This document shows, piece after piece, positions 1-42,735 of a stretch of 42,735 nucleotides of DNA. The stretch covers positions 1 to 42,735 of IMG/VR virus record IMGVR_UViG_3300020215_000087; one strand, given 5' to 3'. The translations under genes were made by a program, and so were the position numbers. The stretch comes from a virus. Under the pieces are notes generated by a model that made no database searches, was not told the origin of the DNA, and saw only the letters and a program-made list of their open reading frames with translations. How positions within the stretch are numbered: position 1 is the stretch's first letter; each line of letters opens with the position of its first letter.

Positions 1-127
1 GCGACTCGGCGCATAGTTAAAAATCCCTCGTGTAGAATTCGCGCATACCGTCAACAACGCGGCGCATGGTTTCTTCCGTTACCGGATTCAGATATTTATC
101 CATGTCCTCACGGAACTCAGGGTCGCA
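1..127. repeat. Left-end copy of exact 127-bp repeat
   Basis: Bases 1-127 are identical to 40785-40911; the first mismatch is position 128 (g against a at 40912). Looser similarity continues to about 165, covering the conserved 3' end of the gene at 17-418. The exact length matches a common de Bruijn k-mer size, so this is probably an assembly-graph overlap joining two alleles, not a packaged terminal repeat. Confidence 0.9.
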
Positions 128-418
128 GGGCTTCAAGCTGTTCAGATACCTCTCCCGTGACTCGGTGTCTGATTGGCCGGGTTGTGGGCGTTTGCGAAGA
201 TTTGGTTCTCCGCAAAACCATAAGTCGCCATCGCTCATCTTTACGACGTAATCAGTATCAATTGCCGCAGAGTCACCCATAGCCGAACAGAAATAACCAG
301 CCTTAAATGGCCCGACTTCAAATATTTCGCATTCAATATGGCCGCTGCCGTATTTCGCTATAGCCGCAGGGTTCTTTGCTGGCAGCATGATTACTATCTC
401 GCCTTTAGAAAATTTCAT
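17..418 (-). CDS. Unknown early protein, allele A of a domain-swapped pair
   Basis: A 133-residue protein with no family I recognise. The last ~60 residues, beginning around the SRERYLNSLKPCDPEF motif, are nearly identical to the gene at 40801-41178, while the first ~70 residues are unrelated. The N-terminal part starts MKFSKGEIVIM, which could be a small beta-barrel (SH3/KOW-like) fold; that is inference. The start at 418 follows a strong AGGAGGGG Shine-Dalgarno. It is the last gene of cassette A; across the junction it would be followed by the gene at 40560. Confidence 0.7.
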   Translation of the reverse strand: MKFSKGEIVIMLPAKNPAAIAKYGSGHIECEIFEVGPFKAGYFCSAMGDSAAIDTDYVVKMSDGDLWFCGEPNLRKRPQPGQSDTESRERYLNSLKPCDPEFREDMDKYLNPVTEETMRRVVDGMREFYTRDF

Positions 419-600
419 ATCCCCTCCTACCGTCTCACGGGTGTGGAATTGGTGGGCGGTGGCCGGATTTCCACCGACTCTACGGATACGCTATCCAGCC
501 TGAGCGCCGTAGCTTTATGGCGACTGCCCCGAGTCTGGAGCAAGGAACAGTCTTCACCGCGCATATCAACAAATCTTCTTCGCCTTCGAACAAACCGCCA
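419..600 (-). other. Intergenic scar with remnant of a cassette-B gene
   Basis: This 182-bp gap has no convincing gene. On the minus strand, near 570-606, it reads MAVCSKAKKIC then stop, which matches the last codons of the cassette-B gene 41421-41723 (MAVCSKLKGRC then stop). The DNA ttcgaacaaaccgccatcaa is shared by both copies. It looks like the 3' stump left by recombination between alleles. A 45-codon ORF (427-564) is also open, but it is arginine/proline-rich and is probably not translated. Confidence 0.5.
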
Positions 601-891
601 TCAACCGCAGACCTTCTTGGATCTGCCTTTCTTCAGCGGCATCCTGACCTCTTCTACCGGGCATCCAAGATCAGGCTTTGTGCTTTTCAATAATCCAACC
701 ATGTCAGCCGTGCGCTGAGCCTCATATTTCGCTTTTGTGGCTACCGCCATCTGCTCATACTTCACCATTTGGGTGTGACAGAAACTTGCGTAAACTCCGA
801 CACAGAAAAACGCACTGGCATAAATCAGGTGTGGTGTAACGAATCTCACAACCCTGATAAAGTGGTGGAGCAATCCAAGAACAGCTTTCAT
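601..891 (-). CDS. Small single-pass membrane protein
   Basis: 96 residues with one hydrophobic segment (about residues 16-36) followed by a charged, probably cytoplasmic tail ending in KKGRSKKVCG. The start at 891 overlaps the upstream stop by ATGA, so it is probably translationally coupled. It has the same place and topology as the cassette-B gene 41421-41723, but the sequences are not clearly alignable. Function unknown. Confidence 0.65.
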   Translation of the reverse strand: MKAVLGLLHHFIRVVRFVTPHLIYASAFFCVGVYASFCHTQMVKYEQMAVATKAKYEAQRTADMVGLLKSTKPDLGCPVEEVRMPLKKGRSKKVCG

Positions 892-1085
892 GGGTACACC
901 GCCATTTGCTTGTCATCAGGACACTCCCCAGTCTCGCCGTTCATGGAAAATTTATTCCAGACCATGCATTGGGTTTCTTTCGTCATCGGCTCCGGCTTGT
1001 TGCTCTCGATGTACCAGAGGGATAGGCAGGAGATAATGCCAATGACGGATAACAGGATTCCGAGCTTTTGGATTGTGGGGTTCAT
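888..1085 (-). CDS. Small membrane-anchored protein (allele A)
   Basis: 65 residues beginning MNPTIQKLGILLSVIG, with one N-terminal membrane segment and a soluble tail containing a conserved MNGETGECP motif. It is a close homologue (roughly 75-80% identical by eye) of the gene at 41974-42171 in cassette B, so it is the best-preserved gene shared by the two cassettes. The start overlaps the ParB-like gene upstream by ATGA. Function unknown. Confidence 0.75.
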   Translation of the reverse strand: MNPTIQKLGILLSVIGIISCLSLWYIESNKPEPMTKETQCMVWNKFSMNGETGECPDDKQMAVYP

Positions 1086-1888
1086 GCAGCCTCAATGAAC
1101 TGCATCGGGTCAAGTTTTCCGCTGCGGCGCCCAGTGTTGTAGGTTTCGATGACACGCTCGGCAACACATTTGCTCAACGTGGTGCGGCGGTATTGATTCA
1201 TGCCTTTGGCGTCACCAACAAGGCCAGATGCTCCACCAGGGTACTTAGAAAGCTTGTTAACCAGAGAATCGCGGTCAATGGACTCACGATAGCGAGCAAC
1301 TACAGCGCCAATGCCTTCAATCAATTTTCCTTCCAAGGCCGTGCTTTTGGTCCCCCAGGCTTCTTTGATAAGCCCGAGTACGAAATTCAGGGTTTTGCCT
1401 TGGTCTACTTTATAGAGGCTCTTGAGGGTGCTAACACAGGTAAGTTTTCCGTCAGCATTCGCTTTGGCAATCTCAAGCCCATGCCGGTTGGTGATTGCCA
1501 GAACACCCAATGCGTCAGGATTATTCGCCTTGGCCTCGTTGACAAACTTGTCATAAGGCATCACCGATGCGCGATCATTGAGTTTCAGGAAAAGCTGAGC
1601 CGCCCGGACGTCATCGGTTGCCTCGGTATGGATTTTGACCTCAACCTGCCACTCTCCAAACCCATGATCCAGCAATGCCCGCAGCCGGTGCTGGCCATCA
1701 ATTACCCAGACTTTGCTTACCCCGTTAATTGGATACTCAACGGCATGCAAAACACCGATTGCATCCAAATCAAAGTTAGAAAGAAGCTTCTTCAGCTTCG
1801 AGGGGACTAAATCACGCTGCGCGTGCGGATGAATCGCCAGTGTGTCGGCCCGCATCTTCACCAGCTTCGAGTTGTTCTGCATTGCCAT
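1082..1888 (-). CDS. ParB/Srx-fold nuclease-like protein 2
   Basis: 268 residues. The DGQHRLRAL motif (about residues 65-73 from this start) is the phosphate-binding signature of ParB/sulfiredoxin-fold domains; a C-terminal alpha-helical region follows. An earlier start at 1924 is possible, but 1888 has a GAGAGGA ribosome site about 8 nt upstream. It overlaps the previous ParB-like gene by 77 bp. With no ParA partner and no obvious parS array, partition is unlikely. Phage proteins of this fold can instead be regulators, nucleases or partners of DNA-modifying enzymes; which applies here is unknown. Absent from cassette B. Confidence 0.75.
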   Translation of the reverse strand: MAMQNNSKLVKMRADTLAIHPHAQRDLVPSKLKKLLSNFDLDAIGVLHAVEYPINGVSKVWVIDGQHRLRALLDHGFGEWQVEVKIHTEATDDVRAAQLFLKLNDRASVMPYDKFVNEAKANNPDALGVLAITNRHGLEIAKANADGKLTCVSTLKSLYKVDQGKTLNFVLGLIKEAWGTKSTALEGKLIEGIGAVVARYRESIDRDSLVNKLSKYPGGASGLVGDAKGMNQYRRTTLSKCVAERVIETYNTGRRSGKLDPMQFIEAA

Positions 1889-2747
1889 TTGTTGATCCTC
1901 TCTGTAGTTTTCTAGATAGTTCACGGAAGGTCTTGGCTATATCGCTGGCCCGCGTCCTCCAAACCTTGATTTCTTCGTCGCTGCAAACCGACAAAGCCAT
2001 TTGAACATCCAGTTCTTCTAATCCCCGGCAGTGGCCTGTAACAATTGAAAGAGAATTAACCATTTTGCTTTTTTGAGACTCGGCCTTAATTCTTTGGCCT
2101 TCGGTTTTTGGCTCATAGGGCGCTTCTTTGTTTGCCCTTATGCCCTTGCGCCCCAGTCTGCCTGTAACTTTGGTTGGCTCGACTCCGGCCATACGACGCT
2201 TCATTTCTAAATGTGCGCCGTGGATATTATTTGTTTCATCCATTTGCTCTGGCAGGTCGCCGAATTTTTCTGGGTCTGATTCAGCAGCCTCAATAACCTG
2301 CCTAGCCTTGGCGTAAGTCGTCCCGCCCATCCCCACAGCATTGCCGGCTATCTCTCTAAGATTTATCTTCTCCGGTGTTGATATTTGGTCAACACCGCTG
2401 CCAAATTGAGAAGCCTTTCTATTCGCCTCGGCTTTTGGCCTTTCTTTCTCCTCAATCATTCTCCCAATGGCCACGGCCTCGGTAGGTGTGAAGTTCTTTC
2501 GAACTTCGTTTTCATCCCGCTCAGCGGAAAGCAGGTCAGCAACATCGATAACAGTTGCAGGTATGCGCTCCCACCCCAGAAGCTTTGCGGCTTCTAAGCG
2601 ACGGTGGCCAGCAACAAGAATTTTTTCACTGGTGATAACTACCGGGTGAAGTAGCCCATGGCGCTTGATTGATTCGGCCAGGCTGTTCAGGTCGCCCATG
2701 TCTTTGCGCACACGCTCGCCTATCTGAATTTCAGTCAGTGGTATCAT
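1812..2747 (-). CDS. ParB N-terminal domain protein 1
   Basis: 311 residues. An N-terminal ParB domain (residues ~1-100) carries the AGHRRLEAAKLLGW signature and ends near NFTPTEAVAIGRMIEE, the usual start of the ParB helix-turn-helix region. A middle HTH-like stretch follows (NLREIAGNAVGMGGTTYAKA, about 130-150). The C-terminal third is charged and of low complexity. The start at 2747 lies 10 bp after the upstream gene. The architecture resembles phage and plasmid ParB-like regulators, but no parA is present. It forms a pair with the overlapping ParB-like gene downstream. Confidence 0.8.
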   Translation of the reverse strand: MIPLTEIQIGERVRKDMGDLNSLAESIKRHGLLHPVVITSEKILVAGHRRLEAAKLLGWERIPATVIDVADLLSAERDENEVRKNFTPTEAVAIGRMIEEKERPKAEANRKASQFGSGVDQISTPEKINLREIAGNAVGMGGTTYAKARQVIEAAESDPEKFGDLPEQMDETNNIHGAHLEMKRRMAGVEPTKVTGRLGRKGIRANKEAPYEPKTEGQRIKAESQKSKMVNSLSIVTGHCRGLEELDVQMALSVCSDEEIKVWRTRASDIAKTFRELSRKLQRGSTNGNAEQLEAGEDAGRHTGDSSARAA

Positions 2748-2757
2748 GCTCAGTCCC

Positions 2758-2913
2758 TCAGTTAGGCCTAAGAGGCCCTCTGTAACCCAAAAAATTTTTC
2801 ATCCCCTTGCTAAGCAAGTCGGCGGCGATTTCTTCCACCGACTTTCCTTCCTTTTTCGCTATTTTCTTCAATGCCTGCATCGTCTTTTTATCAAGCTGCA
2901 CTTCGAGTTCCAT
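2758..2913 (-). CDS. Small ribbon-helix-helix-like protein (allele A)
   Basis: A 51-residue ORF starting MELEVQLDKKTMQALKK and containing KKEGKSVEEIAADLL, which has the strand-helix-helix feel of a small RHH DNA-binding protein. It overlaps the upstream gene by 23 bp. The same gene is present at 42516-42671, differing only in the last two residues and a synonymous change, so it sits on the boundary where the two cassettes diverge. Confidence 0.65.
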   Translation of the reverse strand: MELEVQLDKKTMQALKKIAKKEGKSVEEIAADLLSKGMKNFLGYRGPLRPN

Positions 2914-2977
2914 GTAGTTTCACTCCGAGGGACTCTTGGCCCCTTGCCCCGTTTCCGCCCGTTTGTATACTTGCCTC
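2852..2977. repeat. Exact 126-bp match to right end of window
   Basis: Bases 2852-2977 are identical to 42610-42735, the last bases of the window. The preceding base differs (c at 2851, t at 42609), and divergence grows rapidly leftward of about 2770. With the 1-127 repeat this shows that the window start and end are alternative versions of one locus. Confidence 0.9.
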
Positions 2978-3127
2978 GAACTTAGCCAGTACGAGGAATT
3001 GCTTAATGAGAGTGCGCGCAAGAACAGCAGGTGGAATGCCTCGCGCAAGAGCGATGTTTTCGAAGTACGCCTTGTCGTCCTCCGAAAGGCGGATCTTCAC
3101 AGGCTCTGTATGCAACTTGTCACGCAT
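2891..3127 (-). CDS. Ribbon-helix-helix (Arc/CopG-like) regulator
   Basis: 78 residues. EPVKIRLSEDDKAYFENIALARGIPPAVLARTLI (shown in part: VKIRLSEDDK, then PPAVLARTLI) fits an RHH fold: one DNA-contacting strand, then two helices. The C-terminal 25 residues are glycine-rich. It is the first gene after cro in the minus-strand operon, with AAAGGA upstream of the start. It probably binds DNA as a dimer; the target is unknown. A truncated second copy ends the window at 42649-42735. Confidence 0.7.
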   Translation of the reverse strand: MRDKLHTEPVKIRLSEDDKAYFENIALARGIPPAVLARTLIKQFLVLAKFEASIQTGGNGARGQESLGVKLHGTRSAA

Positions 3128-3152
3128 TTAAATAACGTCCTTTGTGGTTGTT

Positions 3153-3181
3153 GAATAAGAAGGGCCGCGATTAACGCGGCC
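3153..3181 (-). terminator. Intrinsic terminator after cro (tR1-like)
   Basis: On the minus strand a perfect 7-bp stem (GGCCGCG / CGCGGCC, 3175-3181 and 3163-3169) with a 5-nt loop is followed by CTTCTTATT. It lies 33 bp beyond the cro stop, where lambdoid phages keep tR1. The T-run is imperfect, so termination may be partial. Confidence 0.65.
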
Positions 3182-3213
3182 AAGGGGGAGTAAATGGGAG
3201 AAACAAAACATGG

Positions 3214-3432
3214 TTAATGTGATCTCTTGGCCTTTTTCTTTTTCTTTGGCCAAGCGTCAATAATCGACTGGGCGGTTATCTCGCCCTTAGTGATTATTTC
3301 AATTTGGTAGGCCCTCTTCTCTGGGATCTTCCCATCCCACATGTAGATGGCCTGAACTGACGTGATACCTAAAGCCCTGCGAAGGCCGTCGTATCCGCCA
3401 AAGTGTTGCTTTACTCGTTCGAAAGTATTCAT
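3214..3432 (-). CDS. Cro-like repressor
   Basis: 72 residues starting MNTFERVKQHFGGYDGLRRALG. The helix-turn-helix (about 14-40: GGYDGLRRALGITSVQAIYMW, i.e. a YdaS/Cro-like motif) is followed by a dimer strand and a lysine-rich tail (PKKKKKAKRSH). ATG 3432 was chosen over an upstream in-frame start at 3480 because the longer form would run through operator and promoter DNA. It is divergent from the CI-like gene, with a 71-bp operator region between them. It should repress both the early promoter and CI. Confidence 0.8.
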   Translation of the reverse strand: MNTFERVKQHFGGYDGLRRALGITSVQAIYMWDGKIPEKRAYQIEIITKGEITAQSIIDAWPKKKKKAKRSH

Positions 3433-3439
3433 ACCAACG

Positions 3440-3468
3440 AGTTTAAGCATACTTACAGGCGGAATCAA
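3440..3468 (-). promoter_or_regulatory. Early promoter (pR-like) for cro operon
   Basis: The minus-strand -35 TTGATT (3463-3468) and -10 TAAACT (3440-3445) are separated by 17 bp. The operator at 3442-3457 covers the -10, exactly as in the plus-strand promoter at 4671-4699. Transcription would start just upstream of cro. Confidence 0.7.
3442..3457. promoter_or_regulatory. Immunity operator 1
   Basis: 16-bp imperfect palindrome TTTAAGCATACTTACA. It shares half-site TGTAAG and spacing with the perfect palindrome at 4682-4697. It covers the -10 of the cro promoter, so binding would block early transcription. Confidence 0.65.
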
Positions 3469-3488
3469 GCATGCAAACAAAAAATATT

Positions 3489-3504
3489 TGTAACCTGCCT
3501 TACA
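3489..3504. promoter_or_regulatory. Immunity operator 2, abutting CI start codon
   Basis: 16-bp near-palindrome TGTAACCTGCCTTACA in the same family as 3442-3457 and 4682-4697. Its last base is the A of the CI ATG, which suggests autoregulation or Cro repression of CI. Confidence 0.6.
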
Positions 3505-3929
3505 TGAGCAGGTTCGCAGATAGACTTAATGAGGCCCTAGAGGGCAAAGGCTGGAAGCCGGCAGAGCTGGCTAAGGCGATGGGGATTAGTCCCCAATCCA
3601 TTTACTTGGTCCAATCAGGGGATACAAAAAGCATGACCCCGGAGAACCTATTCAAGGCAGCAGATGCCTTGGAAGTAAACGCCAGGTGGCTGGGAACTGG
3701 GAATGGCCCTAAGGCCCCAGAAATGAACAGGGCGATCAATCCGGAAACCCTAAAGAAGGCTATCCTGGACTTCGAAAAGGCCGCTCAGAAGGTTACAGGG
3801 AAGCCCACGCTTGAAAAGAAATGCGAGCTAATTGCTACCCTTTACGAGATGTATATTTCTGATGAAAAACCGTCAAACGTTGTCCGCTTGGTGCAACTTG
3901 TTTCGCAGAATTCGGGTCCGCTTATCTAG
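3504..3929 (+). CDS. CI-like prophage repressor (HTH, no peptidase domain)
   Basis: 141 residues from MSRFADRLNEAL. The N-terminal XRE helix-turn-helix (about 14-40: KPAELAKAMGISPQSIYLVQSG) is followed by an extended HTH domain to about residue 70. The C-terminal part is helical and short, with no S24/LexA Ser-Lys peptidase. Induction by RecA-stimulated self-cleavage is therefore unlikely, and some other inactivation route is implied. ATG 3504 was preferred to ATG 3471 because the HTH family starts there; no clear Shine-Dalgarno is visible, so the message may be leaderless. Confidence 0.8.
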   Translation: MSRFADRLNEALEGKGWKPAELAKAMGISPQSIYLVQSGDTKSMTPENLFKAADALEVNARWLGTGNGPKAPEMNRAINPETLKKAILDFEKAAQKVTGKPTLEKKCELIATLYEMYISDEKPSNVVRLVQLVSQNSGPLI

Positions 3930-4094
3930 ACTATCCAGCATATCTCCAACAGACCGCTTGTCCTCACGGATCATGGCGGTCTTGAGGCATGCCAAATCAT
4001 CAATAATGCCGTTTGCCATGTTTACCATGGCGTTCTTGTCGAGTTCCTCAGATAGGATGCGGCGCACATCCTCCCTAAACGTTTCCGTGACCAT
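3873..4094 (-). CDS. Small helical protein of unknown function
   Basis: 73 residues, charged and predicted helical (MVTETFREDVRRILSEELDK...). It converges on the CI-like gene and overlaps its 3' end by 57 bp on the opposite strand. GGAGAGGGGA lies directly before the start. The overlap with CI could allow antisense interference. It may be expressed from the lysogen; function unknown. Confidence 0.6.
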   Translation of the reverse strand: MVTETFREDVRRILSEELDKNAMVNMANGIIDDLACLKTAMIREDKRSVGDMLDSLDKRTRILRNKLHQADNV

Positions 4095-4136
4095 TCCCCT
4101 CTCCTAAGTTGCTAAAGCCCGTCTCCCCCGCCCACT

Positions 4137-4170
4137 TTGTAAAATTTACAATGCGTAGCGTATTTACGCT
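4137..4170. promoter_or_regulatory. Two perfect palindromes upstream of 3873-4094
   Basis: TTGTAAAATTTACAA (4137-4151) and AGCGTATTTACGCT (4157-4170) are perfect inverted repeats six bases apart in the 155-bp gap between two minus-strand genes. The first has TGTAAA half-sites reminiscent of, but spaced differently from, the phage operators. They are candidate sites for a host or phage repressor. Confidence 0.5.
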
Positions 4171-4249
4171 ATAAGGGAAAACGTGTCGGCTTCGTCCTAT
4201 GATGCATAGGAGTCCAGCATTAATGGAAAGTTTCTGACCTGAAATGGTG

Positions 4250-4585
4250 CTATTTTCGTGGGCGCAGGAATTCGACAACAATAGTCGGCACCACGACCAA
4301 GCATAGAGCAACAAACAAAAGCCCGCCCATGGCCATCCCCAGAGTCAGGGGAAGAGCCATAAATAACTTATGCAGCCCTTTCCAGGATTGAGGGTTTTCC
4401 ACCCATTCTGGGTTTACGTATTCAATGGCCACCAAGAATGAGAGTTCCGGCCACACCCCATCCATTAGAAACACAATGACTTGATAACCAAATATTATGG
4501 CAGCACCTAAGCACAGCCAAACGAACACAACCCCAATAAAGCTCCCTATCGCAGCGCCAACAGACTCCAAGGTCTCCCTTTTCAT
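4250..4585 (-). CDS. Membrane protein in immunity region
   Basis: 111 residues with two long hydrophobic segments (about 12-38 and 80-104) separated by a soluble loop rich in W, E and P. It is transcribed against the adjacent plus-strand operon, so it is probably expressed in the lysogen. By position (next to CI, outside the lytic operons) a superinfection-exclusion role is plausible, but this is inference only. Confidence 0.6.
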   Translation of the reverse strand: MKRETLESVGAAIGSFIGVVFVWLCLGAAIIFGYQVIVFLMDGVWPELSFLVAIEYVNPEWVENPQSWKGLHKLFMALPLTLGMAMGGLLFVALCLVVVPTIVVEFLRPRK

Positions 4586-4670
4586 TATTCCCTCCAGCTA
4601 TAAGCCCGGCCTTTTCAGGCACCGGTAAACATACCACGACCACGTTGTAAAAAAATATTTCCAAGGATAC

Positions 4671-4699
4671 TTGATAATACTTGTAAGCTTGCTTACACT
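4671..4699 (+). promoter_or_regulatory. Early promoter (pL-like) of the plus-strand operon
   Basis: -35 TTGATA (4671-4676), 17-bp spacer, -10 TACACT (4694-4699), with the operator overlapping the -10. The layout matches the cro promoter base for base in spacing. It should drive the genes from 4733 to 13074. Confidence 0.75.
4682..4697. promoter_or_regulatory. Immunity operator 3 (perfect palindrome)
   Basis: TGTAAGCTTGCTTACA is a perfect 16-bp inverted repeat overlapping the -10 of the plus-strand early promoter. It is taken as the consensus for the CI/Cro operators at 3442 and 3489. Confidence 0.75.
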
Positions 4700-4732
4700 T
4701 ACCCCATACACACCAGCGAGGCGGGGATTGAG

Positions 4733-5029
4733 ATGAGCAGCAAACAAAAATTCAGCTTTACAGGTGGCCCATGGAGCGACCCGTTACCGATAGGCTCAAG
4801 CAAGTTCGAGATTCATGCCAGCGGCATGCATCAATTTCCTGGCGAGATTCAAAAGAAAGCTTCTCCGCAGGTTTGCGTTGTGAACCGCCTGGAGGACGCA
4901 TACGTGATTAGCATGGTTCCCCAATTCGTTGATTTTGCCGAACGCGTGGCAAAACATTTTGAGGGGGCAAACACGCCGCTTGGCGACATGGCAAACCATT
5001 TAATTAAAGCGGTTAAACGGTTGGCCTAA
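4733..5029 (+). CDS. First early gene, unknown
   Basis: 98 residues starting MSSKQKFSFTGGPWSD, of mixed alpha/beta character. It is the first gene behind the operator-controlled promoter, where lambda keeps N, but it is not arginine-rich and has no N-like motif. It belongs to no family I recognise. Confidence 0.7.
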   Translation: MSSKQKFSFTGGPWSDPLPIGSSKFEIHASGMHQFPGEIQKKASPQVCVVNRLEDAYVISMVPQFVDFAERVAKHFEGANTPLGDMANHLIKAVKRLA

Positions 5030-5062
5030 CCCCCCCCAACGAAACAGAGAGGAGATGGATGT

Positions 5063-5269
5063 ATGAACCGAATTCACGGCGTGAAATATAAGGTCGAGTA
5101 CAAAGGACAACCGGTGTATTTCGTTTGCAAGGGTGTATCCGCTGAATGCACGCGGTTGTTTGACATGACTGGAAAACGAATCACTGGCGTATCGCTGGCG
5201 GAGCGTCAGGCGATCTGCGACAAGATTGATGCCAGCAAATTGCAGCCGGTCAGGATGATTATTTCATGA
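5063..5269 (+). CDS. Small unknown early protein
   Basis: 68 residues (MNRIHGVKYKVEYKGQP...), beta-strand-rich then helical. A strong GAGAGGAG ribosome site precedes the start. It overlaps the next gene by ATGA (5266-5269), so the two are probably co-translated. Function unknown. Confidence 0.65.
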   Translation: MNRIHGVKYKVEYKGQPVYFVCKGVSAECTRLFDMTGKRITGVSLAERQAICDKIDASKLQPVRMIIS

Positions 5270-5595
5270 GCGACACGATCAATAAGCGTTTACCAATGAG
5301 CCTGCGTGACCCGGAGAAAGTATTGGAGCGCGGGCAGCAGCTCTTGAGGGATGAAGAAAAGCAGGCAGAGTTTCGGGTACTTCTGAAGGGAATTATAAAA
5401 CGCTGCGGCATCAACCAGACAGAGACGGCTGAACACTTGGGATGTAGTCCGCAACATGTGAGCGACCTGCTGAGCGGGCGCAGATTGCCGAGCGTCGGCA
5501 TTACTAATGCCCTGTGTTCGTGGCAAAGCACTGGCGAAGTCAGCACAAGGAATATCCACCTTGCCGCCGCCCGGGCGCATGGTTGGCAAGTTTAA
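5266..5595 (+). CDS. XRE-type helix-turn-helix protein
   Basis: 109 residues with an HTH at about 48-75 (GINQTETAEHLGCSPQHVSDLLSGRR, cited in part: QTETAEHLGCSPQHVSDLL). The N-terminal 45 residues are charged and helical. Probably a small DNA-binding regulator acting within the early operon. Coupled to the upstream gene by ATGA. Confidence 0.75.
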   Translation: MSDTINKRLPMSLRDPEKVLERGQQLLRDEEKQAEFRVLLKGIIKRCGINQTETAEHLGCSPQHVSDLLSGRRLPSVGITNALCSWQSTGEVSTRNIHLAAARAHGWQV

Positions 5596-5620
5596 CCCCC
5601 GTATGCGGAGAGATGTATTC

Positions 5621-6025
5621 ATGAGTAATGAGCAGAAACATACGCAGGGATTGTTGAGATTCGACGGGCCGAAGATCGTTAGTGAATTCTATCCGGTCGC
5701 GACCGTGAACTCCTACAACACTGCCGAAGGTAAGGCGAATGGTCGCCGCCTCGTTGCTGCCTGGAATGCGTGCATTGATGTGCCAACCGAAACCCTGGAA
5801 GCAATGGCTACATTGCCGGGGCTTTATGGGAGCCAAGAACAAGCGGTGGCCTTGGTAGAGCAGAACAAAGCACTGCTGGAATTCGTGGAGAACTCGGAGC
5901 GCGCATTAGATTACCTGCTTCAGGTGCTCAAGGAAAAGCATCCTCACGAAAGCTTTCCGCACGCTGAGTCTGTTCTCTGCAAAGCCAAAGCTTTCCTCTC
6001 CCAACCCCAAATCGAGGCGAAGTGA
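5621..6025 (+). CDS. Unknown phage early protein with NGRRLVAAWNAC motif
   Basis: 134 residues from MSNEQKHTQGLL. The ANGRRLVAAWNACIDVPTE stretch is a recurrent motif in small phage early proteins of unknown function. The C-terminal half is helical. ATG 5621 has a GCGGAGAG ribosome site; the reading frame is open upstream to 5507, but that part overlaps the HTH gene and is a shadow. Confidence 0.7.
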   Translation: MSNEQKHTQGLLRFDGPKIVSEFYPVATVNSYNTAEGKANGRRLVAAWNACIDVPTETLEAMATLPGLYGSQEQAVALVEQNKALLEFVENSERALDYLLQVLKEKHPHESFPHAESVLCKAKAFLSQPQIEAK

Positions 6026-6202
6026 ATGAAGCTCGATCTTAGACAAAGGTGTGCTCGCTACAGGTGCGGAAAATTAATCCGCAAAGGCGCCGAAGCACAA
6101 GCGAATTACGAGCGTTACAAGCCATTTTGCAGCTACCACTGCCAAGAATGGCACGCACTTGAAGAAGCACAGAGATGGGTGAATTCAAGGAGGCCCGCAT
6201 GA
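6026..6202 (+). CDS. Short zinc-finger-like protein
   Basis: 58 residues (MKLDLRQRCARYRCGK...PFCSYHCQEW...). Two cysteine pairs, CARYRC and CSYHC, could form a zinc site of the treble-clef/zinc-ribbon type. It starts one base after the previous stop and overlaps the next gene by ATGA. Such small zinc proteins are common in phage early operons; the role is unknown. Confidence 0.65.
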   Translation: MKLDLRQRCARYRCGKLIRKGAEAQANYERYKPFCSYHCQEWHALEEAQRWVNSRRPA

Positions 6203-6375
6203 GTGCACTTTACACCGAACTCTCGAGACAGGGTTTACTCCTGGAGTACGACCCAATTCAGTACCACAGATTGCTGTTGATACGTGGATTGAAGCGAGCC
6301 GAAAAGGCCGGAGACGAAAGGACGCGGGAGTGGATTAGGAAGCAGTTGGTTAATGATTCGAGGAATGGCAAATGA
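6199..6375 (+). CDS. Small basic unknown protein
   Basis: 58 residues from MSALYTELSRQG, helical with a basic C-terminal half (RGLKRAEKAGDERTREWIRKQL). ATG 6199 overlaps the upstream stop by ATGA and has AAGGAGG upstream, which argues against the longer in-frame start at 6175. Function unknown. Confidence 0.65.
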   Translation: MSALYTELSRQGLLLEYDPIQYHRLLLIRGLKRAEKAGDERTREWIRKQLVNDSRNGK

Positions 6376-6890
6376 AAACCATTGAATACAAATATGTTGA
6401 TAAAGCGGATTGGGAGCGCGGCGAGTGGGACGGCGAACCGGACAAAATTCAGTTTCAGGATGAAAAGACCGGCATGCCCTGCCTGATCGTTCGCGGCCCT
6501 TCTGGCGCGCTGTGCGGTTACGTTGGAGTGAATCCTGGCCATCCTTTCTATGAGCAGGAGTATGACGGCTGCCGCCTCAAGAACGATGATGATGAATACA
6601 TAGACGTGCATGGCGGCCTGACCTTCTCGGGTTTCTGTCACGAGAATGCTGACAATCACGGTATCTGCCACCTGCCGGACGAAGGCGAAGAAAAGAAAGT
6701 ATGGTGGCTAGGGTTTGATTGCGCCCACTCTGGCGACTACTGCCCTGCTCATTCGCGATATGGGCGCGAGTTCCGCCGCCATGAGTTCGAGTCATACAAA
6801 GCCCTTGGTTATGTGCGGCATCAGGTCCGCAAGCTGGCGGCACAAATCGCCAACCCGGAACTGTGCGAAACCCAACACCACCCTTACTGA
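6372..6890 (+). CDS. Unknown Cys/His-rich early protein
   Basis: 172 residues. It contains spaced Cys/His residues (GFCHENADNHGICHL, WWLGFDCAHSGDYCPAH) suggesting metal binding, and acidic stretches (KNDDDEY). It resembles conserved hypothetical proteins of siphovirus/podovirus early regions, but I cannot name a family with known function. ATGA overlap with the gene before. Confidence 0.65.
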   Translation: MKTIEYKYVDKADWERGEWDGEPDKIQFQDEKTGMPCLIVRGPSGALCGYVGVNPGHPFYEQEYDGCRLKNDDDEYIDVHGGLTFSGFCHENADNHGICHLPDEGEEKKVWWLGFDCAHSGDYCPAHSRYGREFRRHEFESYKALGYVRHQVRKLAAQIANPELCETQHHPY

Positions 6891-6902
6891 TGGGGAATGA
6901 GG

Positions 6903-7139
6903 ATGAGTGAACAGAAACGAAAGGCCAAAAAGGTTTGGTTTGCAAGGAATGTTATCTCCTTGTACACCCGAAACCCGGATTACCGAATGTATCACAAAAA
7001 ACCGCGGCTTTACGAAAATGGTTTTTATGAATCAGCGAATGCGCAATTTTGCGCTGAACAAGTTGAAGCGGTAACGGGCTTCAAGCTCAAGCCCGGCGAA
7101 TGCAAGCGAGTCCGTATCCGGATTGAGGAGGTCAAATGA
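6903..7139 (+). CDS. Small basic unknown protein
   Basis: 78 residues, strongly basic N-terminus (MSEQKRKAKKVWFARN). ATG 6903 has GGGGAATGAGG upstream and is preferred to ATG 6897. It overlaps the next gene by ATGA. Function unknown; its charge suggests nucleic-acid contact. Confidence 0.6.
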   Translation: MSEQKRKAKKVWFARNVISLYTRNPDYRMYHKKPRLYENGFYESANAQFCAEQVEAVTGFKLKPGECKRVRIRIEEVK

Positions 7140-7336
7140 CCGAGAAACGAGAGGGTGTGAGACCGGGATACGTAACCGACGAGCATCTTAAGTATTTGGA
7201 TGATCTGCGGGAAAGCGGGGTTACGAACATGTCTAGTGGAGGTCGTTACCTTATCCAGAAATTTGGGCTCAGCGTCGATAAGGCAAGCAGCATTTTATCT
7301 TATTGGATGAAATCCTTTGGAGACCCGAACAGATGA
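7136..7336 (+). CDS. Small unknown protein, HTH-like
   Basis: 66 residues. TDEHLKYLDDLRESGVTNMSSGGRYLIQKFGLSVDKA (cited in part: GGRYLIQKFGLSVDKASSIL) has a helix-turn-helix-like pattern and resembles small phage proteins that scan for a conserved N/GG(R)YL core. ATGA overlaps on both sides. The role is unknown. Confidence 0.6.
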   Translation: MTEKREGVRPGYVTDEHLKYLDDLRESGVTNMSSGGRYLIQKFGLSVDKASSILSYWMKSFGDPNR

Positions 7337-7665
7337 ACGCCGTATTGAAACAAAGCGAACCCCTGCCCGACGACCAGATGAAAGAGCTGATCTACGAAGC
7401 TATGAGGATCGTCAGCGGTGACACGATGAAGCTCGCCACAAAGTGGCATCTCAAGGCGCTGCTTGAGGAACGGACGAACCTCGTTGCAGCCCTGGCGCAA
7501 GCTAAGGATGGTTTGGTTAATGCGGCAGATGCGTTGAGCGGTGGCGACAAGGATATGGCAATCGCCCACTTCCGGGACGTACACGCACAGCTCCTTGAAT
7601 CGTCCTTTCTGGAAAAGCGGGAATCGGATTGGGTGAGGAAGGTGTTACATGGCGACCCTTCCTGA
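7333..7665 (+). CDS. Helical unknown protein
   Basis: 110 residues from MNAVLKQSEPLPDDQ, almost entirely helical with heptad-like spacing in the middle. ATG 7333 overlaps the previous stop (ATGA); the in-frame start at 7303 would overlap it by 34 bp and is less likely. Function unknown. Confidence 0.65.
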   Translation: MNAVLKQSEPLPDDQMKELIYEAMRIVSGDTMKLATKWHLKALLEERTNLVAALAQAKDGLVNAADALSGGDKDMAIAHFRDVHAQLLESSFLEKRESDWVRKVLHGDPS

Positions 7666-8182
7666 GCATATCGGGCGCCTGCCTGTGCCCAAGTTCAAAG
7701 CGTTTCTTGACGCTCACGGGGTCGAGGTTTTGACACCGACGAACGAATGGGAGGTGATGCGCGTAATCATCAATGATGCTGTACAGGTTGTTTATAAGAA
7801 CGCCAAAGGCAAATTGAACTGGCAAGGCTGCGACCATTTAATCAGAGCCTTCCATGCGTGGCGCGACAAACTCCCAATGGAAACATGGCTGGATAAGATC
7901 AGCTCCGGAAATCAGGTTAAAAAGAAGTCGCCAAAGTTTAAGGCCATTATCGAGCGCGATGGGTACGTGTGCTTTTACTGTGGCATTGGCCTTACTCCGG
8001 AAACAGACAGTGTTGAGCACTTGCTTGCAAGGGCGCACGGCGGGAGCAGCCATATCAGTAATCTTGTGCTGGCCTGCAAACCGCACAACAGAGAAGCCGG
8101 ACACCTGTCTATTGCTGAGAAAGTAAGGTTCAGGGACCAATTACGCAACAAACAAGAGGAAGGGCGGGATGAGTCCGCTTGA
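7649..8182 (+). CDS. HNH endonuclease
   Basis: 177 residues. The C-terminal half carries a McrA-type HNH domain: CFYCG (about 110), SVEHLLARAHGGSSHISNL, then CKPHNREAG, giving two Cys/His zinc ligands and the EH/N/H catalytic set. The N-terminal ~90 residues are unlike other HNH proteins I recognise. It is embedded in the early operon (17-bp overlap with the previous gene, GAGGAAGG ribosome site), so it is more likely a regular phage nuclease than a recent homing insertion. Confidence 0.8.
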   Translation: MATLPEHIGRLPVPKFKAFLDAHGVEVLTPTNEWEVMRVIINDAVQVVYKNAKGKLNWQGCDHLIRAFHAWRDKLPMETWLDKISSGNQVKKKSPKFKAIIERDGYVCFYCGIGLTPETDSVEHLLARAHGGSSHISNLVLACKPHNREAGHLSIAEKVRFRDQLRNKQEEGRDESA

Positions 8183-8345
8183 AGAACAGATGGCCGAGAT
8201 ACTGGCGAAAGCGTTGATACATGAACTCAACCTGGATAGGCACCACTTTTGGCATCCCTGGTTCCAAGGGGCCGCATGGGCGCTAGTGGATTACAGCGTG
8301 GAAAAGGAACGGGAAGAGCAGGAAAAATTACGAGTTAATTACTGA
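8169..8345 (+). CDS. Small unknown protein
   Basis: 58 residues (MSPLEEQMAEILAKALIHEL...), acidic and helical with a WHPWFQGAAWALVDY core. It overlaps the HNH gene by 14 bp and is followed 10 bp later by the ERF gene. The AGGGCGGG before its start is a good ribosome site. Possibly an ERF partner by position only. Confidence 0.6.
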   Translation: MSPLEEQMAEILAKALIHELNLDRHHFWHPWFQGAAWALVDYSVEKEREEQEKLRVNY

Positions 8346-8355
8346 GGATAAATAT

Positions 8356-9102
8356 ATGAATGCGATTGTGAAACCTGAAAATCAACAGATGGCGCCGGTC
8401 AATGAATCGGATTCGCACATTCAGGCATTGGCGAAGCTGGCTGCCGGTGGCGCGAGTCTTGAAGTTATGGAGCAGATGAAAGGCTTGGTGGAATGGGACG
8501 AAGCCCGCCGCGCCAAGGCGGAATTTAACAAGGCATTTTCCGAGGCCAAGGCGAAGTTTAAGCCCGCAAAGAAAACAGGCTATAACAAACACCTGACCAG
8601 TCATTACAGCACCCTGCTTGATTACGACGAAGCAACGCGGGAGGCGCTGGGGCAGCATGGTTTGTCCTGGCGGCATGTCCCAAAATCGCTACCCGGAGAA
8701 ATCACGTCCATCACCTGCATTCTGGCCCACAAGAGCGGGCATTCAGAAGAAGCAACGATGGAGGCGCCCTCCTACTCCATGACCAATAACGCGGTTAACA
8801 AACTGCAATCGGTTGGTATTGTTGCGATGTACTTAAAACGTATGACCCTAGCGTCCCTGCTTGGCCTTGTCTCCGATGCCGAATTCGACAATGACGGGAA
8901 CGGTGGGGAGCAGGCGCAGAACGTTACTGAGGAACAGGCGGCCAACCTTCAAGCGCTTCTTGAGGAAGTAAAGGCAAACAAGGATGGCTTCTTTAAATAC
9001 CTGACCACGAAATGCAAAAAGGAAATCAAGGCGTTTAAGGACATCCCGGCGGCTCATTATCAGTCAGCGGTTAAGGCTCTGGAGAACCAGAGGAAAAAAT
9101 GA
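8356..9102 (+). CDS. erf: ERF-family single-strand annealing protein
   Basis: 248 residues. It has the ERF-superfamily core (about 25-180): helical start, then KTGYNKHLTSHYSTLLDYDEATREALGQHGLSW (cited in part), SITCILAHKSGHSEE and the NNAVNKLQSVGIVAMYLKRMTLASLLGL block typical of ERF. The C-terminal helical tail is lysine-rich. It anneals complementary ssDNA during phage recombination and end circularisation, in concert with the exonuclease and SSB encoded next. Strong GAGGAT ribosome site. Confidence 0.88.
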   Translation: MNAIVKPENQQMAPVNESDSHIQALAKLAAGGASLEVMEQMKGLVEWDEARRAKAEFNKAFSEAKAKFKPAKKTGYNKHLTSHYSTLLDYDEATREALGQHGLSWRHVPKSLPGEITSITCILAHKSGHSEEATMEAPSYSMTNNAVNKLQSVGIVAMYLKRMTLASLLGLVSDAEFDNDGNGGEQAQNVTEEQAANLQALLEEVKANKDGFFKYLTTKCKKEIKAFKDIPAAHYQSAVKALENQRKK

Positions 9103-9713
9103 AAGTCATTGACTGCCCTCAATATAGCCCTGAGTGGTGGGCCGCTAGGCTGGGGAAGCCTACGAGTTCAGAGTTTGACCGGATTATCACCCCGGCCAAG
9201 CTGGAGCCGTCCACGTCAGCCGATGCGTACATGGACAAGCTTTTGGGCGAGTATTTTAGAGGCAAGCCGGATGAGACTTTTCAGTCGGAGTACATGAAGA
9301 ACGGCAAAGAGAATGAACAAGAGGCCCGCGATTACTACGCCTTTAATTTCAATTGCGAGCCTCGGACGGTTGGGTTCTGCGTAACTGATGATGAGCGGTA
9401 TGGGTGTAGCCCGGACATGCTGCTTGATGGCGGCGGGTGTGAATTAAAGGTCGTGCTTTCTGGAACCATTATCAAGTACCACCGGAAAGCCGTGCTCCCA
9501 CTGGAATACAAAATGCAGGTTATCGGGAGTCTTGCAGTAACAGATTTAGAGTACTGGGATTTTTTTGCATACCACGGAGACATAAAGCCCTTCTACATTA
9601 GGACGGAGCGGAAGGACGTATTGAAGGAGATAACAGCGGTAAGGGATGCGGTAAACAGATTTTGTGACAAGTTAGATAAAGAACGCGAAGCATTAAGGAG
9701 CAAATTTCAATGA
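9099..9713 (+). CDS. YqaJ-type (lambda exonuclease-like) recombinase nuclease
   Basis: 204 residues of the PD-(D/E)XK family: starts with a [22 protein letters not shown] motif (cited in part), then [12 protein letters not shown], and the catalytic core [18 protein letters not shown] (D at ~106, E-x-K at ~114-116). It should resect 5' ends at double-strand ends and load the ERF annealing protein. ATGA overlaps with both neighbours support co-translation of erf-exo-ssb. Confidence 0.88.
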
Positions 9714-10120
9714 GTAAGGGCGTTAATAAAACGATCATCCTTGGCCACCTCGGTCAAGATCCAGATGTTAAATACACTACATCAGGCTCGGCAGTGGCAA
9801 ACCTGAGTATCGCAACAACCGAGTCTTGGAAGGATAAAACCACCGGACAGAAGCAAGAGCGCACTGAATGGCACCGCGTGGTGTTCTTCGGAAAGCTCGG
9901 GGAGATTTGCGGCCAGTATCTCAAAAAAGGATCGCAGATTTATGTCGAAGGAAGGCTTCAAACCCGTAAGTGGCAAGACAAGAACGGGCAGGACCGTTAC
10001 ACCACTGAAATTATCGGCAACGAAATGCAGATGATTGGCAAGAAGCCTGAGGGGAATTCAGCGCCAGAAGATACCGGCTTTAAAGACGATGACATTCCCG
10101 ACTTTGGGCCGGCAGCCTAA
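9710..10120 (+). CDS. ssb: Single-stranded DNA-binding protein
   Basis: 136 residues with a complete OB fold (about 1-108: [53 protein letters not shown], each cited in part) and an acidic C-terminal tip ([11 protein letters not shown]). The host SSB tip usually ends DDDIPF, so this one has the acidic run but an altered, extended end that may interact less well with host partners. Third gene of the recombination cluster. Confidence 0.9.
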
Positions 10121-10146
10121 CCCCCTGGCGAATGCGAGGAGATGTG

Positions 10147-10917
10147 ATGAGTGCACGATATAGAGAACTTAACCTGATGAACCACTTTGAGTTGGCGCGA
10201 CATGCTCATCAACTTGAAATTGAGCATCAGGCATCTGAGGCAACGGTGATATTGCTCAATCAGGAGCTAAGCACACTCCGCGCCCAACTCGCCGAGGCCG
10301 AGCGGAAGCTGAACACCCGAGCCACAGAGGGGGTGTGGCTGTCGATGGAGACGGCACCTAAAAACATTTTAATCCTACTGCTCGTCCCCGAATTCGGAGC
10401 ATGGGCAGAATCTCCGTGGAAAGGAAGGTGGAGTTTCGGAAAGCAATGTTGGGCTTTATGCGCACCACTATCTGAAAACTCAAAGCAAGTAATGGTGACG
10501 GATATTCCGGCCCCAGTTGGCTGGCAACACCTACCCCCCATCGCCAACCGGCGGGGAGGCTTTATGACCGAACCCCTGAGCCCGGAGCGGAGCGCGGACG
10601 TAGCAAGACATGTAATGCAGCAGCCTTTCAAGTATTTGTATGGGAGCGTACTTCTTGATAGCGATGCAGGGATTGTGTACTGGGAGCCCGGTAAAAACAT
10701 CTATCAACGCGAGAATCTCACCCAGACGACCGCTAGGATGATTGAGGAACGGAAAAAAGCGTACCGCGAAACTATCGCAATGCCAAATCCGGATTTTGGA
10801 ATTGTGAATAACGATTGGCAACAGCATATGGAACGGTTAAACGCAGCCCAAGCCACCGGAGACACGAACGCGATTGAGGTCCTTTTGAGCGAACTACTGG
10901 AGAAGAGTGATGGCTAA
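10147..10917 (+). CDS. DUF551-containing protein with extra C-terminal region
   Basis: 256 residues from MSARYRELN. Residues ~5-60 are a coiled coil. A DUF551-like segment (about 62-130) has the WLSMETAPKN start and PVGWQHLPPI end typical of that phage family. The last ~120 residues (from MTEPLSPERSADVA) look like a separate small phage protein, so this may be a gene fusion. ATG 10147 has GAGGAGATG upstream. Function unknown. Confidence 0.6.
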   Translation: MSARYRELNLMNHFELARHAHQLEIEHQASEATVILLNQELSTLRAQLAEAERKLNTRATEGVWLSMETAPKNILILLLVPEFGAWAESPWKGRWSFGKQCWALCAPLSENSKQVMVTDIPAPVGWQHLPPIANRRGGFMTEPLSPERSADVARHVMQQPFKYLYGSVLLDSDAGIVYWEPGKNIYQRENLTQTTARMIEERKKAYRETIAMPNPDFGIVNNDWQQHMERLNAAQATGDTNAIEVLLSELLEKSDG

Positions 10918-11110
10918 ACGGCATAAATGGTCACGGGGTAACGGTTGGTGCCATTGCGTAGATTGTGGGTGCCGCTACAGCACCGGCGATGTTTACAATC
11001 GACGATACCAGCAGCCGGATGGCAGGACGACATACACAGCCGAGACGTGTACACCAAGGCGGCCGGCCACGAGTCACTATGAAAACGCGGAGCACTTATC
11101 AAATGAATAA
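10910..11110 (+). CDS. Small Cys-rich protein
   Basis: 66 residues (MAKRHKWSRGNGWCHCVDCGCRY...). CHCVDCGC could bind one zinc with a later Cys/His. It overlaps the preceding gene by 8 bp and the following one by 8 bp. Function unknown. Confidence 0.6.
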   Translation: MAKRHKWSRGNGWCHCVDCGCRYSTGDVYNRRYQQPDGRTTYTAETCTPRRPATSHYENAEHLSNE

Positions 11111-11477
11111 CCCCCAACCACTCGAAATAAGGAGGGTTAATCCGGAGTGCCTGCTAGAGGCAGCCAATAAGGCGGAGCCTAACAGTGGATGGAAAATAAA
11201 TGCAGCTGGCGATGTTTATAAGATTACTCACGGCTGCGGTGTTTCGTTCCGCCCATTATCGGACAGCATTCAGGGTCAGGCTTTTGTCCATTCCCTCATG
11301 CTGGCGTTGATGGATGAGAAGAATGGCAACTGGGAATTCGGCAAAGCACGCGGGCAGTTTCATGCTCGTAAAATTGACGGCCCGGTAACAACTTACATGT
11401 GTGACGAATCAGCCGCCTTACTGGCTATGCGCTGTGTCGCATTCGATACCGGCCTGCCGGTGTATTTGGAGGAATGA
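11103..11477 (+). CDS. Unknown early protein
   Basis: 124 residues from MNNPQPLEIRRV, mixed alpha/beta. The start is uncertain: ATG 11079 is in frame upstream, and GGAG lies 13 nt before 11103. It ends in a TGATG junction with the next gene. No family recognised. Confidence 0.6.
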   Translation: MNNPQPLEIRRVNPECLLEAANKAEPNSGWKINAAGDVYKITHGCGVSFRPLSDSIQGQAFVHSLMLALMDEKNGNWEFGKARGQFHARKIDGPVTTYMCDESAALLAMRCVAFDTGLPVYLEE

Positions 11478-11785
11478 TGGAATTTACAGCAGAGCAAATG
11501 AAAGCAGTGGCGGAGAAGGTTTATCCGGGCAGGCATGCTGTTGGCCATGAAGCCAATGGCAAGACATGGGTATACTTGAAGCCGCTGAAAGGCGAAGATG
11601 CGGAATTATTCGCCCCATCCCTCACCGGCACCGAGCGCGAACGGGCGCAGGCGCTGGACTGTATTGTGGCGGCCGAGAAAATATGCGCCGAGCAAAAATA
11701 TTGCTTTGCTTGTTGCAACGATGAGCCAGACATCCTCACCGCTGCTATCTGCGCCCTCCTTGAGCACACAGGAGAGAGAGGGTGA
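11477..11785 (+). CDS. Unknown early protein
   Basis: 102 residues (MEFTAEQMKAVAEKVYPG...). The GGAGGA just upstream fits ATG 11477 better than ATG 11474. The C-terminal half has several cysteines (CFACCNDEPDILTAAICALL). It is joined to both neighbours by TGATG junctions. Resembles small conserved phage proteins of unknown function. Confidence 0.6.
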   Translation: MEFTAEQMKAVAEKVYPGRHAVGHEANGKTWVYLKPLKGEDAELFAPSLTGTERERAQALDCIVAAEKICAEQKYCFACCNDEPDILTAAICALLEHTGERG

Positions 11786-12153
11786 TGGGGATGTACGAAA
11801 GCACTTGCACAGCGTCAGACAAGCCCACAGGACTTGATAAAAATGTCTTGGATGAAGTGATTAGCCGTCTCAAGGATATGGAGAGAAACGAACCAATCGC
11901 GGCCTACATGCGCGAGCGCGGATTCGATCCGAACAAAGGTGATGTGATGATTGTGCCTGACTTCCTGTGGAGACGGCTTGGCATGCCTGATTTGCCTTAC
12001 GTGCAGAAGTCGGTTTTTATAACTCAAATACTTCTTATGAAGTCACCAATGAGTATTATTGCTCCTATGCCAGAATTTGATTACACCGAAGTTAAGCGGC
12101 CGTTCAAGTTTGGAGCCAGATTAAGAGAATTGCTGCGGAGATTGTTCAAATGA
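11785..12153 (+). CDS. Unknown early protein
   Basis: 122 residues, starting at the ATG of a TGATG junction. It is helical at the N-terminus, then has a hydrophobic stretch (KSVFITQILLMKSPMSIIA, about 75-93) and a basic C-terminus. Possibly membrane-associated, but the segment is weak. ATGA overlap with the next gene. Confidence 0.6.
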   Translation: MGMYESTCTASDKPTGLDKNVLDEVISRLKDMERNEPIAAYMRERGFDPNKGDVMIVPDFLWRRLGMPDLPYVQKSVFITQILLMKSPMSIIAPMPEFDYTEVKRPFKFGARLRELLRRLFK

Positions 12154-12485
12154 AACCCCCGCGCACAAAAACCGAGTGGGTGAAGATGACGCTTGAGGTG
12201 GCGAAGTTTGTGAACCCGCACATTGAGTGGATCGCAGAGCCAGACGGCCGCATTGTATCGAAGCACGGAATGCTGGATTTCAGTCTTGAAAATACCAAAG
12301 ACCAACTCGCTACGCGTGCGGCGCTGGAGGCCAAAGGGTGGAACTTTAAAGCAGGTTCAAAATATTGCTATGCGTACCGTAGATTTCAAAACGCAAAAAA
12401 CTCAGGAACCGAGGAACACAAATACAACACCCTCCCCGAGGCACTGGTTGATTGCGTCAGGATTATGAAGATGGAGGGGGAATGA
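12150..12485 (+). CDS. Unknown early protein
   Basis: 111 residues (MKPPRTKTEWVKMTLE...), lysine-rich, mixed alpha/beta. ATGA overlap at both ends. It belongs to no family I can name. Confidence 0.6.
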   Translation: MKPPRTKTEWVKMTLEVAKFVNPHIEWIAEPDGRIVSKHGMLDFSLENTKDQLATRAALEAKGWNFKAGSKYCYAYRRFQNAKNSGTEEHKYNTLPEALVDCVRIMKMEGE

Positions 12486-12634
12486 GCGAGACAATTGATA
12501 AACAAAAATTACTGAACTGGATTGAGCAGGAAATTTTATACTGGCTCGAAGAAACACCCAGTCATGCCATCATAGCTTTGAAGGATTTGAAGGCAGAGAT
12601 TATAAGCGGGAATCTTAATTCGGAGGCTTCATGA
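12482..12634 (+). CDS. Small acidic helical protein
   Basis: 50 residues from MSETIDKQKLLNWIEQE. GGAGGGGG precedes ATG 12482, so the longer frame from 12452 is a shadow. It is coupled by ATGA to both neighbours. Function unknown. Confidence 0.6.
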   Translation: MSETIDKQKLLNWIEQEILYWLEETPSHAIIALKDLKAEIISGNLNSEAS

Positions 12635-12801
12635 ATACACCAGATGAAAAGATTCAGCGAGTTATCGATTACCTGAAAAAGATTAGGACCATTTGCGAGG
12701 AAGCGACAGAAATCCCGCCGGATTTGGGGGTTATTGAAATGCTCGCCGATAACGCCCTGAGAGAGTTAGACGCGGGGAAGGCGGGACGGGGGAGTGAGTG
12801 A
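12631..12801 (+). CDS. Small helical protein
   Basis: 56 residues (MNTPDEKIQRVIDYLKKIR...), helical. The start overlaps the preceding stop by ATGA, with CGGAGG upstream. It ends 9 bp before the excisionase-like gene. Function unknown. Confidence 0.6.
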   Translation: MNTPDEKIQRVIDYLKKIRTICEEATEIPPDLGVIEMLADNALRELDAGKAGRGSE

Positions 12802-12810
12802 GGAATAAAT

Positions 12811-13074
12811 ATGGAAAATTTACTGGATTACAACGATATTGCAAAGATAATGAAGCGATCAATGAGGCATGTCCGGGAACGTGTAATGAAGGATGAGCAA
12901 GCGCCGCACCCGGTTGTGCGGGGAAGATTCAAAGAATCGGACATCAAGCAGTTTCTAAACGTTTTGCAATCTCGCTCGCGTGAGCGTTGTAATAGATCAT
13001 CGCGTGCCTCGGGTCGCGCCAGCCAAACATCCGGCACAGGTCCAGAACATCCAGTTTCCGAGCTAAACGAGTAG
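12811..13074 (+). CDS. xis: Excisionase-like small DNA-binding protein
   Basis: 87 residues. The first ~50 (DYNDIAKIMKRSMRHVRERV, then HPVVRGRFKESDIKQFL) have the winged-helix/MerR-AlpA pattern of phage excisionases. The last ~35 are Ser/Arg-rich and are encoded opposite the integrase 3' end, with a 131-bp tail-to-tail overlap. It would direct integrase towards excision. As the last gene of the early operon, it would be made only when the CI block is lifted. Confidence 0.7.
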   Translation: MENLLDYNDIAKIMKRSMRHVRERVMKDEQAPHPVVRGRFKESDIKQFLNVLQSRSRERCNRSSRASGRASQTSGTGPEHPVSELNE

Positions 13075-13885
13075 CGGCCGTGTGCCTTGTGTCGTGGAAG
13101 GTGAGATTGGGGATCTTGGCCTTTCTCGTTGCTTCCCTGAACAGCCTGGAGGCGTAGTCTGTGGTAATCGTGAAGCCGTTCCCTATCAACTCCCTTGCCC
13201 TTTTGGTTAACGGGACCTTCCTGGATTCGTTGTTTTTGCTGTCCTGAATAATCGCATAGTCCGAAAAGACATCCCGCTCAACGTCCAGCCCGATCATCTC
13301 GCTTAATCGCATCCCGGTCTCTATCGCCAGTTGCATCAGCCTTAACGTCTCCCCGTGAGGCCCGTTCTGGCCCAAAACCTCAATCATTAACGCCTCTTCT
13401 TTGGGGGAGATAACCCTATCCCTAGGCTTACTATTCTGCGGTTTTCGGACCTTTTTTAGCGGGCTTTCGGGTATCCATTGCCACTCCGTCACGCAGACCG
13501 AAAAGAGTCCAGACCATAAAGCCAGTTCTCGCCGGACGGACGCGGGGGCAACCTCTCTTAACCGCTCATCTCGCCAGTCGCCAAAGTCGGAAGGTTTAAC
13601 GCTGGAGAGGCGTTTGTTTGCGATGGGATAGGTCAGGAATTTATTGAGCCGTACCCTCTCCCACCTGGCACCCTTTTTCGTGGGGACAATCTCATTCAGG
13701 TACTTCTTAATTGCGTCTGAGACGAGCTTTAAGCCGCCCGGGGACTCATCCCTTTCAAGGGCGACTTCGATGTCCCTGGCCCATTTTACAGCCGTCTCCT
13801 TGTGGATGAATGACTCAGACGCGTAGAATGATTTGGTCCTAACCTCTACCCGCCATTTCTTCCCGCGCTTCCGTATGCTCGCCAT
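12944..13885 (-). CDS. int: Tyrosine integrase
   Basis: 313 residues, a full-length phage tyrosine recombinase. The N-terminal arm-binding domain is about 1-50 and the SAM-like core-binding domain about 55-145. The catalytic domain has R193 (ETGMRLSEM), the beta-hairpin lysine near 217-223, H264 and R267 (FHDTRHTA), H294 and the nucleophile Y298 or Y299 (HAMIYYN). It integrates and excises the phage at attP/attB. No good ribosome site precedes ATG 13885; an inverted repeat overlapping the start codon (13881-13903) may regulate it. Confidence 0.93.
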   Translation of the reverse strand: MASIRKRGKKWRVEVRTKSFYASESFIHKETAVKWARDIEVALERDESPGGLKLVSDAIKKYLNEIVPTKKGARWERVRLNKFLTYPIANKRLSSVKPSDFGDWRDERLREVAPASVRRELALWSGLFSVCVTEWQWIPESPLKKVRKPQNSKPRDRVISPKEEALMIEVLGQNGPHGETLRLMQLAIETGMRLSEMIGLDVERDVFSDYAIIQDSKNNESRKVPLTKRARELIGNGFTITTDYASRLFREATRKAKIPNLTFHDTRHTAATRLARKLDVLDLCRMFGWRDPRHAMIYYNAHASEIAKRLETA

Positions 13886-13903
13886 AAGTGGCGTAATTAT
13901 GGC
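13881..13903. promoter_or_regulatory. Inverted repeat over integrase start codon
   Basis: GCCATAA (13881-13887) and TTATGGC (13897-13903) form a perfect 7-bp inverted repeat with a 9-bp spacer, covering the integrase ATG. It could be an operator or an mRNA hairpin that hides the start. Confidence 0.5.
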
Positions 13904-14107
13904 GTAGTGACAATGCGGATTCTAGTGTACTTCCGTGTATTCCTGTGGACTTTTGTGATTGGCGATCCTGGTTAACGTGTTGTTTTGTGTACTCTTGAGG
14001 AGTCTTGTGTATTTCTGTGGGGTTTGTCTTGGTGCCCAGGGCGAGCAAGTGAAATGTGTGATATTTCAGATATTTACACGATGTTTGGCGTTATAGTGGC
14101 GTAGTGA
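13890..14107. other. attP: Candidate attP with phased repeats and flanking direct repeats
   Basis: Two arrays with exact 10-bp phasing lie here. On the plus strand, GTGTAC/GTGTAT/GTGGAC/GTGATT start at 13925, 13935, 13945 and 13955, and GTGTAC/GTGTAT/GTGGGG start at 13987, 14007 and 14017. Outside them, a 21-bp imperfect direct repeat (18/21) occurs at 13890-13910 and 14087-14107, sharing TGGCGTAGTGA. This non-coding DNA beside int is the expected place for attP; the arrays would be integrase arm sites and the outer repeats excisionase or accessory sites. The core crossover cannot be placed without the host sequence. Confidence 0.6.
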
Positions 14108-14122
14108 ATTTAGGCGGATACC

Positions 14123-14656
14123 TTATATAGGCGCTTTATGCACCAAACACTCCAACAACCCACGCCCCGGAGTAATGACACAACGGTCCCCGGACTGGGC
14201 CTGAGTCGATCCGGACCAGATCATGAACTTGAGATAAATAGCCGGATAAGCGGCGATGTAGTCCAGCCTTTCCTGGGTCCACTTGTACAAACTTCTCCGA
14301 GCGATCAGGCCGTGGTGGGCTTCTGGTCCGATGTTGTAGCTTCCGTTTGCGCGGATGACGATGGGAAGAGGCTGGGGAACGTTGTTGATTGTATAGAACC
14401 GGCTGTTCCCGTTTCCGGGTCCTATCAAAACCTCGGTAGTCAAATAAAGCCCGTTACCCCTTGCTCTCAGGTCATCGTTTGTCGCGTGGACTTCGCAGGA
14501 GACGTCCCAAATATCTCCAAGGGATGGGCGCGGCATTTCGATAAATCGTATACACCGATCATACGGGAAAGTCGGATCATTAAAACCAACTGCCGTATCG
14601 TTCCCAAAAACAGGGATGTCGGTGTAGCGTTCGGTTTCTAAATCTTCGTAGAGCAT
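14123..14656 (-). CDS. Last tail/fibre-region gene, unknown
   Basis: 177 residues from MLYEDLETERYTD, starting in a TGATG junction with the gene before; the frame is open 27 residues further but those overlap the upstream gene. It contains aromatic-rich, beta-like segments and no known domain. By position it may be a fibre-associated protein, adhesin or chaperone. It is the last gene of the late operon. Confidence 0.65.
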   Translation of the reverse strand: MLYEDLETERYTDIPVFGNDTAVGFNDPTFPYDRCIRFIEMPRPSLGDIWDVSCEVHATNDDLRARGNGLYLTTEVLIGPGNGNSRFYTINNVPQPLPIVIRANGSYNIGPEAHHGLIARRSLYKWTQERLDYIAAYPAIYLKFMIWSGSTQAQSGDRCVITPGRGLLECLVHKAPI

Positions 14657-15399
14657 CAGTAGATTTCCAAAATGTACACAACACCAGCGCTCCCAGCACC
14701 GCCAGCAAAGTTTGAAGTCGTGCCCGAAGTTCTGCAACCAGAGCCACCGCCTCCATGTGTCGTTGCGGTATTCCCATTAGCGTCTGTTAAAGACGCATTA
14801 ACAGCGCCGCCTAAAATTGAAGTACCAGCCGTAGAGACCTGTGCAATCAATCCGGTCACAACACGAGAAGCAGATGACGAGCTGCCCGGAATATTGATGT
14901 CGCCTCCGGAGGCTGTACCGCCAGCGGACCCGGCCTGCCCACCGCTACCCGATGTCCCGGTCATGCTCATTCCGGCCAGCCCACCCCCGGCGCTTATGTT
15001 TAATCCGCCGCTGGAGGTTATTGTGGTGGCAACTCCATTATTACCATCGTTAGCGCCGGCTGCTGGAGCAGCACCGGCAGTGCCGATGGTAATGGTGTAA
15101 TTTTTTTCAGGTTCAGTGATGAGCTTAATAACCGTCCCAGCGCCAGACCCGGCAGAACTTGCGGCAGCGGTTCCAGCGCCCTGCCCGTCAACACTTCCAC
15201 CAGAAGCCCCGCCACCGATAGCGACAAACAAAATCATCCGGGTTTTAACATCCGGAGAATATGTTTCGCTGGCTGTAACCACGCGAAGGCTAAACCTGTA
15301 TTGGATGGTGGCGAACGCGTTTAAAGAGGTGATAAGTTTTTCAGCCCAGCCTTCAACAGATTGGCCGCGCACCATCTTAAAAAATCGTATGAAATCCAT
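14656..15399 (-). CDS. Glycine-rich tail adhesin-like protein
   Basis: 247 residues. Residues ~1-65 form a beta-rich N-terminal region. From about 70 to 240 the sequence is very rich in Gly, Ala, Ser and Thr with repeated GGG/GSG/SAG motifs, as in glycine-rich receptor-binding tips of phage tail fibres (polyglycine-helix type). The conserved ending GSAGVVYILEIY resembles the ends of such proteins. Probably receptor recognition. The plus-strand cargo gene's promoter overlaps its 5' end. Confidence 0.75.
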   Translation of the reverse strand: MDFIRFFKMVRGQSVEGWAEKLITSLNAFATIQYRFSLRVVTASETYSPDVKTRMILFVAIGGGASGGSVDGQGAGTAAASSAGSGAGTVIKLITEPEKNYTITIGTAGAAPAAGANDGNNGVATTITSSGGLNISAGGGLAGMSMTGTSGSGGQAGSAGGTASGGDINIPGSSSSASRVVTGLIAQVSTAGTSILGGAVNASLTDANGNTATTHGGGGSGCRTSGTTSNFAGGAGSAGVVYILEIY

Positions 15400-15426
15400 T
15401 GGAAATCTTCAGGTGTGTTGTAAAAT
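15399..15426 (+). promoter_or_regulatory. Own promoter of the cargo gene
   Basis: -35 TTGGAA (15399-15404), 16-bp spacer, -10 TAAAAT (15421-15426), 28 bp before the plus-strand start codon. A private promoter opposite to the late operon fits expression in the lysogen. Confidence 0.55.
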
Positions 15427-15453
15427 ACAATTGATCAGGGAGGAAAGCGCAAT

Positions 15454-15933
15454 ATGAAAAAGCTATTGATTTGTTTTTTTGTCTGCTCAAACGCCTATGC
15501 AGGTCCCTATGTCCAAGGCGCAATTTTTTATAATCAAGACGCCTACGGCGTAACGAGCAATTCGGTAATCCAGGGGGCTTTCGGGTACAAATTCGATCTA
15601 AATGAAAATTTAGATATCGAGTTACAAGCCCGCATAGAGGAGGACCCGAAGAATAAAAATGAAGACGACTACATCGCTTTCCGGGCCTATGGGTTTCTTA
15701 TAAGAGCAAAAACAGACGGCTTTTATATCGGTGGCGGATTGTTCTATAACCCTGACGCCTGGGGTGTAACCAGCAATACTCTCGCCCACGTTTCAGCGGG
15801 CTATGAATACATAATCTCCGAGTATTGGGAGATCAACGCGCAGCTTAAGCACGAAAGCGACCCCATGAATAACGGGGCAAAAGATTACATTTCTAACGAG
15901 TCAGCGGGGGCTATTCTCAGGCTTAATATTTAG
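15454..15933 (+). CDS. Secreted outer-membrane beta-barrel-like cargo protein (moron)
   Basis: 159 residues with a clear signal peptide (MKKLLICFFVCSNAYA, cleavage before GPY). The mature part alternates polar and aromatic residues as in small beta-barrels. It contains an internal duplication: GAIFYNQDAYGVTSN near residue 24 and GGLFYNPDAWGVTSN near 98, each followed by a similar strand pattern. It is the only plus-strand gene inside the fibre cluster, has its own promoter and a GGGAGGA ribosome site, and meets the LamG gene tail to tail (4-bp overlap). A lysogenic-conversion role such as surface change or superinfection exclusion is inferred. Confidence 0.75.
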   Translation: MKKLLICFFVCSNAYAGPYVQGAIFYNQDAYGVTSNSVIQGAFGYKFDLNENLDIELQARIEEDPKNKNEDDYIAFRAYGFLIRAKTDGFYIGGGLFYNPDAWGVTSNTLAHVSAGYEYIISEYWEINAQLKHESDPMNNGAKDYISNESAGAILRLNI

Positions 15934-16715
15934 GGAACAGACGTTGACTGATTGCTTGCGTCCATGTTTGTCAGGGTGAAATTATGCCCTATCCCGCTGA
16001 AATCTTTCCCCATTGAAGCGGAATCAAGAAATCTTAGATGGAAACCGTGGTTGTCATAATTCACTGTATAAGCAGTTCCTGCCCCGCTTAAGACTGAACC
16101 CTTCGGGAAGGGCTTTGGCTTCCACGTTCCGCTTCCACTGATTCCATATTGATTTACAGTTACATCAGGATTAGAGCCGGTGACAGACCCTAAAATAATT
16201 TCAGCAAGAGAACCCGCAAAAAACGAAGCCGCGCTTTGATTTGCACCAAATCTAAATTTGGCAACTCCCGTAATAGCGCCAATTGTCCAACCGTCTCTTG
16301 TTGTTGCGGCGGAAAGTGTTTGTTTAACGCCATTTATAAAAACTTTGCTGTCAGCGGAACCAAGCGCGCCCGACTGCGCTAAGACAACATGTGTCCAACT
16401 GCCAGATGGGACCACATCGCCTGTTGTTGACGCGGTATATAAGGCAACGTTATTAGACTCAAGGGCAATCGTAATATCTTGATTGCTATGGGTCACTCTG
16501 AAAAAGTTATCTGCTGGGGCGGCTGTACCGTAACACTCAAATATAACACCTGACGACGTGTTTGTTGGTTTCACCCAAAAACTCAGAGATTGATTAGTCA
16601 CATCCCCAGTTATGCTTGAGGTTAGGGACATATATTCATCTGTCCCATTAAAGGTACACGACTTTTGAATCACTCTCTCGGCCGACGGAGTGCCTATAAT
16701 GTGAACTCTGCTCAT
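15930..16715 (-). CDS. LamG-domain tail fibre protein
   Basis: 261 residues. Residues ~15-170 fit a laminin-G/concanavalin-like jelly roll (KSCTFNGTDEYMSL, SLSFWVKPT, GSWTHVVLAQSG, VFINGVKQTL, GSLAEIILG). Such domains bind sugars, so this is probably a receptor-binding fibre component. It overlaps the head-binding fibre gene by 4 bp, so the two may form one functional fibre from two polypeptides. Confidence 0.8.
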   Translation of the reverse strand: MSRVHIIGTPSAERVIQKSCTFNGTDEYMSLTSSITGDVTNQSLSFWVKPTNTSSGVIFECYGTAAPADNFFRVTHSNQDITIALESNNVALYTASTTGDVVPSGSWTHVVLAQSGALGSADSKVFINGVKQTLSAATTRDGWTIGAITGVAKFRFGANQSAASFFAGSLAEIILGSVTGSNPDVTVNQYGISGSGTWKPKPFPKGSVLSGAGTAYTVNYDNHGFHLRFLDSASMGKDFSGIGHNFTLTNMDASNQSTSVP

Positions 16716-17362
16716 GTCAGCGCCGCATTACCCCAGATTAACCATGAATCCGTAGAGTCTTTATAAATGGTCGCCACCCCACCTTGCGCAAGAGTTCTAT
16801 TCCCATCAGCCGGAGCTGATGCGTTTAGCCATTTCAGAGTTGCGGCACCACTGGCAACGATGGTCAAGCTGTTATCGTCCAGGTTTATAAGCTGAATAAT
16901 TGTCCCATTCGAAAATGCAACGCTCGCCTCAAGTGGAATAGTCCATGTTCTTGTGGTTGTGTCGGCAGCAGTCTTAACAATGGTTTTACCGGCGTCAGCC
17001 AGTACGAACGTATAATCGGCATTCTGGGTTGAAGGGCTTGAAATATTTCCGGTGATCGCCTGAGTCGTTAAGTTATCGGGATTCCAGATTGCCCCTGAAT
17101 TCGCATCCGCTGCCGCTTGCGATGCATAAAGTGCAATCTTATATGCAGCGTTAATATGTGGGATAACGATATTCCCTGAGACTGCCGGATACCCTTCAGA
17201 ATTCAGAGTGATCGTATTTACAAGCGTTCCGCCAGTACTGTCGGTTGCCATCTGTAACAACGTGGAGGTTCCAGCTTGGTACGCCTTCATGACATAGCCG
17301 GATGCAGGGGACCCGTTCACATGATATTGCACAGGAGTCTGTGATAAAGGGTAATAAGACAT
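16712..17362 (-). CDS. Head/tail-binding fibre protein
   Basis: 216 residues. The N-terminus (YHVNGSPASGYVMKAYQAGTS, cited in part, then NTITLNSEGYPAVSG) matches the N-terminal attachment domain common in podovirus tail fibres and spikes. The C-terminal ~100 residues form a small beta domain (FVLADAGKTIVKTAA ... TIYKDSTDSWLIWG) seen in fibre/decoration proteins. The P22-like endorhamnosidase spike domain is absent, so receptor binding is likely delegated to the next genes. Confidence 0.8.
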   Translation of the reverse strand: MSYYPLSQTPVQYHVNGSPASGYVMKAYQAGTSTLLQMATDSTGGTLVNTITLNSEGYPAVSGNIVIPHINAAYKIALYASQAAADANSGAIWNPDNLTTQAITGNISSPSTQNADYTFVLADAGKTIVKTAADTTTRTWTIPLEASVAFSNGTIIQLINLDDNSLTIVASGAATLKWLNASAPADGNRTLAQGGVATIYKDSTDSWLIWGNAALT

Positions 17363-17408
17363 TCAGTTCTCCAAGAACGGCCGCTCGCGCGGCTAGGGTT
17401 ACAGGGGG

Positions 17409-19409
17409 TTAAAGGTTGTTGGCTACAGACGATGTTGCGGCCGGGGTTTCGGTGACTTGTGAGGCCGCTGAGATTTCGGTTAACAATTTGTCAACGATGA
17501 TCTTTTCGGCCTTCGATCCTTTTTCAGCATTGGCAAGCCTAATCATCAAGGCGCGAACAGGACGTGATTCGTAAACCCGAGCACCAAGTCCAACACTGCC
17601 AGTAATCATCAGGGCAACAATGGCGGCAGGATTCTGCACAGCAGCTCCGGCACCAGCGGCAACGCCGATAGACGTCTGTACGGCTTGGCCGGTAGGAGTA
17701 ACCGCTTTCGCCTCACCGGCTCTTTTTGTGGCCTCAAGCAATCTTTGAAATCCAATCAATTGCTCTTTCTGCTCACCACGGAAAAACGCCTCTATTTGAG
17801 GCCCGGCTTTTTTCAATTCACGGTTGATTGTCTCGGGTGTCATGTTGTCCAGGCCGCCCGCCTTCTCTACAACATGATTCAAGATCGAGTTTCTAGCATT
17901 CGCCCTTCCGCTGTTATCAAGGGATCTATAAAGCAATGAGATTTCCGAAGGCTTGGAGCTAAACAGTAGAGTTCTGTATTGCTCCGGCGTGACCTCCCCG
18001 CGATCCAGAACACCCTTTAAGCGCGACTTACTTAAGGTTCTGGCTTCCTCCGCATAAATCGCGTCGGCCTGCTTGTATTTGAAATACTCATTCGGAGCGT
18101 TCGTCTTAACGAATTCATCCATATCCTGAGACATGGCACCACGGATTTTGGCAAGCAGGCGTTTGCTATTAGTCGGAAGCTGGGACCGTCCGGCAGGGTC
18201 AGTGCGCTCCATAATGTCTGAAAGGTAGGTTCTATTCTCGCGAAGCAAAGAGAAGGTTTGCGGATTCTGTAGGGCAGTCTTCAGTTCTTGAAGGTCTTTA
18301 ATAGTTGCCTGATCCACCACCTTCCCGGGCGCCGAAAGCTCAGCAATTGTGTCGTCAATCTGCTTGAGCGTGTTGTTTAGCGGCACATCTCCGGCAGAAT
18401 TCATAATTCCGTTTATTCGTTCGTACCGTTCCGAAGCAGCAGCTTTGATCCGGTCCTTCTTGCGCTTGATGCTATCCATTACCGCTTTGTCATCGACAGG
18501 GGGTATTTTTGAGGCCCATTCCTGAATGGCGTCCTTTCTCGCCACCTGCTGACTTCCACGTACGCCCCCGGTCCCAATGAATGGAACACGCTCTGCAAAC
18601 TGTCTTGTAAGTCCTCCTACAATAGTTTCAGGCGGAACTACGTCAGTTGTTTTAACAGGAACTCCAGCGAGTTCGCCCGCTTTTATAATCTGCTGAGCTT
18701 TTGGTGATGGCTGGCCTATTTTGGTTCTGACAAGAGGCACAAGCGCGGACTCGCCAGCAGCCTGCACGCCAGGTTGTAATGTTGCAGCAAGGGCAACGTC
18801 TGAAGGATTAAACTCACCACCGGAGACTGCCTGCGCCCCTTCAATAGTTGCCTGAGTTCCGCCAGAGGCGACCGCGCCTTTCCCGGCCTGCTTTAATCCG
18901 GACTTGAACCCACCGGTTACAATTCCGGTCCCAACTTTGGCGGCAGGAGTAAACACAGTGCCGATTCCAAACAATTGCGCAAGGTCTGTCGAAGAAATTC
19001 CGGGGCGGTTCAGGACGGCTCTTACTCCGGTTTGGTTGTCAGCTAACAGGACGTTCCCACGTTCATCGGTTTGCATTCCGATTTCAGGAAAAATCGAGGT
19101 CATGATTTGACCTAACTCCTGTTCGTTTGGGGTTATCGCGGCAAGCGCAGAGAATTGCGCGATCTTTGCTGGATCTTTTCCTTTCAATATTCCGGACGTG
19201 AAAAGCTCAGGGAGATCACGGGTTGCTCTCGTAGAAATGTCTGGAGCTTGTGGAGCCCCTGAAACAGCTCCACCGGAGCCTTGAACCATACCAGAGCTTG
19301 AGGATCTGGCAGCTCTGATAGCGCCTGCCAGTTTCTTGGCGGCCTCTACATCTCCAGCCGCGTCCGCATTTCTTAATGCGGTTTCAAGTCTTTGAACATC
19401 AAGGGGCAT
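17409..19409 (-). CDS. Ejection (DNA transfer) protein, P22 gp16-like
   Basis: 666 residues, the largest of three ejection proteins and similar in size to P22 gp16 (609). It is mostly helical, rich in Ala, Lys and Gln, with a Gly/Ala-rich hydrophobic stretch (about 605-625) suitable for membrane passage. It overlaps the next ejection gene by 11 bp. It would be packaged in the capsid and injected ahead of DNA to help cross the envelope. Assigned mainly from gene order and composition. Confidence 0.7.
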   Translation of the reverse strand: MPLDVQRLETALRNADAAGDVEAAKKLAGAIRAARSSSSGMVQGSGGAVSGAPQAPDISTRATRDLPELFTSGILKGKDPAKIAQFSALAAITPNEQELGQIMTSIFPEIGMQTDERGNVLLADNQTGVRAVLNRPGISSTDLAQLFGIGTVFTPAAKVGTGIVTGGFKSGLKQAGKGAVASGGTQATIEGAQAVSGGEFNPSDVALAATLQPGVQAAGESALVPLVRTKIGQPSPKAQQIIKAGELAGVPVKTTDVVPPETIVGGLTRQFAERVPFIGTGGVRGSQQVARKDAIQEWASKIPPVDDKAVMDSIKRKKDRIKAAASERYERINGIMNSAGDVPLNNTLKQIDDTIAELSAPGKVVDQATIKDLQELKTALQNPQTFSLLRENRTYLSDIMERTDPAGRSQLPTNSKRLLAKIRGAMSQDMDEFVKTNAPNEYFKYKQADAIYAEEARTLSKSRLKGVLDRGEVTPEQYRTLLFSSKPSEISLLYRSLDNSGRANARNSILNHVVEKAGGLDNMTPETINRELKKAGPQIEAFFRGEQKEQLIGFQRLLEATKRAGEAKAVTPTGQAVQTSIGVAAGAGAAVQNPAAIVALMITGSVGLGARVYESRPVRALMIRLANAEKGSKAEKIIVDKLLTEISAASQVTETPAATSSVANNL

Positions 19410-20484
19410 ATTTGTTGACCAGAGCGTCTATGTCGTTGTTTTGTTGTGGAGCAGCGGAGGCCACAGCCCCCGTTCCAAGCTTGGCCCGGATAATTGCGTC
19501 AATATTGCGCACTTTCGACTTCACGGCGGCGGGGTGGTCTTTACGGGTCGGTATCATGTCCAGCAAAAGCTTCTGATCTGAATCAGTGAAATTCCCTTCA
19601 CCAGCTATTCTGAAAATAGATTTCAGGGTCGGCGCAATTGCTGCTATTGCTCCTTCGGCAATTTGCTGCTCTGCCGTGACTGCTGGCAGCCTGCCAACTC
19701 CAGGTCCTGTTTCGGTGCCGGCTAAAGCCTCCAAAAGCCCCTTCATGGCGGTGTCGTAGGTTTCGAGAGCGATGGCGTTTTTCTTCTTTACGCCTTCGGC
19801 CTCTACTTCAAGTTTTATCCGCTCTTCAGCAGCGGTGACGGCAGCCTTAACACCGGGAAGCTTCTCAAGCTGGGCATCAAGTTCTGCGCTTTCGCTTGCG
19901 CCCGCCTTAGCGCCTGATATTTTGGCCTCGGAACCGGCAACTAGATCCGTCTTCCCAGTTTCGGCGATTGTAGACGCAGCCGAGCCCACTGCCCTCGCAT
20001 CAAGTCCAAGTGCTATTTTTCGAGCTTTTTCCTTCTCGTCTGGTTTAAGTCCCTTTGTCATTTCCTCAAACTCAACCAACCCAGCAGGCTTGCCAGACTT
20101 ATCAAACATACTCGCCCGCTGAATCCAGCCGTTTGCTCCAGCAAGGAGTCTTTGTGGATCGCGGTCTAGTTCAATAAGGGCGTCGTCCATGTCCGAAGGA
20201 TCAAGACCAAGCTTTTTCATCTGATCGCGACGGGCCGTCAGCGTAGCTCTTGTCCCCTCAATATCGTTTTGTTCCAACATGGGGATGATTTGAGACGAGA
20301 TGATGGCATTGGATTTAACTCGCGCTAAATCCGCCTCGGTCAAAGCGAGCTGTTTCCTGGCACTGGAGGTTTGTTGGTTCTCGCGGATCTGTTGCAGAGT
20401 CCCCACATTAGTTAGAGCATTCCCAATAGTCTGCCCAACATCCGGAACACGTGACTGTAGTGCGATAAGTTCGTTTATCGGCAT
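19399..20484 (-). CDS. Ejection (DNA transfer) protein, P22 gp20-like
   Basis: 361 residues, long helices and coiled-coil potential, Ala/Glu/Lys-rich (MPINELIALQSRVPDVGQTI...). Position between the gp7-like and gp16-like genes matches the P22 order 7-20-16. It starts in a TAATG junction. Injected with DNA, inferred. Confidence 0.7.
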   Translation of the reverse strand: MPINELIALQSRVPDVGQTIGNALTNVGTLQQIRENQQTSSARKQLALTEADLARVKSNAIISSQIIPMLEQNDIEGTRATLTARRDQMKKLGLDPSDMDDALIELDRDPQRLLAGANGWIQRASMFDKSGKPAGLVEFEEMTKGLKPDEKEKARKIALGLDARAVGSAASTIAETGKTDLVAGSEAKISGAKAGASESAELDAQLEKLPGVKAAVTAAEERIKLEVEAEGVKKKNAIALETYDTAMKGLLEALAGTETGPGVGRLPAVTAEQQIAEGAIAAIAPTLKSIFRIAGEGNFTDSDQKLLLDMIPTRKDHPAAVKSKVRNIDAIIRAKLGTGAVASAAPQQNNDIDALVNKYAP

Positions 20485-21284
20485 TAGTGCAGCTTCCTCT
20501 CAAGCTCGGGGTAATCGACGTACTTAACACCAAAGACATCAACGACAGCACTCGGGAAAACTTTTTCAACATCTTGAGCCATGACGCCAACCATGACTTG
20601 GGGATGCCAGGCGTACCGGAAGCGACAGATCGGAATTCCACACGGTAACTCACCCAAGACTTCAACATCAGTTTTGAAGCGACGGTCTGAAAGCATGACC
20701 CCACTGCCGCCCGTGGCGTAGTTCATGCCGAGATTTAATAGATTGTTGAAACCTGCGGCGCGTGCGTTCGCAGCTCCAACCAGACCGGCCGCTTGCGCGT
20801 TTCCGCCTTGGGTAAGTAAATCACTGATGGAATTTGCTGCATTCATGCTGCCGATACCGGACTGAGCGGCGGAATTCTGACCCATGCCAGCCGCGTTAAA
20901 ACGATTATCAATTCCTTGCTGCAAAAGTCCCTGCCCCAACAAAAGGAGCTGATTCTGAAGTGCGGCGGGCGTATCACCCGTGCCAAGACGACCTGAGGCC
21001 GCCTGAATGTTCATTAGTCGATTGGTTGCATCATCTGCAAGAGCGGAGAAGAAGGGATTATTCTGAATATACTCAAGTTGTGCTTGAGGGTTATTGATTA
21101 GCCGATTAAGGCCGGATAATTGCCTCTCCCCAAACCGGCGATACGGAGACAAATCTCCACGAAGCTGGTTTCTCGCCCTTCTCTGCTCGCGAATACCTGC
21201 AAACGCGGCTTCATTCTGCAAATTAGCAGCATCTTTAGACGCGTCCGCAGCATCAGAACCCGTTATGACGTCCAGGAAACCCAT
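20484..21284 (-). CDS. Ejection protein, gp7-like, with C-terminal S74-type motif
   Basis: 266 residues. Residues 1-190 are Ala/Asn/Gln-rich and helical, as in P22 gp7-type transfer proteins. The last ~70 residues (LSDRRFKTDVEVLGELPCG ... VGVMAQDVEKVFPSAV) match the peptidase S74 intramolecular chaperone pattern, including the SDRR-K motif with its candidate nucleophile serine and the G-x-MAQ-V block. In other phages this domain trimerises fibre proteins; its presence on an ejection protein is known in podoviruses but its role there is unclear. Confidence 0.8.
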   Translation of the reverse strand: MGFLDVITGSDAADASKDAANLQNEAAFAGIREQRRARNQLRGDLSPYRRFGERQLSGLNRLINNPQAQLEYIQNNPFFSALADDATNRLMNIQAASGRLGTGDTPAALQNQLLLLGQGLLQQGIDNRFNAAGMGQNSAAQSGIGSMNAANSISDLLTQGGNAQAAGLVGAANARAAGFNNLLNLGMNYATGGSGVMLSDRRFKTDVEVLGELPCGIPICRFRYAWHPQVMVGVMAQDVEKVFPSAVVDVFGVKYVDYPELERKLH

Positions 21285-21321
21285 AATTCACCTACAGATT
21301 GAAAAAAATTGAAAAGGAGGG

Positions 21322-22728
21322 TTAAAGACCAACTTCAATGTCAGCGGCGGCGAAGTGAATGCACCAGTAAACCGCGTCCGACATCTTTATTCTGAAAATT
21401 CGGTTGTAAAATGATCCAAGCCCGAACCATTCGACTTTCCAAATGAACTCCCCGGCGCGCCCAGCGGAGGCCCATTGCTCCGTTGACCACGTTCTCCCGC
21501 CGTCATCCGAGAATTGCAGCATTACGAACGGCCCCTCATCGTCTTCATCCTGAGATGTGGAGCCAACGCCTGTTTCCATGATGAGTTCAAACCGGCTCAT
21601 GGTGATTAATTTCCCCGGTTGACCAATCAAACCGCCGTGGAAATTGCCCGAATCTCGAATTCTTAAGACTTCTTCTCCGAACTCATCGAAAGTATCTTTG
21701 TCGAGTTCGTAAATATTCCCGTTTGTGTAGTCGGTGACGTAGTTTTTGTGGTTGAAATAGACGAAAGAGGAGCCGATATAACGCTCTGTCTCTGAGGTCC
21801 CAGAGGAAAGCTCAAACCATCCGTTCTCTATACCTACACTTTCGTTAAAGCAGAACGTTCTCTGTGCGTTTGGGAAGGTGATAACGTAGAAATTCTGCCC
21901 TTGAAACTGAAAACAGTTCCCTTCCGCGTCATCGATGACTGAAAACCCCTCAATGATATTTGCTAAATGTATCGGGGTGACGTTGGTTTCCTGTACACCC
22001 TGTACAAAATAGATCCTTCTATCGTCTCCCAGGAAATAAAACCCGTTGTCGTTCTTCGCAGGAGAATGGAGAGCCGCTAGACCGACTTGAATAATCGCGC
22101 CCAAAATGGGTGAAAAAGGAGGATTTCCGGTCCCCGGGTTCTCCCACGGCTCCAATGTCTTATCGCCCATCATCCATACGATTTTGTCGTATACAAAAAC
22201 CCGGATCAGGTCGTCGGCGTTTGACTCAGCAGTTCCGTAATTAAGTCCAGATATGCTGGAGGCGTCCCCAACATCAGAAGAGGCGAACCGCCCGCCGTCC
22301 CCGTCGAACAGAATTTGATTGTTGATGTGGTCGCAGGAGTTCGGGGATTCAAGGTCTGCGTCCGTTATCTCGGTTAAGGTTGCTCCGTCCCATTCATACG
22401 CAGTACCTTCCGTTACAATTACGACACTGCTGCCAATCCCTGCAAAGATGCACTTCGCGGAACCTGCTATCGTTCCTCGGCTCGTCCTCGCCCCAGAACT
22501 GTCTATGGTATAAAGCGTTTCGCCGCATACCTGATAGAACACGTTCAGGTGCTCGAAACCTCCCCTATCCGGTCCCGTGCCAGTCGAGAAAGAAGCAAGG
22601 CCAGGAAATGAATTTAAAACGAAGTCGCTCCCAACCCTCTCAGGGTAGAGATTTAGCGTTTTCTGGTTTGAAAGAAATTTAGACCGGGATTCCGATGTTG
22701 GCCCGGTTAAGTTGATCGGGACTAACAT
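21322..22728 (-). CDS. Packaged-DNA stabilisation protein, P22 gp10-like
   Basis: 468 residues, close to P22 gp10 (472). It begins with the family's LNLYPE-type start (NQKTLNLYPERVGSD) and has beta-propeller-like repeated strands throughout. It forms part of the tail hub that plugs the portal after packaging, and receives the fibre. It overlaps the gp4-like gene by 7 bp. Confidence 0.85.
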   Translation of the reverse strand: MLVPINLTGPTSESRSKFLSNQKTLNLYPERVGSDFVLNSFPGLASFSTGTGPDRGGFEHLNVFYQVCGETLYTIDSSGARTSRGTIAGSAKCIFAGIGSSVVIVTEGTAYEWDGATLTEITDADLESPNSCDHINNQILFDGDGGRFASSDVGDASSISGLNYGTAESNADDLIRVFVYDKIVWMMGDKTLEPWENPGTGNPPFSPILGAIIQVGLAALHSPAKNDNGFYFLGDDRRIYFVQGVQETNVTPIHLANIIEGFSVIDDAEGNCFQFQGQNFYVITFPNAQRTFCFNESVGIENGWFELSSGTSETERYIGSSFVYFNHKNYVTDYTNGNIYELDKDTFDEFGEEVLRIRDSGNFHGGLIGQPGKLITMSRFELIMETGVGSTSQDEDDEGPFVMLQFSDDGGRTWSTEQWASAGRAGEFIWKVEWFGLGSFYNRIFRIKMSDAVYWCIHFAAADIEVGL

Positions 22729-23120
22729 CCGGATCGAATATCCGAGCGGCCTTGAGAAACGAGGACGTCAGGCAGTTCCATTTCTTCAATCTCAGCCTGT
22801 AAATACTTATCTCTGACGTTATCCAGGAGCGTTACGGCTTCTTGTCTTACCGTCTGGGGTATCGGAAGCTTCCAATGATCAGCAATCGCAACAGCCAGAT
22901 TGGTCTTTAAACAAGACATCTCCGAGGCGTCCAAATAGACCGTATCAGACGAGGCCAAAGTAGTGAGCTGGAAATCTAGACCATCGTTCTTTCGGTCAGC
23001 AATCCAGTCATTTAACAGCTCCAGCCCCTTGACCAGTTTGTCATTGGGGACAGTCTGACCGGTTGGAATAACTCCGGCACGCTCAAGACCCGATGTAACA
23101 ACCTGTAAAGCAGTCGTCAT
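22722..23120 (-). CDS. Tail adaptor, P22 gp4-like
   Basis: 132 residues, helical (SGLERAGVIPTGQTV, KGLELLNDWIADRKNDG), matching the head-completion/adaptor family to which P22 gp4 belongs (166 residues). P22 gp4 has extra C-terminal residues with a muramidase function that are missing here. It binds the portal ring and starts the tail. Coupled to the upstream gene by ATGA. Confidence 0.8.
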   Translation of the reverse strand: MTTALQVVTSGLERAGVIPTGQTVPNDKLVKGLELLNDWIADRKNDGLDFQLTTLASSDTVYLDASEMSCLKTNLAVAIADHWKLPIPQTVRQEAVTLLDNVRDKYLQAEIEEMELPDVLVSQGRSDIRSGC

Positions 23121-23479
23121 ATCGGCCTGTAGGCAACTGTGATACTCCCGGTTGCCGCGTCGTCAGGGTTTACGATCAGCTTGGTTTCAAAACGAATACC
23201 GGGGAAAGTAATGTTTGTCCCAACAGCAGCAGAGGCCGCGATAGTGACAACTGTCGTTGCATCGTCCTGAATGGGTAGAGCATTGGCTGAAAGAGCTGTA
23301 TTAACGTACACGCCAAACAATAGAGCCGGACCGTCATAAACCGTCGTGGTGTTATCCGCGACGTTAACAACAGCGTACTTACATTCAGTATGCGTCAACC
23401 TGCTCGCGTCGGCCTGCTGGCTCTGCGAAACAGAAGGTTTAACAACAATTTGTTCAGCAATAGAGGCGGTTCTTGTCAT
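23117..23479 (-). CDS. Unknown virion protein between decoration and adaptor
   Basis: 120 residues, beta-rich with Ala/Thr/Val (VVNVADNTTTVYDGPALLFG...). Its place between the capsid decoration gene and the tail adaptor suggests a structural role such as a capsid-surface or joining protein. Not recognised. Confidence 0.65.
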   Translation of the reverse strand: MTRTASIAEQIVVKPSVSQSQQADASRLTHTECKYAVVNVADNTTTVYDGPALLFGVYVNTALSANALPIQDDATTVVTIAASAAVGTNITFPGIRFETKLIVNPDDAATGSITVAYRPI

Positions 23480-23497
23480 AAGAACTCCTTAGAAGGA

Positions 23498-23513
23498 GGG
23501 CCATCCTTGGCCC
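23498..23513 (-). other. GC-rich hairpin between virion genes
   Basis: GGGCCA / TGGCCC with a 4-base loop forms a perfect 6-bp stem in the 44-bp gap between 23524 and 23479. No T-run follows on the minus strand, so it may be an RNA-processing or stabilising hairpin that sets expression levels, not a terminator. Confidence 0.45.
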
Positions 23514-23523
23514 AGAGGGTTGG

Positions 23524-24012
23524 TTACGAAGTAGCAAACGGGGTAACCATCGTGCCAGTGCCGATGACCAAACCATTTACGTACCACTTGGTAGAACTGA
23601 TGCAGACGAAACGAAGGGTCGTGCCGATAAAGCCGCCCTTGGTATCACCATCCATCGTTACCGCCACAATGGTCGTGCCATCCGCCTCAAACACGTCACC
23701 GGAGGTGGCGATAGTTGCATCGCCCGCCATCACAGCGCCAACCAGGAAGGTTGTGGCCGCGTCGGTGATAATTTTGTATGAGTTGGAGGTACGAGTGACT
23801 GTTACACCCACATCGAAGTACATGCCTTCCTGCGGGGCCGGAAGGGTCAAGGTCGCGCCAGAGGCAACACCCAGCAGAACCAAAGCTCCAGATTGCTCTT
23901 TGGTCAGCGTAGTGTTTGACGTGACAGAGACGATTTCTCGATGCTGGCCGGTAGCAACACAGCCGTCAGGCGAGCCGTAGTTCAAGCGTTCAAGATTTGC
24001 AGAAAGTGCCAT
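23524..24012 (-). CDS. Probable capsid decoration protein
   Basis: 162 residues, beta-rich, Gly/Ala/Thr-rich (GALVLLGVASGATLTLPAPQEG...). It lies immediately after the coat gene (13-bp gap), the usual place for a decoration or head-fibre protein. A strong AAGGAGGAAT precedes the start, as for the abundant coat protein. Function inferred from position and composition. Confidence 0.65.
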   Translation of the reverse strand: MALSANLERLNYGSPDGCVATGQHREIVSVTSNTTLTKEQSGALVLLGVASGATLTLPAPQEGMYFDVGVTVTRTSNSYKIITDAATTFLVGAVMAGDATIATSGDVFEADGTTIVAVTMDGDTKGGFIGTTLRFVCISSTKWYVNGLVIGTGTMVTPFATS

Positions 24013-24025
24013 TGTTCATTCCTCC

Positions 24026-25240
24026 TTAGTTAGCCGCGCCAATGATTCGGCACGCCCACTCAGGACGAAGGGCAGCCATTCCGTACAAAATATCGATACG
24101 CATCAGCAGCTCATCGTTACGAATGTCCGAGGCTTGCCAAACACGCAGCGACAACCCGTCTTGAGCGATGCGAGAACACTTGTGGGCGTCGTCCATCAAC
24201 GGCAGGTCGGCCGTTACGAACTGGAACGCTTCCTTGTGGTACATCAACTGCTGGACGTAGCTGGTCGAAGCTGATCCGACAAAAGTAATGTCCGCGTTGT
24301 CGGTCGGCGCGCCGGATACGTTTTGCAGGGGGTTGGTCGTGTCCCAGATGATCGCTGGGCTAAAGGTGATGCTTGTGGTCGTCGCTGAAACAACGGTGAA
24401 TTGCTTCAGATGGGAGTAAGCAACCTTCGTTTCAGGATGAACATCATAGACTTTGGTTTCACCAGAGCCAGCGCCAATAGTGAACACGGAACCGACAGCC
24501 GGAGCGGCGGTGAAGCCGTCCACAGTTAGAGTGCTCAAACCACTGGTAAAGCTGGTCTGGTTAATTTCGCCCGCAACGTCGGCGCTGTTGGTCAGCGTCC
24601 ACATGCGGTCATTTTCATACCAGTCAGCCATCGCGGTGCGACCGATCAGGCCTTCACGGTACTGCTTGCGAATCTGCTCGGAATCCTGAAACAGACCCTT
24701 CAAGCCGTTAACCATCCCACCCATCGCAACTGAGTCGCACTGAATGTAACGATTACCGTCTTTCGGGGCTAACTGCTGGTTCAGCTTCGCACGAGCCGCG
24801 CCTACCGCTACAAGGTCAGTCAAGGCAGTGCCAGCCGTGCCAGCCAGGTTATAGGTGGCCTTCGTCGAAGCGGCGATATAATCCGCCTCAATACCAGACA
24901 CCAAAACCTTCACCGCAGGTTCGATATAACGCTTGCTGAACTCGTCAATCGAAAGAGCCAGTTCAGCAGAGTTGAATCGCATATCTACATGGTCTTGGGT
25001 GGCCAGCGTGATAGTGCCGCTCTGCTCGTTCTGGTCCTGTACATCCATAACACGGGAACCCGTGGTACGTTTGTACTGGTTGGGCTTGCGTACGCGCAAA
25101 GCGGAGCCGATTTTGGCCCCTACTTTGCCGTACGAGTCGTCGTACTGAAGGTCAGTCGTTGCTATGAACTGAAGGGATTCATGAGCAACACTCAGAGCCT
25201 CCTTCGTGATCATGTCCATCGTTAAATTGGAATTTGCCAT
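24026..25240 (-). CDS. Major coat protein, P22 gp5-like
   Basis: 404 residues, near P22 coat (430). The N-terminus MANSNLTMDMITKEALSVAHE and the GSALRVRKPNQYKRTTG and DHVDMRFNSAELALSIDEFSKRYIEPA blocks (each cited in part) match the P22 coat-protein family (HK97 fold). It forms the icosahedral shell around the scaffold. Only the P22-like order portal-scaffold-coat is seen here. Confidence 0.9.
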   Translation of the reverse strand: MANSNLTMDMITKEALSVAHESLQFIATTDLQYDDSYGKVGAKIGSALRVRKPNQYKRTTGSRVMDVQDQNEQSGTITLATQDHVDMRFNSAELALSIDEFSKRYIEPAVKVLVSGIEADYIAASTKATYNLAGTAGTALTDLVAVGAARAKLNQQLAPKDGNRYIQCDSVAMGGMVNGLKGLFQDSEQIRKQYREGLIGRTAMADWYENDRMWTLTNSADVAGEINQTSFTSGLSTLTVDGFTAAPAVGSVFTIGAGSGETKVYDVHPETKVAYSHLKQFTVVSATTTSITFSPAIIWDTTNPLQNVSGAPTDNADITFVGSASTSYVQQLMYHKEAFQFVTADLPLMDDAHKCSRIAQDGLSLRVWQASDIRNDELLMRIDILYGMAALRPEWACRIIGAAN

Positions 25241-25263
25241 TTTGAATTACTCCAAACATGGCC

Positions 25264-26127
25264 CTACCTCCACTTGCGAGCGGCTCTTTGCTTCTTGCGC
25301 AGAGCGTCGTACTCAGAATAAGGAAGCTTCGGGTCGTAAATATCCTTTTCGGTTACTGACGATCCCTTGACTTGCTTTACAGGAGGGGGCGCGTTGCTAA
25401 CTGTCTTCGGTTTGGGTATTTCCAACCGAGACTCCAGGAGAGCTAGTTCACGCGCGGCTTGAACGGGAGAAAGGGAGGCTATCCGCTCGGCTTCCTCAAG
25501 ATGGGTGCCGAGGTGATAGAACAGAGCAACGTTTTTCGGCGATTCCTGAATAAGAGTTACCAAATCAGGTGACATCTCCTTGGTTATTAACGCAAACGTA
25601 GGGTCTGCGATAACCTCATCAATGCCTTCGTAATTGGCCTTTTCTTTGTTCAGGTCGTTAACGAATTTCTGAGCCGTTTTGAACCGAGCTTCCTGCTTGC
25701 GCTGGGCTTCCTGTTCTTGCGTCTCACGTTGCTTACCCTGCGAGGAATCGTAAGCAGCTTTGTCCTGGTGATACTTGTGAACGGCCGCCACAAAGTCAGC
25801 GTCGTTATCAAAATCAGCAAGCTTTGGCTCTTTGGGTTCCTGCGGGCTGGCCTGTTGGCGAAGCCTGTTAAGCTCCTCCTCCAGTTGTCTCTTTTCTTCC
25901 CGAAGCTGGTGCTTATCGCGCGTCAGCTCATTTATGCGCTTCTGGACTCCCGGAGATGGCTTGGCTTTTTCCTCGCCCTTCTCGGGGTTTTCGGCGGCGC
26001 TGGCCGGAGTGTCGGTAGACTCAGTACCGGTATCAGGGGCTTTCCCCTCGTCAGCAGTTGTCGGGGCTGCGTTTTCGACAGGTGCAGGAGCGCTCGCGGT
26101 CTCAACGACCGTTGTTTCAGTACTCAT
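25264..26127 (-). CDS. Scaffolding protein
   Basis: 287 residues (P22 gp8: 303). It is highly charged and helical: an acidic, low-complexity N-terminus (1-60), a coiled coil (about 62-100), a Gln/Lys-rich helix (130-160), and a basic C-terminus (ALRKKQRAARKWR) like the coat-binding helix-turn-helix of P22 scaffold. It guides procapsid assembly and exits before packaging. Confidence 0.85.
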   Translation of the reverse strand: MSTETTVVETASAPAPVENAAPTTADEGKAPDTGTESTDTPASAAENPEKGEEKAKPSPGVQKRINELTRDKHQLREEKRQLEEELNRLRQQASPQEPKEPKLADFDNDADFVAAVHKYHQDKAAYDSSQGKQRETQEQEAQRKQEARFKTAQKFVNDLNKEKANYEGIDEVIADPTFALITKEMSPDLVTLIQESPKNVALFYHLGTHLEEAERIASLSPVQAARELALLESRLEIPKPKTVSNAPPPVKQVKGSSVTEKDIYDPKLPYSEYDALRKKQRAARKWR

Positions 26128-26130
26128 TGA

Positions 26131-28113
26131 TTACCTCTGTTGTTGCGCGGGTTGCGAAGGAGACGCCACTTGGGCGAGAAAATCTTTAAGAAGCCGGACC
26201 TTGTCAGAATCAATACCTTCCAGTGTTTCGGCGGTCTTGGCCTGATTTAGCTGGGTCTTGGATTTGCGTTCCTCTATCTCTGAGAGGATCTGTTGAATCT
26301 GGATCATCATGGCCTGCTGCTGCTGCTGCTGAGCCTGTTGTGCTGCCTGATCCATTTGGGCTTTCTTCTCGGGGTCTTTTTCTTCCACAAGGCCAGGAGG
26401 AAGCGTCTTCCTGAAACGCGCCTCAAGCTCATCAGCGTGCGGGATATCCAGGTTCTTGGCGATCAGGTCGCCTGCAATTTGAAGGACTCTCGGGTCAGCT
26501 TGGGCAAGCTGGTAAAGGGCATCCACCGCCTGAGCGCGCTTGGTCTTGTAGGAAGGGCCGACAGAGATACGAACATCATATTTGCCCCGCGTCAGGTCGT
26601 GCTCAATGCGCTTGCCATCAGCCGATACATAGGGCTTGTTGATCGTTACTGAGTCTTCTTGACCGTCTTCCCCCGTGATTCTGATCACTCTCATCGTGTC
26701 GTAGAAAAACGGAATCATGTCCACCAACACACGGCCGGTATGCTCGATAGCCGTGGCAAGGTTGAACATGTAAACGCTGTTGGTGACTATTCCAGACTGC
26801 TGCTCTATCAGCTTTGCCTTACCGCTGATCGCGTTGGATTCTTGGCCAAATGAAGCCTCATGAACACCCATTGCGCTCCGAATATCATCTCCGGCAATCT
26901 GTGCGCGCTGGAGATAACCGCTCGAAGCCACAGGGGGCTGTGAGCGTTCGGGCTTCATCCCTGGAGCATTGGGGTCAGGCGTGTATGGCAGGAAAGGGGT
27001 ATTGTCTTTGTTCGCTCTGTACCAAAGGCTCTTCCACTTGGCGAACATCTTCCCCGTACCAATAAACGGGGCTTTAGGCTGGAGCGCCATCTGTTCCACA
27101 TCAGCGGAACTGACATAGTTGTACAAACGCTGAGGGTCTTTGGCCGGCCGCACGAGGCCGCGAATAGTCTCTTCGCCCTCGATGTTATCCACCTCACCGT
27201 AAACCGGGATAACCGGGAAATACTGGTATGGCAGAACGTGATGGTCGAACGCAGTGTTCCCGGTGACCTTCCAGTAGTGGATCTCGTAAGACTCGACTTC
27301 CCGCTCTTTAACGATCATGAGGCCGTACGCCTCCATAATCGCCTTATCGTCGTCGGCTAATTCATCCTTGGCTATCGTGTGCCCGTTGGACAGAAGGCAT
27401 ATGGCGCGCTTCTTGGGTACCTTCTCGTAGTACTCGCAAAAGATTACGTCCTCATCGGACACCCAATCTCCAAAGCCCTCACCGGTAAACAGCTCGTCTA
27501 AATCAGACGCCTCCACTTCAGGGAATTCAGCCTTGAAGTCGTCCTTGTGCATCTGTACGAGGCCAAGGACATAACGTCCATCGTGCTTGGTGATTTCGTT
27601 GGCTCGCGGATCAAACCACCAGTTCAGTGGATTCTTAACCCTACGCACATACAGGTCTTGCTCAAACGCATCGTGTGAGGCGAATTCGTTCTCGATCCTC
27701 CACACACCAAAGCCGCACTTAACCTGAAACTCAGCGCCGTGGAGATATACCGCCGTGGCGTTGCTGGTTTGTTCAATCGTGTTGATCAACCCACCCATGA
27801 CCTTAGCAGTCTCAACGTCTGCGTTGTCGTCCACCGGCATTACACGGATAGACGGACGATTGTCGCGCATGTCTCCGATAACAGCCTTGATGCCCTGCCC
27901 TACTTTGTCCAGGGTGAGCATCAACCGGCCGTTGCGCTCCTTCTTGATCTCCTCCGGCCACTGATCCAGTGCGGCAAACTTGAGGTCGTCAACCATCTCC
28001 TTCCGGTTTGCGCTGTCGGCTTCATACGACTCTGTGCGAGCCTTTTTGCACCGCTCAACGACGGCCTCGATCTGCTTGTCCTTCTTCTTGGGCTCTGCCT
28101 TAGTTCTTGCCAT
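26131..28113 (-). CDS. Portal protein, P22 gp1-like
   Basis: 660 residues (P22 gp1: 725). Characteristic segments: DQWPEEIKKERNGRLMLTLDK near residue 50 (cited in part), IKAVIGDMRDNRPSIRVMPVD, and AEFQVKCGFGVWRIE. The C-terminal helical tail has a Gln run (QQAQQQQQQAMM, about 600-615) corresponding to the barrel region. It forms the dodecameric DNA channel and terminase docking site. Starts in an overlap with the terminase large subunit stop. Confidence 0.92.
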   Translation of the reverse strand: MARTKAEPKKKDKQIEAVVERCKKARTESYEADSANRKEMVDDLKFAALDQWPEEIKKERNGRLMLTLDKVGQGIKAVIGDMRDNRPSIRVMPVDDNADVETAKVMGGLINTIEQTSNATAVYLHGAEFQVKCGFGVWRIENEFASHDAFEQDLYVRRVKNPLNWWFDPRANEITKHDGRYVLGLVQMHKDDFKAEFPEVEASDLDELFTGEGFGDWVSDEDVIFCEYYEKVPKKRAICLLSNGHTIAKDELADDDKAIMEAYGLMIVKEREVESYEIHYWKVTGNTAFDHHVLPYQYFPVIPVYGEVDNIEGEETIRGLVRPAKDPQRLYNYVSSADVEQMALQPKAPFIGTGKMFAKWKSLWYRANKDNTPFLPYTPDPNAPGMKPERSQPPVASSGYLQRAQIAGDDIRSAMGVHEASFGQESNAISGKAKLIEQQSGIVTNSVYMFNLATAIEHTGRVLVDMIPFFYDTMRVIRITGEDGQEDSVTINKPYVSADGKRIEHDLTRGKYDVRISVGPSYKTKRAQAVDALYQLAQADPRVLQIAGDLIAKNLDIPHADELEARFRKTLPPGLVEEKDPEKKAQMDQAAQQAQQQQQQAMMIQIQQILSEIEERKSKTQLNQAKTAETLEGIDSDKVRLLKDFLAQVASPSQPAQQQR

Positions 28114-29588
28114 TACAGGCCAACTCCGGCGGGAATATCGAACTCCTCATCTTCCGCGTCTTCTGGCTTATAGCCCTGCGCCATTTGGCGGATGGCGTCC
28201 GAAGGGTGTGATGCCCAATCGTGTACAGGCTCGCCAAGCACAGCCTTCTTTTCATCCCATTCGTACCGATATGCTTTCAAAGCTTTCCACCCATCTTTAG
28301 TCTTGGTTTCATCGAACCGACACGCCGGAAACTTTTCCTTCATCATGTCGATACCGGTCTTGATCTGGTCAACTCTCGGAACAACTACAATCCGGTCTTC
28401 CTTCACACCTGCGCTAATGAGGCGGTCCTTGAAGGTCTTCATGTCGTAATCCCGCTGATTGTCAGCGTCGTGCGGGATGAACCACCTTCCGAGGTTATAA
28501 CCCTTGTCCCGTATTTCTTTAACGTAAACGCCAACCGGCTTTAATTGGTTCTGGTAATAATCCACAAAGTCATACCACGGCTCGTTGTGCTGCATGAACC
28601 AGGCACAGGTCGTCTCTGCCTTTGTGCTCTTACCAATATCAAGAAACACATCTACCGGGCGATTGGCGGTAACTGGAAGCTTGCAAAATCGATCCTCTTC
28701 CAAGACCTTCCCGATCTGCTCCCCATACACAGCGAACTCAGAAATCTGCTCAAAAGCTTCATCAACAGTGGAGGGGTACTCTTGCTTCATCTTGGATTTC
28801 TGAGTGCCCTTCTTTTTGGTGTACCAGGCTTTCTGCTCTGATGTCAGCTCAATTCCAAGCTGATGCTCTAAGTCAATGAAATACGCCTCAAGGTCGGCTG
28901 GAATCTTTACGTCAGCTTTTAGCCGATACTCTGGATGATTGATCCAATTGAAGAAAAAGAACTTGTAATCAAGTTCTGTGAGCTCACTCTCAGGGTAATT
29001 CTTGTATTGCATACAAAGGTCATAGAAATGACCCCAATCACCCTCGGCCGTGGACTCGATAAATACGAACTGCCCAGCCGCTACCGTGTTAAGCGATCCA
29101 GTAATGATTTCACTGGCTTTGTCTGGATACTTGGCGCATATCTTTCCGAACTCCGAGACATGCAAGTATTGGTATGTGCCTGACCGGAGGGACGTCCCGA
29201 CACGAATACTTGAGCCATTAGCGAATGAAAGCTCGCCGGCCGAGTCATTGTTTGCCGGTATGCGCTGCTTTAACTCAGCAGGCAGGTTGTCATAGGCAAA
29301 CTTGATCTTGTCCTTGAAGAACTTCTGTGCGTCTTCCCTGTTGTGCGCGATGACGCCGGCATTAATGTTCGAATTGAACAAACACCGATCCAGCATGAAT
29401 ATCTGAATCAGCGTCGTTATGCCTAACTGGCGAACTTTGAGGATGAGGCACATATACCACATCCCTTTGTAAAGTAGCTCTTGAGCCCAGTTAAAGCGAA
29501 ACTTTACCTTTTCGCCCTGCTTATTTTTGATGTAGTAGAGGTTATTCAGCCGCCAGTATGGGTTGGCCAAATCACTCGCTGTTGGCAT
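28113..29588 (-). CDS. terL: Terminase large subunit, P22 gp2-like
   Basis: 491 residues (P22 gp2: 499). The ATPase has a non-canonical Walker A ([10 protein letters not shown], about 50-59) and Walker B/catalytic Glu in [10 protein letters not shown] (E146). The C-terminal RNase H-like nuclease starts with [14 protein letters not shown] near residue 310 and ends with [16 protein letters not shown]. It pumps DNA into procapsids; P22-type enzymes package headfuls from concatemers, consistent with circular permutation. Overlaps the small subunit by 17 bp. Confidence 0.93.
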
Positions 29589-30057
29589 TCGGTAAGCCTG
29601 TGTCGGCTCCGTCCATGTTGGATAAGAGTTGGGCCAGAGTATCGGACACGTCGTGTTTGTTTTCTTGCTTGTCAGCCAAGCCGAGGTCTCGGGCTATGAT
29701 GTTAGCGTTCAGGAGGTCGGCGGCGGCCCCAGTAAACTTCTGATCCCTGATGACGTTCTCAGCTTCGCTACAGATGTAAGCAAAATCTTCCCGCCCGCAA
29801 TATTCGTCCCAAGTCGGTCTCGATATGCCAAGGAAATGGCACAGACCAAAAATGGTCATGGCTCGCATTTTGGTTACTTCTGCCTTAGTTACCTGCCCTT
29901 GCGAGCAGAACACCTTTTCCTCTTTCAAGGGGTTGCCCTCAACCCACTCGAAATATTCACAACAAGCCGCCCACAGAATATCGGGGGTTTCGAATATCTT
30001 GCCCCTGCCGTGGGTTGTTCTGGCTTCCCAGAAGCGATTGCCTACCGGGGCGGGCAT
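29572..30057 (-). CDS. terS: Terminase small subunit, P22 gp3-like
   Basis: 161 residues (P22 gp3: 162). The [21 protein letters not shown] start, the CCEYFEWVE helix and the [26 protein letters not shown] (each cited in part) match the P22 small-terminase family. It recognises the pac site, which in P22 lies inside this gene; no pac sequence could be identified here. TGATG junction upstream. Confidence 0.92.
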
Positions 30058-30392
30058 CAGTTACACATCCTCCGATACTCGGTATCAACTACCTGAATAA
30101 TCAACTTCTTCTCTTTGGTGAGCCCGGCAGCTGTGACTATCCTGTTACTCAGGACATACTTAGCCCCATGATAACCACCCGAGATAGTGGCGCTTGCGCT
30201 CGTCGAGGTGTTGGATTCGGTGAGGGTCAGACCGGTAATGGTGGCGGAGTCGTTCATGTACCAATCAGTAGAGCTGATCGTGTCGCCTTCCAGCCAGTTG
30301 GTCCAGTCAATCGTATACTTCTCTACATCGTCCGGATCTTTAATCCAGATCTTGTCCGGCTCGTGGTAGGTGATGCGGTTTTCAGCAGCCAC
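30057..30392 (-). CDS. Unknown gene before terminase
   Basis: 111 residues starting at GTG 30392. Beta-rich with Ser/Thr runs ([21 protein letters not shown]), resembling Ig-like domains of phage fibre or decoration proteins. It overlaps a short basic ORF upstream, and joins terS by TGATG. Similar proteins of unknown function occur in the same place in other podoviruses. Confidence 0.65.
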
Positions 30393-30426
30393 GTTTGCCT
30401 TTGCCTTTACCGGGTTTCTTCTTCAT
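30382..30426 (-). CDS. Possible 14-residue basic leader peptide
   Basis: Starts at ATG 30426, overlapping the previous stop by ATGA, and encodes 14 residues rich in Lys/Gly ([14 protein letters not shown]). Its stop lies 8 bp inside the next gene, so it may act only to couple translation to the GTG-started gene. No independent evidence that the peptide is made. Confidence 0.35.
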   Translation of the reverse strand: MKKKPGKGKGKRGC

Positions 30427-30542
30427 GAGTTCGCCGCCTTTAGCCTGAAATCAAAATAGCCAAACATCCCAATAGGCGTGTAATCAACTAAATCTTGACC
30501 ATCCTTTCGATACAGTCGTGCCATATAAATCCTGTACGCCAT
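30423..30542 (-). CDS. Tiny unknown protein
   Basis: 39 residues (MAYRIYMARLYRKDGQDLVD...). It fills the 164-bp gap between 30392 and 30557 and is linked to the next ORF by ATGA. No family recognised; coding status rests on position and composition. Confidence 0.45.
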   Translation of the reverse strand: MAYRIYMARLYRKDGQDLVDYTPIGMFGYFDFRLKAANS

Positions 30543-30556
30543 AACGAATGAATCAA

Positions 30557-30793
30557 TCACTCCCTTCCCTCCGTCTGCGCGATCTCAACCCTGCCGTTTT
30601 CCCAGGGAAAGCCGTGGTAGGCAGCGAACCCAAAAGCGGCTATCAGGTTGAGAATGATCCCGCCCATGATTACCCATAACTTGTTATCGATGGAATCAAA
30701 CCGGCTCTTGTTTTCCTGCTTGTCCGTTACGCAGTGCTGCGCGTGTGCGTCGAACTTTGCTTCCAAAGCCGTTAACCTCTCATTCTGAGTCAT
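30557..30793 (-). CDS. Single-pass membrane protein, XhlA-like
   Basis: 78 residues: an N-terminal helical coil (MTQNERLTALEAKFDAHAQH) then one transmembrane helix (about 40-58, LWVIMGGIILNLIAAFGFAAY). This topology is that of small XhlA/holin-associated proteins. It sits just before the packaging genes, separate from the main lysis genes at 31.9-34.4 kb. Its role in lysis is possible, not shown. Confidence 0.6.
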   Translation of the reverse strand: MTQNERLTALEAKFDAHAQHCVTDKQENKSRFDSIDNKLWVIMGGIILNLIAAFGFAAYHGFPWENGRVEIAQTEGRE

Positions 30794-30929
30794 ACGTGCT
30801 TACCCCTCAGTCAAAAGTATGGGGGTCCGGTTGTGTTTCAGGGGTACTATCACTGACCTGCTCCTTATTTACGGATAAGGGGTTTGGGAGGACTGGGGCC
30901 GGTGCGTCAACACTGGCCTCAGTCCGCGC

Positions 30930-31154
30930 TTAAATCATTAGCTGCAACTTGGCGAACTCAAGCACTCCAACCTCATGGGCTCGGTCGCCTACTTTGCCGT
31001 ATCCTCTTGCTTCTACGCTGCCGTCCTCTCTCGCAAGGACTACAATGGCGTGCTCGGCGGTTTCTGGCTTTTGCTCTATCTCATCAGCCAGCTTCCGAAG
31101 CATGGCCGGAATGTCCATCAAATTGGTATTGTCGAGCTTTACAACATTCAGCAT
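30930..31154 (-). CDS. Small unknown protein
   Basis: 74 residues (MLNVVKLDNTNLMDIPAML...), helix then beta strands. Its ATG overlaps the stop of the preceding 52-residue gene (ATGCTGA). Resembles small conserved proteins in phage lysis regions; function unknown. Confidence 0.6.
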   Translation of the reverse strand: MLNVVKLDNTNLMDIPAMLRKLADEIEQKPETAEHAIVVLAREDGSVEARGYGKVGDRAHEVGVLEFAKLQLMI

Positions 31155-31306
31155 TTTGCTAGAGCCTTCATCACATCCCCATATTTCTTGCGTGTCTCTT
31201 CCATAGATTCACGACTCTTCTTGCTGGCCTTTACGCGCACATAACGGCCCTTAACAACCTTGTAAAGCACGTTATCTTTAATCACCATCATGGGTTTTCC
31301 ACTCAT
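31148..31306 (-). CDS. Small basic protein
   Basis: 52 residues (MSGKPMMVIKDNVLYKVVKGRYVRVKASKK..., cited in part: MSGKPMMVIKDNVLYKVVKG), lysine/arginine-rich. It fits exactly between its neighbours: TAATG overlap upstream and ATGCTGA overlap downstream, strong evidence it is translated. Function unknown. Confidence 0.6.
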   Translation of the reverse strand: MSGKPMMVIKDNVLYKVVKGRYVRVKASKKSRESMEETRKKYGDVMKALAKC

Positions 31307-31470
31307 TATTCGTATCCGCGCAGTATCTTATGGGCTTTCTCTAGGTCAGCAGCAATCCGCCGATGTTTGGCACGTTCCCTAAGGAGTCTGGTAGTTGCTG
31401 CCTTGCCTCTATGCCACATGGCAAGCTCATCAAGTCTCTTCAGGTGACTGTTGCTTGTTAGTGCTGTCAT
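31306..31470 (-). CDS. Small basic helical protein
   Basis: 54 residues from ATG 31470 (MTALTSNSHLKRLDELAM...), very Arg/Lys/His-rich (RLLRERAKHRRIAADLEK). A longer form from GTG 31491 would collide with the divergent plus-strand gene at 31477. Probably nucleic-acid binding by charge; function unknown. Confidence 0.55.
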   Translation of the reverse strand: MTALTSNSHLKRLDELAMWHRGKAATTRLLRERAKHRRIAADLEKAHKILRGYE

Positions 31471-31476
31471 ATTGGT

Positions 31477-31704
31477 ATGCTCAAACTCCACTCAATCGGC
31501 AAATACGAAAGGCCCAACGGTATTGAATTTGCCGTTAAAAGCCCCTTCAAAGTCCATCGGGACCATGAATCCCTTATGCATTGCTTCGGGCCAGAGATAC
31601 AAATCGACCGCAAGAAATACACGATCAAAGCCTTCTGTGTTCATCAGTCATCCGCCCCAGTTAAAGAGGGGGAGACTATTGGGATTTTGGTGGAGCGGGA
31701 TTAA
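31477..31704 (+). CDS. Isolated plus-strand ORF in the late region
   Basis: 75 residues (MLKLHSIGKYERPNGIEFAVKS...), with credible alternating beta strands and a good protein-like composition. It is divergent from 31306-31470 and its tail overlaps the gene at 31676-31885 by 29 bp. No ribosome site or strong promoter is visible, so it might be a chance frame. If real, it is a second candidate cargo gene. Confidence 0.45.
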   Translation: MLKLHSIGKYERPNGIEFAVKSPFKVHRDHESLMHCFGPEIQIDRKKYTIKAFCVHQSSAPVKEGETIGILVERD

Positions 31705-31885
31705 GTTCGGCCTTCAGGGTTACAAGTAAAGCTTTGTGTTTTTTCTCGGAATCAAGAAAGACTTCCTCTACATTAAAAGCCTGTTCAACAGCTTTGCGGC
31801 ATAATTCCTCAAGCAATGGATCTGCCTTATAGGAGATTGGATTTAAAAGCGGCGGTAAACTAATCATGGGCTCAATTATACCCAT
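31676..31885 (-). CDS. Small unknown protein after spanins
   Basis: 69 residues from MGIIEPMISLPPLLNP, helical and acidic in the centre (ELCRKAVEQAFNVEEVFLDSEKK). It overlaps the o-spanin gene by 14 bp. The longer frame to 31978 is a shadow of the spanin. Function unknown. Confidence 0.5.
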   Translation of the reverse strand: MGIIEPMISLPPLLNPISYKADPLLEELCRKAVEQAFNVEEVFLDSEKKHKALLVTLKAELNPAPPKSQ

Positions 31886-32078
31886 TTCTTTTGTTACATT
31901 CTTCCAGGGCTTGGCGCATCTCGACTGCGACCACGGCCAGACCTGTAACCGTTTCATCTGAGGTTGCCGGCACATCACACTTAACGGCTGAATACACCGG
32001 ATTCCCTGAGCAAGCCGACAAGGTCAGAAGGCATATCGCACTGATGTACCACTTCGCGGATTTTCTGGATTCGGTCAC
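31872..32078 (-). CDS. Rz1: o-spanin lipoprotein, Rz1-like
   Basis: 68 residues from a GTG start (MTESRKSAKWYISA...), with a lipoprotein signal ending in the lipobox LSAC followed by SGNPVYS. It starts inside the i-spanin gene in a different frame, the classical Rz/Rz1 embedded arrangement. As an outer-membrane lipoprotein it would link to the i-spanin to fuse the membranes at lysis. A TTG start further upstream is also possible. Confidence 0.75.
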   Translation of the reverse strand: MTESRKSAKWYISAICLLTLSACSGNPVYSAVKCDVPATSDETVTGLAVVAVEMRQALEECNKRNGYN

Positions 32079-32241
32079 GGTATACAACTCGCTCCTGAAC
32101 AATTACCTTCTCGGCCTCAGTTCGGTTCTCAATAACCTCAACAGCTTTGTCTGTCTGGCCAGCTTTTACCGAATCAACCCCTACACTGCGGCCAAAGAAG
32201 AAAGCCGCAACAATAAGCAGAATTGCCAGAGCTTTATACAT
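31981..32241 (-). CDS. Rz: i-spanin, Rz-like
   Basis: 86 residues: an N-terminal membrane anchor (LAILLIVAAFFFGRSVGV) then a periplasmic coiled coil (about 28-70). Shorter than lambda Rz (153). Its 3' half overlaps the o-spanin gene out of frame. Together they disrupt the outer membrane after the amidase has acted. Overlaps the holin-like gene by 8 bp. Confidence 0.75.
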   Translation of the reverse strand: MYKALAILLIVAAFFFGRSVGVDSVKAGQTDKAVEVIENRTEAEKVIVQERVVYRDRIQKIREVVHQCDMPSDLVGLLRESGVFSR

Positions 32242-32461
32242 TGCTGAGCCAATTGTTTTTTATCCCGCGAAGCCATGAAAGTGTGTATAGGACGCAAACA
32301 AAGAATATCCCCCACTGCTCGGCAGTCCATGCAGCATAGAACCAGAACGGTTGACCAATAAGACCGAAGATGCACGCCCATCTACGCCATGACTGGCGCT
32401 TATCCTGAGTTAGCCAAACAGCCGTTACGCCAGTGAGGATAATTCCAACCTGTTCAATCAT
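32234..32461 (-). CDS. Holin-like membrane protein
   Basis: 75 residues with two hydrophobic segments (MIEQVGIILTGVTAVWL and RWACIFGLIGQPFWFYAAW...GIFFVCVLYTL, so two or three helices) and Trp-rich character. Directly upstream of the spanins, so a holin or pinholin is likely; the family is not recognised. The amidase has no signal peptide and needs such a pore. Confidence 0.6.
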   Translation of the reverse strand: MIEQVGIILTGVTAVWLTQDKRQSWRRWACIFGLIGQPFWFYAAWTAEQWGIFFVCVLYTLSWLRGIKNNWLSNV

Positions 32462-32462
32462 A

Positions 32463-32549
32463 TTAGTTTCCGCTGCCCAGCTCTGCGCTGCCCATTACGT
32501 TAGTGTTGGAGGAGTACCAGATGCTAGGCAGCAGAATTGGGTTAGGCAT
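32463..32549 (-). CDS. Tiny unknown protein
   Basis: 28 residues (MPNPILLPSIWYSSNTNVMG...). It overlaps the gene before it by 8 bp and ends one base before the holin-like ATG, so it probably couples their translation. The ILLPSIWYSSNTNVMG core has the feel of a conserved virion peptide, but I cannot name it. Confidence 0.45.
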   Translation of the reverse strand: MPNPILLPSIWYSSNTNVMGSAELGSGN

Positions 32550-32736
32550 CAGCCAAAGCCTTGAATACATCAGCATACTTTTCGCTGATTTCCCTAATCA
32601 GTTCTTTGTTCCCTTCGCGGCGCTCTGCTCGATGAGTGGAGCGTTTTGCCCACTTATGGTGATCGATATAAGCGCACGGCCTTTTCGATTGAAGCTCATA
32701 CCCTGGAGACTTTGCGCCTTTCTTCGTTCTACTCAT
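32542..32736 (-). CDS. Small basic protein
   Basis: 64 residues, starting with MSRTKKGAKSPGYELQSKR and containing HHKWAKRSTHRAERREGNKE: strongly basic, helical. ATGA overlap with the Ntn-hydrolase-like gene. It resembles small phage proteins of unknown role; binding to DNA or RNA is possible. Confidence 0.55.
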   Translation of the reverse strand: MSRTKKGAKSPGYELQSKRPCAYIDHHKWAKRSTHRAERREGNKELIREISEKYADVFKALADA

Positions 32737-33167
32737 ACAGCCTCGTAAACATCAACTCCGCGACCACATCCAGTCTCAAAAATGGATGCAATCTCTACGG
32801 CTTTCCGGGCATCAGCGCCCATCGCCATAGCTGCCAATGCAAAATCCCGGCCAGAACCCCAAGCCATGATCTTATCTTCGATAATGATTGGTATTGGCTG
32901 GCGCTCGTAAACATGAATTCGTTTATCTTTGATAACGATCAGCTTTGCCCAACGATCTTCGTTCTTCTGGCATTCAGGCCATTTGGCTGGATCGGCTCCA
33001 CTCTTGTACCAATCCACAAGCATAAGACCGGAGTCAGCGTTATCGGTCCAAGCCAAAACCTCTCCAGTCTCAAGCTTCATTGACTTGGTAACCGTGTAGG
33101 CCAGCCCTGAATTGGTAGCCTGTTTGTCAGTGGCTAAGGTCTTGCCATCCCATGCTACGACTGTCAT
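32733..33167 (-). CDS. HslV/proteasome-like Ntn hydrolase
   Basis: 144 residues starting MTVVAWDGKTLATDKQ; Met removal would expose Thr as the N-terminal nucleophile, as in proteasome beta subunits and HslV. The AWGSGRDFALAAMAMGAD block (about 108-125) matches the GSG..fAlAAa motif of that fold. Proteins of this kind occur in some phages with unknown substrates. Here it lies in the lysis/late early genes, coupled by ATGA to both neighbours. Whether it forms a protease ring is not known. Confidence 0.75.
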   Translation of the reverse strand: MTVVAWDGKTLATDKQATNSGLAYTVTKSMKLETGEVLAWTDNADSGLMLVDWYKSGADPAKWPECQKNEDRWAKLIVIKDKRIHVYERQPIPIIIEDKIMAWGSGRDFALAAMAMGADARKAVEIASIFETGCGRGVDVYEAV

Positions 33168-33349
33168 TTAGGCGGATAGTTATCAATAAACTTCATGAGG
33201 CCACCACCGAAGCCGCGCACAACACGCTCCACGGTCTTCACCCGGCCATCAGGGTAATACTCGATTCGCTGAACATCACCCTCAAAACCAGTGGCATTAA
33301 AACCGGGGATACCAAACGGAACATTTACGCCGTTCGAATAATCAATCAC
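33164..33349 (-). CDS. Small unknown protein (GTG start)
   Basis: 61 residues starting at GTG 33349 (MIDYSNGVNVPFGIPGF...), beta-rich. GAGG lies about 7 nt upstream and the start overlaps the previous stop by 8 bp. It is coupled by ATGA to the Ntn-hydrolase-like gene. No family recognised. Confidence 0.55.
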   Translation of the reverse strand: MIDYSNGVNVPFGIPGFNATGFEGDVQRIEYYPDGRVKTVERVVRGFGGGLMKFIDNYPPK

Positions 33350-33743
33350 GCGGCACCTCGCTCGGCCTGTCCAGGGCTTCGTTCTCATCCACGGATGTCA
33401 TGATCGTCTGATCCATCTCGCGGATTTTCTGAATCTGCCCTTTCTCGTTTACAACTATGGTCCGGGTCATGGACTTGTTGGTTATGGTCCCGAGGCGGTC
33501 AAGGGCATCATTGGCCATGTACCCAGCCCCGAATACCACATAAGCCTCGGCTTCAGCCGGCAGGAGCGAATAGGCCACAATCGACCCGATTACCGATAAC
33601 GCAGCCTTGTAGGGCTTTTCCTTCACGTACTCCCAAGGGGTAACAAGTGTCTTCCGGGCGGAAGACATCTCGCTCAGGATCATCAGGAAGTGAGTCAACA
33701 GCCCGAGGATCAACATGGAGGGGTGAGATAACAGAAAGCTCAA
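33342..33743 (-). CDS. Membrane protein in lysis region, holin candidate
   Basis: 133 residues. Two hydrophobic segments: about 7-25 (HPSMLILGLLTHFLMIL) and 45-78 (AALSVIGSIVAYSLLPAEAEAYVVFGAGYM, cited in part). The C-terminus is charged and soluble (about 85-133). It resembles phage proteins that sit just before or after endolysin genes and may be a holin. It competes with 32234-32461 for that role. Confidence 0.55.
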   Translation of the reverse strand: MSFLLSHPSMLILGLLTHFLMILSEMSSARKTLVTPWEYVKEKPYKAALSVIGSIVAYSLLPAEAEAYVVFGAGYMANDALDRLGTITNKSMTRTIVVNEKGQIQKIREMDQTIMTSVDENEALDRPSEVPRD

Positions 33744-33949
33744 CGAACAAACCTCACCGTCTCATGGCAATCGATCTGCTTAACCTGCCCGTCCTCGAAC
33801 TTTATCGACTCGATATTGCAGCCAGCATCGCCAGCGGTTTCAATAAGATCCTCAGCTTCGCCCTTCTTCCCGCCCATCGAACAGCTAACACAACCCGCAA
33901 GGGCCAGAAGCAACAAACCGTAAATCCAGGTCTTGTGAAACACATTCAT
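33740..33949 (-). CDS. Small lipoprotein
   Basis: 69 residues from MNVFHKTWIYG, with a lipoprotein signal ending in LAGC (LLLLALAGC) and a short cysteine-containing mature region. GGGAGGT precedes ATG 33949. The Rz1-like gene at 31872 already supplies an o-spanin, so this is either a second outer-membrane lysis protein or an exclusion lipoprotein. ATGA overlap with the next gene. Confidence 0.6.
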   Translation of the reverse strand: MNVFHKTWIYGLLLLALAGCVSCSMGGKKGEAEDLIETAGDAGCNIESIKFEDGQVKQIDCHETVRFVR

Positions 33950-33989
33950 GGCTACCTCCCGCTGCGTCAACAGCGATGGGCCGGTTAGG

Positions 33990-34433
33990 TCAGGCTAGAA
34001 AGGCCTTTGCGTCGAATGTCGGACAGTCCTTCAGCCATTCGCTTTGCTCGACTGTGCCGTCACCGTCTATGTCGGGTGATAAGTCACGATGTCCAAGAAC
34101 TTCGGCTTTAGGGAACTGCGTTAACAGTTCGCGCAGAAGAATCTCAAGGGCCTGGAATTGGCGGAAGGTGAAATTGCATTCAGCTTTGCCATCCTGACCA
34201 ACCCCGCCAACCATGCAAATCCCGATACTACCGGTGTTGTGGCCAGCTACATGGGCGCCTGCTATCTCAATAGGGCGGCCATTCTCACGCAATCCATTAC
34301 GCCGGATAACGTAGTGATACCCAATATCCCGCCAGCCCTTTTCTTTGTGCCACTGGGTAATCTCGGCCTCTCCGATATTCCGGTCGGCTTTCGTGGCGGA
34401 GCAATGGACAACGATCTTGGTTATTGGGCGCAT
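33990..34433 (-). CDS. N-acetylmuramoyl-L-alanine amidase endolysin
   Basis: 147 residues, T7-lysozyme-like amidase_2 domain. Zinc ligands are recognisable: H in IVVHCSAT, H in VLGHRDLSPDIDGDG and C in DCPTFDAK; catalytic Tyr in GYHYVIRRNG and the H in AGAHVAGHN region complete the site. No signal peptide, so it needs a holin. It cuts the amide between MurNAc and L-Ala. ATG 34433 is chosen; the frame is open to a TTG at 34466, but that would pass through the 22-bp-spaced repeats. Confidence 0.9.
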   Translation of the reverse strand: MRPITKIVVHCSATKADRNIGEAEITQWHKEKGWRDIGYHYVIRRNGLRENGRPIEIAGAHVAGHNTGSIGICMVGGVGQDGKAECNFTFRQFQALEILLRELLTQFPKAEVLGHRDLSPDIDGDGTVEQSEWLKDCPTFDAKAFLA

Positions 34434-34489
34434 AAGGTTGACAATAACCCCGCTTAAGGTTGCCAATGTTTCGGCTTAAGGTTGACAAT
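34430..34489 (-). repeat. Three 16-bp direct repeats, 22-bp period, before the amidase
   Basis: On the minus strand ATTGTCAACCTTAAGC occurs at 34474-34489, then ATTGGCAACCTTAAGC at 34452-34467 and ATTGTCAACCTTATGC at 34430-34445. Starts are exactly 22 bp apart (two helical turns), and the last repeat contains the amidase ATG. They could bind a regulator as DNA or as RNA in the late leader. Confidence 0.85.
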
Positions 34490-34560
34490 CGAAACGCAAT
34501 TGGAGCGGCCCTACGCCCACTTGAAATACATCTCATGGGTTTCACCGGTAACGGGCCGCA

Positions 34561-34607
34561 AAGACAAAAACCGCGAATGTTGCCCATTGTTAAGAGGGGT
34601 CGCGGTT
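34561..34607 (-). terminator. Intrinsic terminator inside the late leader (tR'-like)
   Basis: Minus strand: AACCGCGA (34600-34607) and TCGCGGTT (34569-34576) form a perfect 8-bp stem with a 23-nt loop, followed by TTTGTCTT. It lies between the late promoter and the amidase, so late transcription must read through it. Confidence 0.7.
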
Positions 34608-34639
34608 GGTGAATTGGGAAATTTTTTGGAAGCGCCGCC

Positions 34640-34664
34640 GTTACCGAGCGGCTGAGCGGGTAAC
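34640..34664 (-). promoter_or_regulatory. Hairpin at the 5' end of the late transcript
   Basis: GTTACC (34659-34664) and GGTAAC (34640-34645) on the minus strand can pair around a GC-rich loop. With the predicted start near 34667 this would be the first structure in the RNA, a natural recruitment site for an antitermination factor. Confidence 0.5.
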
Positions 34665-34673
34665 AATTCAGTA

Positions 34674-34701
34674 ATTATGATTGAGTTTGAGAATAAATCA
34701 A
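34674..34701 (-). promoter_or_regulatory. Late promoter (pR'-like)
   Basis: -35 TTGATT (34696-34701), 16-bp spacer, -10 CATAAT (34674-34679), minus strand. The -35 overlaps the RfaH-like gene's stop. It faces the amidase and all late genes. Confidence 0.6.
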
Positions 34702-35192
34702 GCACTTAGCGGCTCCAGTTGTTTTCGTGGAACCTCTGTAGGAACCGCGTTCCCCATGATGTTGAACAGAACAATAATTCGATCAAACTTCTTTGCTTGT
34801 ACAATTGCCTCGTACCCTTCGAAGGGGCCTGACTTAATTCTCACGGGATCGCCGGGAGAATAATCCCGCTTCGGGATAGTATGGATGCCAAGACTGTCTT
34901 CTTGCTTCCTTAGCATTTCGATCACTGAATCATGGACGACAGCAGGCCAAAGCCCGGCCCGAACCATTGCAACCACCCCGGGAGCTTTCAGGACCGGTCG
35001 AAAGTTGTCCTCACCTGGAGCAAGGCGCACAAAGGCATATCGCGGAAACATGCATTCTGTTTCCTTGGCAACCGATCTCCTCCTATCAACCCAAACCAAA
35101 GGGCAATAAGTTTCGAAGCCCTGGACCCTTAAGCTTACCGATACCGGAATTTCCGACTTAATCTTAGTCTGTACGCAATACCAGTTCTTCAT
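34698..35192 (-). CDS. RfaH/NusG-like transcription antiterminator
   Basis: 164 residues (RfaH: 162). An NGN domain (about 1-100: WYCVQTKIKSE, QGFETYCPLVWV, ECMFPRYAFVRL, KAPGVVAMVRAG) and a C-terminal KOW domain (about 118-164: YSPGDPVRIKSGPFEGYEAIV, FNIMGNAVPTEVPRKQLEPL, each cited in part) follow RfaH more closely than NusG. Such factors bind paused RNA polymerase and prevent termination in long operons. Last gene of the early minus-strand operon and directly upstream of the late promoter and terminator, where lambda encodes Q. Confidence 0.88.
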   Translation of the reverse strand: MKNWYCVQTKIKSEIPVSVSLRVQGFETYCPLVWVDRRRSVAKETECMFPRYAFVRLAPGEDNFRPVLKAPGVVAMVRAGLWPAVVHDSVIEMLRKQEDSLGIHTIPKRDYSPGDPVRIKSGPFEGYEAIVQAKKFDRIIVLFNIMGNAVPTEVPRKQLEPLSA

Positions 35193-35587
35193 ACAGCCTC
35201 GCTTATTGGTGGTTGATCGTTTGCAGCCGCTTTATGGTGATCCAGATGGCATTCCCGGCAAAGCCACGTAACATCTGTTGGCCTGTTGTAATCCTCGTGA
35301 TGCATTTGAGATTCAGGGGAGCCGCACTTTTCGCATGGCTTTCGATCAATCTTTCCCCTATTCAGATAAACATTTGCATACGATCTTGCGTTGGCCTTTT
35401 TACGCTGCTTATCTGTTAACTCAGAATGCTTCGGCCGATTCTCGCGCATATATTCGGCGTGGCATTTTTTACAGTATCTTTGGATTCCGCGATCCCTGCG
35501 GGCGTGACAGCCTGAGCACAACCCCATTCCTTTTGGCATCCGTTTTCTGCCGATGTGGAACTTATGGTCAATCGTGGAACCTTTCAT
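35189..35587 (-). CDS. HNH/zinc-finger nuclease-like protein
   Basis: 132 residues: an N-terminal zinc ribbon (LCSGCHARRDRGIQRYCKKC, about 22-42), a basic linker, then an HNH-like treble clef (CEKCGSPESQMHHEDYNRP ... WLCRECHLDHH, about 85-120). A nuclease with two zinc sites is probable. ATGA overlap with the antiterminator gene. It may be an operon gene or a domesticated homing endonuclease. Confidence 0.7.
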   Translation of the reverse strand: MKGSTIDHKFHIGRKRMPKGMGLCSGCHARRDRGIQRYCKKCHAEYMRENRPKHSELTDKQRKKANARSYANVYLNRGKIDRKPCEKCGSPESQMHHEDYNRPTDVTWLCRECHLDHHKAAANDQPPISEAV

Positions 35588-35648
35588 AAACCTCCTTAGT
35601 GCTCATAATCACCTAACTGGTATAGAAATATGCGGGTGTAGGCGGAGG

Positions 35649-36026
35649 TCACGGGCTTTGCGTCGCCTTGTTATAGTTCGCATGGATCATCGCCACCAAT
35701 TCATGGTCCCGATAGCTGAAATCATCCGGTATCATCAAGCAAAGAACAGGCTTCTTTGTCAGCTCGCGGAGCCTTTGCTGCTGATCGTCGGTCATGCAAA
35801 CGATTTCATCAGCCCACTCCAAAAGCACATCGCTAACAGGGATCAGGGCATAATGTTCAATTCCTGCCGACCTTGTGTTGTAGTAATAGGGGTCTTGCGA
35901 AAGAACCAGCGCCGCCGTGGGTGAGCGCAGTAACCCAGCAGAGCAAATACAAAGAACTTTTTTGTAGTCACCTTGGAACCTATTTTTGCAGGTACGCATT
36001 GCAGAATCTTTGTCGTAAACTAACAT
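35649..36026 (-). CDS. Low-molecular-weight tyrosine phosphatase-like protein
   Basis: 125 residues. The P-loop C28-SAGLL-R34-S (CX5R) is preceded by a hydrophobic strand (KKVLCIC), and IPDDFSYRD near residue 103 supplies the aspartate expected in LMW phosphatases. The rest of the fold fits (TRSAGIEHYALIPVSD). Substrate unknown; phage copies might act on host signalling or on nucleotide/RNA phosphates. Overlaps the RusA reading frame by 7 bp. Confidence 0.75.
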   Translation of the reverse strand: MLVYDKDSAMRTCKNRFQGDYKKVLCICSAGLLRSPTAALVLSQDPYYYNTRSAGIEHYALIPVSDVLLEWADEIVCMTDDQQQRLRELTKKPVLCLMIPDDFSYRDHELVAMIHANYNKATQSP

Positions 36027-36327
36027 TTACCCTCCAGCTCTCTCAGGCGTTGTATCGTTATCACCGTGCGCTCCTCCTCGCCTTGCTCTTGCGAGAACGT
36101 AACGCTTTTGACGATTTCGCAGTTATCGTCGTCAAGTACTCCTGCCTCAACGATTCCATCAATTGCAGCTTTAGCCGATACCCCGTCTGGGTCAGTTGGC
36201 CTCTTGCGTACTGAATGGATATGGATACGTACTGCTTGATCACCGAATTCACAAAGCTCCGCCTGTGGTAATGCATCCGAAGAAGCTGGTTCCAGGTCGG
36301 GAGCGGTATTGGTATCTCGATTCTCAT
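36020..36327 (-). pseudogene. rusA: RusA-like Holliday junction resolvase, frameshifted
   Basis: The N-terminus reads in one frame from ATG 36327 (MRIEIPIPLPTWNQLLRMHY, a RusA-like start that overlaps the preceding gene by ATGA). The conserved acidic C-terminal core reads in the frame one base upstream: KRPTDPDGVSAKAAIDGIVE, then GVLDDDNCEIV, ending at 36020 next to the phosphatase start. The D-x-D, D and DDD residues are the RusA active site. So one indel separates the two halves; no slippery heptamer is seen. It is a mutation, a sequence error, or an unusual shift. Intact, it would resolve recombination junctions. Confidence 0.65.
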
Positions 36328-36641
36328 CCAATTTTGATCAACCCCTTTTCAATCATGCGGCGCCAGGTGCGGACCATTGCACGCAGCGTAAACGCCTCAA
36401 CATTTGCCAAAAGAATTCCTTTCGGTCTATTTCTGCCATCCAAAAAGTCATGGCATGCAGAACAACCATAGGCCGAACAGAAGTCATCAGACTTCCTCCC
36501 CATCCCGTGCGATTCATCCGGCAAATGGCAAAGCACGGTAGTCTCCGGGTTGCCATTGCACACACCGGGTATCTGGAAAGTACATTCTTCCCCGCGTGCG
36601 CTATCCCGCAACTTCTGGCTCCGGATTGGTTTCGATTTCAT
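36324..36641 (-). CDS. DUF1364 protein (ninX/YdfU-like)
   Basis: 105 residues from MKSKPIRSQKLRDSARGE. DUF1364 pattern: ARGEECTFQIPGVCN, ETTVLCHLPDESHGMGRK and YGCSACHDFLDGRNR with paired Cys/His for zinc. Lambdoid and other phages keep it beside ninB and rusA; a nuclease role in recombination is suspected. Starts in a TGATG junction and overlaps rusA by ATGA. Confidence 0.8.
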   Translation of the reverse strand: MKSKPIRSQKLRDSARGEECTFQIPGVCNGNPETTVLCHLPDESHGMGRKSDDFCSAYGCSACHDFLDGRNRPKGILLANVEAFTLRAMVRTWRRMIEKGLIKIG

Positions 36642-36691
36642 CAGCATATGGTCTTCTGCTTCCGCTTAGGGGGTTTGGTTAGCATGCTCAT
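36641..36691 (-). CDS. Possible 16-residue coupling peptide
   Basis: MSMLTKPPKRKQKTIC: starts in an ATGA overlap with the membrane gene upstream and ends in the TGATG start of the DUF1364 gene, filling the gap exactly. It may serve only to pass ribosomes between genes. The longer frame to 36823 is a shadow of the membrane gene. Confidence 0.35.
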   Translation of the reverse strand: MSMLTKPPKRKQKTIC

Positions 36692-36843
36692 ACACTCGGC
36701 TTCGGGCAGGCCCGCATCCACCATATCGCCAGAACCAATTCGCCAAGCACCAGCCAGCCCGTATGCGCCCACCATGCCGTGAGCGAAAGAAACACGGCAG
36801 AGCCAACAAGCCAGCCAATCCAAAGTCGTTGCTTATAATTCAT
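36688..36843 (-). CDS. Tryptophan-rich small membrane protein
   Basis: 51 residues (MNYKQRLWIGWLVGSAVFLS...) with two membrane helices (about 7-25 and 29-43), Trp-rich. Starts in an ATGA overlap with ninB. Another frame over the same DNA (36641-36823) is less protein-like. Function unknown. Confidence 0.6.
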   Translation of the reverse strand: MNYKQRLWIGWLVGSAVFLSLTAWWAHTGWLVLGELVLAIWWMRACPKPSV

Positions 36844-37238
36844 CCCCCAACCCCTCCCGGTAACAAATATTCAACAGGGACGCCCAATTCATCCAACAGA
36901 AACGGCTCAAGCTTTTCATCAAATAACTTGAATTGTTTCTTGGTCATCTTCCGGCTCGCGGCGTCCAAGTAAAAAACCTCCTCTCCAATCGTTACCGCTC
37001 TAGTCCCCAGAATCTTCCGCTTGCAGTACACGTGCAAAGCCTCGGGCGTAGATTCGTATATCCCGGCGTTCCGCAAGTACTGGCATGCTCCCTGTATCAG
37101 CGCCCAATGGCGAGCGTTCTGGGTTATGGTCCGCTGGTCTCCTTCCTCTATCTCGATCCTCAGCGGCTTATCAGTCTCAAGGATTCGCTCCACGAGTTCG
37201 GATTTCTGGCGGTGGTTGGTGACGAAGTGGACTGTCAT
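36840..37238 (-). CDS. ninB: NinB (Orf) recombination mediator
   Basis: 132 residues. The RTITQNARHWALIQGACQYL helix (about 33-53) and a C-terminal KMTKKQFKLFDEKLEPFLLDELGV block (each cited in part) match the NinB family (lambda Orf). It loads recombinase onto ssDNA, replacing host RecFOR in phage recombination. Shares ATGA overlaps with the genes either side, next to DUF1364 and rusA, forming a nin-like cluster. Confidence 0.85.
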   Translation of the reverse strand: MTVHFVTNHRQKSELVERILETDKPLRIEIEEGDQRTITQNARHWALIQGACQYLRNAGIYESTPEALHVYCKRKILGTRAVTIGEEVFYLDAASRKMTKKQFKLFDEKLEPFLLDELGVPVEYLLPGGVGG

Positions 37239-37402
37239 TTATCTGCCCAGCAAACCGAAACCGAAACTGACCAATCCCACCAACCAAGGGCAATAAGGAA
37301 TCCCTTGAAAGCAGCATCCTCCCCCGAGACGTAAACAAGGGCCGGAAGAACCGCTTTCTCGCCGTCCCCTGGATGCCTGCCAGCATGAAAATTGACTTTC
37401 AT
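37235..37402 (-). CDS. Small unknown protein
   Basis: 55 residues (MKVNFHAGRHPGDGEKAVLP...), Trp- and Val-rich at the C-terminus. AAGGAGAGGAGG precedes the ATG, and it overlaps ninB by ATGA. Two other frames across this DNA are open but lack a ribosome site. Function unknown. Confidence 0.6.
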   Translation of the reverse strand: MKVNFHAGRHPGDGEKAVLPALVYVSGEDAAFKGFLIALGWWDWSVSVSVCWADK

Positions 37403-37417
37403 CACTTCCTCCTCTCC

Positions 37418-37618
37418 TTAACCTTTGCATTCTTCGAGCGTGCCGATCCTGACAAGACGTACATGTGCAGAATACCGCCCCTCAGGTCCCATCCATACAT
37501 GCTCTCCCCAAAGGCAGTAGCGCCTACCACCCTTCGGCCCCTCGTTCGTGATTTTGAATTTTCCGTCTTCACTGATTAAATATTTCCCGTGTGAGTCTGT
37601 TCGTTCGTGCCAGGTCAT
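37418..37618 (-). CDS. Small unknown protein
   Basis: 66 residues (MTWHERTDSHGKYLISEDGK...), beta-strand rich with Gly turns. Overlaps the previous gene by ATGA. No family recognised. Confidence 0.6.
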   Translation of the reverse strand: MTWHERTDSHGKYLISEDGKFKITNEGPKGGRRYCLWGEHVWMGPEGRYSAHVRLVRIGTLEECKG

Positions 37619-37815
37619 TCATCGATCGCCAGAATCCCGCCTCTATTCCCCGTGGTTGCTATTAGCTTTATTTCCTCGACAACCTCGAAAAATAGACCTG
37701 CATCAGAAATTCTTTTCAAAGCAACTTCCTCGGCCCTAGCCACGTCTTTGGCGACCACCCAAACATAAACTGCATCTTGCGAACCGCTTGTTACTTTGCA
37801 GTTGTATAGATTCAT
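37615..37815 (-). CDS. Small unknown protein
   Basis: 66 residues, alpha/beta (MNLYNCKVTSGSQDAVYVWVVAKDVARAEE, cited in part: QDAVYVWVVAKDVARAEEVA). The strand-helix-strand plan recalls small phage proteins of ferredoxin-like shape. ATGA overlaps on both sides. Function unknown. Confidence 0.6.
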   Translation of the reverse strand: MNLYNCKVTSGSQDAVYVWVVAKDVARAEEVALKRISDAGLFFEVVEEIKLIATTGNRGGILAIDE

Positions 37816-38063
37816 AGTGAATACTCTTTAACGCGCTTTCCGTTCGGCAGATCCTTCCACTTCTTCTTCACCGGCCAGCCGTAGCGGATCAGGTCTCCAG
37901 CACGCTGAGATACTGAACACAGCCCGCAAACCTTCGGGCCGGACAACACCGTTATCTTGTGCCCGTCGAACATGGCCTCTAACATCCGGTGAGTATCAGT
38001 CCCTTGCTTCGGGATAATAGCTCTGCGTTTCTTGGCTACTGCCATAATGCGGTCGTGGTTCAT
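37812..38063 (-). CDS. Helix-turn-helix protein
   Basis: 83 residues from MNHDRIMAVAKKRRAI. KVCGLCSVSQRAGDLIRYGWPVKKKW is a winged-HTH of the kind found in small phage proteins (cited in part: SVSQRAGDLIRYGWPVKKKW). ATG 38063 overlaps the upstream stop by ATGA and is preferred to the longer frame to 38123. Probably DNA-binding. Confidence 0.7.
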   Translation of the reverse strand: MNHDRIMAVAKKRRAIIPKQGTDTHRMLEAMFDGHKITVLSGPKVCGLCSVSQRAGDLIRYGWPVKKKWKDLPNGKRVKEYSL

Positions 38064-38221
38064 TTCGTCTCCTCCGGCTTCTTCAATGTCTCGTACGTTG
38101 TAAATCTGTGCCCATTGGCACATTGTCTGCGGCGGATGTTGTAGGAATCACGCAGCCGCTTGGATGAATAAATCCGAACATCAATAACAATGCTCTTGGC
38201 TCCGCAGTGTTCGCAGTTCAT
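38060..38221 (-). CDS. Zinc-ribbon protein, NrdR-N/ogr-like
   Basis: 53 residues. CEHCGAKS and CANGHRF (C-x2-C ... C-x3-H) with a basic middle (RIYSSKRLRDSYNIRRRQ, cited in part) form a zinc ribbon similar to the NrdR N-terminus and to late-gene activators of the Ogr/Delta type. A transcriptional role is possible. ATGA overlaps both neighbours, strong evidence for translation. Confidence 0.65.
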   Translation of the reverse strand: MNCEHCGAKSIVIDVRIYSSKRLRDSYNIRRRQCANGHRFTTYETLKKPEETK

Positions 38222-38559
38222 GCGCGCTCCTTCGGAATTTCCGATAAAGCTCTTTCAACGCTCCACCCTCTGCGCAATCTGGAATGGAGGGTTTGTCTTG
38301 AGATTCGAGCAACAACCGCCCATTCAGCGAGTGTCTTTCGCTGGCCCTCAAACACGAGGAACCGGCTAACCGCATTCCGGCGCAGAGACACCTGTGCCTC
38401 CGGATTAAACCGCGTGTTCTTCCTGAATGGCTCAATAACCTTCTCAACGCTCTCCAGCGTCGGGGGCTCCAACCAATCTCCATTGGCCACAATCTCATGC
38501 GGACTCATTCCGAGTTCCTGGTACATGATTTCGATGGCTAGGCGGTGTTGGGGGGTCAT
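38218..38559 (-). CDS. DNA-binding protein, unknown
   Basis: 113 residues. The C-terminal half contains an HTH-like WAVVARISRQTLHSRLRRGW (about 82-101). The N-terminal half is helical. Coupled to the adjacent genes by ATGA. It could regulate middle transcription or serve replication; not recognised. Confidence 0.6.
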   Translation of the reverse strand: MTPQHRLAIEIMYQELGMSPHEIVANGDWLEPPTLESVEKVIEPFRKNTRFNPEAQVSLRRNAVSRFLVFEGQRKTLAEWAVVARISRQTLHSRLRRGWSVERALSEIPKERA

Positions 38560-38918
38560 TGAAAATCACCAATCTGTTTGCTAACCACGTACCCAGCGCT
38601 AACTCCAAGAACACGTAAAATCCAGCCAAAAATTCGACGTAAATATTTTTCCTTTTTTGGCGACATGTTCGTACGACGATACTTTGATACTTGTGCATTT
38701 TTTGGGACGTCAAGACCGAACAACAATCCTTCTGGGGACACTCCCAAAAATTCAGCGATTTTGCAGACAGACTCTGCCGATGGAGTCGCCCTTCCTCTTA
38801 CCATGTTGCTTATTGACTGCTGAGAAAGACCGGTTGCCTCCGCAAGCTGCATTTGAGACAACTTGTGAAATCGCATGAGAAACTCTAGATTTTCCGAAAA
38901 CGCTTTATTTGATCTCAT
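38556..38918 (-). CDS. XRE-family repressor-like protein
   Basis: 120 residues. HTH at about 19-45 (SQMQLAEATGLSQQSISNMVRGRATPS, cited in part) followed by a standard Cro/CI helix pair, then a basic, partly hydrophobic C-terminus (RRIFGWILRVLGVSAGYVV, about 93-111). A third Cro/CI-type protein besides those at 3.2-3.9 kb. It follows the YdaU gene by 10 bp, so it may modulate replication or late genes. Confidence 0.7.
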   Translation of the reverse strand: MRSNKAFSENLEFLMRFHKLSQMQLAEATGLSQQSISNMVRGRATPSAESVCKIAEFLGVSPEGLLFGLDVPKNAQVSKYRRTNMSPKKEKYLRRIFGWILRVLGVSAGYVVSKQIGDFQ

Positions 38919-38927
38919 TTGGATTCC

Positions 38928-39707
38928 TCACTGGTTCAACCTAACCTCGACCTCGACCTGTAGCTTTCGCCGGTACTGGTAAAAATCCAGCCCCCCAGGG
39001 TTCGAGTAGTTGTGCTTCTTAGCCCAATCCCAGAGCTTGTTGTCGTCTTGCGGGATCACAGCCCAATCGGGCTTCTTGCCGGTTTTTGGGTTGGCTTTTA
39101 GCTGGCCTTCGATGAATGCATTTGGCTCTGCGGGTTTTTTCAGCGCGGTAACTGCCACGGCCTGCGCTACAGCGAATTCCCCGTATTGCTTGATCAGTTT
39201 GCCAAGGTGCGAACGTGCGTGCTTTTCGTCACCGACCCCAGGAATTGAAAGCCAGACATCCCAGAGCGTCGGGGCGTCAGCCCCCGAAGGGATTTTGGTT
39301 AGTGGTTCATGGTTAGTGGTTAGGCTTTCATCTGCTTGGCTGTGGCTTTCCTCCGGGTTTTCTTGGGAACCCATTGGTAACCCGGCGGGTTTTTTTGGGC
39401 GGCCACCGGCTTTTCCCTTGGCCGCCTGCTGCTCGCAGAAGACGTGATACTCCTCGATCTCCTCAGCGATTCTTTTCTGAACATAAACGCCGTCCTTCAG
39501 GGTGAAGAACTTGCTCAACACAAAATCAACCGCCTGAATTTCTTCTGGGGTTCCAGCCCATACCCAATCCAAAGCCTCAGCCCTGGTCGGGAATCTCTCG
39601 CGGTCGTAGCAGGCATCGATTAACAGCGTGTACACGCCGTGCTGAAGGATGGACAGTCTTCCAGCCTTCTTGGAGTAGTCGCCGATGTTGCGTTTGTAGT
39701 AGTGCAT
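38928..39707 (-). CDS. YdaU/DUF1376 replication protein
   Basis: 259 residues. The N-terminal DUF1376 domain (about 1-90: YYKRNIGDYSKKAGRLSILQHGVY, cited in part, AEALDWVW, QKRIAEEIEEY) marks a family of phage replication-associated proteins. A Pro/Gly-rich linker (about 95-145) leads to a C-terminal HTH-like region. Probably an origin-binding or helicase-loading protein that recruits host DnaB; no phage helicase or helicase loader gene was found. Confidence 0.75.
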   Translation of the reverse strand: MHYYKRNIGDYSKKAGRLSILQHGVYTLLIDACYDRERFPTRAEALDWVWAGTPEEIQAVDFVLSKFFTLKDGVYVQKRIAEEIEEYHVFCEQQAAKGKAGGRPKKPAGLPMGSQENPEESHSQADESLTTNHEPLTKIPSGADAPTLWDVWLSIPGVGDEKHARSHLGKLIKQYGEFAVAQAVAVTALKKPAEPNAFIEGQLKANPKTGKKPDWAVIPQDDNKLWDWAKKHNYSNPGGLDFYQYRRKLQVEVEVRLNQ

Positions 39708-39710
39708 TTT

Positions 39711-40352
39711 TTACCCGGTAACTCTTTCATTCAAAGTGTAAGAATTACATTGAGTTGCGAAATTTTTTTTGGGTACAACAAAATTTCCGGACAATGATTC
39801 AAATTCCGGAGAGTCATAAAAATTAACGAGGCACAACAAGAATCTTCGCTGTTCGTCCGTGAAATTAGTGTTGGCAAATCTTCCGTGGTAATGGAGTGCT
39901 GCCATGTCGTACACAAGAGCGGCAAATACCTCGTTCTCAAATGGTCCGAACTTGAAATGCTCACGATTGATCCGGAGCAAGGCCATATATTTCTTACCGG
40001 ACTTCGTCTTGAAAACGCCTTTGTAGTTGTTGGTGGTCTCAGCCTTGTATTTGGGCCGATTCCTTGAGTTCTCGGCGGTTGTGCAAAGCCTTAGGTTCTG
40101 CTTTCTGCTGTCGAAGGGATTGCCGTTAATATGGTCAACCACCTGGCCCTTGGTAGCTCTCATCACAAGGCGATGCAGATAATGCCCATCCAGGGTTTTT
40201 GGGTCATATGCAAACGGATACGCCCAACAGCCCTCTTTCCGGCGATGCGTCCTCACGCCCCACCGATAGCGATGAACCAATTCATAGTCCTCGTCATCAA
40301 TCAACGCGTACTTCTGCAACCCGTATGGACTGTTAATTGGTATCCAATTCAT
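39711..40352 (-). CDS. HNH-AP2 homing endonuclease
   Basis: 213 residues. HNH core: HRLVMRATKGQVVDHINGNP FDSRKQNLRLCTTAENSRN (cited in part: VVDHINGNPFDSRKQ). AP2 DNA-binding domain about 108-165 (NYKGVFKTKSGKKYMALL ... YDMAALHYHGRFANTNF). This is the standard layout of free-standing phage homing endonucleases. It sits between the YdaU gene and a coiled-coil gene, so it probably homed into this spot. The C-terminal ~45 residues extend beyond AP2 with no known match. Confidence 0.85.
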   Translation of the reverse strand: MNWIPINSPYGLQKYALIDDEDYELVHRYRWGVRTHRRKEGCWAYPFAYDPKTLDGHYLHRLVMRATKGQVVDHINGNPFDSRKQNLRLCTTAENSRNRPKYKAETTNNYKGVFKTKSGKKYMALLRINREHFKFGPFENEVFAALVYDMAALHYHGRFANTNFTDEQRRFLLCLVNFYDSPEFESLSGNFVVPKKNFATQCNSYTLNERVTG

Positions 40353-40357
40353 AAGCT

Positions 40358-40558
40358 CTACCGGTCGTTAAACCGACGCTCCAGGCCGGCGTCTTTAATC
40401 TGGTCTTCTAACTCCACCACCCTCGCCTTGAGCAGTTTGTTTTCTTCTTCGAGGTCGGCAATACGCTCAGCCTGCTCATCAATTTCTTGGTAAGCGCCGT
40501 CAAGATCACTTTTGAGTGATTCATATTCAGAACCAGGGATTACAACGTTGTCGCTCAT
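40358..40558 (-). CDS. Small coiled-coil protein
   Basis: 66 residues from MSDNVVIPGSEYES, with a clear leucine/isoleucine heptad pattern (EQAERIADLEEENKLLKARVVELED, cited in part). Starts one base after the previous stop. Likely an oligomerising accessory protein; function unknown. Confidence 0.65.
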   Translation of the reverse strand: MSDNVVIPGSEYESLKSDLDGAYQEIDEQAERIADLEEENKLLKARVVELEDQIKDAGLERRFNDR

Positions 40559-40559
40559 A

Positions 40560-40736
40560 TCACTCACTCGCTATGTATTTCCGGAGGCGGTACTCGTACT
40601 CAATGCCGAATAACTCGCGTAACTTTTTCATTACTACTGACGCTTCCTTTTTGGTCATGCCAACAGTGTGGAAGCAATATCTCCATTTGCCTTTCAGCCG
40701 ATATTGAGCTACCCACATACAATCCGGATTCCTCAC
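40560..40736 (-). CDS. Small unknown protein (GTG start)
   Basis: 58 residues from GTG 40736, preceded by GGAAGGGGGC. WVAQYRLKGKWRYCFHTVGMTKKEASVVMKKL is a strand-strand-helix (cited in part). The alternative ATG 40718 would shorten it by 6 residues. First gene after the two cassettes rejoin. Function unknown. Confidence 0.55.
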   Translation of the reverse strand: MRNPDCMWVAQYRLKGKWRYCFHTVGMTKKEASVVMKKLRELFGIEYEYRLRKYIASE

Positions 40737-40784
40737 CCCCGCCCCCTTCCGCTCGTGGGGGTGGTGAAATCGGACATGTTCTGC

Positions 40785-40911
40785 GCGACTCGGCGCATAG
40801 TTAAAAATCCCTCGTGTAGAATTCGCGCATACCGTCAACAACGCGGCGCATGGTTTCTTCCGTTACCGGATTCAGATATTTATCCATGTCCTCACGGAAC
40901 TCAGGGTCGCA
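40785..40911. repeat. Right-hand copy of exact 127-bp repeat
   Basis: Identical to 1-127 (offset 40784). It marks the left junction of cassette B; the adjoining base 40912 differs from 128, after which the two loci share only patches. See the entry at 1-127. Confidence 0.9.
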
Positions 40912-41178
40912 AGGCTTCAAGCTGTTCAGATACCTCTCCCGTGACTCGGTGGATGACTGGCCGGGCGCTGGTTTCTTTCTGAGATGAGGTTCTTGACAAC
41001 CCATCTTAAAACCATCAGCAAAACGAACTCCGTATTCAGGCTGTTTGGACTTTGCGCTGAGTTGAAATCCAAAGGGCTTTATGATCGTGCCTTCAGCGCC
41101 AATATATTTCTGCGTCCACTGACATTGTCCGGGACCGCTTATGTAAATCACGGTATCGCCGATGTTGAACTTCGCCAT
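40801..41178 (-). CDS. Unknown early protein, allele B of the domain-swapped pair
   Basis: 125 residues. The N-terminus (MAKFNIGDTVIYIS, then a beta-rich domain) differs from the allele-A protein at 17-418, but the C-terminal ~60 residues are identical or nearly so. Start ATG 41178 has AGGAGGG at proper spacing, better than ATG 41184. The conserved C-terminal domain may bind a common partner while the N-terminal domains confer different targets (inference). Confidence 0.7.
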   Translation of the reverse strand: MAKFNIGDTVIYISGPGQCQWTQKYIGAEGTIIKPFGFQLSAKSKQPEYGVRFADGFKMGCQEPHLRKKPAPGQSSTESRERYLNSLKPCDPEFREDMDKYLNPVTEETMRRVVDGMREFYTRDF

Positions 41179-41211
41179 CTTCATCCCTCCTACCGTCTCG
41201 CGGGTGTGGAA

Positions 41212-41421
41212 TTAACCGGGCGCTTTCTCGGGCAGGTCCTTTTTCTGGCTCTCAGCCATCTTTAGTAGTTCCGCCGGAGTCGCCTCATCAAGTGGGCGTT
41301 CATTCCAAACGTTGCCGCAGTTGTTGCACCCTCTAACCATGACACCGTTTCTTAAAACCGTATTGGCATGCGTTTCGCCACACTTGGAGCAAGGCGAATA
41401 TTTGTAATAAAGACGGTCCAT
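41212..41421 (-). CDS. Small zinc-ribbon protein (cassette B)
   Basis: 69 residues from MDRLYYKYSPCSKCGETHAN, with CSKCG and CNNCG forming a four-cysteine zinc ribbon. ATG 41421 lies in a TGATG junction, with GAAGGGGAG upstream. Absent from cassette A. Function unknown. Confidence 0.65.
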   Translation of the reverse strand: MDRLYYKYSPCSKCGETHANTVLRNGVMVRGCNNCGNVWNERPLDEATPAELLKMAESQKKDLPEKAPG

Positions 41422-41723
41422 CAGCATCTCCCCTTCAATTTCGAACAAACCGCCATCAACCGACTCTCCGCCTTCATCGCTCGACGGTTAGCCGCTTCTA
41501 CTACGTGGGTCCAATCAGTGGAGACGTAGATAGCTTCTATCGCTTTGTGGCGGGCGGCTAATTCGTTGTACTTGGCTTCGTCTACCCTGCGGTCTGCGAA
41601 GTACTCAATCCCCGCTCGAACCTGAACACCTACATACGTAAAGGCAGCCGCAAGCGAAAAGCCGACGATCACGACGCAGAAGCAGAACGCTAGGCATTGG
41701 TGGGTTTTGAGCTCGATGTTCAT
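41421..41723 (-). CDS. Membrane-anchored protein (cassette B)
   Basis: 100 residues with one N-terminal membrane segment (about 12-36, rich in Cys/Phe/Val) and a helical soluble domain. Its 3' end is remembered as a stump in cassette A at 570-606. ATGA overlap with the gene before. Positional counterpart of 601-891. Confidence 0.65.
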   Translation of the reverse strand: MNIELKTHQCLAFCFCVVIVGFSLAAAFTYVGVQVRAGIEYFADRRVDEAKYNELAARHKAIEAIYVSTDWTHVVEAANRRAMKAESRLMAVCSKLKGRC

Positions 41724-41977
41724 AGATGACGCACCTTTACTTCCAGGTTGCGCAATTTCTCAAGTTGTTTACTCAGGGAGATAATTCGTTTGGCCTGCAT
41801 GGTCTTAACTATGTCTCTCGCCTCACTCTCGGTTCTGGCCCAATCTTTCCCTTCATGATGTAAGTAATCATAAAAATGCCCATCCCATGTAATACGGACC
41901 ATGCCGCGCTCAAGAATCTCACCCTCTACGGCGACAATTCCTTTTTTAAACGCGTATTTCGTCACGTAAATAATCAT
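41720..41977 (-). CDS. Small unknown protein (cassette B)
   Basis: 85 residues from MIIYVTKYAFKKG, beta strands then a long helix (SEARDIVKTMQAKRIISLSKQLEKL, cited in part). ATG 41977 overlaps the previous stop by ATGA. Not present in cassette A. Function unknown. Confidence 0.65.
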   Translation of the reverse strand: MIIYVTKYAFKKGIVAVEGEILERGMVRITWDGHFYDYLHHEGKDWARTESEARDIVKTMQAKRIISLSKQLEKLRNLEVKVRHL

Positions 41978-42171
41978 GGATAAACCCTCAACTGTTTCTG
42001 ATTCGGACACTCGCCGGTCTCGCCGTTCATGTTGAATTTATTCCAATCCTTGCAGTGGTGCTCTGTGGCCATCGGCTCCGGCTTGTTGCTCTCGATGTAC
42101 CAGAGGGACAGGCAGGAGATAAGGCCGATGGCCGATAACAAGATCCCGAGCTTTTGGATCGTGGGGTTCAT
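41974..42171 (-). CDS. Small membrane-anchored protein (allele B)
   Basis: 65 residues, homologue of the protein at 888-1085, differing mainly around residues 34-45 (MATEHHCKDWNKFN against MTKETQCMVWNKFS) and the last few residues. One membrane segment, MNGETGECP motif retained. ATGA overlaps on both sides. The most conserved gene between cassettes. Confidence 0.75.
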   Translation of the reverse strand: MNPTIQKLGILLSAIGLISCLSLWYIESNKPEPMATEHHCKDWNKFNMNGETGECPNQKQLRVYP

Positions 42172-42281
42172 AATGCGCACGCTCCCATAAAGTACTTAAC
42201 CAGCGCGTCTATCAAATCAGGATCGCCAGCACAGAAAATTACAAGCATGGTGATCGATAGATAGAAACCAAAATCGCTCAT
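42168..42281 (-). CDS. Tiny membrane protein (cassette B)
   Basis: 37 residues (MSDFGFYLSITMLVIFCAGD...) with one short hydrophobic segment. ATGA overlaps at both ends, which supports translation. Function unknown. Confidence 0.5.
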   Translation of the reverse strand: MSDFGFYLSITMLVIFCAGDPDLIDALVKYFMGACAL

Positions 42282-42331
42282 TTAATCGCCTCCAGCTTTT
42301 CGTATCTCTTGGCGCAAGTCTTCTCGCTCAT
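42278..42331 (-). CDS. Possible 17-residue peptide (cassette B)
   Basis: MSEKTCAKRYEKLEAIK, basic, in the gap between the genes at 42335 and 42281 and ending in an ATGA overlap. It may only couple translation. Confidence 0.35.
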   Translation of the reverse strand: MSEKTCAKRYEKLEAIK

Positions 42332-42334
42332 ACA

Positions 42335-42505
42335 TCAGCCCCGGGTGTTGAGTGCTTTCAGTCTGCGTTCCTGCTCTTTCTTTCCTTGGTGCGGGCGGTA
42401 CTTGCTGTGCCCGTTCATCGACTTTCTGACCTGCTCGTCAATCAGAGCGTCCATGTCGATGCCGAGGGCGGTGCTGATGATTGCTAGTTTGGCTGAGTCC
42501 TTCAT
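42335..42505 (-). CDS. Small basic unknown protein (cassette B)
   Basis: 56 residues (MKDSAKLAIISTALGIDMDA...), helix then a basic, His-rich tail (HSKYRPHQGKKEQERRLK). It occupies the place of the two ParB-like genes in cassette A. Function unknown. Confidence 0.6.
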   Translation of the reverse strand: MKDSAKLAIISTALGIDMDALIDEQVRKSMNGHSKYRPHQGKKEQERRLKALNTRG

Positions 42506-42515
42506 TTGCCTGTCC

Positions 42516-42671
42516 TCAATGTGACCTTAGAGGCCCTCTGTAACCCAAAAAATTTTTCATCCCCTTGCTTAGCAAGTCGGCGGCGATTTCTTCCACCGAC
42601 TTTCCTTCTTTTTTCGCTATTTTCTTCAATGCCTGCATCGTCTTTTTATCAAGCTGCACTTCGAGTTCCAT
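42516..42671 (-). CDS. Small ribbon-helix-helix-like protein (allele B)
   Basis: 51 residues, same as 2758-2913 except for the last two residues (SH in place of PN). It lies across the point where the cassettes become identical. See the allele-A entry for the fold. Confidence 0.65.
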   Translation of the reverse strand: MELEVQLDKKTMQALKKIAKKEGKSVEEIAADLLSKGMKNFLGYRGPLRSH

Positions 42672-42735
42672 GTAGTTTCACTCCGAGGGACTCTTGGCCC
42701 CTTGCCCCGTTTCCGCCCGTTTGTATACTTGCCTC
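42610..42735. repeat. Right-end copy of exact 126-bp match
   Basis: Identical to 2852-2977 (offset 39758). The window stops here, inside the RHH gene, and would continue at 2978 on a circular map. Confidence 0.9.
42649..42735 (-). CDS. RHH regulator, 5'-truncated by window end
   Basis: Encodes only the last 28 residues (EASIQTGGNGARGQ...) of the RHH protein fully present at 2891-3127. The missing start lies beyond the window, or equivalently at 2978-3127 on the circular genome. Confidence 0.8.
   Translation of the reverse strand, partial: EASIQTGGNGARGQESLGVKLHGTRSAA

Follow-up and report, generated by a model that had tools for sequence, protein, structure and literature searches.

Gene order at the early/late junction

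The window, that is, the whole stretch of 42,735 nucleotides that was analysed, holds a P22/lambda-like phage: Pfam and PHROG profiles identify Erf, an exonuclease, an integrase, NinB, YbcO, TerS, TerL, the portal, and the major head protein. The record looks like a circle of ~39.8 kb (2978-42735) to which a 2.85-kb branch (1-2851, with a ParB-like gene) has been joined by assembly, because an exact 126-bp direct repeat is shared by an internal stretch (2852-2977) and the right end (42610-42735).

The features at the junction of early and late genes are given here in the direction of transcription; L018 and L174 are two relatives of the window that are described below.

34698-35192, minus strand: RfaH-like NusG paralogue (164 aa) that closes the early genes and holds the Q position (profile matches and structure model)
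34674-34701, minus strand: promoter-like site TTGATT-16-CATAAT, recognised by its pattern, overlapping the stop codon of the RfaH-like gene; sites at the same place and with the same spacing in L018 and L174
34607-34667, minus strand: leader between the RNA start, as placed from the -10 box, and the abiF-type hairpin
34569-34606, minus strand: abiF-type hairpin (Rfam RF03085; L018) with outer stem AACCGCG/CGCGGUU, bulged A, inner stem CCC/GGG, loop CUCUUAACAAU, and 3' CAA
34558-34570, minus strand: terminator-like U-tract UUUUUGUCUUU following the hairpin; in L018 the corresponding letters are UUUUGUC
34429-34494, minus strand: three 15-nt direct repeats ATTGNCAACCTTAAGC with 22-nt spacing, the last overlapping the ATG of the endolysin gene
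33990-34433, minus strand: amidase endolysin, first late gene (Pfam Amidase_2, 1.4e-14; PHROG 822, 7e-60)

In the layout of lambda and P22 known as PR'-tR'-Q, Q is the last early gene and is followed by a promoter, a short leader, a terminator, and then the lysis and late genes. The window has a layout of this type, with a regulator as the last early gene, a promoter (recognised by pattern and position only), a leader, a terminator-like hairpin, and lysis genes. The first-pass annotation had assigned the RfaH-like gene to the place of lambda Q, and this is borne out by its neighbours on the same strand: NinB (36840-37238) and YbcO (36324-36647) lie upstream, and the endolysin, TerS, TerL, portal, and coat genes lie downstream. 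The case for a promoter-leader-hairpin architecture with an RfaH-like gene in the Q position is strong.

What kind of protein has taken this position? Pfam and PHROG searches give no match to a Q family for the window regulator, and place it in the NusG family instead (Pfam NusG, 1.2e-13; PHROG 6386 'transcription antiterminator', 1.3e-25). It was first described as closer to RfaH than to NusG, which agrees with its NCBIfam scores of 104.2 bits for RfaH (TIGR01955) versus 43.3 bits for NusG, although the equivalog cut-off for RfaH, 144.5 bits, is not reached. Cellular relatives in gammaproteobacterial metagenome-assembled genomes are 37-42% identical to the window protein, and the cellular relatives L002, L003, L004, and L007 reach 145-162 bits with TIGR01955. 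A single-sequence scan of IMG/VR found no close relatives. In a structure model of moderate confidence (pLDDT 77) an NGN domain is joined by a beta KOW domain. The C-terminal domain, which in RfaH folds as an autoinhibitory alpha-helical hairpin, is modelled as beta strands, with moderate to low confidence in that part, and the best Foldseek matches of the model are NusG and RfaH. The earlier remark that a clear ops element, the recruitment site of RfaH, is missing also holds, since the leader has none and ops-like sites occur across the window at chance frequency (36 versus 30.7).

The late promoter proposed at 34674-34701 exists as a site and is placed as in L018 and L174, but it does not stand above chance by itself: two promoter-like sites were found in the region where 3.3 are expected. 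Its weight therefore comes from TTGCTT-16-TATACT, which lies at the same place in both relatives. An RNA 5'-end hairpin had also been proposed at 34640-34664 (GTTACC...GGTAAC). The letters are there, but the hairpin is not conserved and has no statistical support, as the leader folds no better than shuffled sequences (z -0.53).

The three phased repeats are real and their 22-nt spacing is exact. No further mismatch-free copy of ATTGNCAACCTTAAGC occurs in the window, and the repeats are not present in L018 or L174. There is no obvious ribosome-binding site at the endolysin start, which the repeats overlap, and they are a possible operator.

An abiF-type RNA in the leader and its toxin-free relatives

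The hairpin at 34561-34607 had been read as an intrinsic terminator. It is real, it is the strongest element of the region, and a U-tract follows it, but judged by homology it is an abiF-type RNA and is unlikely to be a terminator only. A simple terminator scan misses it because of its long loop. The Rfam model for abiF RNA (RF03085) matches it over the full length (positions 1-37 of 37) with 25.5 bits, which is under the gathering cut-off of 37 bits; the E-values are 0.018 in a 361-base search and 0.0091 in a 181-base search. The abiF RNA features that are kept are the outer stem, the bulged A, the 3-bp inner stem, the loop CUCUyAACrAU, and the CAA. The inner stem is CCC/GGG in place of AGC/GCU, typical members having NGC/GCN. 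A covariance model was built from 23 hairpins chosen for full pairing, with the window and its close subtype left out, and its sole match in the window is the hairpin (30.4 bits, E 1.4e-6). In this set, which was selected for stem pairing, the covariation score is 0.749 versus 0.178 for shuffled sequences. BoxA-like letters in the loop (CTCTTAACAAT) had been considered, and were dropped once the abiF match and structure had been found.

AbiF belongs to the HEPN ribonucleases and is related to ancestors of Cas13; its antitoxin is abiF RNA (PMC12373285). A Clostridioides difficile prophage carries a whole AbiF module, whose RNA, RCd22, is transcribed from a promoter of its own as an sRNA of ~100-130 nt; RCd22 contains two abiF motifs, binds AbiF directly, and in this way neutralises it in trans (PMC12373285). 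As a positive control, RF03085 was searched against 299 Pseudomonadota genomes, of which 17 have matches with E<=0.01, two of them above the cut-off. Nine open reading frames beside some of the bacterial matches were tested: five, of ~330 aa and directly downstream of the hairpin, are all Abi_2 (E<=1e-49), and the other four, beside three matches, are not. The Abi_2 genes include some beside bacterial matches that score below the cut-off. One bacterial abiF RNA above the cut-off (L154, ~1500-1536) lies by a type I restriction gene, and the two neighbouring reading frames tested there are not Abi_2.

No Abi_2 (abiF) gene is present in the window. The core of the window subtype (CCC/GGG) was found in none of 399 Pseudomonadota genomes; thus, no matching AbiF is known for this subtype.

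How common are such hairpins in phages? The loop pattern used to search IMG/VR combines the letters of the window with those of the Rfam consensus; loop identity in the resulting set is therefore by construction, which does not apply to the outer stem, the tRNA adjacency, or the absence of Abi_2. The pattern occurs in at least 119 stretches. Counting the window and L018, at least 100 hairpins combine a correctly placed outer stem of five or more pairs with one or more inner pairs. Among the matches listed, 40 of 98 phage hairpins (without the window and L018) lie no more than 20 nt from where a tRNA gene of the same strand begins, compared with a mean of 1.35 and a maximum of 6 in 200 trials of random positions; 31 of these 40 tRNA genes, again among the matches listed, are tRNA-Arg. 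The loop pair Y:R, which was not selected for, is concordant in 98/98 of the matches listed, and a U-tract follows the hairpin in just 13/98 of them. No Abi_2 gene was found in the 50 phage records with a hairpin among the matches listed, many of which are fragments. In each of seven isolate phage genomes an abiF RNA scores 44-58 bits, which is above the Rfam cut-off, and Abi_2 is absent from all seven.

The contexts of these hairpins are diverse. The exact window loop with the same inner stem and another outer stem is found in four IMG/VR contigs, inside permuted tmRNA genes. Permuted phage tmRNAs with a hairpin of the window subtype in the intervening segment are seen in L033 (3543-3885), L035 (1334-1676, minus strand), L032, and L036. 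In T7-like Aeromonas phages an abiF-type hairpin lies between genes 8 and 9, in S-SZBM1 it lies in a tRNA array, and in Salicola phage CGphi29 (L182, 2501-2541) the abiF RNA lies between the last early genes and terminase, as in the window. Cluster J mycobacteriophages, which infect Mycobacterium smegmatis mc2 155, also carry abiF-type hairpins; like the T7-like Aeromonas phages, they are isolates that grow on laboratory hosts. For phage sk1, a region conferring protection against AbiF has been cited; neither sk1 nor 712, both lactococcal phages, has an abiF-type hairpin. Because abiF-type hairpins are common to phage tmRNAs and tRNA arrays, a role of the window hairpin as terminator only is unlikely. 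Transfer RNA arrays, tmRNA, and late leaders are all RNAs that are expected to be abundant.

An abiF RNA in cyanophage S-CREM1 was reported in 2023 as a motif common to three Rfam phages, and no anti-defence role was given (PMC9964418). In the literature searched, phage abiF RNA is represented by S-CREM1 and these three Rfam entries, without an anti-defence role (PMC9964418).

Early/late junctions in other phages

The same slot was compared in two relatives, L018 and L174, both from one metagenome sample. The L018 portal is 84% identical to that of the window; L174 was found through a 137-aa gene of L018 and its own copy is 86% identical to that gene. This gene, unrelated to the RfaH-like gene, stands in the place of the latter in both relatives, where the order is: the 137-aa last early gene, the promoter-like site, a leader, a terminator-like hairpin, and an endolysin-like gene. 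The endolysins differ from that of the window and from each other (DUF5675 in L018; peptidase-like, as read from the sequence, in L174). L018 carries a 52-nt stretch that is 92% identical to window 34560-34611 (E 3e-15), with one compensatory change in the stem and flanks that hardly align. The hairpin in the L174 slot is a canonical intrinsic terminator of 10 bp followed by U6.

This exchange of regulator, hairpin, and endolysin around a stable layout supports a promoter-leader-terminator switch, and the plain terminator of L174 indicates that an abiF-type hairpin is not needed for late control. The 137-aa protein has no match in Pfam, PHROG, or phages. It was considered as a Q homologue and set aside, as there is no family match and the structure model is too weak (pLDDT 46.8); "Q-like" therefore describes its position only.

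Is a NusG paralogue at this position peculiar to the window? Six rhizobial-type phages have a NusG paralogue as the end of the early genes: the Sinorhizobium phages phi2LM21 and phi3LM21, Rhizobium phage PPF1, Mesorhizobium phage vB_MseS-P1, Agrobacterium phage Rivra, and Nostoc phage Nsp-JY10. The gene directly before it is of replication or helix-turn-helix type in these six. Terminase follows within the next four genes in phi2LM21, phi3LM21, vB_MseS-P1, and Nsp-JY10, and PPF1 and Rivra have the same gene order as far as the record end. A hairpin and then a T-rich run lie within ~250 nt after the paralogue in five of the six, the exception being vB_MseS-P1. The co-occurrence of such a gene with a terminator before the late genes, which the first-pass annotation had proposed to look for, is thus seen in this lineage. 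The same annotation had called a NusG-family late switch unusual: its layout is supported, but the arrangement is not unique, since NusG paralogues recur at the early/late junction of rhizobial-type phages.

In this lineage a conserved structured leader lies directly after the NusG paralogue (L014, 8517-8745; L015, 8499-8735; L175, 4490-4730; L177; L178). It has the common stem GCCYTGA..TCARGGC, in which pairing is kept through changes, and is a candidate loading site for the paralogue. No convincing Rfam match was found for this leader, none being above noise on its strand, and the two loci searched for an abiF-type hairpin, L014 and L015, have none.

A probable late switch and a putative decoy antitoxin

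An RfaH-like NusG paralogue is likely, on the basis of its sequence and position, to act as the late switch of this P22/lambda-like phage, in place of Q. The promoter at the end of the RfaH-like gene (34701-34674) would give a short leader RNA of ~100 nt that ends at the hairpin and U-tract near 34560. Once there is enough RfaH-like protein, it would load on RNA polymerase in the leader and allow it to pass the hairpin into the endolysin and late genes. The terminated RNA would bear a free abiF-type hairpin, and both before and during late transcription it may also serve as a decoy antitoxin, binding AbiF of the host and so weakening abortive-infection defence. The identity and position of the gene, the conservation of the slot, the homology of the hairpin, and the absence of an abiF gene are shown by the analysis; from these we infer promoter activity, termination, antitermination by the RfaH-like protein, and the putative role of the leader RNA as a decoy against AbiF. 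A decoy antitoxin would be the simplest reading of the toxin-free abiF-type hairpins of phages, as for pseudo-ToxI (PMC3475682) and Racrs (PMC10651486). That the hairpin combines both roles, a leader terminator passed with the help of the RfaH-like protein and a decoy antitoxin against AbiF, is a reading to which we give about even credence. The wider proposal, that toxin-free abiF-type RNAs are generally phage inhibitors of AbiF set in abundant RNAs and that here such a decoy is fused with a late terminator under an RfaH-like protein, is more tentative and falls somewhat short of an even chance.

Could the locus be an ordinary late switch of RfaH-like protein, promoter, and terminator, whose hairpin is abiF-like by descent and no longer binds AbiF? 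The plain terminator in the L174 slot would fit, as would the changed inner stem of the window subtype and its score below the Rfam cut-off. A conserved loop is not required for a terminator, however, and the 11-nt loop, bulged A, and CAA have been exactly kept between phages with differing flanks and neighbouring genes; we regard this explanation as rather unlikely. It is less probable again that the hairpin belongs to a stand-alone decoy sRNA gene that lies by chance between early and late genes, with the RfaH-like protein at work in other places, such as the entire late operon, where it might counter Rho. Such a gene would resemble RCd22 in its size and separate promoter (PMC12373285), and abiF-type hairpins do occur in many unrelated contexts. 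Nevertheless, L018 and L174 have the promoter at the same place and a terminator-like hairpin in both, while the abiF-type hairpin is found in L018 only, and the succession of NusG paralogue and terminator-like hairpin recurs in phages.

The existence of a prophage with the whole AbiF module (PMC12373285) could suggest that the hairpin is a remnant of a lost module, or otherwise neutral, or a trigger for the host that AbiF-type toxins sense. Remnants would be expected to decay and triggers to be lost, yet the stems covary in the 23 hairpins selected for stem pairing and the loop pair Y:R is kept in all 98 of the matches listed, in many phages without a toxin gene, which makes this very improbable. 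The least credence is given to the view that the RfaH-like protein is a moron product or a host-takeover factor and that another, unrecognised regulator turns on the late genes. In keeping with this view, the protein is a presumed antiterminator and the ops search came out at chance level, but the RfaH-like gene occupies the Q slot, where NusG paralogues recur independently.

If the combined reading is true, disarming AbiF and gating late transcription under the RfaH-like protein fall to a single hairpin, so that the phage's own stop signal may also disarm an anti-phage defence. With a NusG paralogue acting in the Q position, RfaH-type control would reach beyond host surface operons to the late genes of phages, with protein and leader forming a simple two-part system. 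The abiF-type hairpin points to a general class of phage RNA, so far unrecognised, whose members would imitate the AbiF antitoxin; Cas13 presumably descends from the AbiF group.

How does the locus compare with known systems? As in Q control of lambda and P22, the last early gene is followed directly by a promoter, and then come a short leader, a terminator-like hairpin, and the lysis/late genes; the locus differs in that the regulator is a NusG paralogue without resemblance to Q and the hairpin is of the abiF type. Similar to RfaH, LoaP, UpxY, ActX, and TaA, the window protein has NGN and KOW domains, its closest NCBIfam family is RfaH, and one long operon is the presumed target of antitermination; unlike them, it is phage-encoded, scores below the equivalog cut-off, and has no ops element in its leader, and the presumed target is a phage late operon. 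The rhizobial-type genes are alike in that a NusG paralogue is the last early gene, with a terminator-like hairpin in five of six, but they belong to another NusG subfamily (~25% identical) and have their own long structured leader.

With abiF RNA (RF03085) and RCd22 the window hairpin has in common the outer stem, bulged A, 3-bp inner stem, CUCUyAACrAU loop, and CAA; it differs in the CCC/GGG inner stem, the U-tract that follows, the setting in a late-operon leader, and the lack of a toxin gene. Pseudo-ToxI of phage PhiTE (PMC3475682) and the Racr RNA anti-CRISPRs (PMC10651486) are likewise phage copies of a defence RNA without the protein, whereas the putative target of the phage abiF-type hairpins is AbiF. 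The PhiTE pseudo-ToxI mutants arose in selection (PMC3475682); by contrast, abiF-type hairpins in phages are natural and widespread.

Follow-up and report, generated by a model that had tools for sequence, protein, structure and literature searches.

Which molecule recognizes three regularly phased repeats that run into the start codon of a phage endolysin gene, and are they recognized as DNA or as RNA? The window, that is, the whole stretch of DNA analysed here (42,735 nt), is a virus contig of 42.7 kb that encodes a P22-type portal and has leftward late genes. On its minus strand, ATTGNCAACCTTAWGC occurs as a trio with exact 22-bp spacing (34489-34430), and the last repeat reaches the ATG of the endolysin gene.

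Repeat array at the endolysin start

Features of the leader and its surroundings:
33990-34433, minus strand: endolysin, T7-lysozyme-like Amidase_2, 147 aa, first gene downstream of the leader (PF01510, 1.4e-14; phrog_822, 7e-60)
34430-34445, minus strand: repeat copy 3, ATTGTCAACCTTATGC; core at 34444-34433, with the endolysin ATG (34433-34431) inside the repeat
34452-34467, minus strand: repeat copy 2, ATTGGCAACCTTAAGC; core at 34466-34455
34474-34489, minus strand: repeat copy 1, ATTGTCAACCTTAAGC; core TTGTCAACCTTA at 34488-34477
34460-34489, plus strand: weak promoter-like match, TTGCCA-18-GACAAT, in two repeat copies (9/12), pointing away from the endolysin; counterpart of the promoter in host arrays
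34569-34606, minus strand: abiF-like RNA hairpin with a terminator-like T run, outside the array (Rfam abiF, 25.5 bits; gathering threshold 37)
34698-35192, minus strand: NusG/RfaH-like antiterminator gene, upstream of the leader (PF02357; phrog_6386)

The start-to-start intervals of the three copies are 22 and 22, and the array is the top tandem repeat of the entire record (TRF period 22, score 73). Elsewhere in the record no further copies of the 16-bp repeat were found at three or fewer mismatches (shuffled expectation 0.28). None of 100 shuffles of the record gave three matches to the 16-bp repeat, and at least two 12-bp cores 21-22 bp apart were seen in none of 60 dinucleotide shuffles. 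The array is not a chance product; the original prediction, which described three 16-bp direct repeats at 22-bp spacing with the ATG in the last one, agrees with the coordinates and the shuffles alike. The conserved unit of the array is a 12-bp core, TTGNCAACCTTA (TAAGGTTGNCAA on the opposite strand), and all three copies in the window fit TAAGGTTGNCAA apart from its variable position. The 9-10 bp separating the cores are largely unconserved from locus to locus, indicating an array of sites rather than a recent duplication. At 34450-34431 (minus strand), no Shine-Dalgarno sequence is evident at the usual distance from the endolysin ATG, and the repeat fills that place.

Among relatives of the window phage that cover the array site, L170 is the closest (portal 84% identical); it lacks an array at the matching site and carries different genes on either side. 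The original prediction had looked to the homologous leaders of close relatives for conservation; instead, conservation is seen among many phages, in which the array sits at other late genes. A CI/Cro operator was also considered and rejected, as it needs dyads in the immunity region and the record has no second array copy. The array is like a lambda-type CI/Cro operator in being a phased multi-site phage control region, but it is built of direct repeats instead of dyads and lies in a late leader instead of the immunity region.

Arrays in other viral sequences

A two-core pattern with free spacing (8-14) matched 33 viral stretches, some of them within coding sequence, against 6 for the reversed-pattern control. 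In nearly all intergenic viral cases the period is 21 or 22 bp, while the inter-core sequence differs each time, and judging from these sequences TTGNCAACCTTA looks like a selected 12-bp site and not like a spread repeat. A literature search with the repeat sequence returned only chance matches among the matches listed. The array-bearing phage records tested mostly have one array each, usually at a late-gene start, and most have 2-3 copies. The genes downstream include terminase (TerL) cassettes (L018, L078 and L104), P22-type coat genes (L027 and L038), a baseplate wedge gene (L022), and endolysins of three kinds (M15, Hydrolase_2 and Amidase_2) in the window, L108 and L109. As in the window, the start codon in L108 lies inside a repeat; in L044 a lysozyme gene is located one gene beyond the gene downstream of the array, and in L032 a tRNA-like sequence, recognized by reading, follows the array. 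Several array phages have portal and coat lineages in common, and the late gene that bears the array differs between related phages, each lacking it at the site used by the other.

The 22-bp period had suggested replication iterons, which were rejected because the arrays sit at late genes. Looser TTGTCAACC repeats in L084, L091 and L107, apparently within coding sequence (by reading), resemble replication-origin repeats and were set aside as a different phenomenon.

For 13 phage arrays, position and orientation relative to the gene were tallied. The arrays lie between 10 nt inside the gene and 71 nt ahead of its start codon, and the orientations are divided 8 versus 5. The presence of both orientations before phage genes favours recognition as DNA and disfavours RNA. 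An RNA element, acting in antitermination or in translational control of the endolysin, would be in keeping with the extension of the array to the ATG and with an inverted repeat, GGTTATTG/CAATAACC, that puts copy 3 in a loop. However, the fold is no better than those of shuffles (z 0.27), and a constant period of 21-22 bp combined with free spacers is better suited to DNA, so that we consider an RNA element highly unlikely. The array itself had no match in Rfam. A nut site of the boxA-boxB type for RNA antitermination was rejected as well, given the same lack of a stable hairpin and of a fixed orientation. The original prediction had taken the phasing as a sign of cooperative binding of either DNA or RNA. 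Its RNA part is disfavoured, whereas its DNA part is consistent with the two helical turns per period, the exact cores, the free spacers, and the sharing of the array with what is presumed to be the operator of a family of winged-helix proteins.

A candidate bacterial regulator beside the same array

A search through 257 Gb of bacterial and archaeal genome sequence turned up 29 loci with two cores spaced 21-22 bp. At 16 of these bacterial loci the array adjoins a gene for a wHTH-GHKL-DUF4325 protein, or fragments of such a gene; the other 13 are without the regulator gene, and many of them are evidently coding coincidences. The regulator (about 345 aa) carries an N-terminal winged helix, an SpoIIAB-like ATPase domain (HATPase_c_2) and DUF4325 (STAS) in one chain. 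In the AlphaFold2 model, the winged helix spans residues 2-67 (H-H-H-strand-strand, pLDDT about 90) and is followed by a fold with SpoIIAB structures as the best PDB matches, while a search of known structures by sequence yielded weak histidine-kinase matches only. Comparison with defence families likewise gave only weak hits, and DUF4325 is hardly named in the literature searched. The regulator gene is solitary, with no conserved neighbours, and in the regulator-carrying genomes searched the array is present only at this gene, with no second array elsewhere. A strict triple pattern gave no match in 369 genomes; as it also missed G001, in which the third copy is imperfect, this result is uninformative on frequency.

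The host arrays mostly have three copies, at intervals that are mostly 21 and then 22, with the last copy lying 9-38 nt ahead of the start codon. Within them, TTGACA in copy 1 and GACAAT in copy 2 make up a sigma-70-like promoter, mostly with a 17-bp spacer, so that the host array appears to combine promoter and operator. The window array has the core, the three copies (22, 22) and the start-codon placement of the host operators, and the core of its copy 1 agrees with their consensus. The host operator reads TAAGG...ACAA on the coding strand, with the promoter inside it, whereas the window array is oppositely oriented relative to its gene. Given this orientation, and its position across the endolysin start, the window array does not serve as the endolysin promoter. 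It might instead provide a regulated antisense promoter, formed by two repeats on the plus strand, whose transcript would run into the leader and oppose both the endolysin mRNA and the abiF-like RNA. The TTGCCA-18-GACAAT of the window does recall the TTGACA-17-GACAAT of the host arrays, but 9/12 matches are about chance expectation and the second hexamer is lost in several phage arrays; we regard such a promoter as extremely unlikely.

Among 229 genomes from the class to which G001 belongs, drawn regardless of arrays, 18 were found to have the regulator family. Close family members have the same array, partly degenerate, whereas in distant members it is replaced by direct repeats of another sequence and about the same period, whose motifs were read by eye. 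The repeat changes with the recognition helix: RQAVNKH occurs with TAAGGTTGACAA, the subgroup to whose operators the window array was compared, PQAVNSH with TCCTTTAAGAAA and KQAASRH with GTTGTCGA. By genome, TCCTTTAAGAAA is found in L180, L183 and L184, GTTGTCGA in L182, and TTTACAA-type repeats in L186 and L187. A subsequent search of phages did find TCCTTTAAGAAA arrays. They occur with 22-bp spacing in two phage records of about 89 kb, at L195:9761-9902 (minus strand, 7 or more copies) and at L196:9525-9578 (minus strand). The phage contigs L194 and L198 contain a near-identical copy of the L180 operator with no regulator gene after it, and GTTAGGC-like sequences near these operator copies suggest gene-cassette movement. 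An operator code linking recognition helix and repeat would be directly testable, and would pair phages with hosts by sequence.

Predicted control of late genes by the host

A regulator gene was found neither beside the window array nor anywhere else in the record. Meanwhile, the array-bearing phage records tested, many of them fragments, had no DUF4325, GHKL or whole-family match; since viral records may be fragments, the absence of the regulator is weak evidence for any single phage. With one member as the query, tblastn found no match in INPHARED phages or PLSDB plasmids. As the phage record encodes no such protein, we infer that the binder is host-encoded. A phage-encoded regulator of the same specificity, too divergent for recognition, seems decidedly improbable to us. 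The phage does have HTH proteins, such as that encoded at 38556-38918, and a regulator of its own would be compatible with the portal and coat lineages common to several array phages; yet the array-bearing records compared have no evident DNA-binding regulator family in common with the window phage, the records tested have no DUF4325 or HATPase protein, and the immunity region is without a second array. The binders proposed originally, namely the RfaH-like, CI, Cro and 38556-38918 proteins, thus found no support. For the RfaH-like protein, no match was detected among the array-bearing records compared, and a pattern search of viral contigs for relatives of this NusG-like protein found none.

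The reading that we favour, and to which we would give an even chance, is that the array constitutes a three-site DNA operator for the host-encoded winged helix, GHKL and STAS regulator, by which entry into the lysis/late operon would be blocked. Each 12-bp core would be a site for the winged helix of the regulator, and the 22-bp phasing would bring the bound molecules onto one face of the DNA, allowing cooperative binding. The complex, bound across the endolysin start, would stop RNA polymerase arriving from upstream, which would mean repression rather than activation, and the host of this phage would have to possess the regulator. The ATPase/STAS part would sense a host signal and bring about release, after which the operon would run. 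We suppose, with somewhat less confidence, that several phage lineages independently placed such partner-switch-repressor arrays on a late gene and thereby left it to a host sensor, or to a host defence protein, whether virion assembly and lysis go ahead.

The same regulator could be involved in other ways. As a decoy, the array would draw it off its single chromosomal operator during phage replication, without control of the endolysin. The presence of mostly one array per phage record, at sites differing in related phages, and the long arrays in some phages (the TCCTTTAAGAAA copies of L195) are compatible with a decoy, but the arrays are non-randomly placed, close to where mainly late genes begin, and usually number just 2-3 copies, which makes a decoy unlikely. 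In a further scenario, a CapR-like bacterial protein would recognize the arrays, which would have another function in the phage, and silence the late genes of incoming phages. CapR, which is PLE-encoded and represses capsid expression of phage ICP1 (PMC10448857), is a precedent for such a defence, and the regulator gene is solitary, is restricted to a minority of genomes (18/229) and has in its own operator the only array found in the genome, while the phage targets are late genes. However, the position of the array varies between syntenic phages, so that a phage could lose it, and the hits to defence families are weak; we consider a defence function distinctly unlikely. CapR and the operator reading that we favour are alike in that a phage late gene may be the target of a DNA-binding protein from outside the phage, but CapR has a zinc-finger-type domain and is encoded on a satellite, whereas here the gene is solitary in bacteria and the sites are common to many phages.

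The closest known arrangement is that of Bacillus phage GIL01, in which the late promoter P3 is held by host LexA, together with phage gp7, at tandem LexA boxes (PMC6182141). As for phage operators of the GIL01/LexA type, the array is found at the regulator's own gene in bacteria, and the operator of a host regulator would be present in the phage, in tandem, ahead of late genes. The two differ in that the regulator is LexA in GIL01, whereas here it would be a winged-helix/GHKL/STAS protein with direct 12-bp repeats at 21-22 bp as its sites. The GHKL and STAS folds recall the partner switches SpoIIAB/SpoIIAA and RsbW/RsbV; here, however, they are fused in one chain behind a winged helix. If the reading that we favour is true, a widespread but unstudied class of regulators would gain in the phage late genes its first predicted target beyond its own promoter, and there would be a new host-to-phage control link, comparable to that of LexA except that it acts on late genes.

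abiF-like RNA and neighbouring genes

The original prediction held that nothing else in the leader explains the repeats, a statement to be amended by the abiF-like RNA hairpin at 34606-34569. The equivalent of this hairpin in L170 (L170:3017-3054) scores 26.1 bits and is 92% identical over 52 nt, while the surrounding genes are different. AbiF toxins are neutralised by abiF RNAs (PMC12373285), and an abiF RNA has been reported from a cyanophage (PMC9964418); the orphan abiF-like antitoxin RNA in the late leader is possibly an anti-defence RNA. In the slot of the NusG/RfaH-like gene, L170 has an unrelated 137-aa protein without family matches (L170:2510-2923), perhaps another late regulator. 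Between the abiF-like RNA and the array there is an inverted repeat, GCGGCCC/GGGCCGC, pairing 34559-34553 with 34511-34505 (minus strand). The 19-nt abiF-like core, CCTCTTAACAATGGGCAAC, occurs exactly in other phage contigs, at L221:3671, L223:1546-1564 (minus strand), L224:5172 and L220:4, where it is followed by an apparently tmRNA-like sequence and, in three contigs, preceded by what reads as a tRNA-like end.
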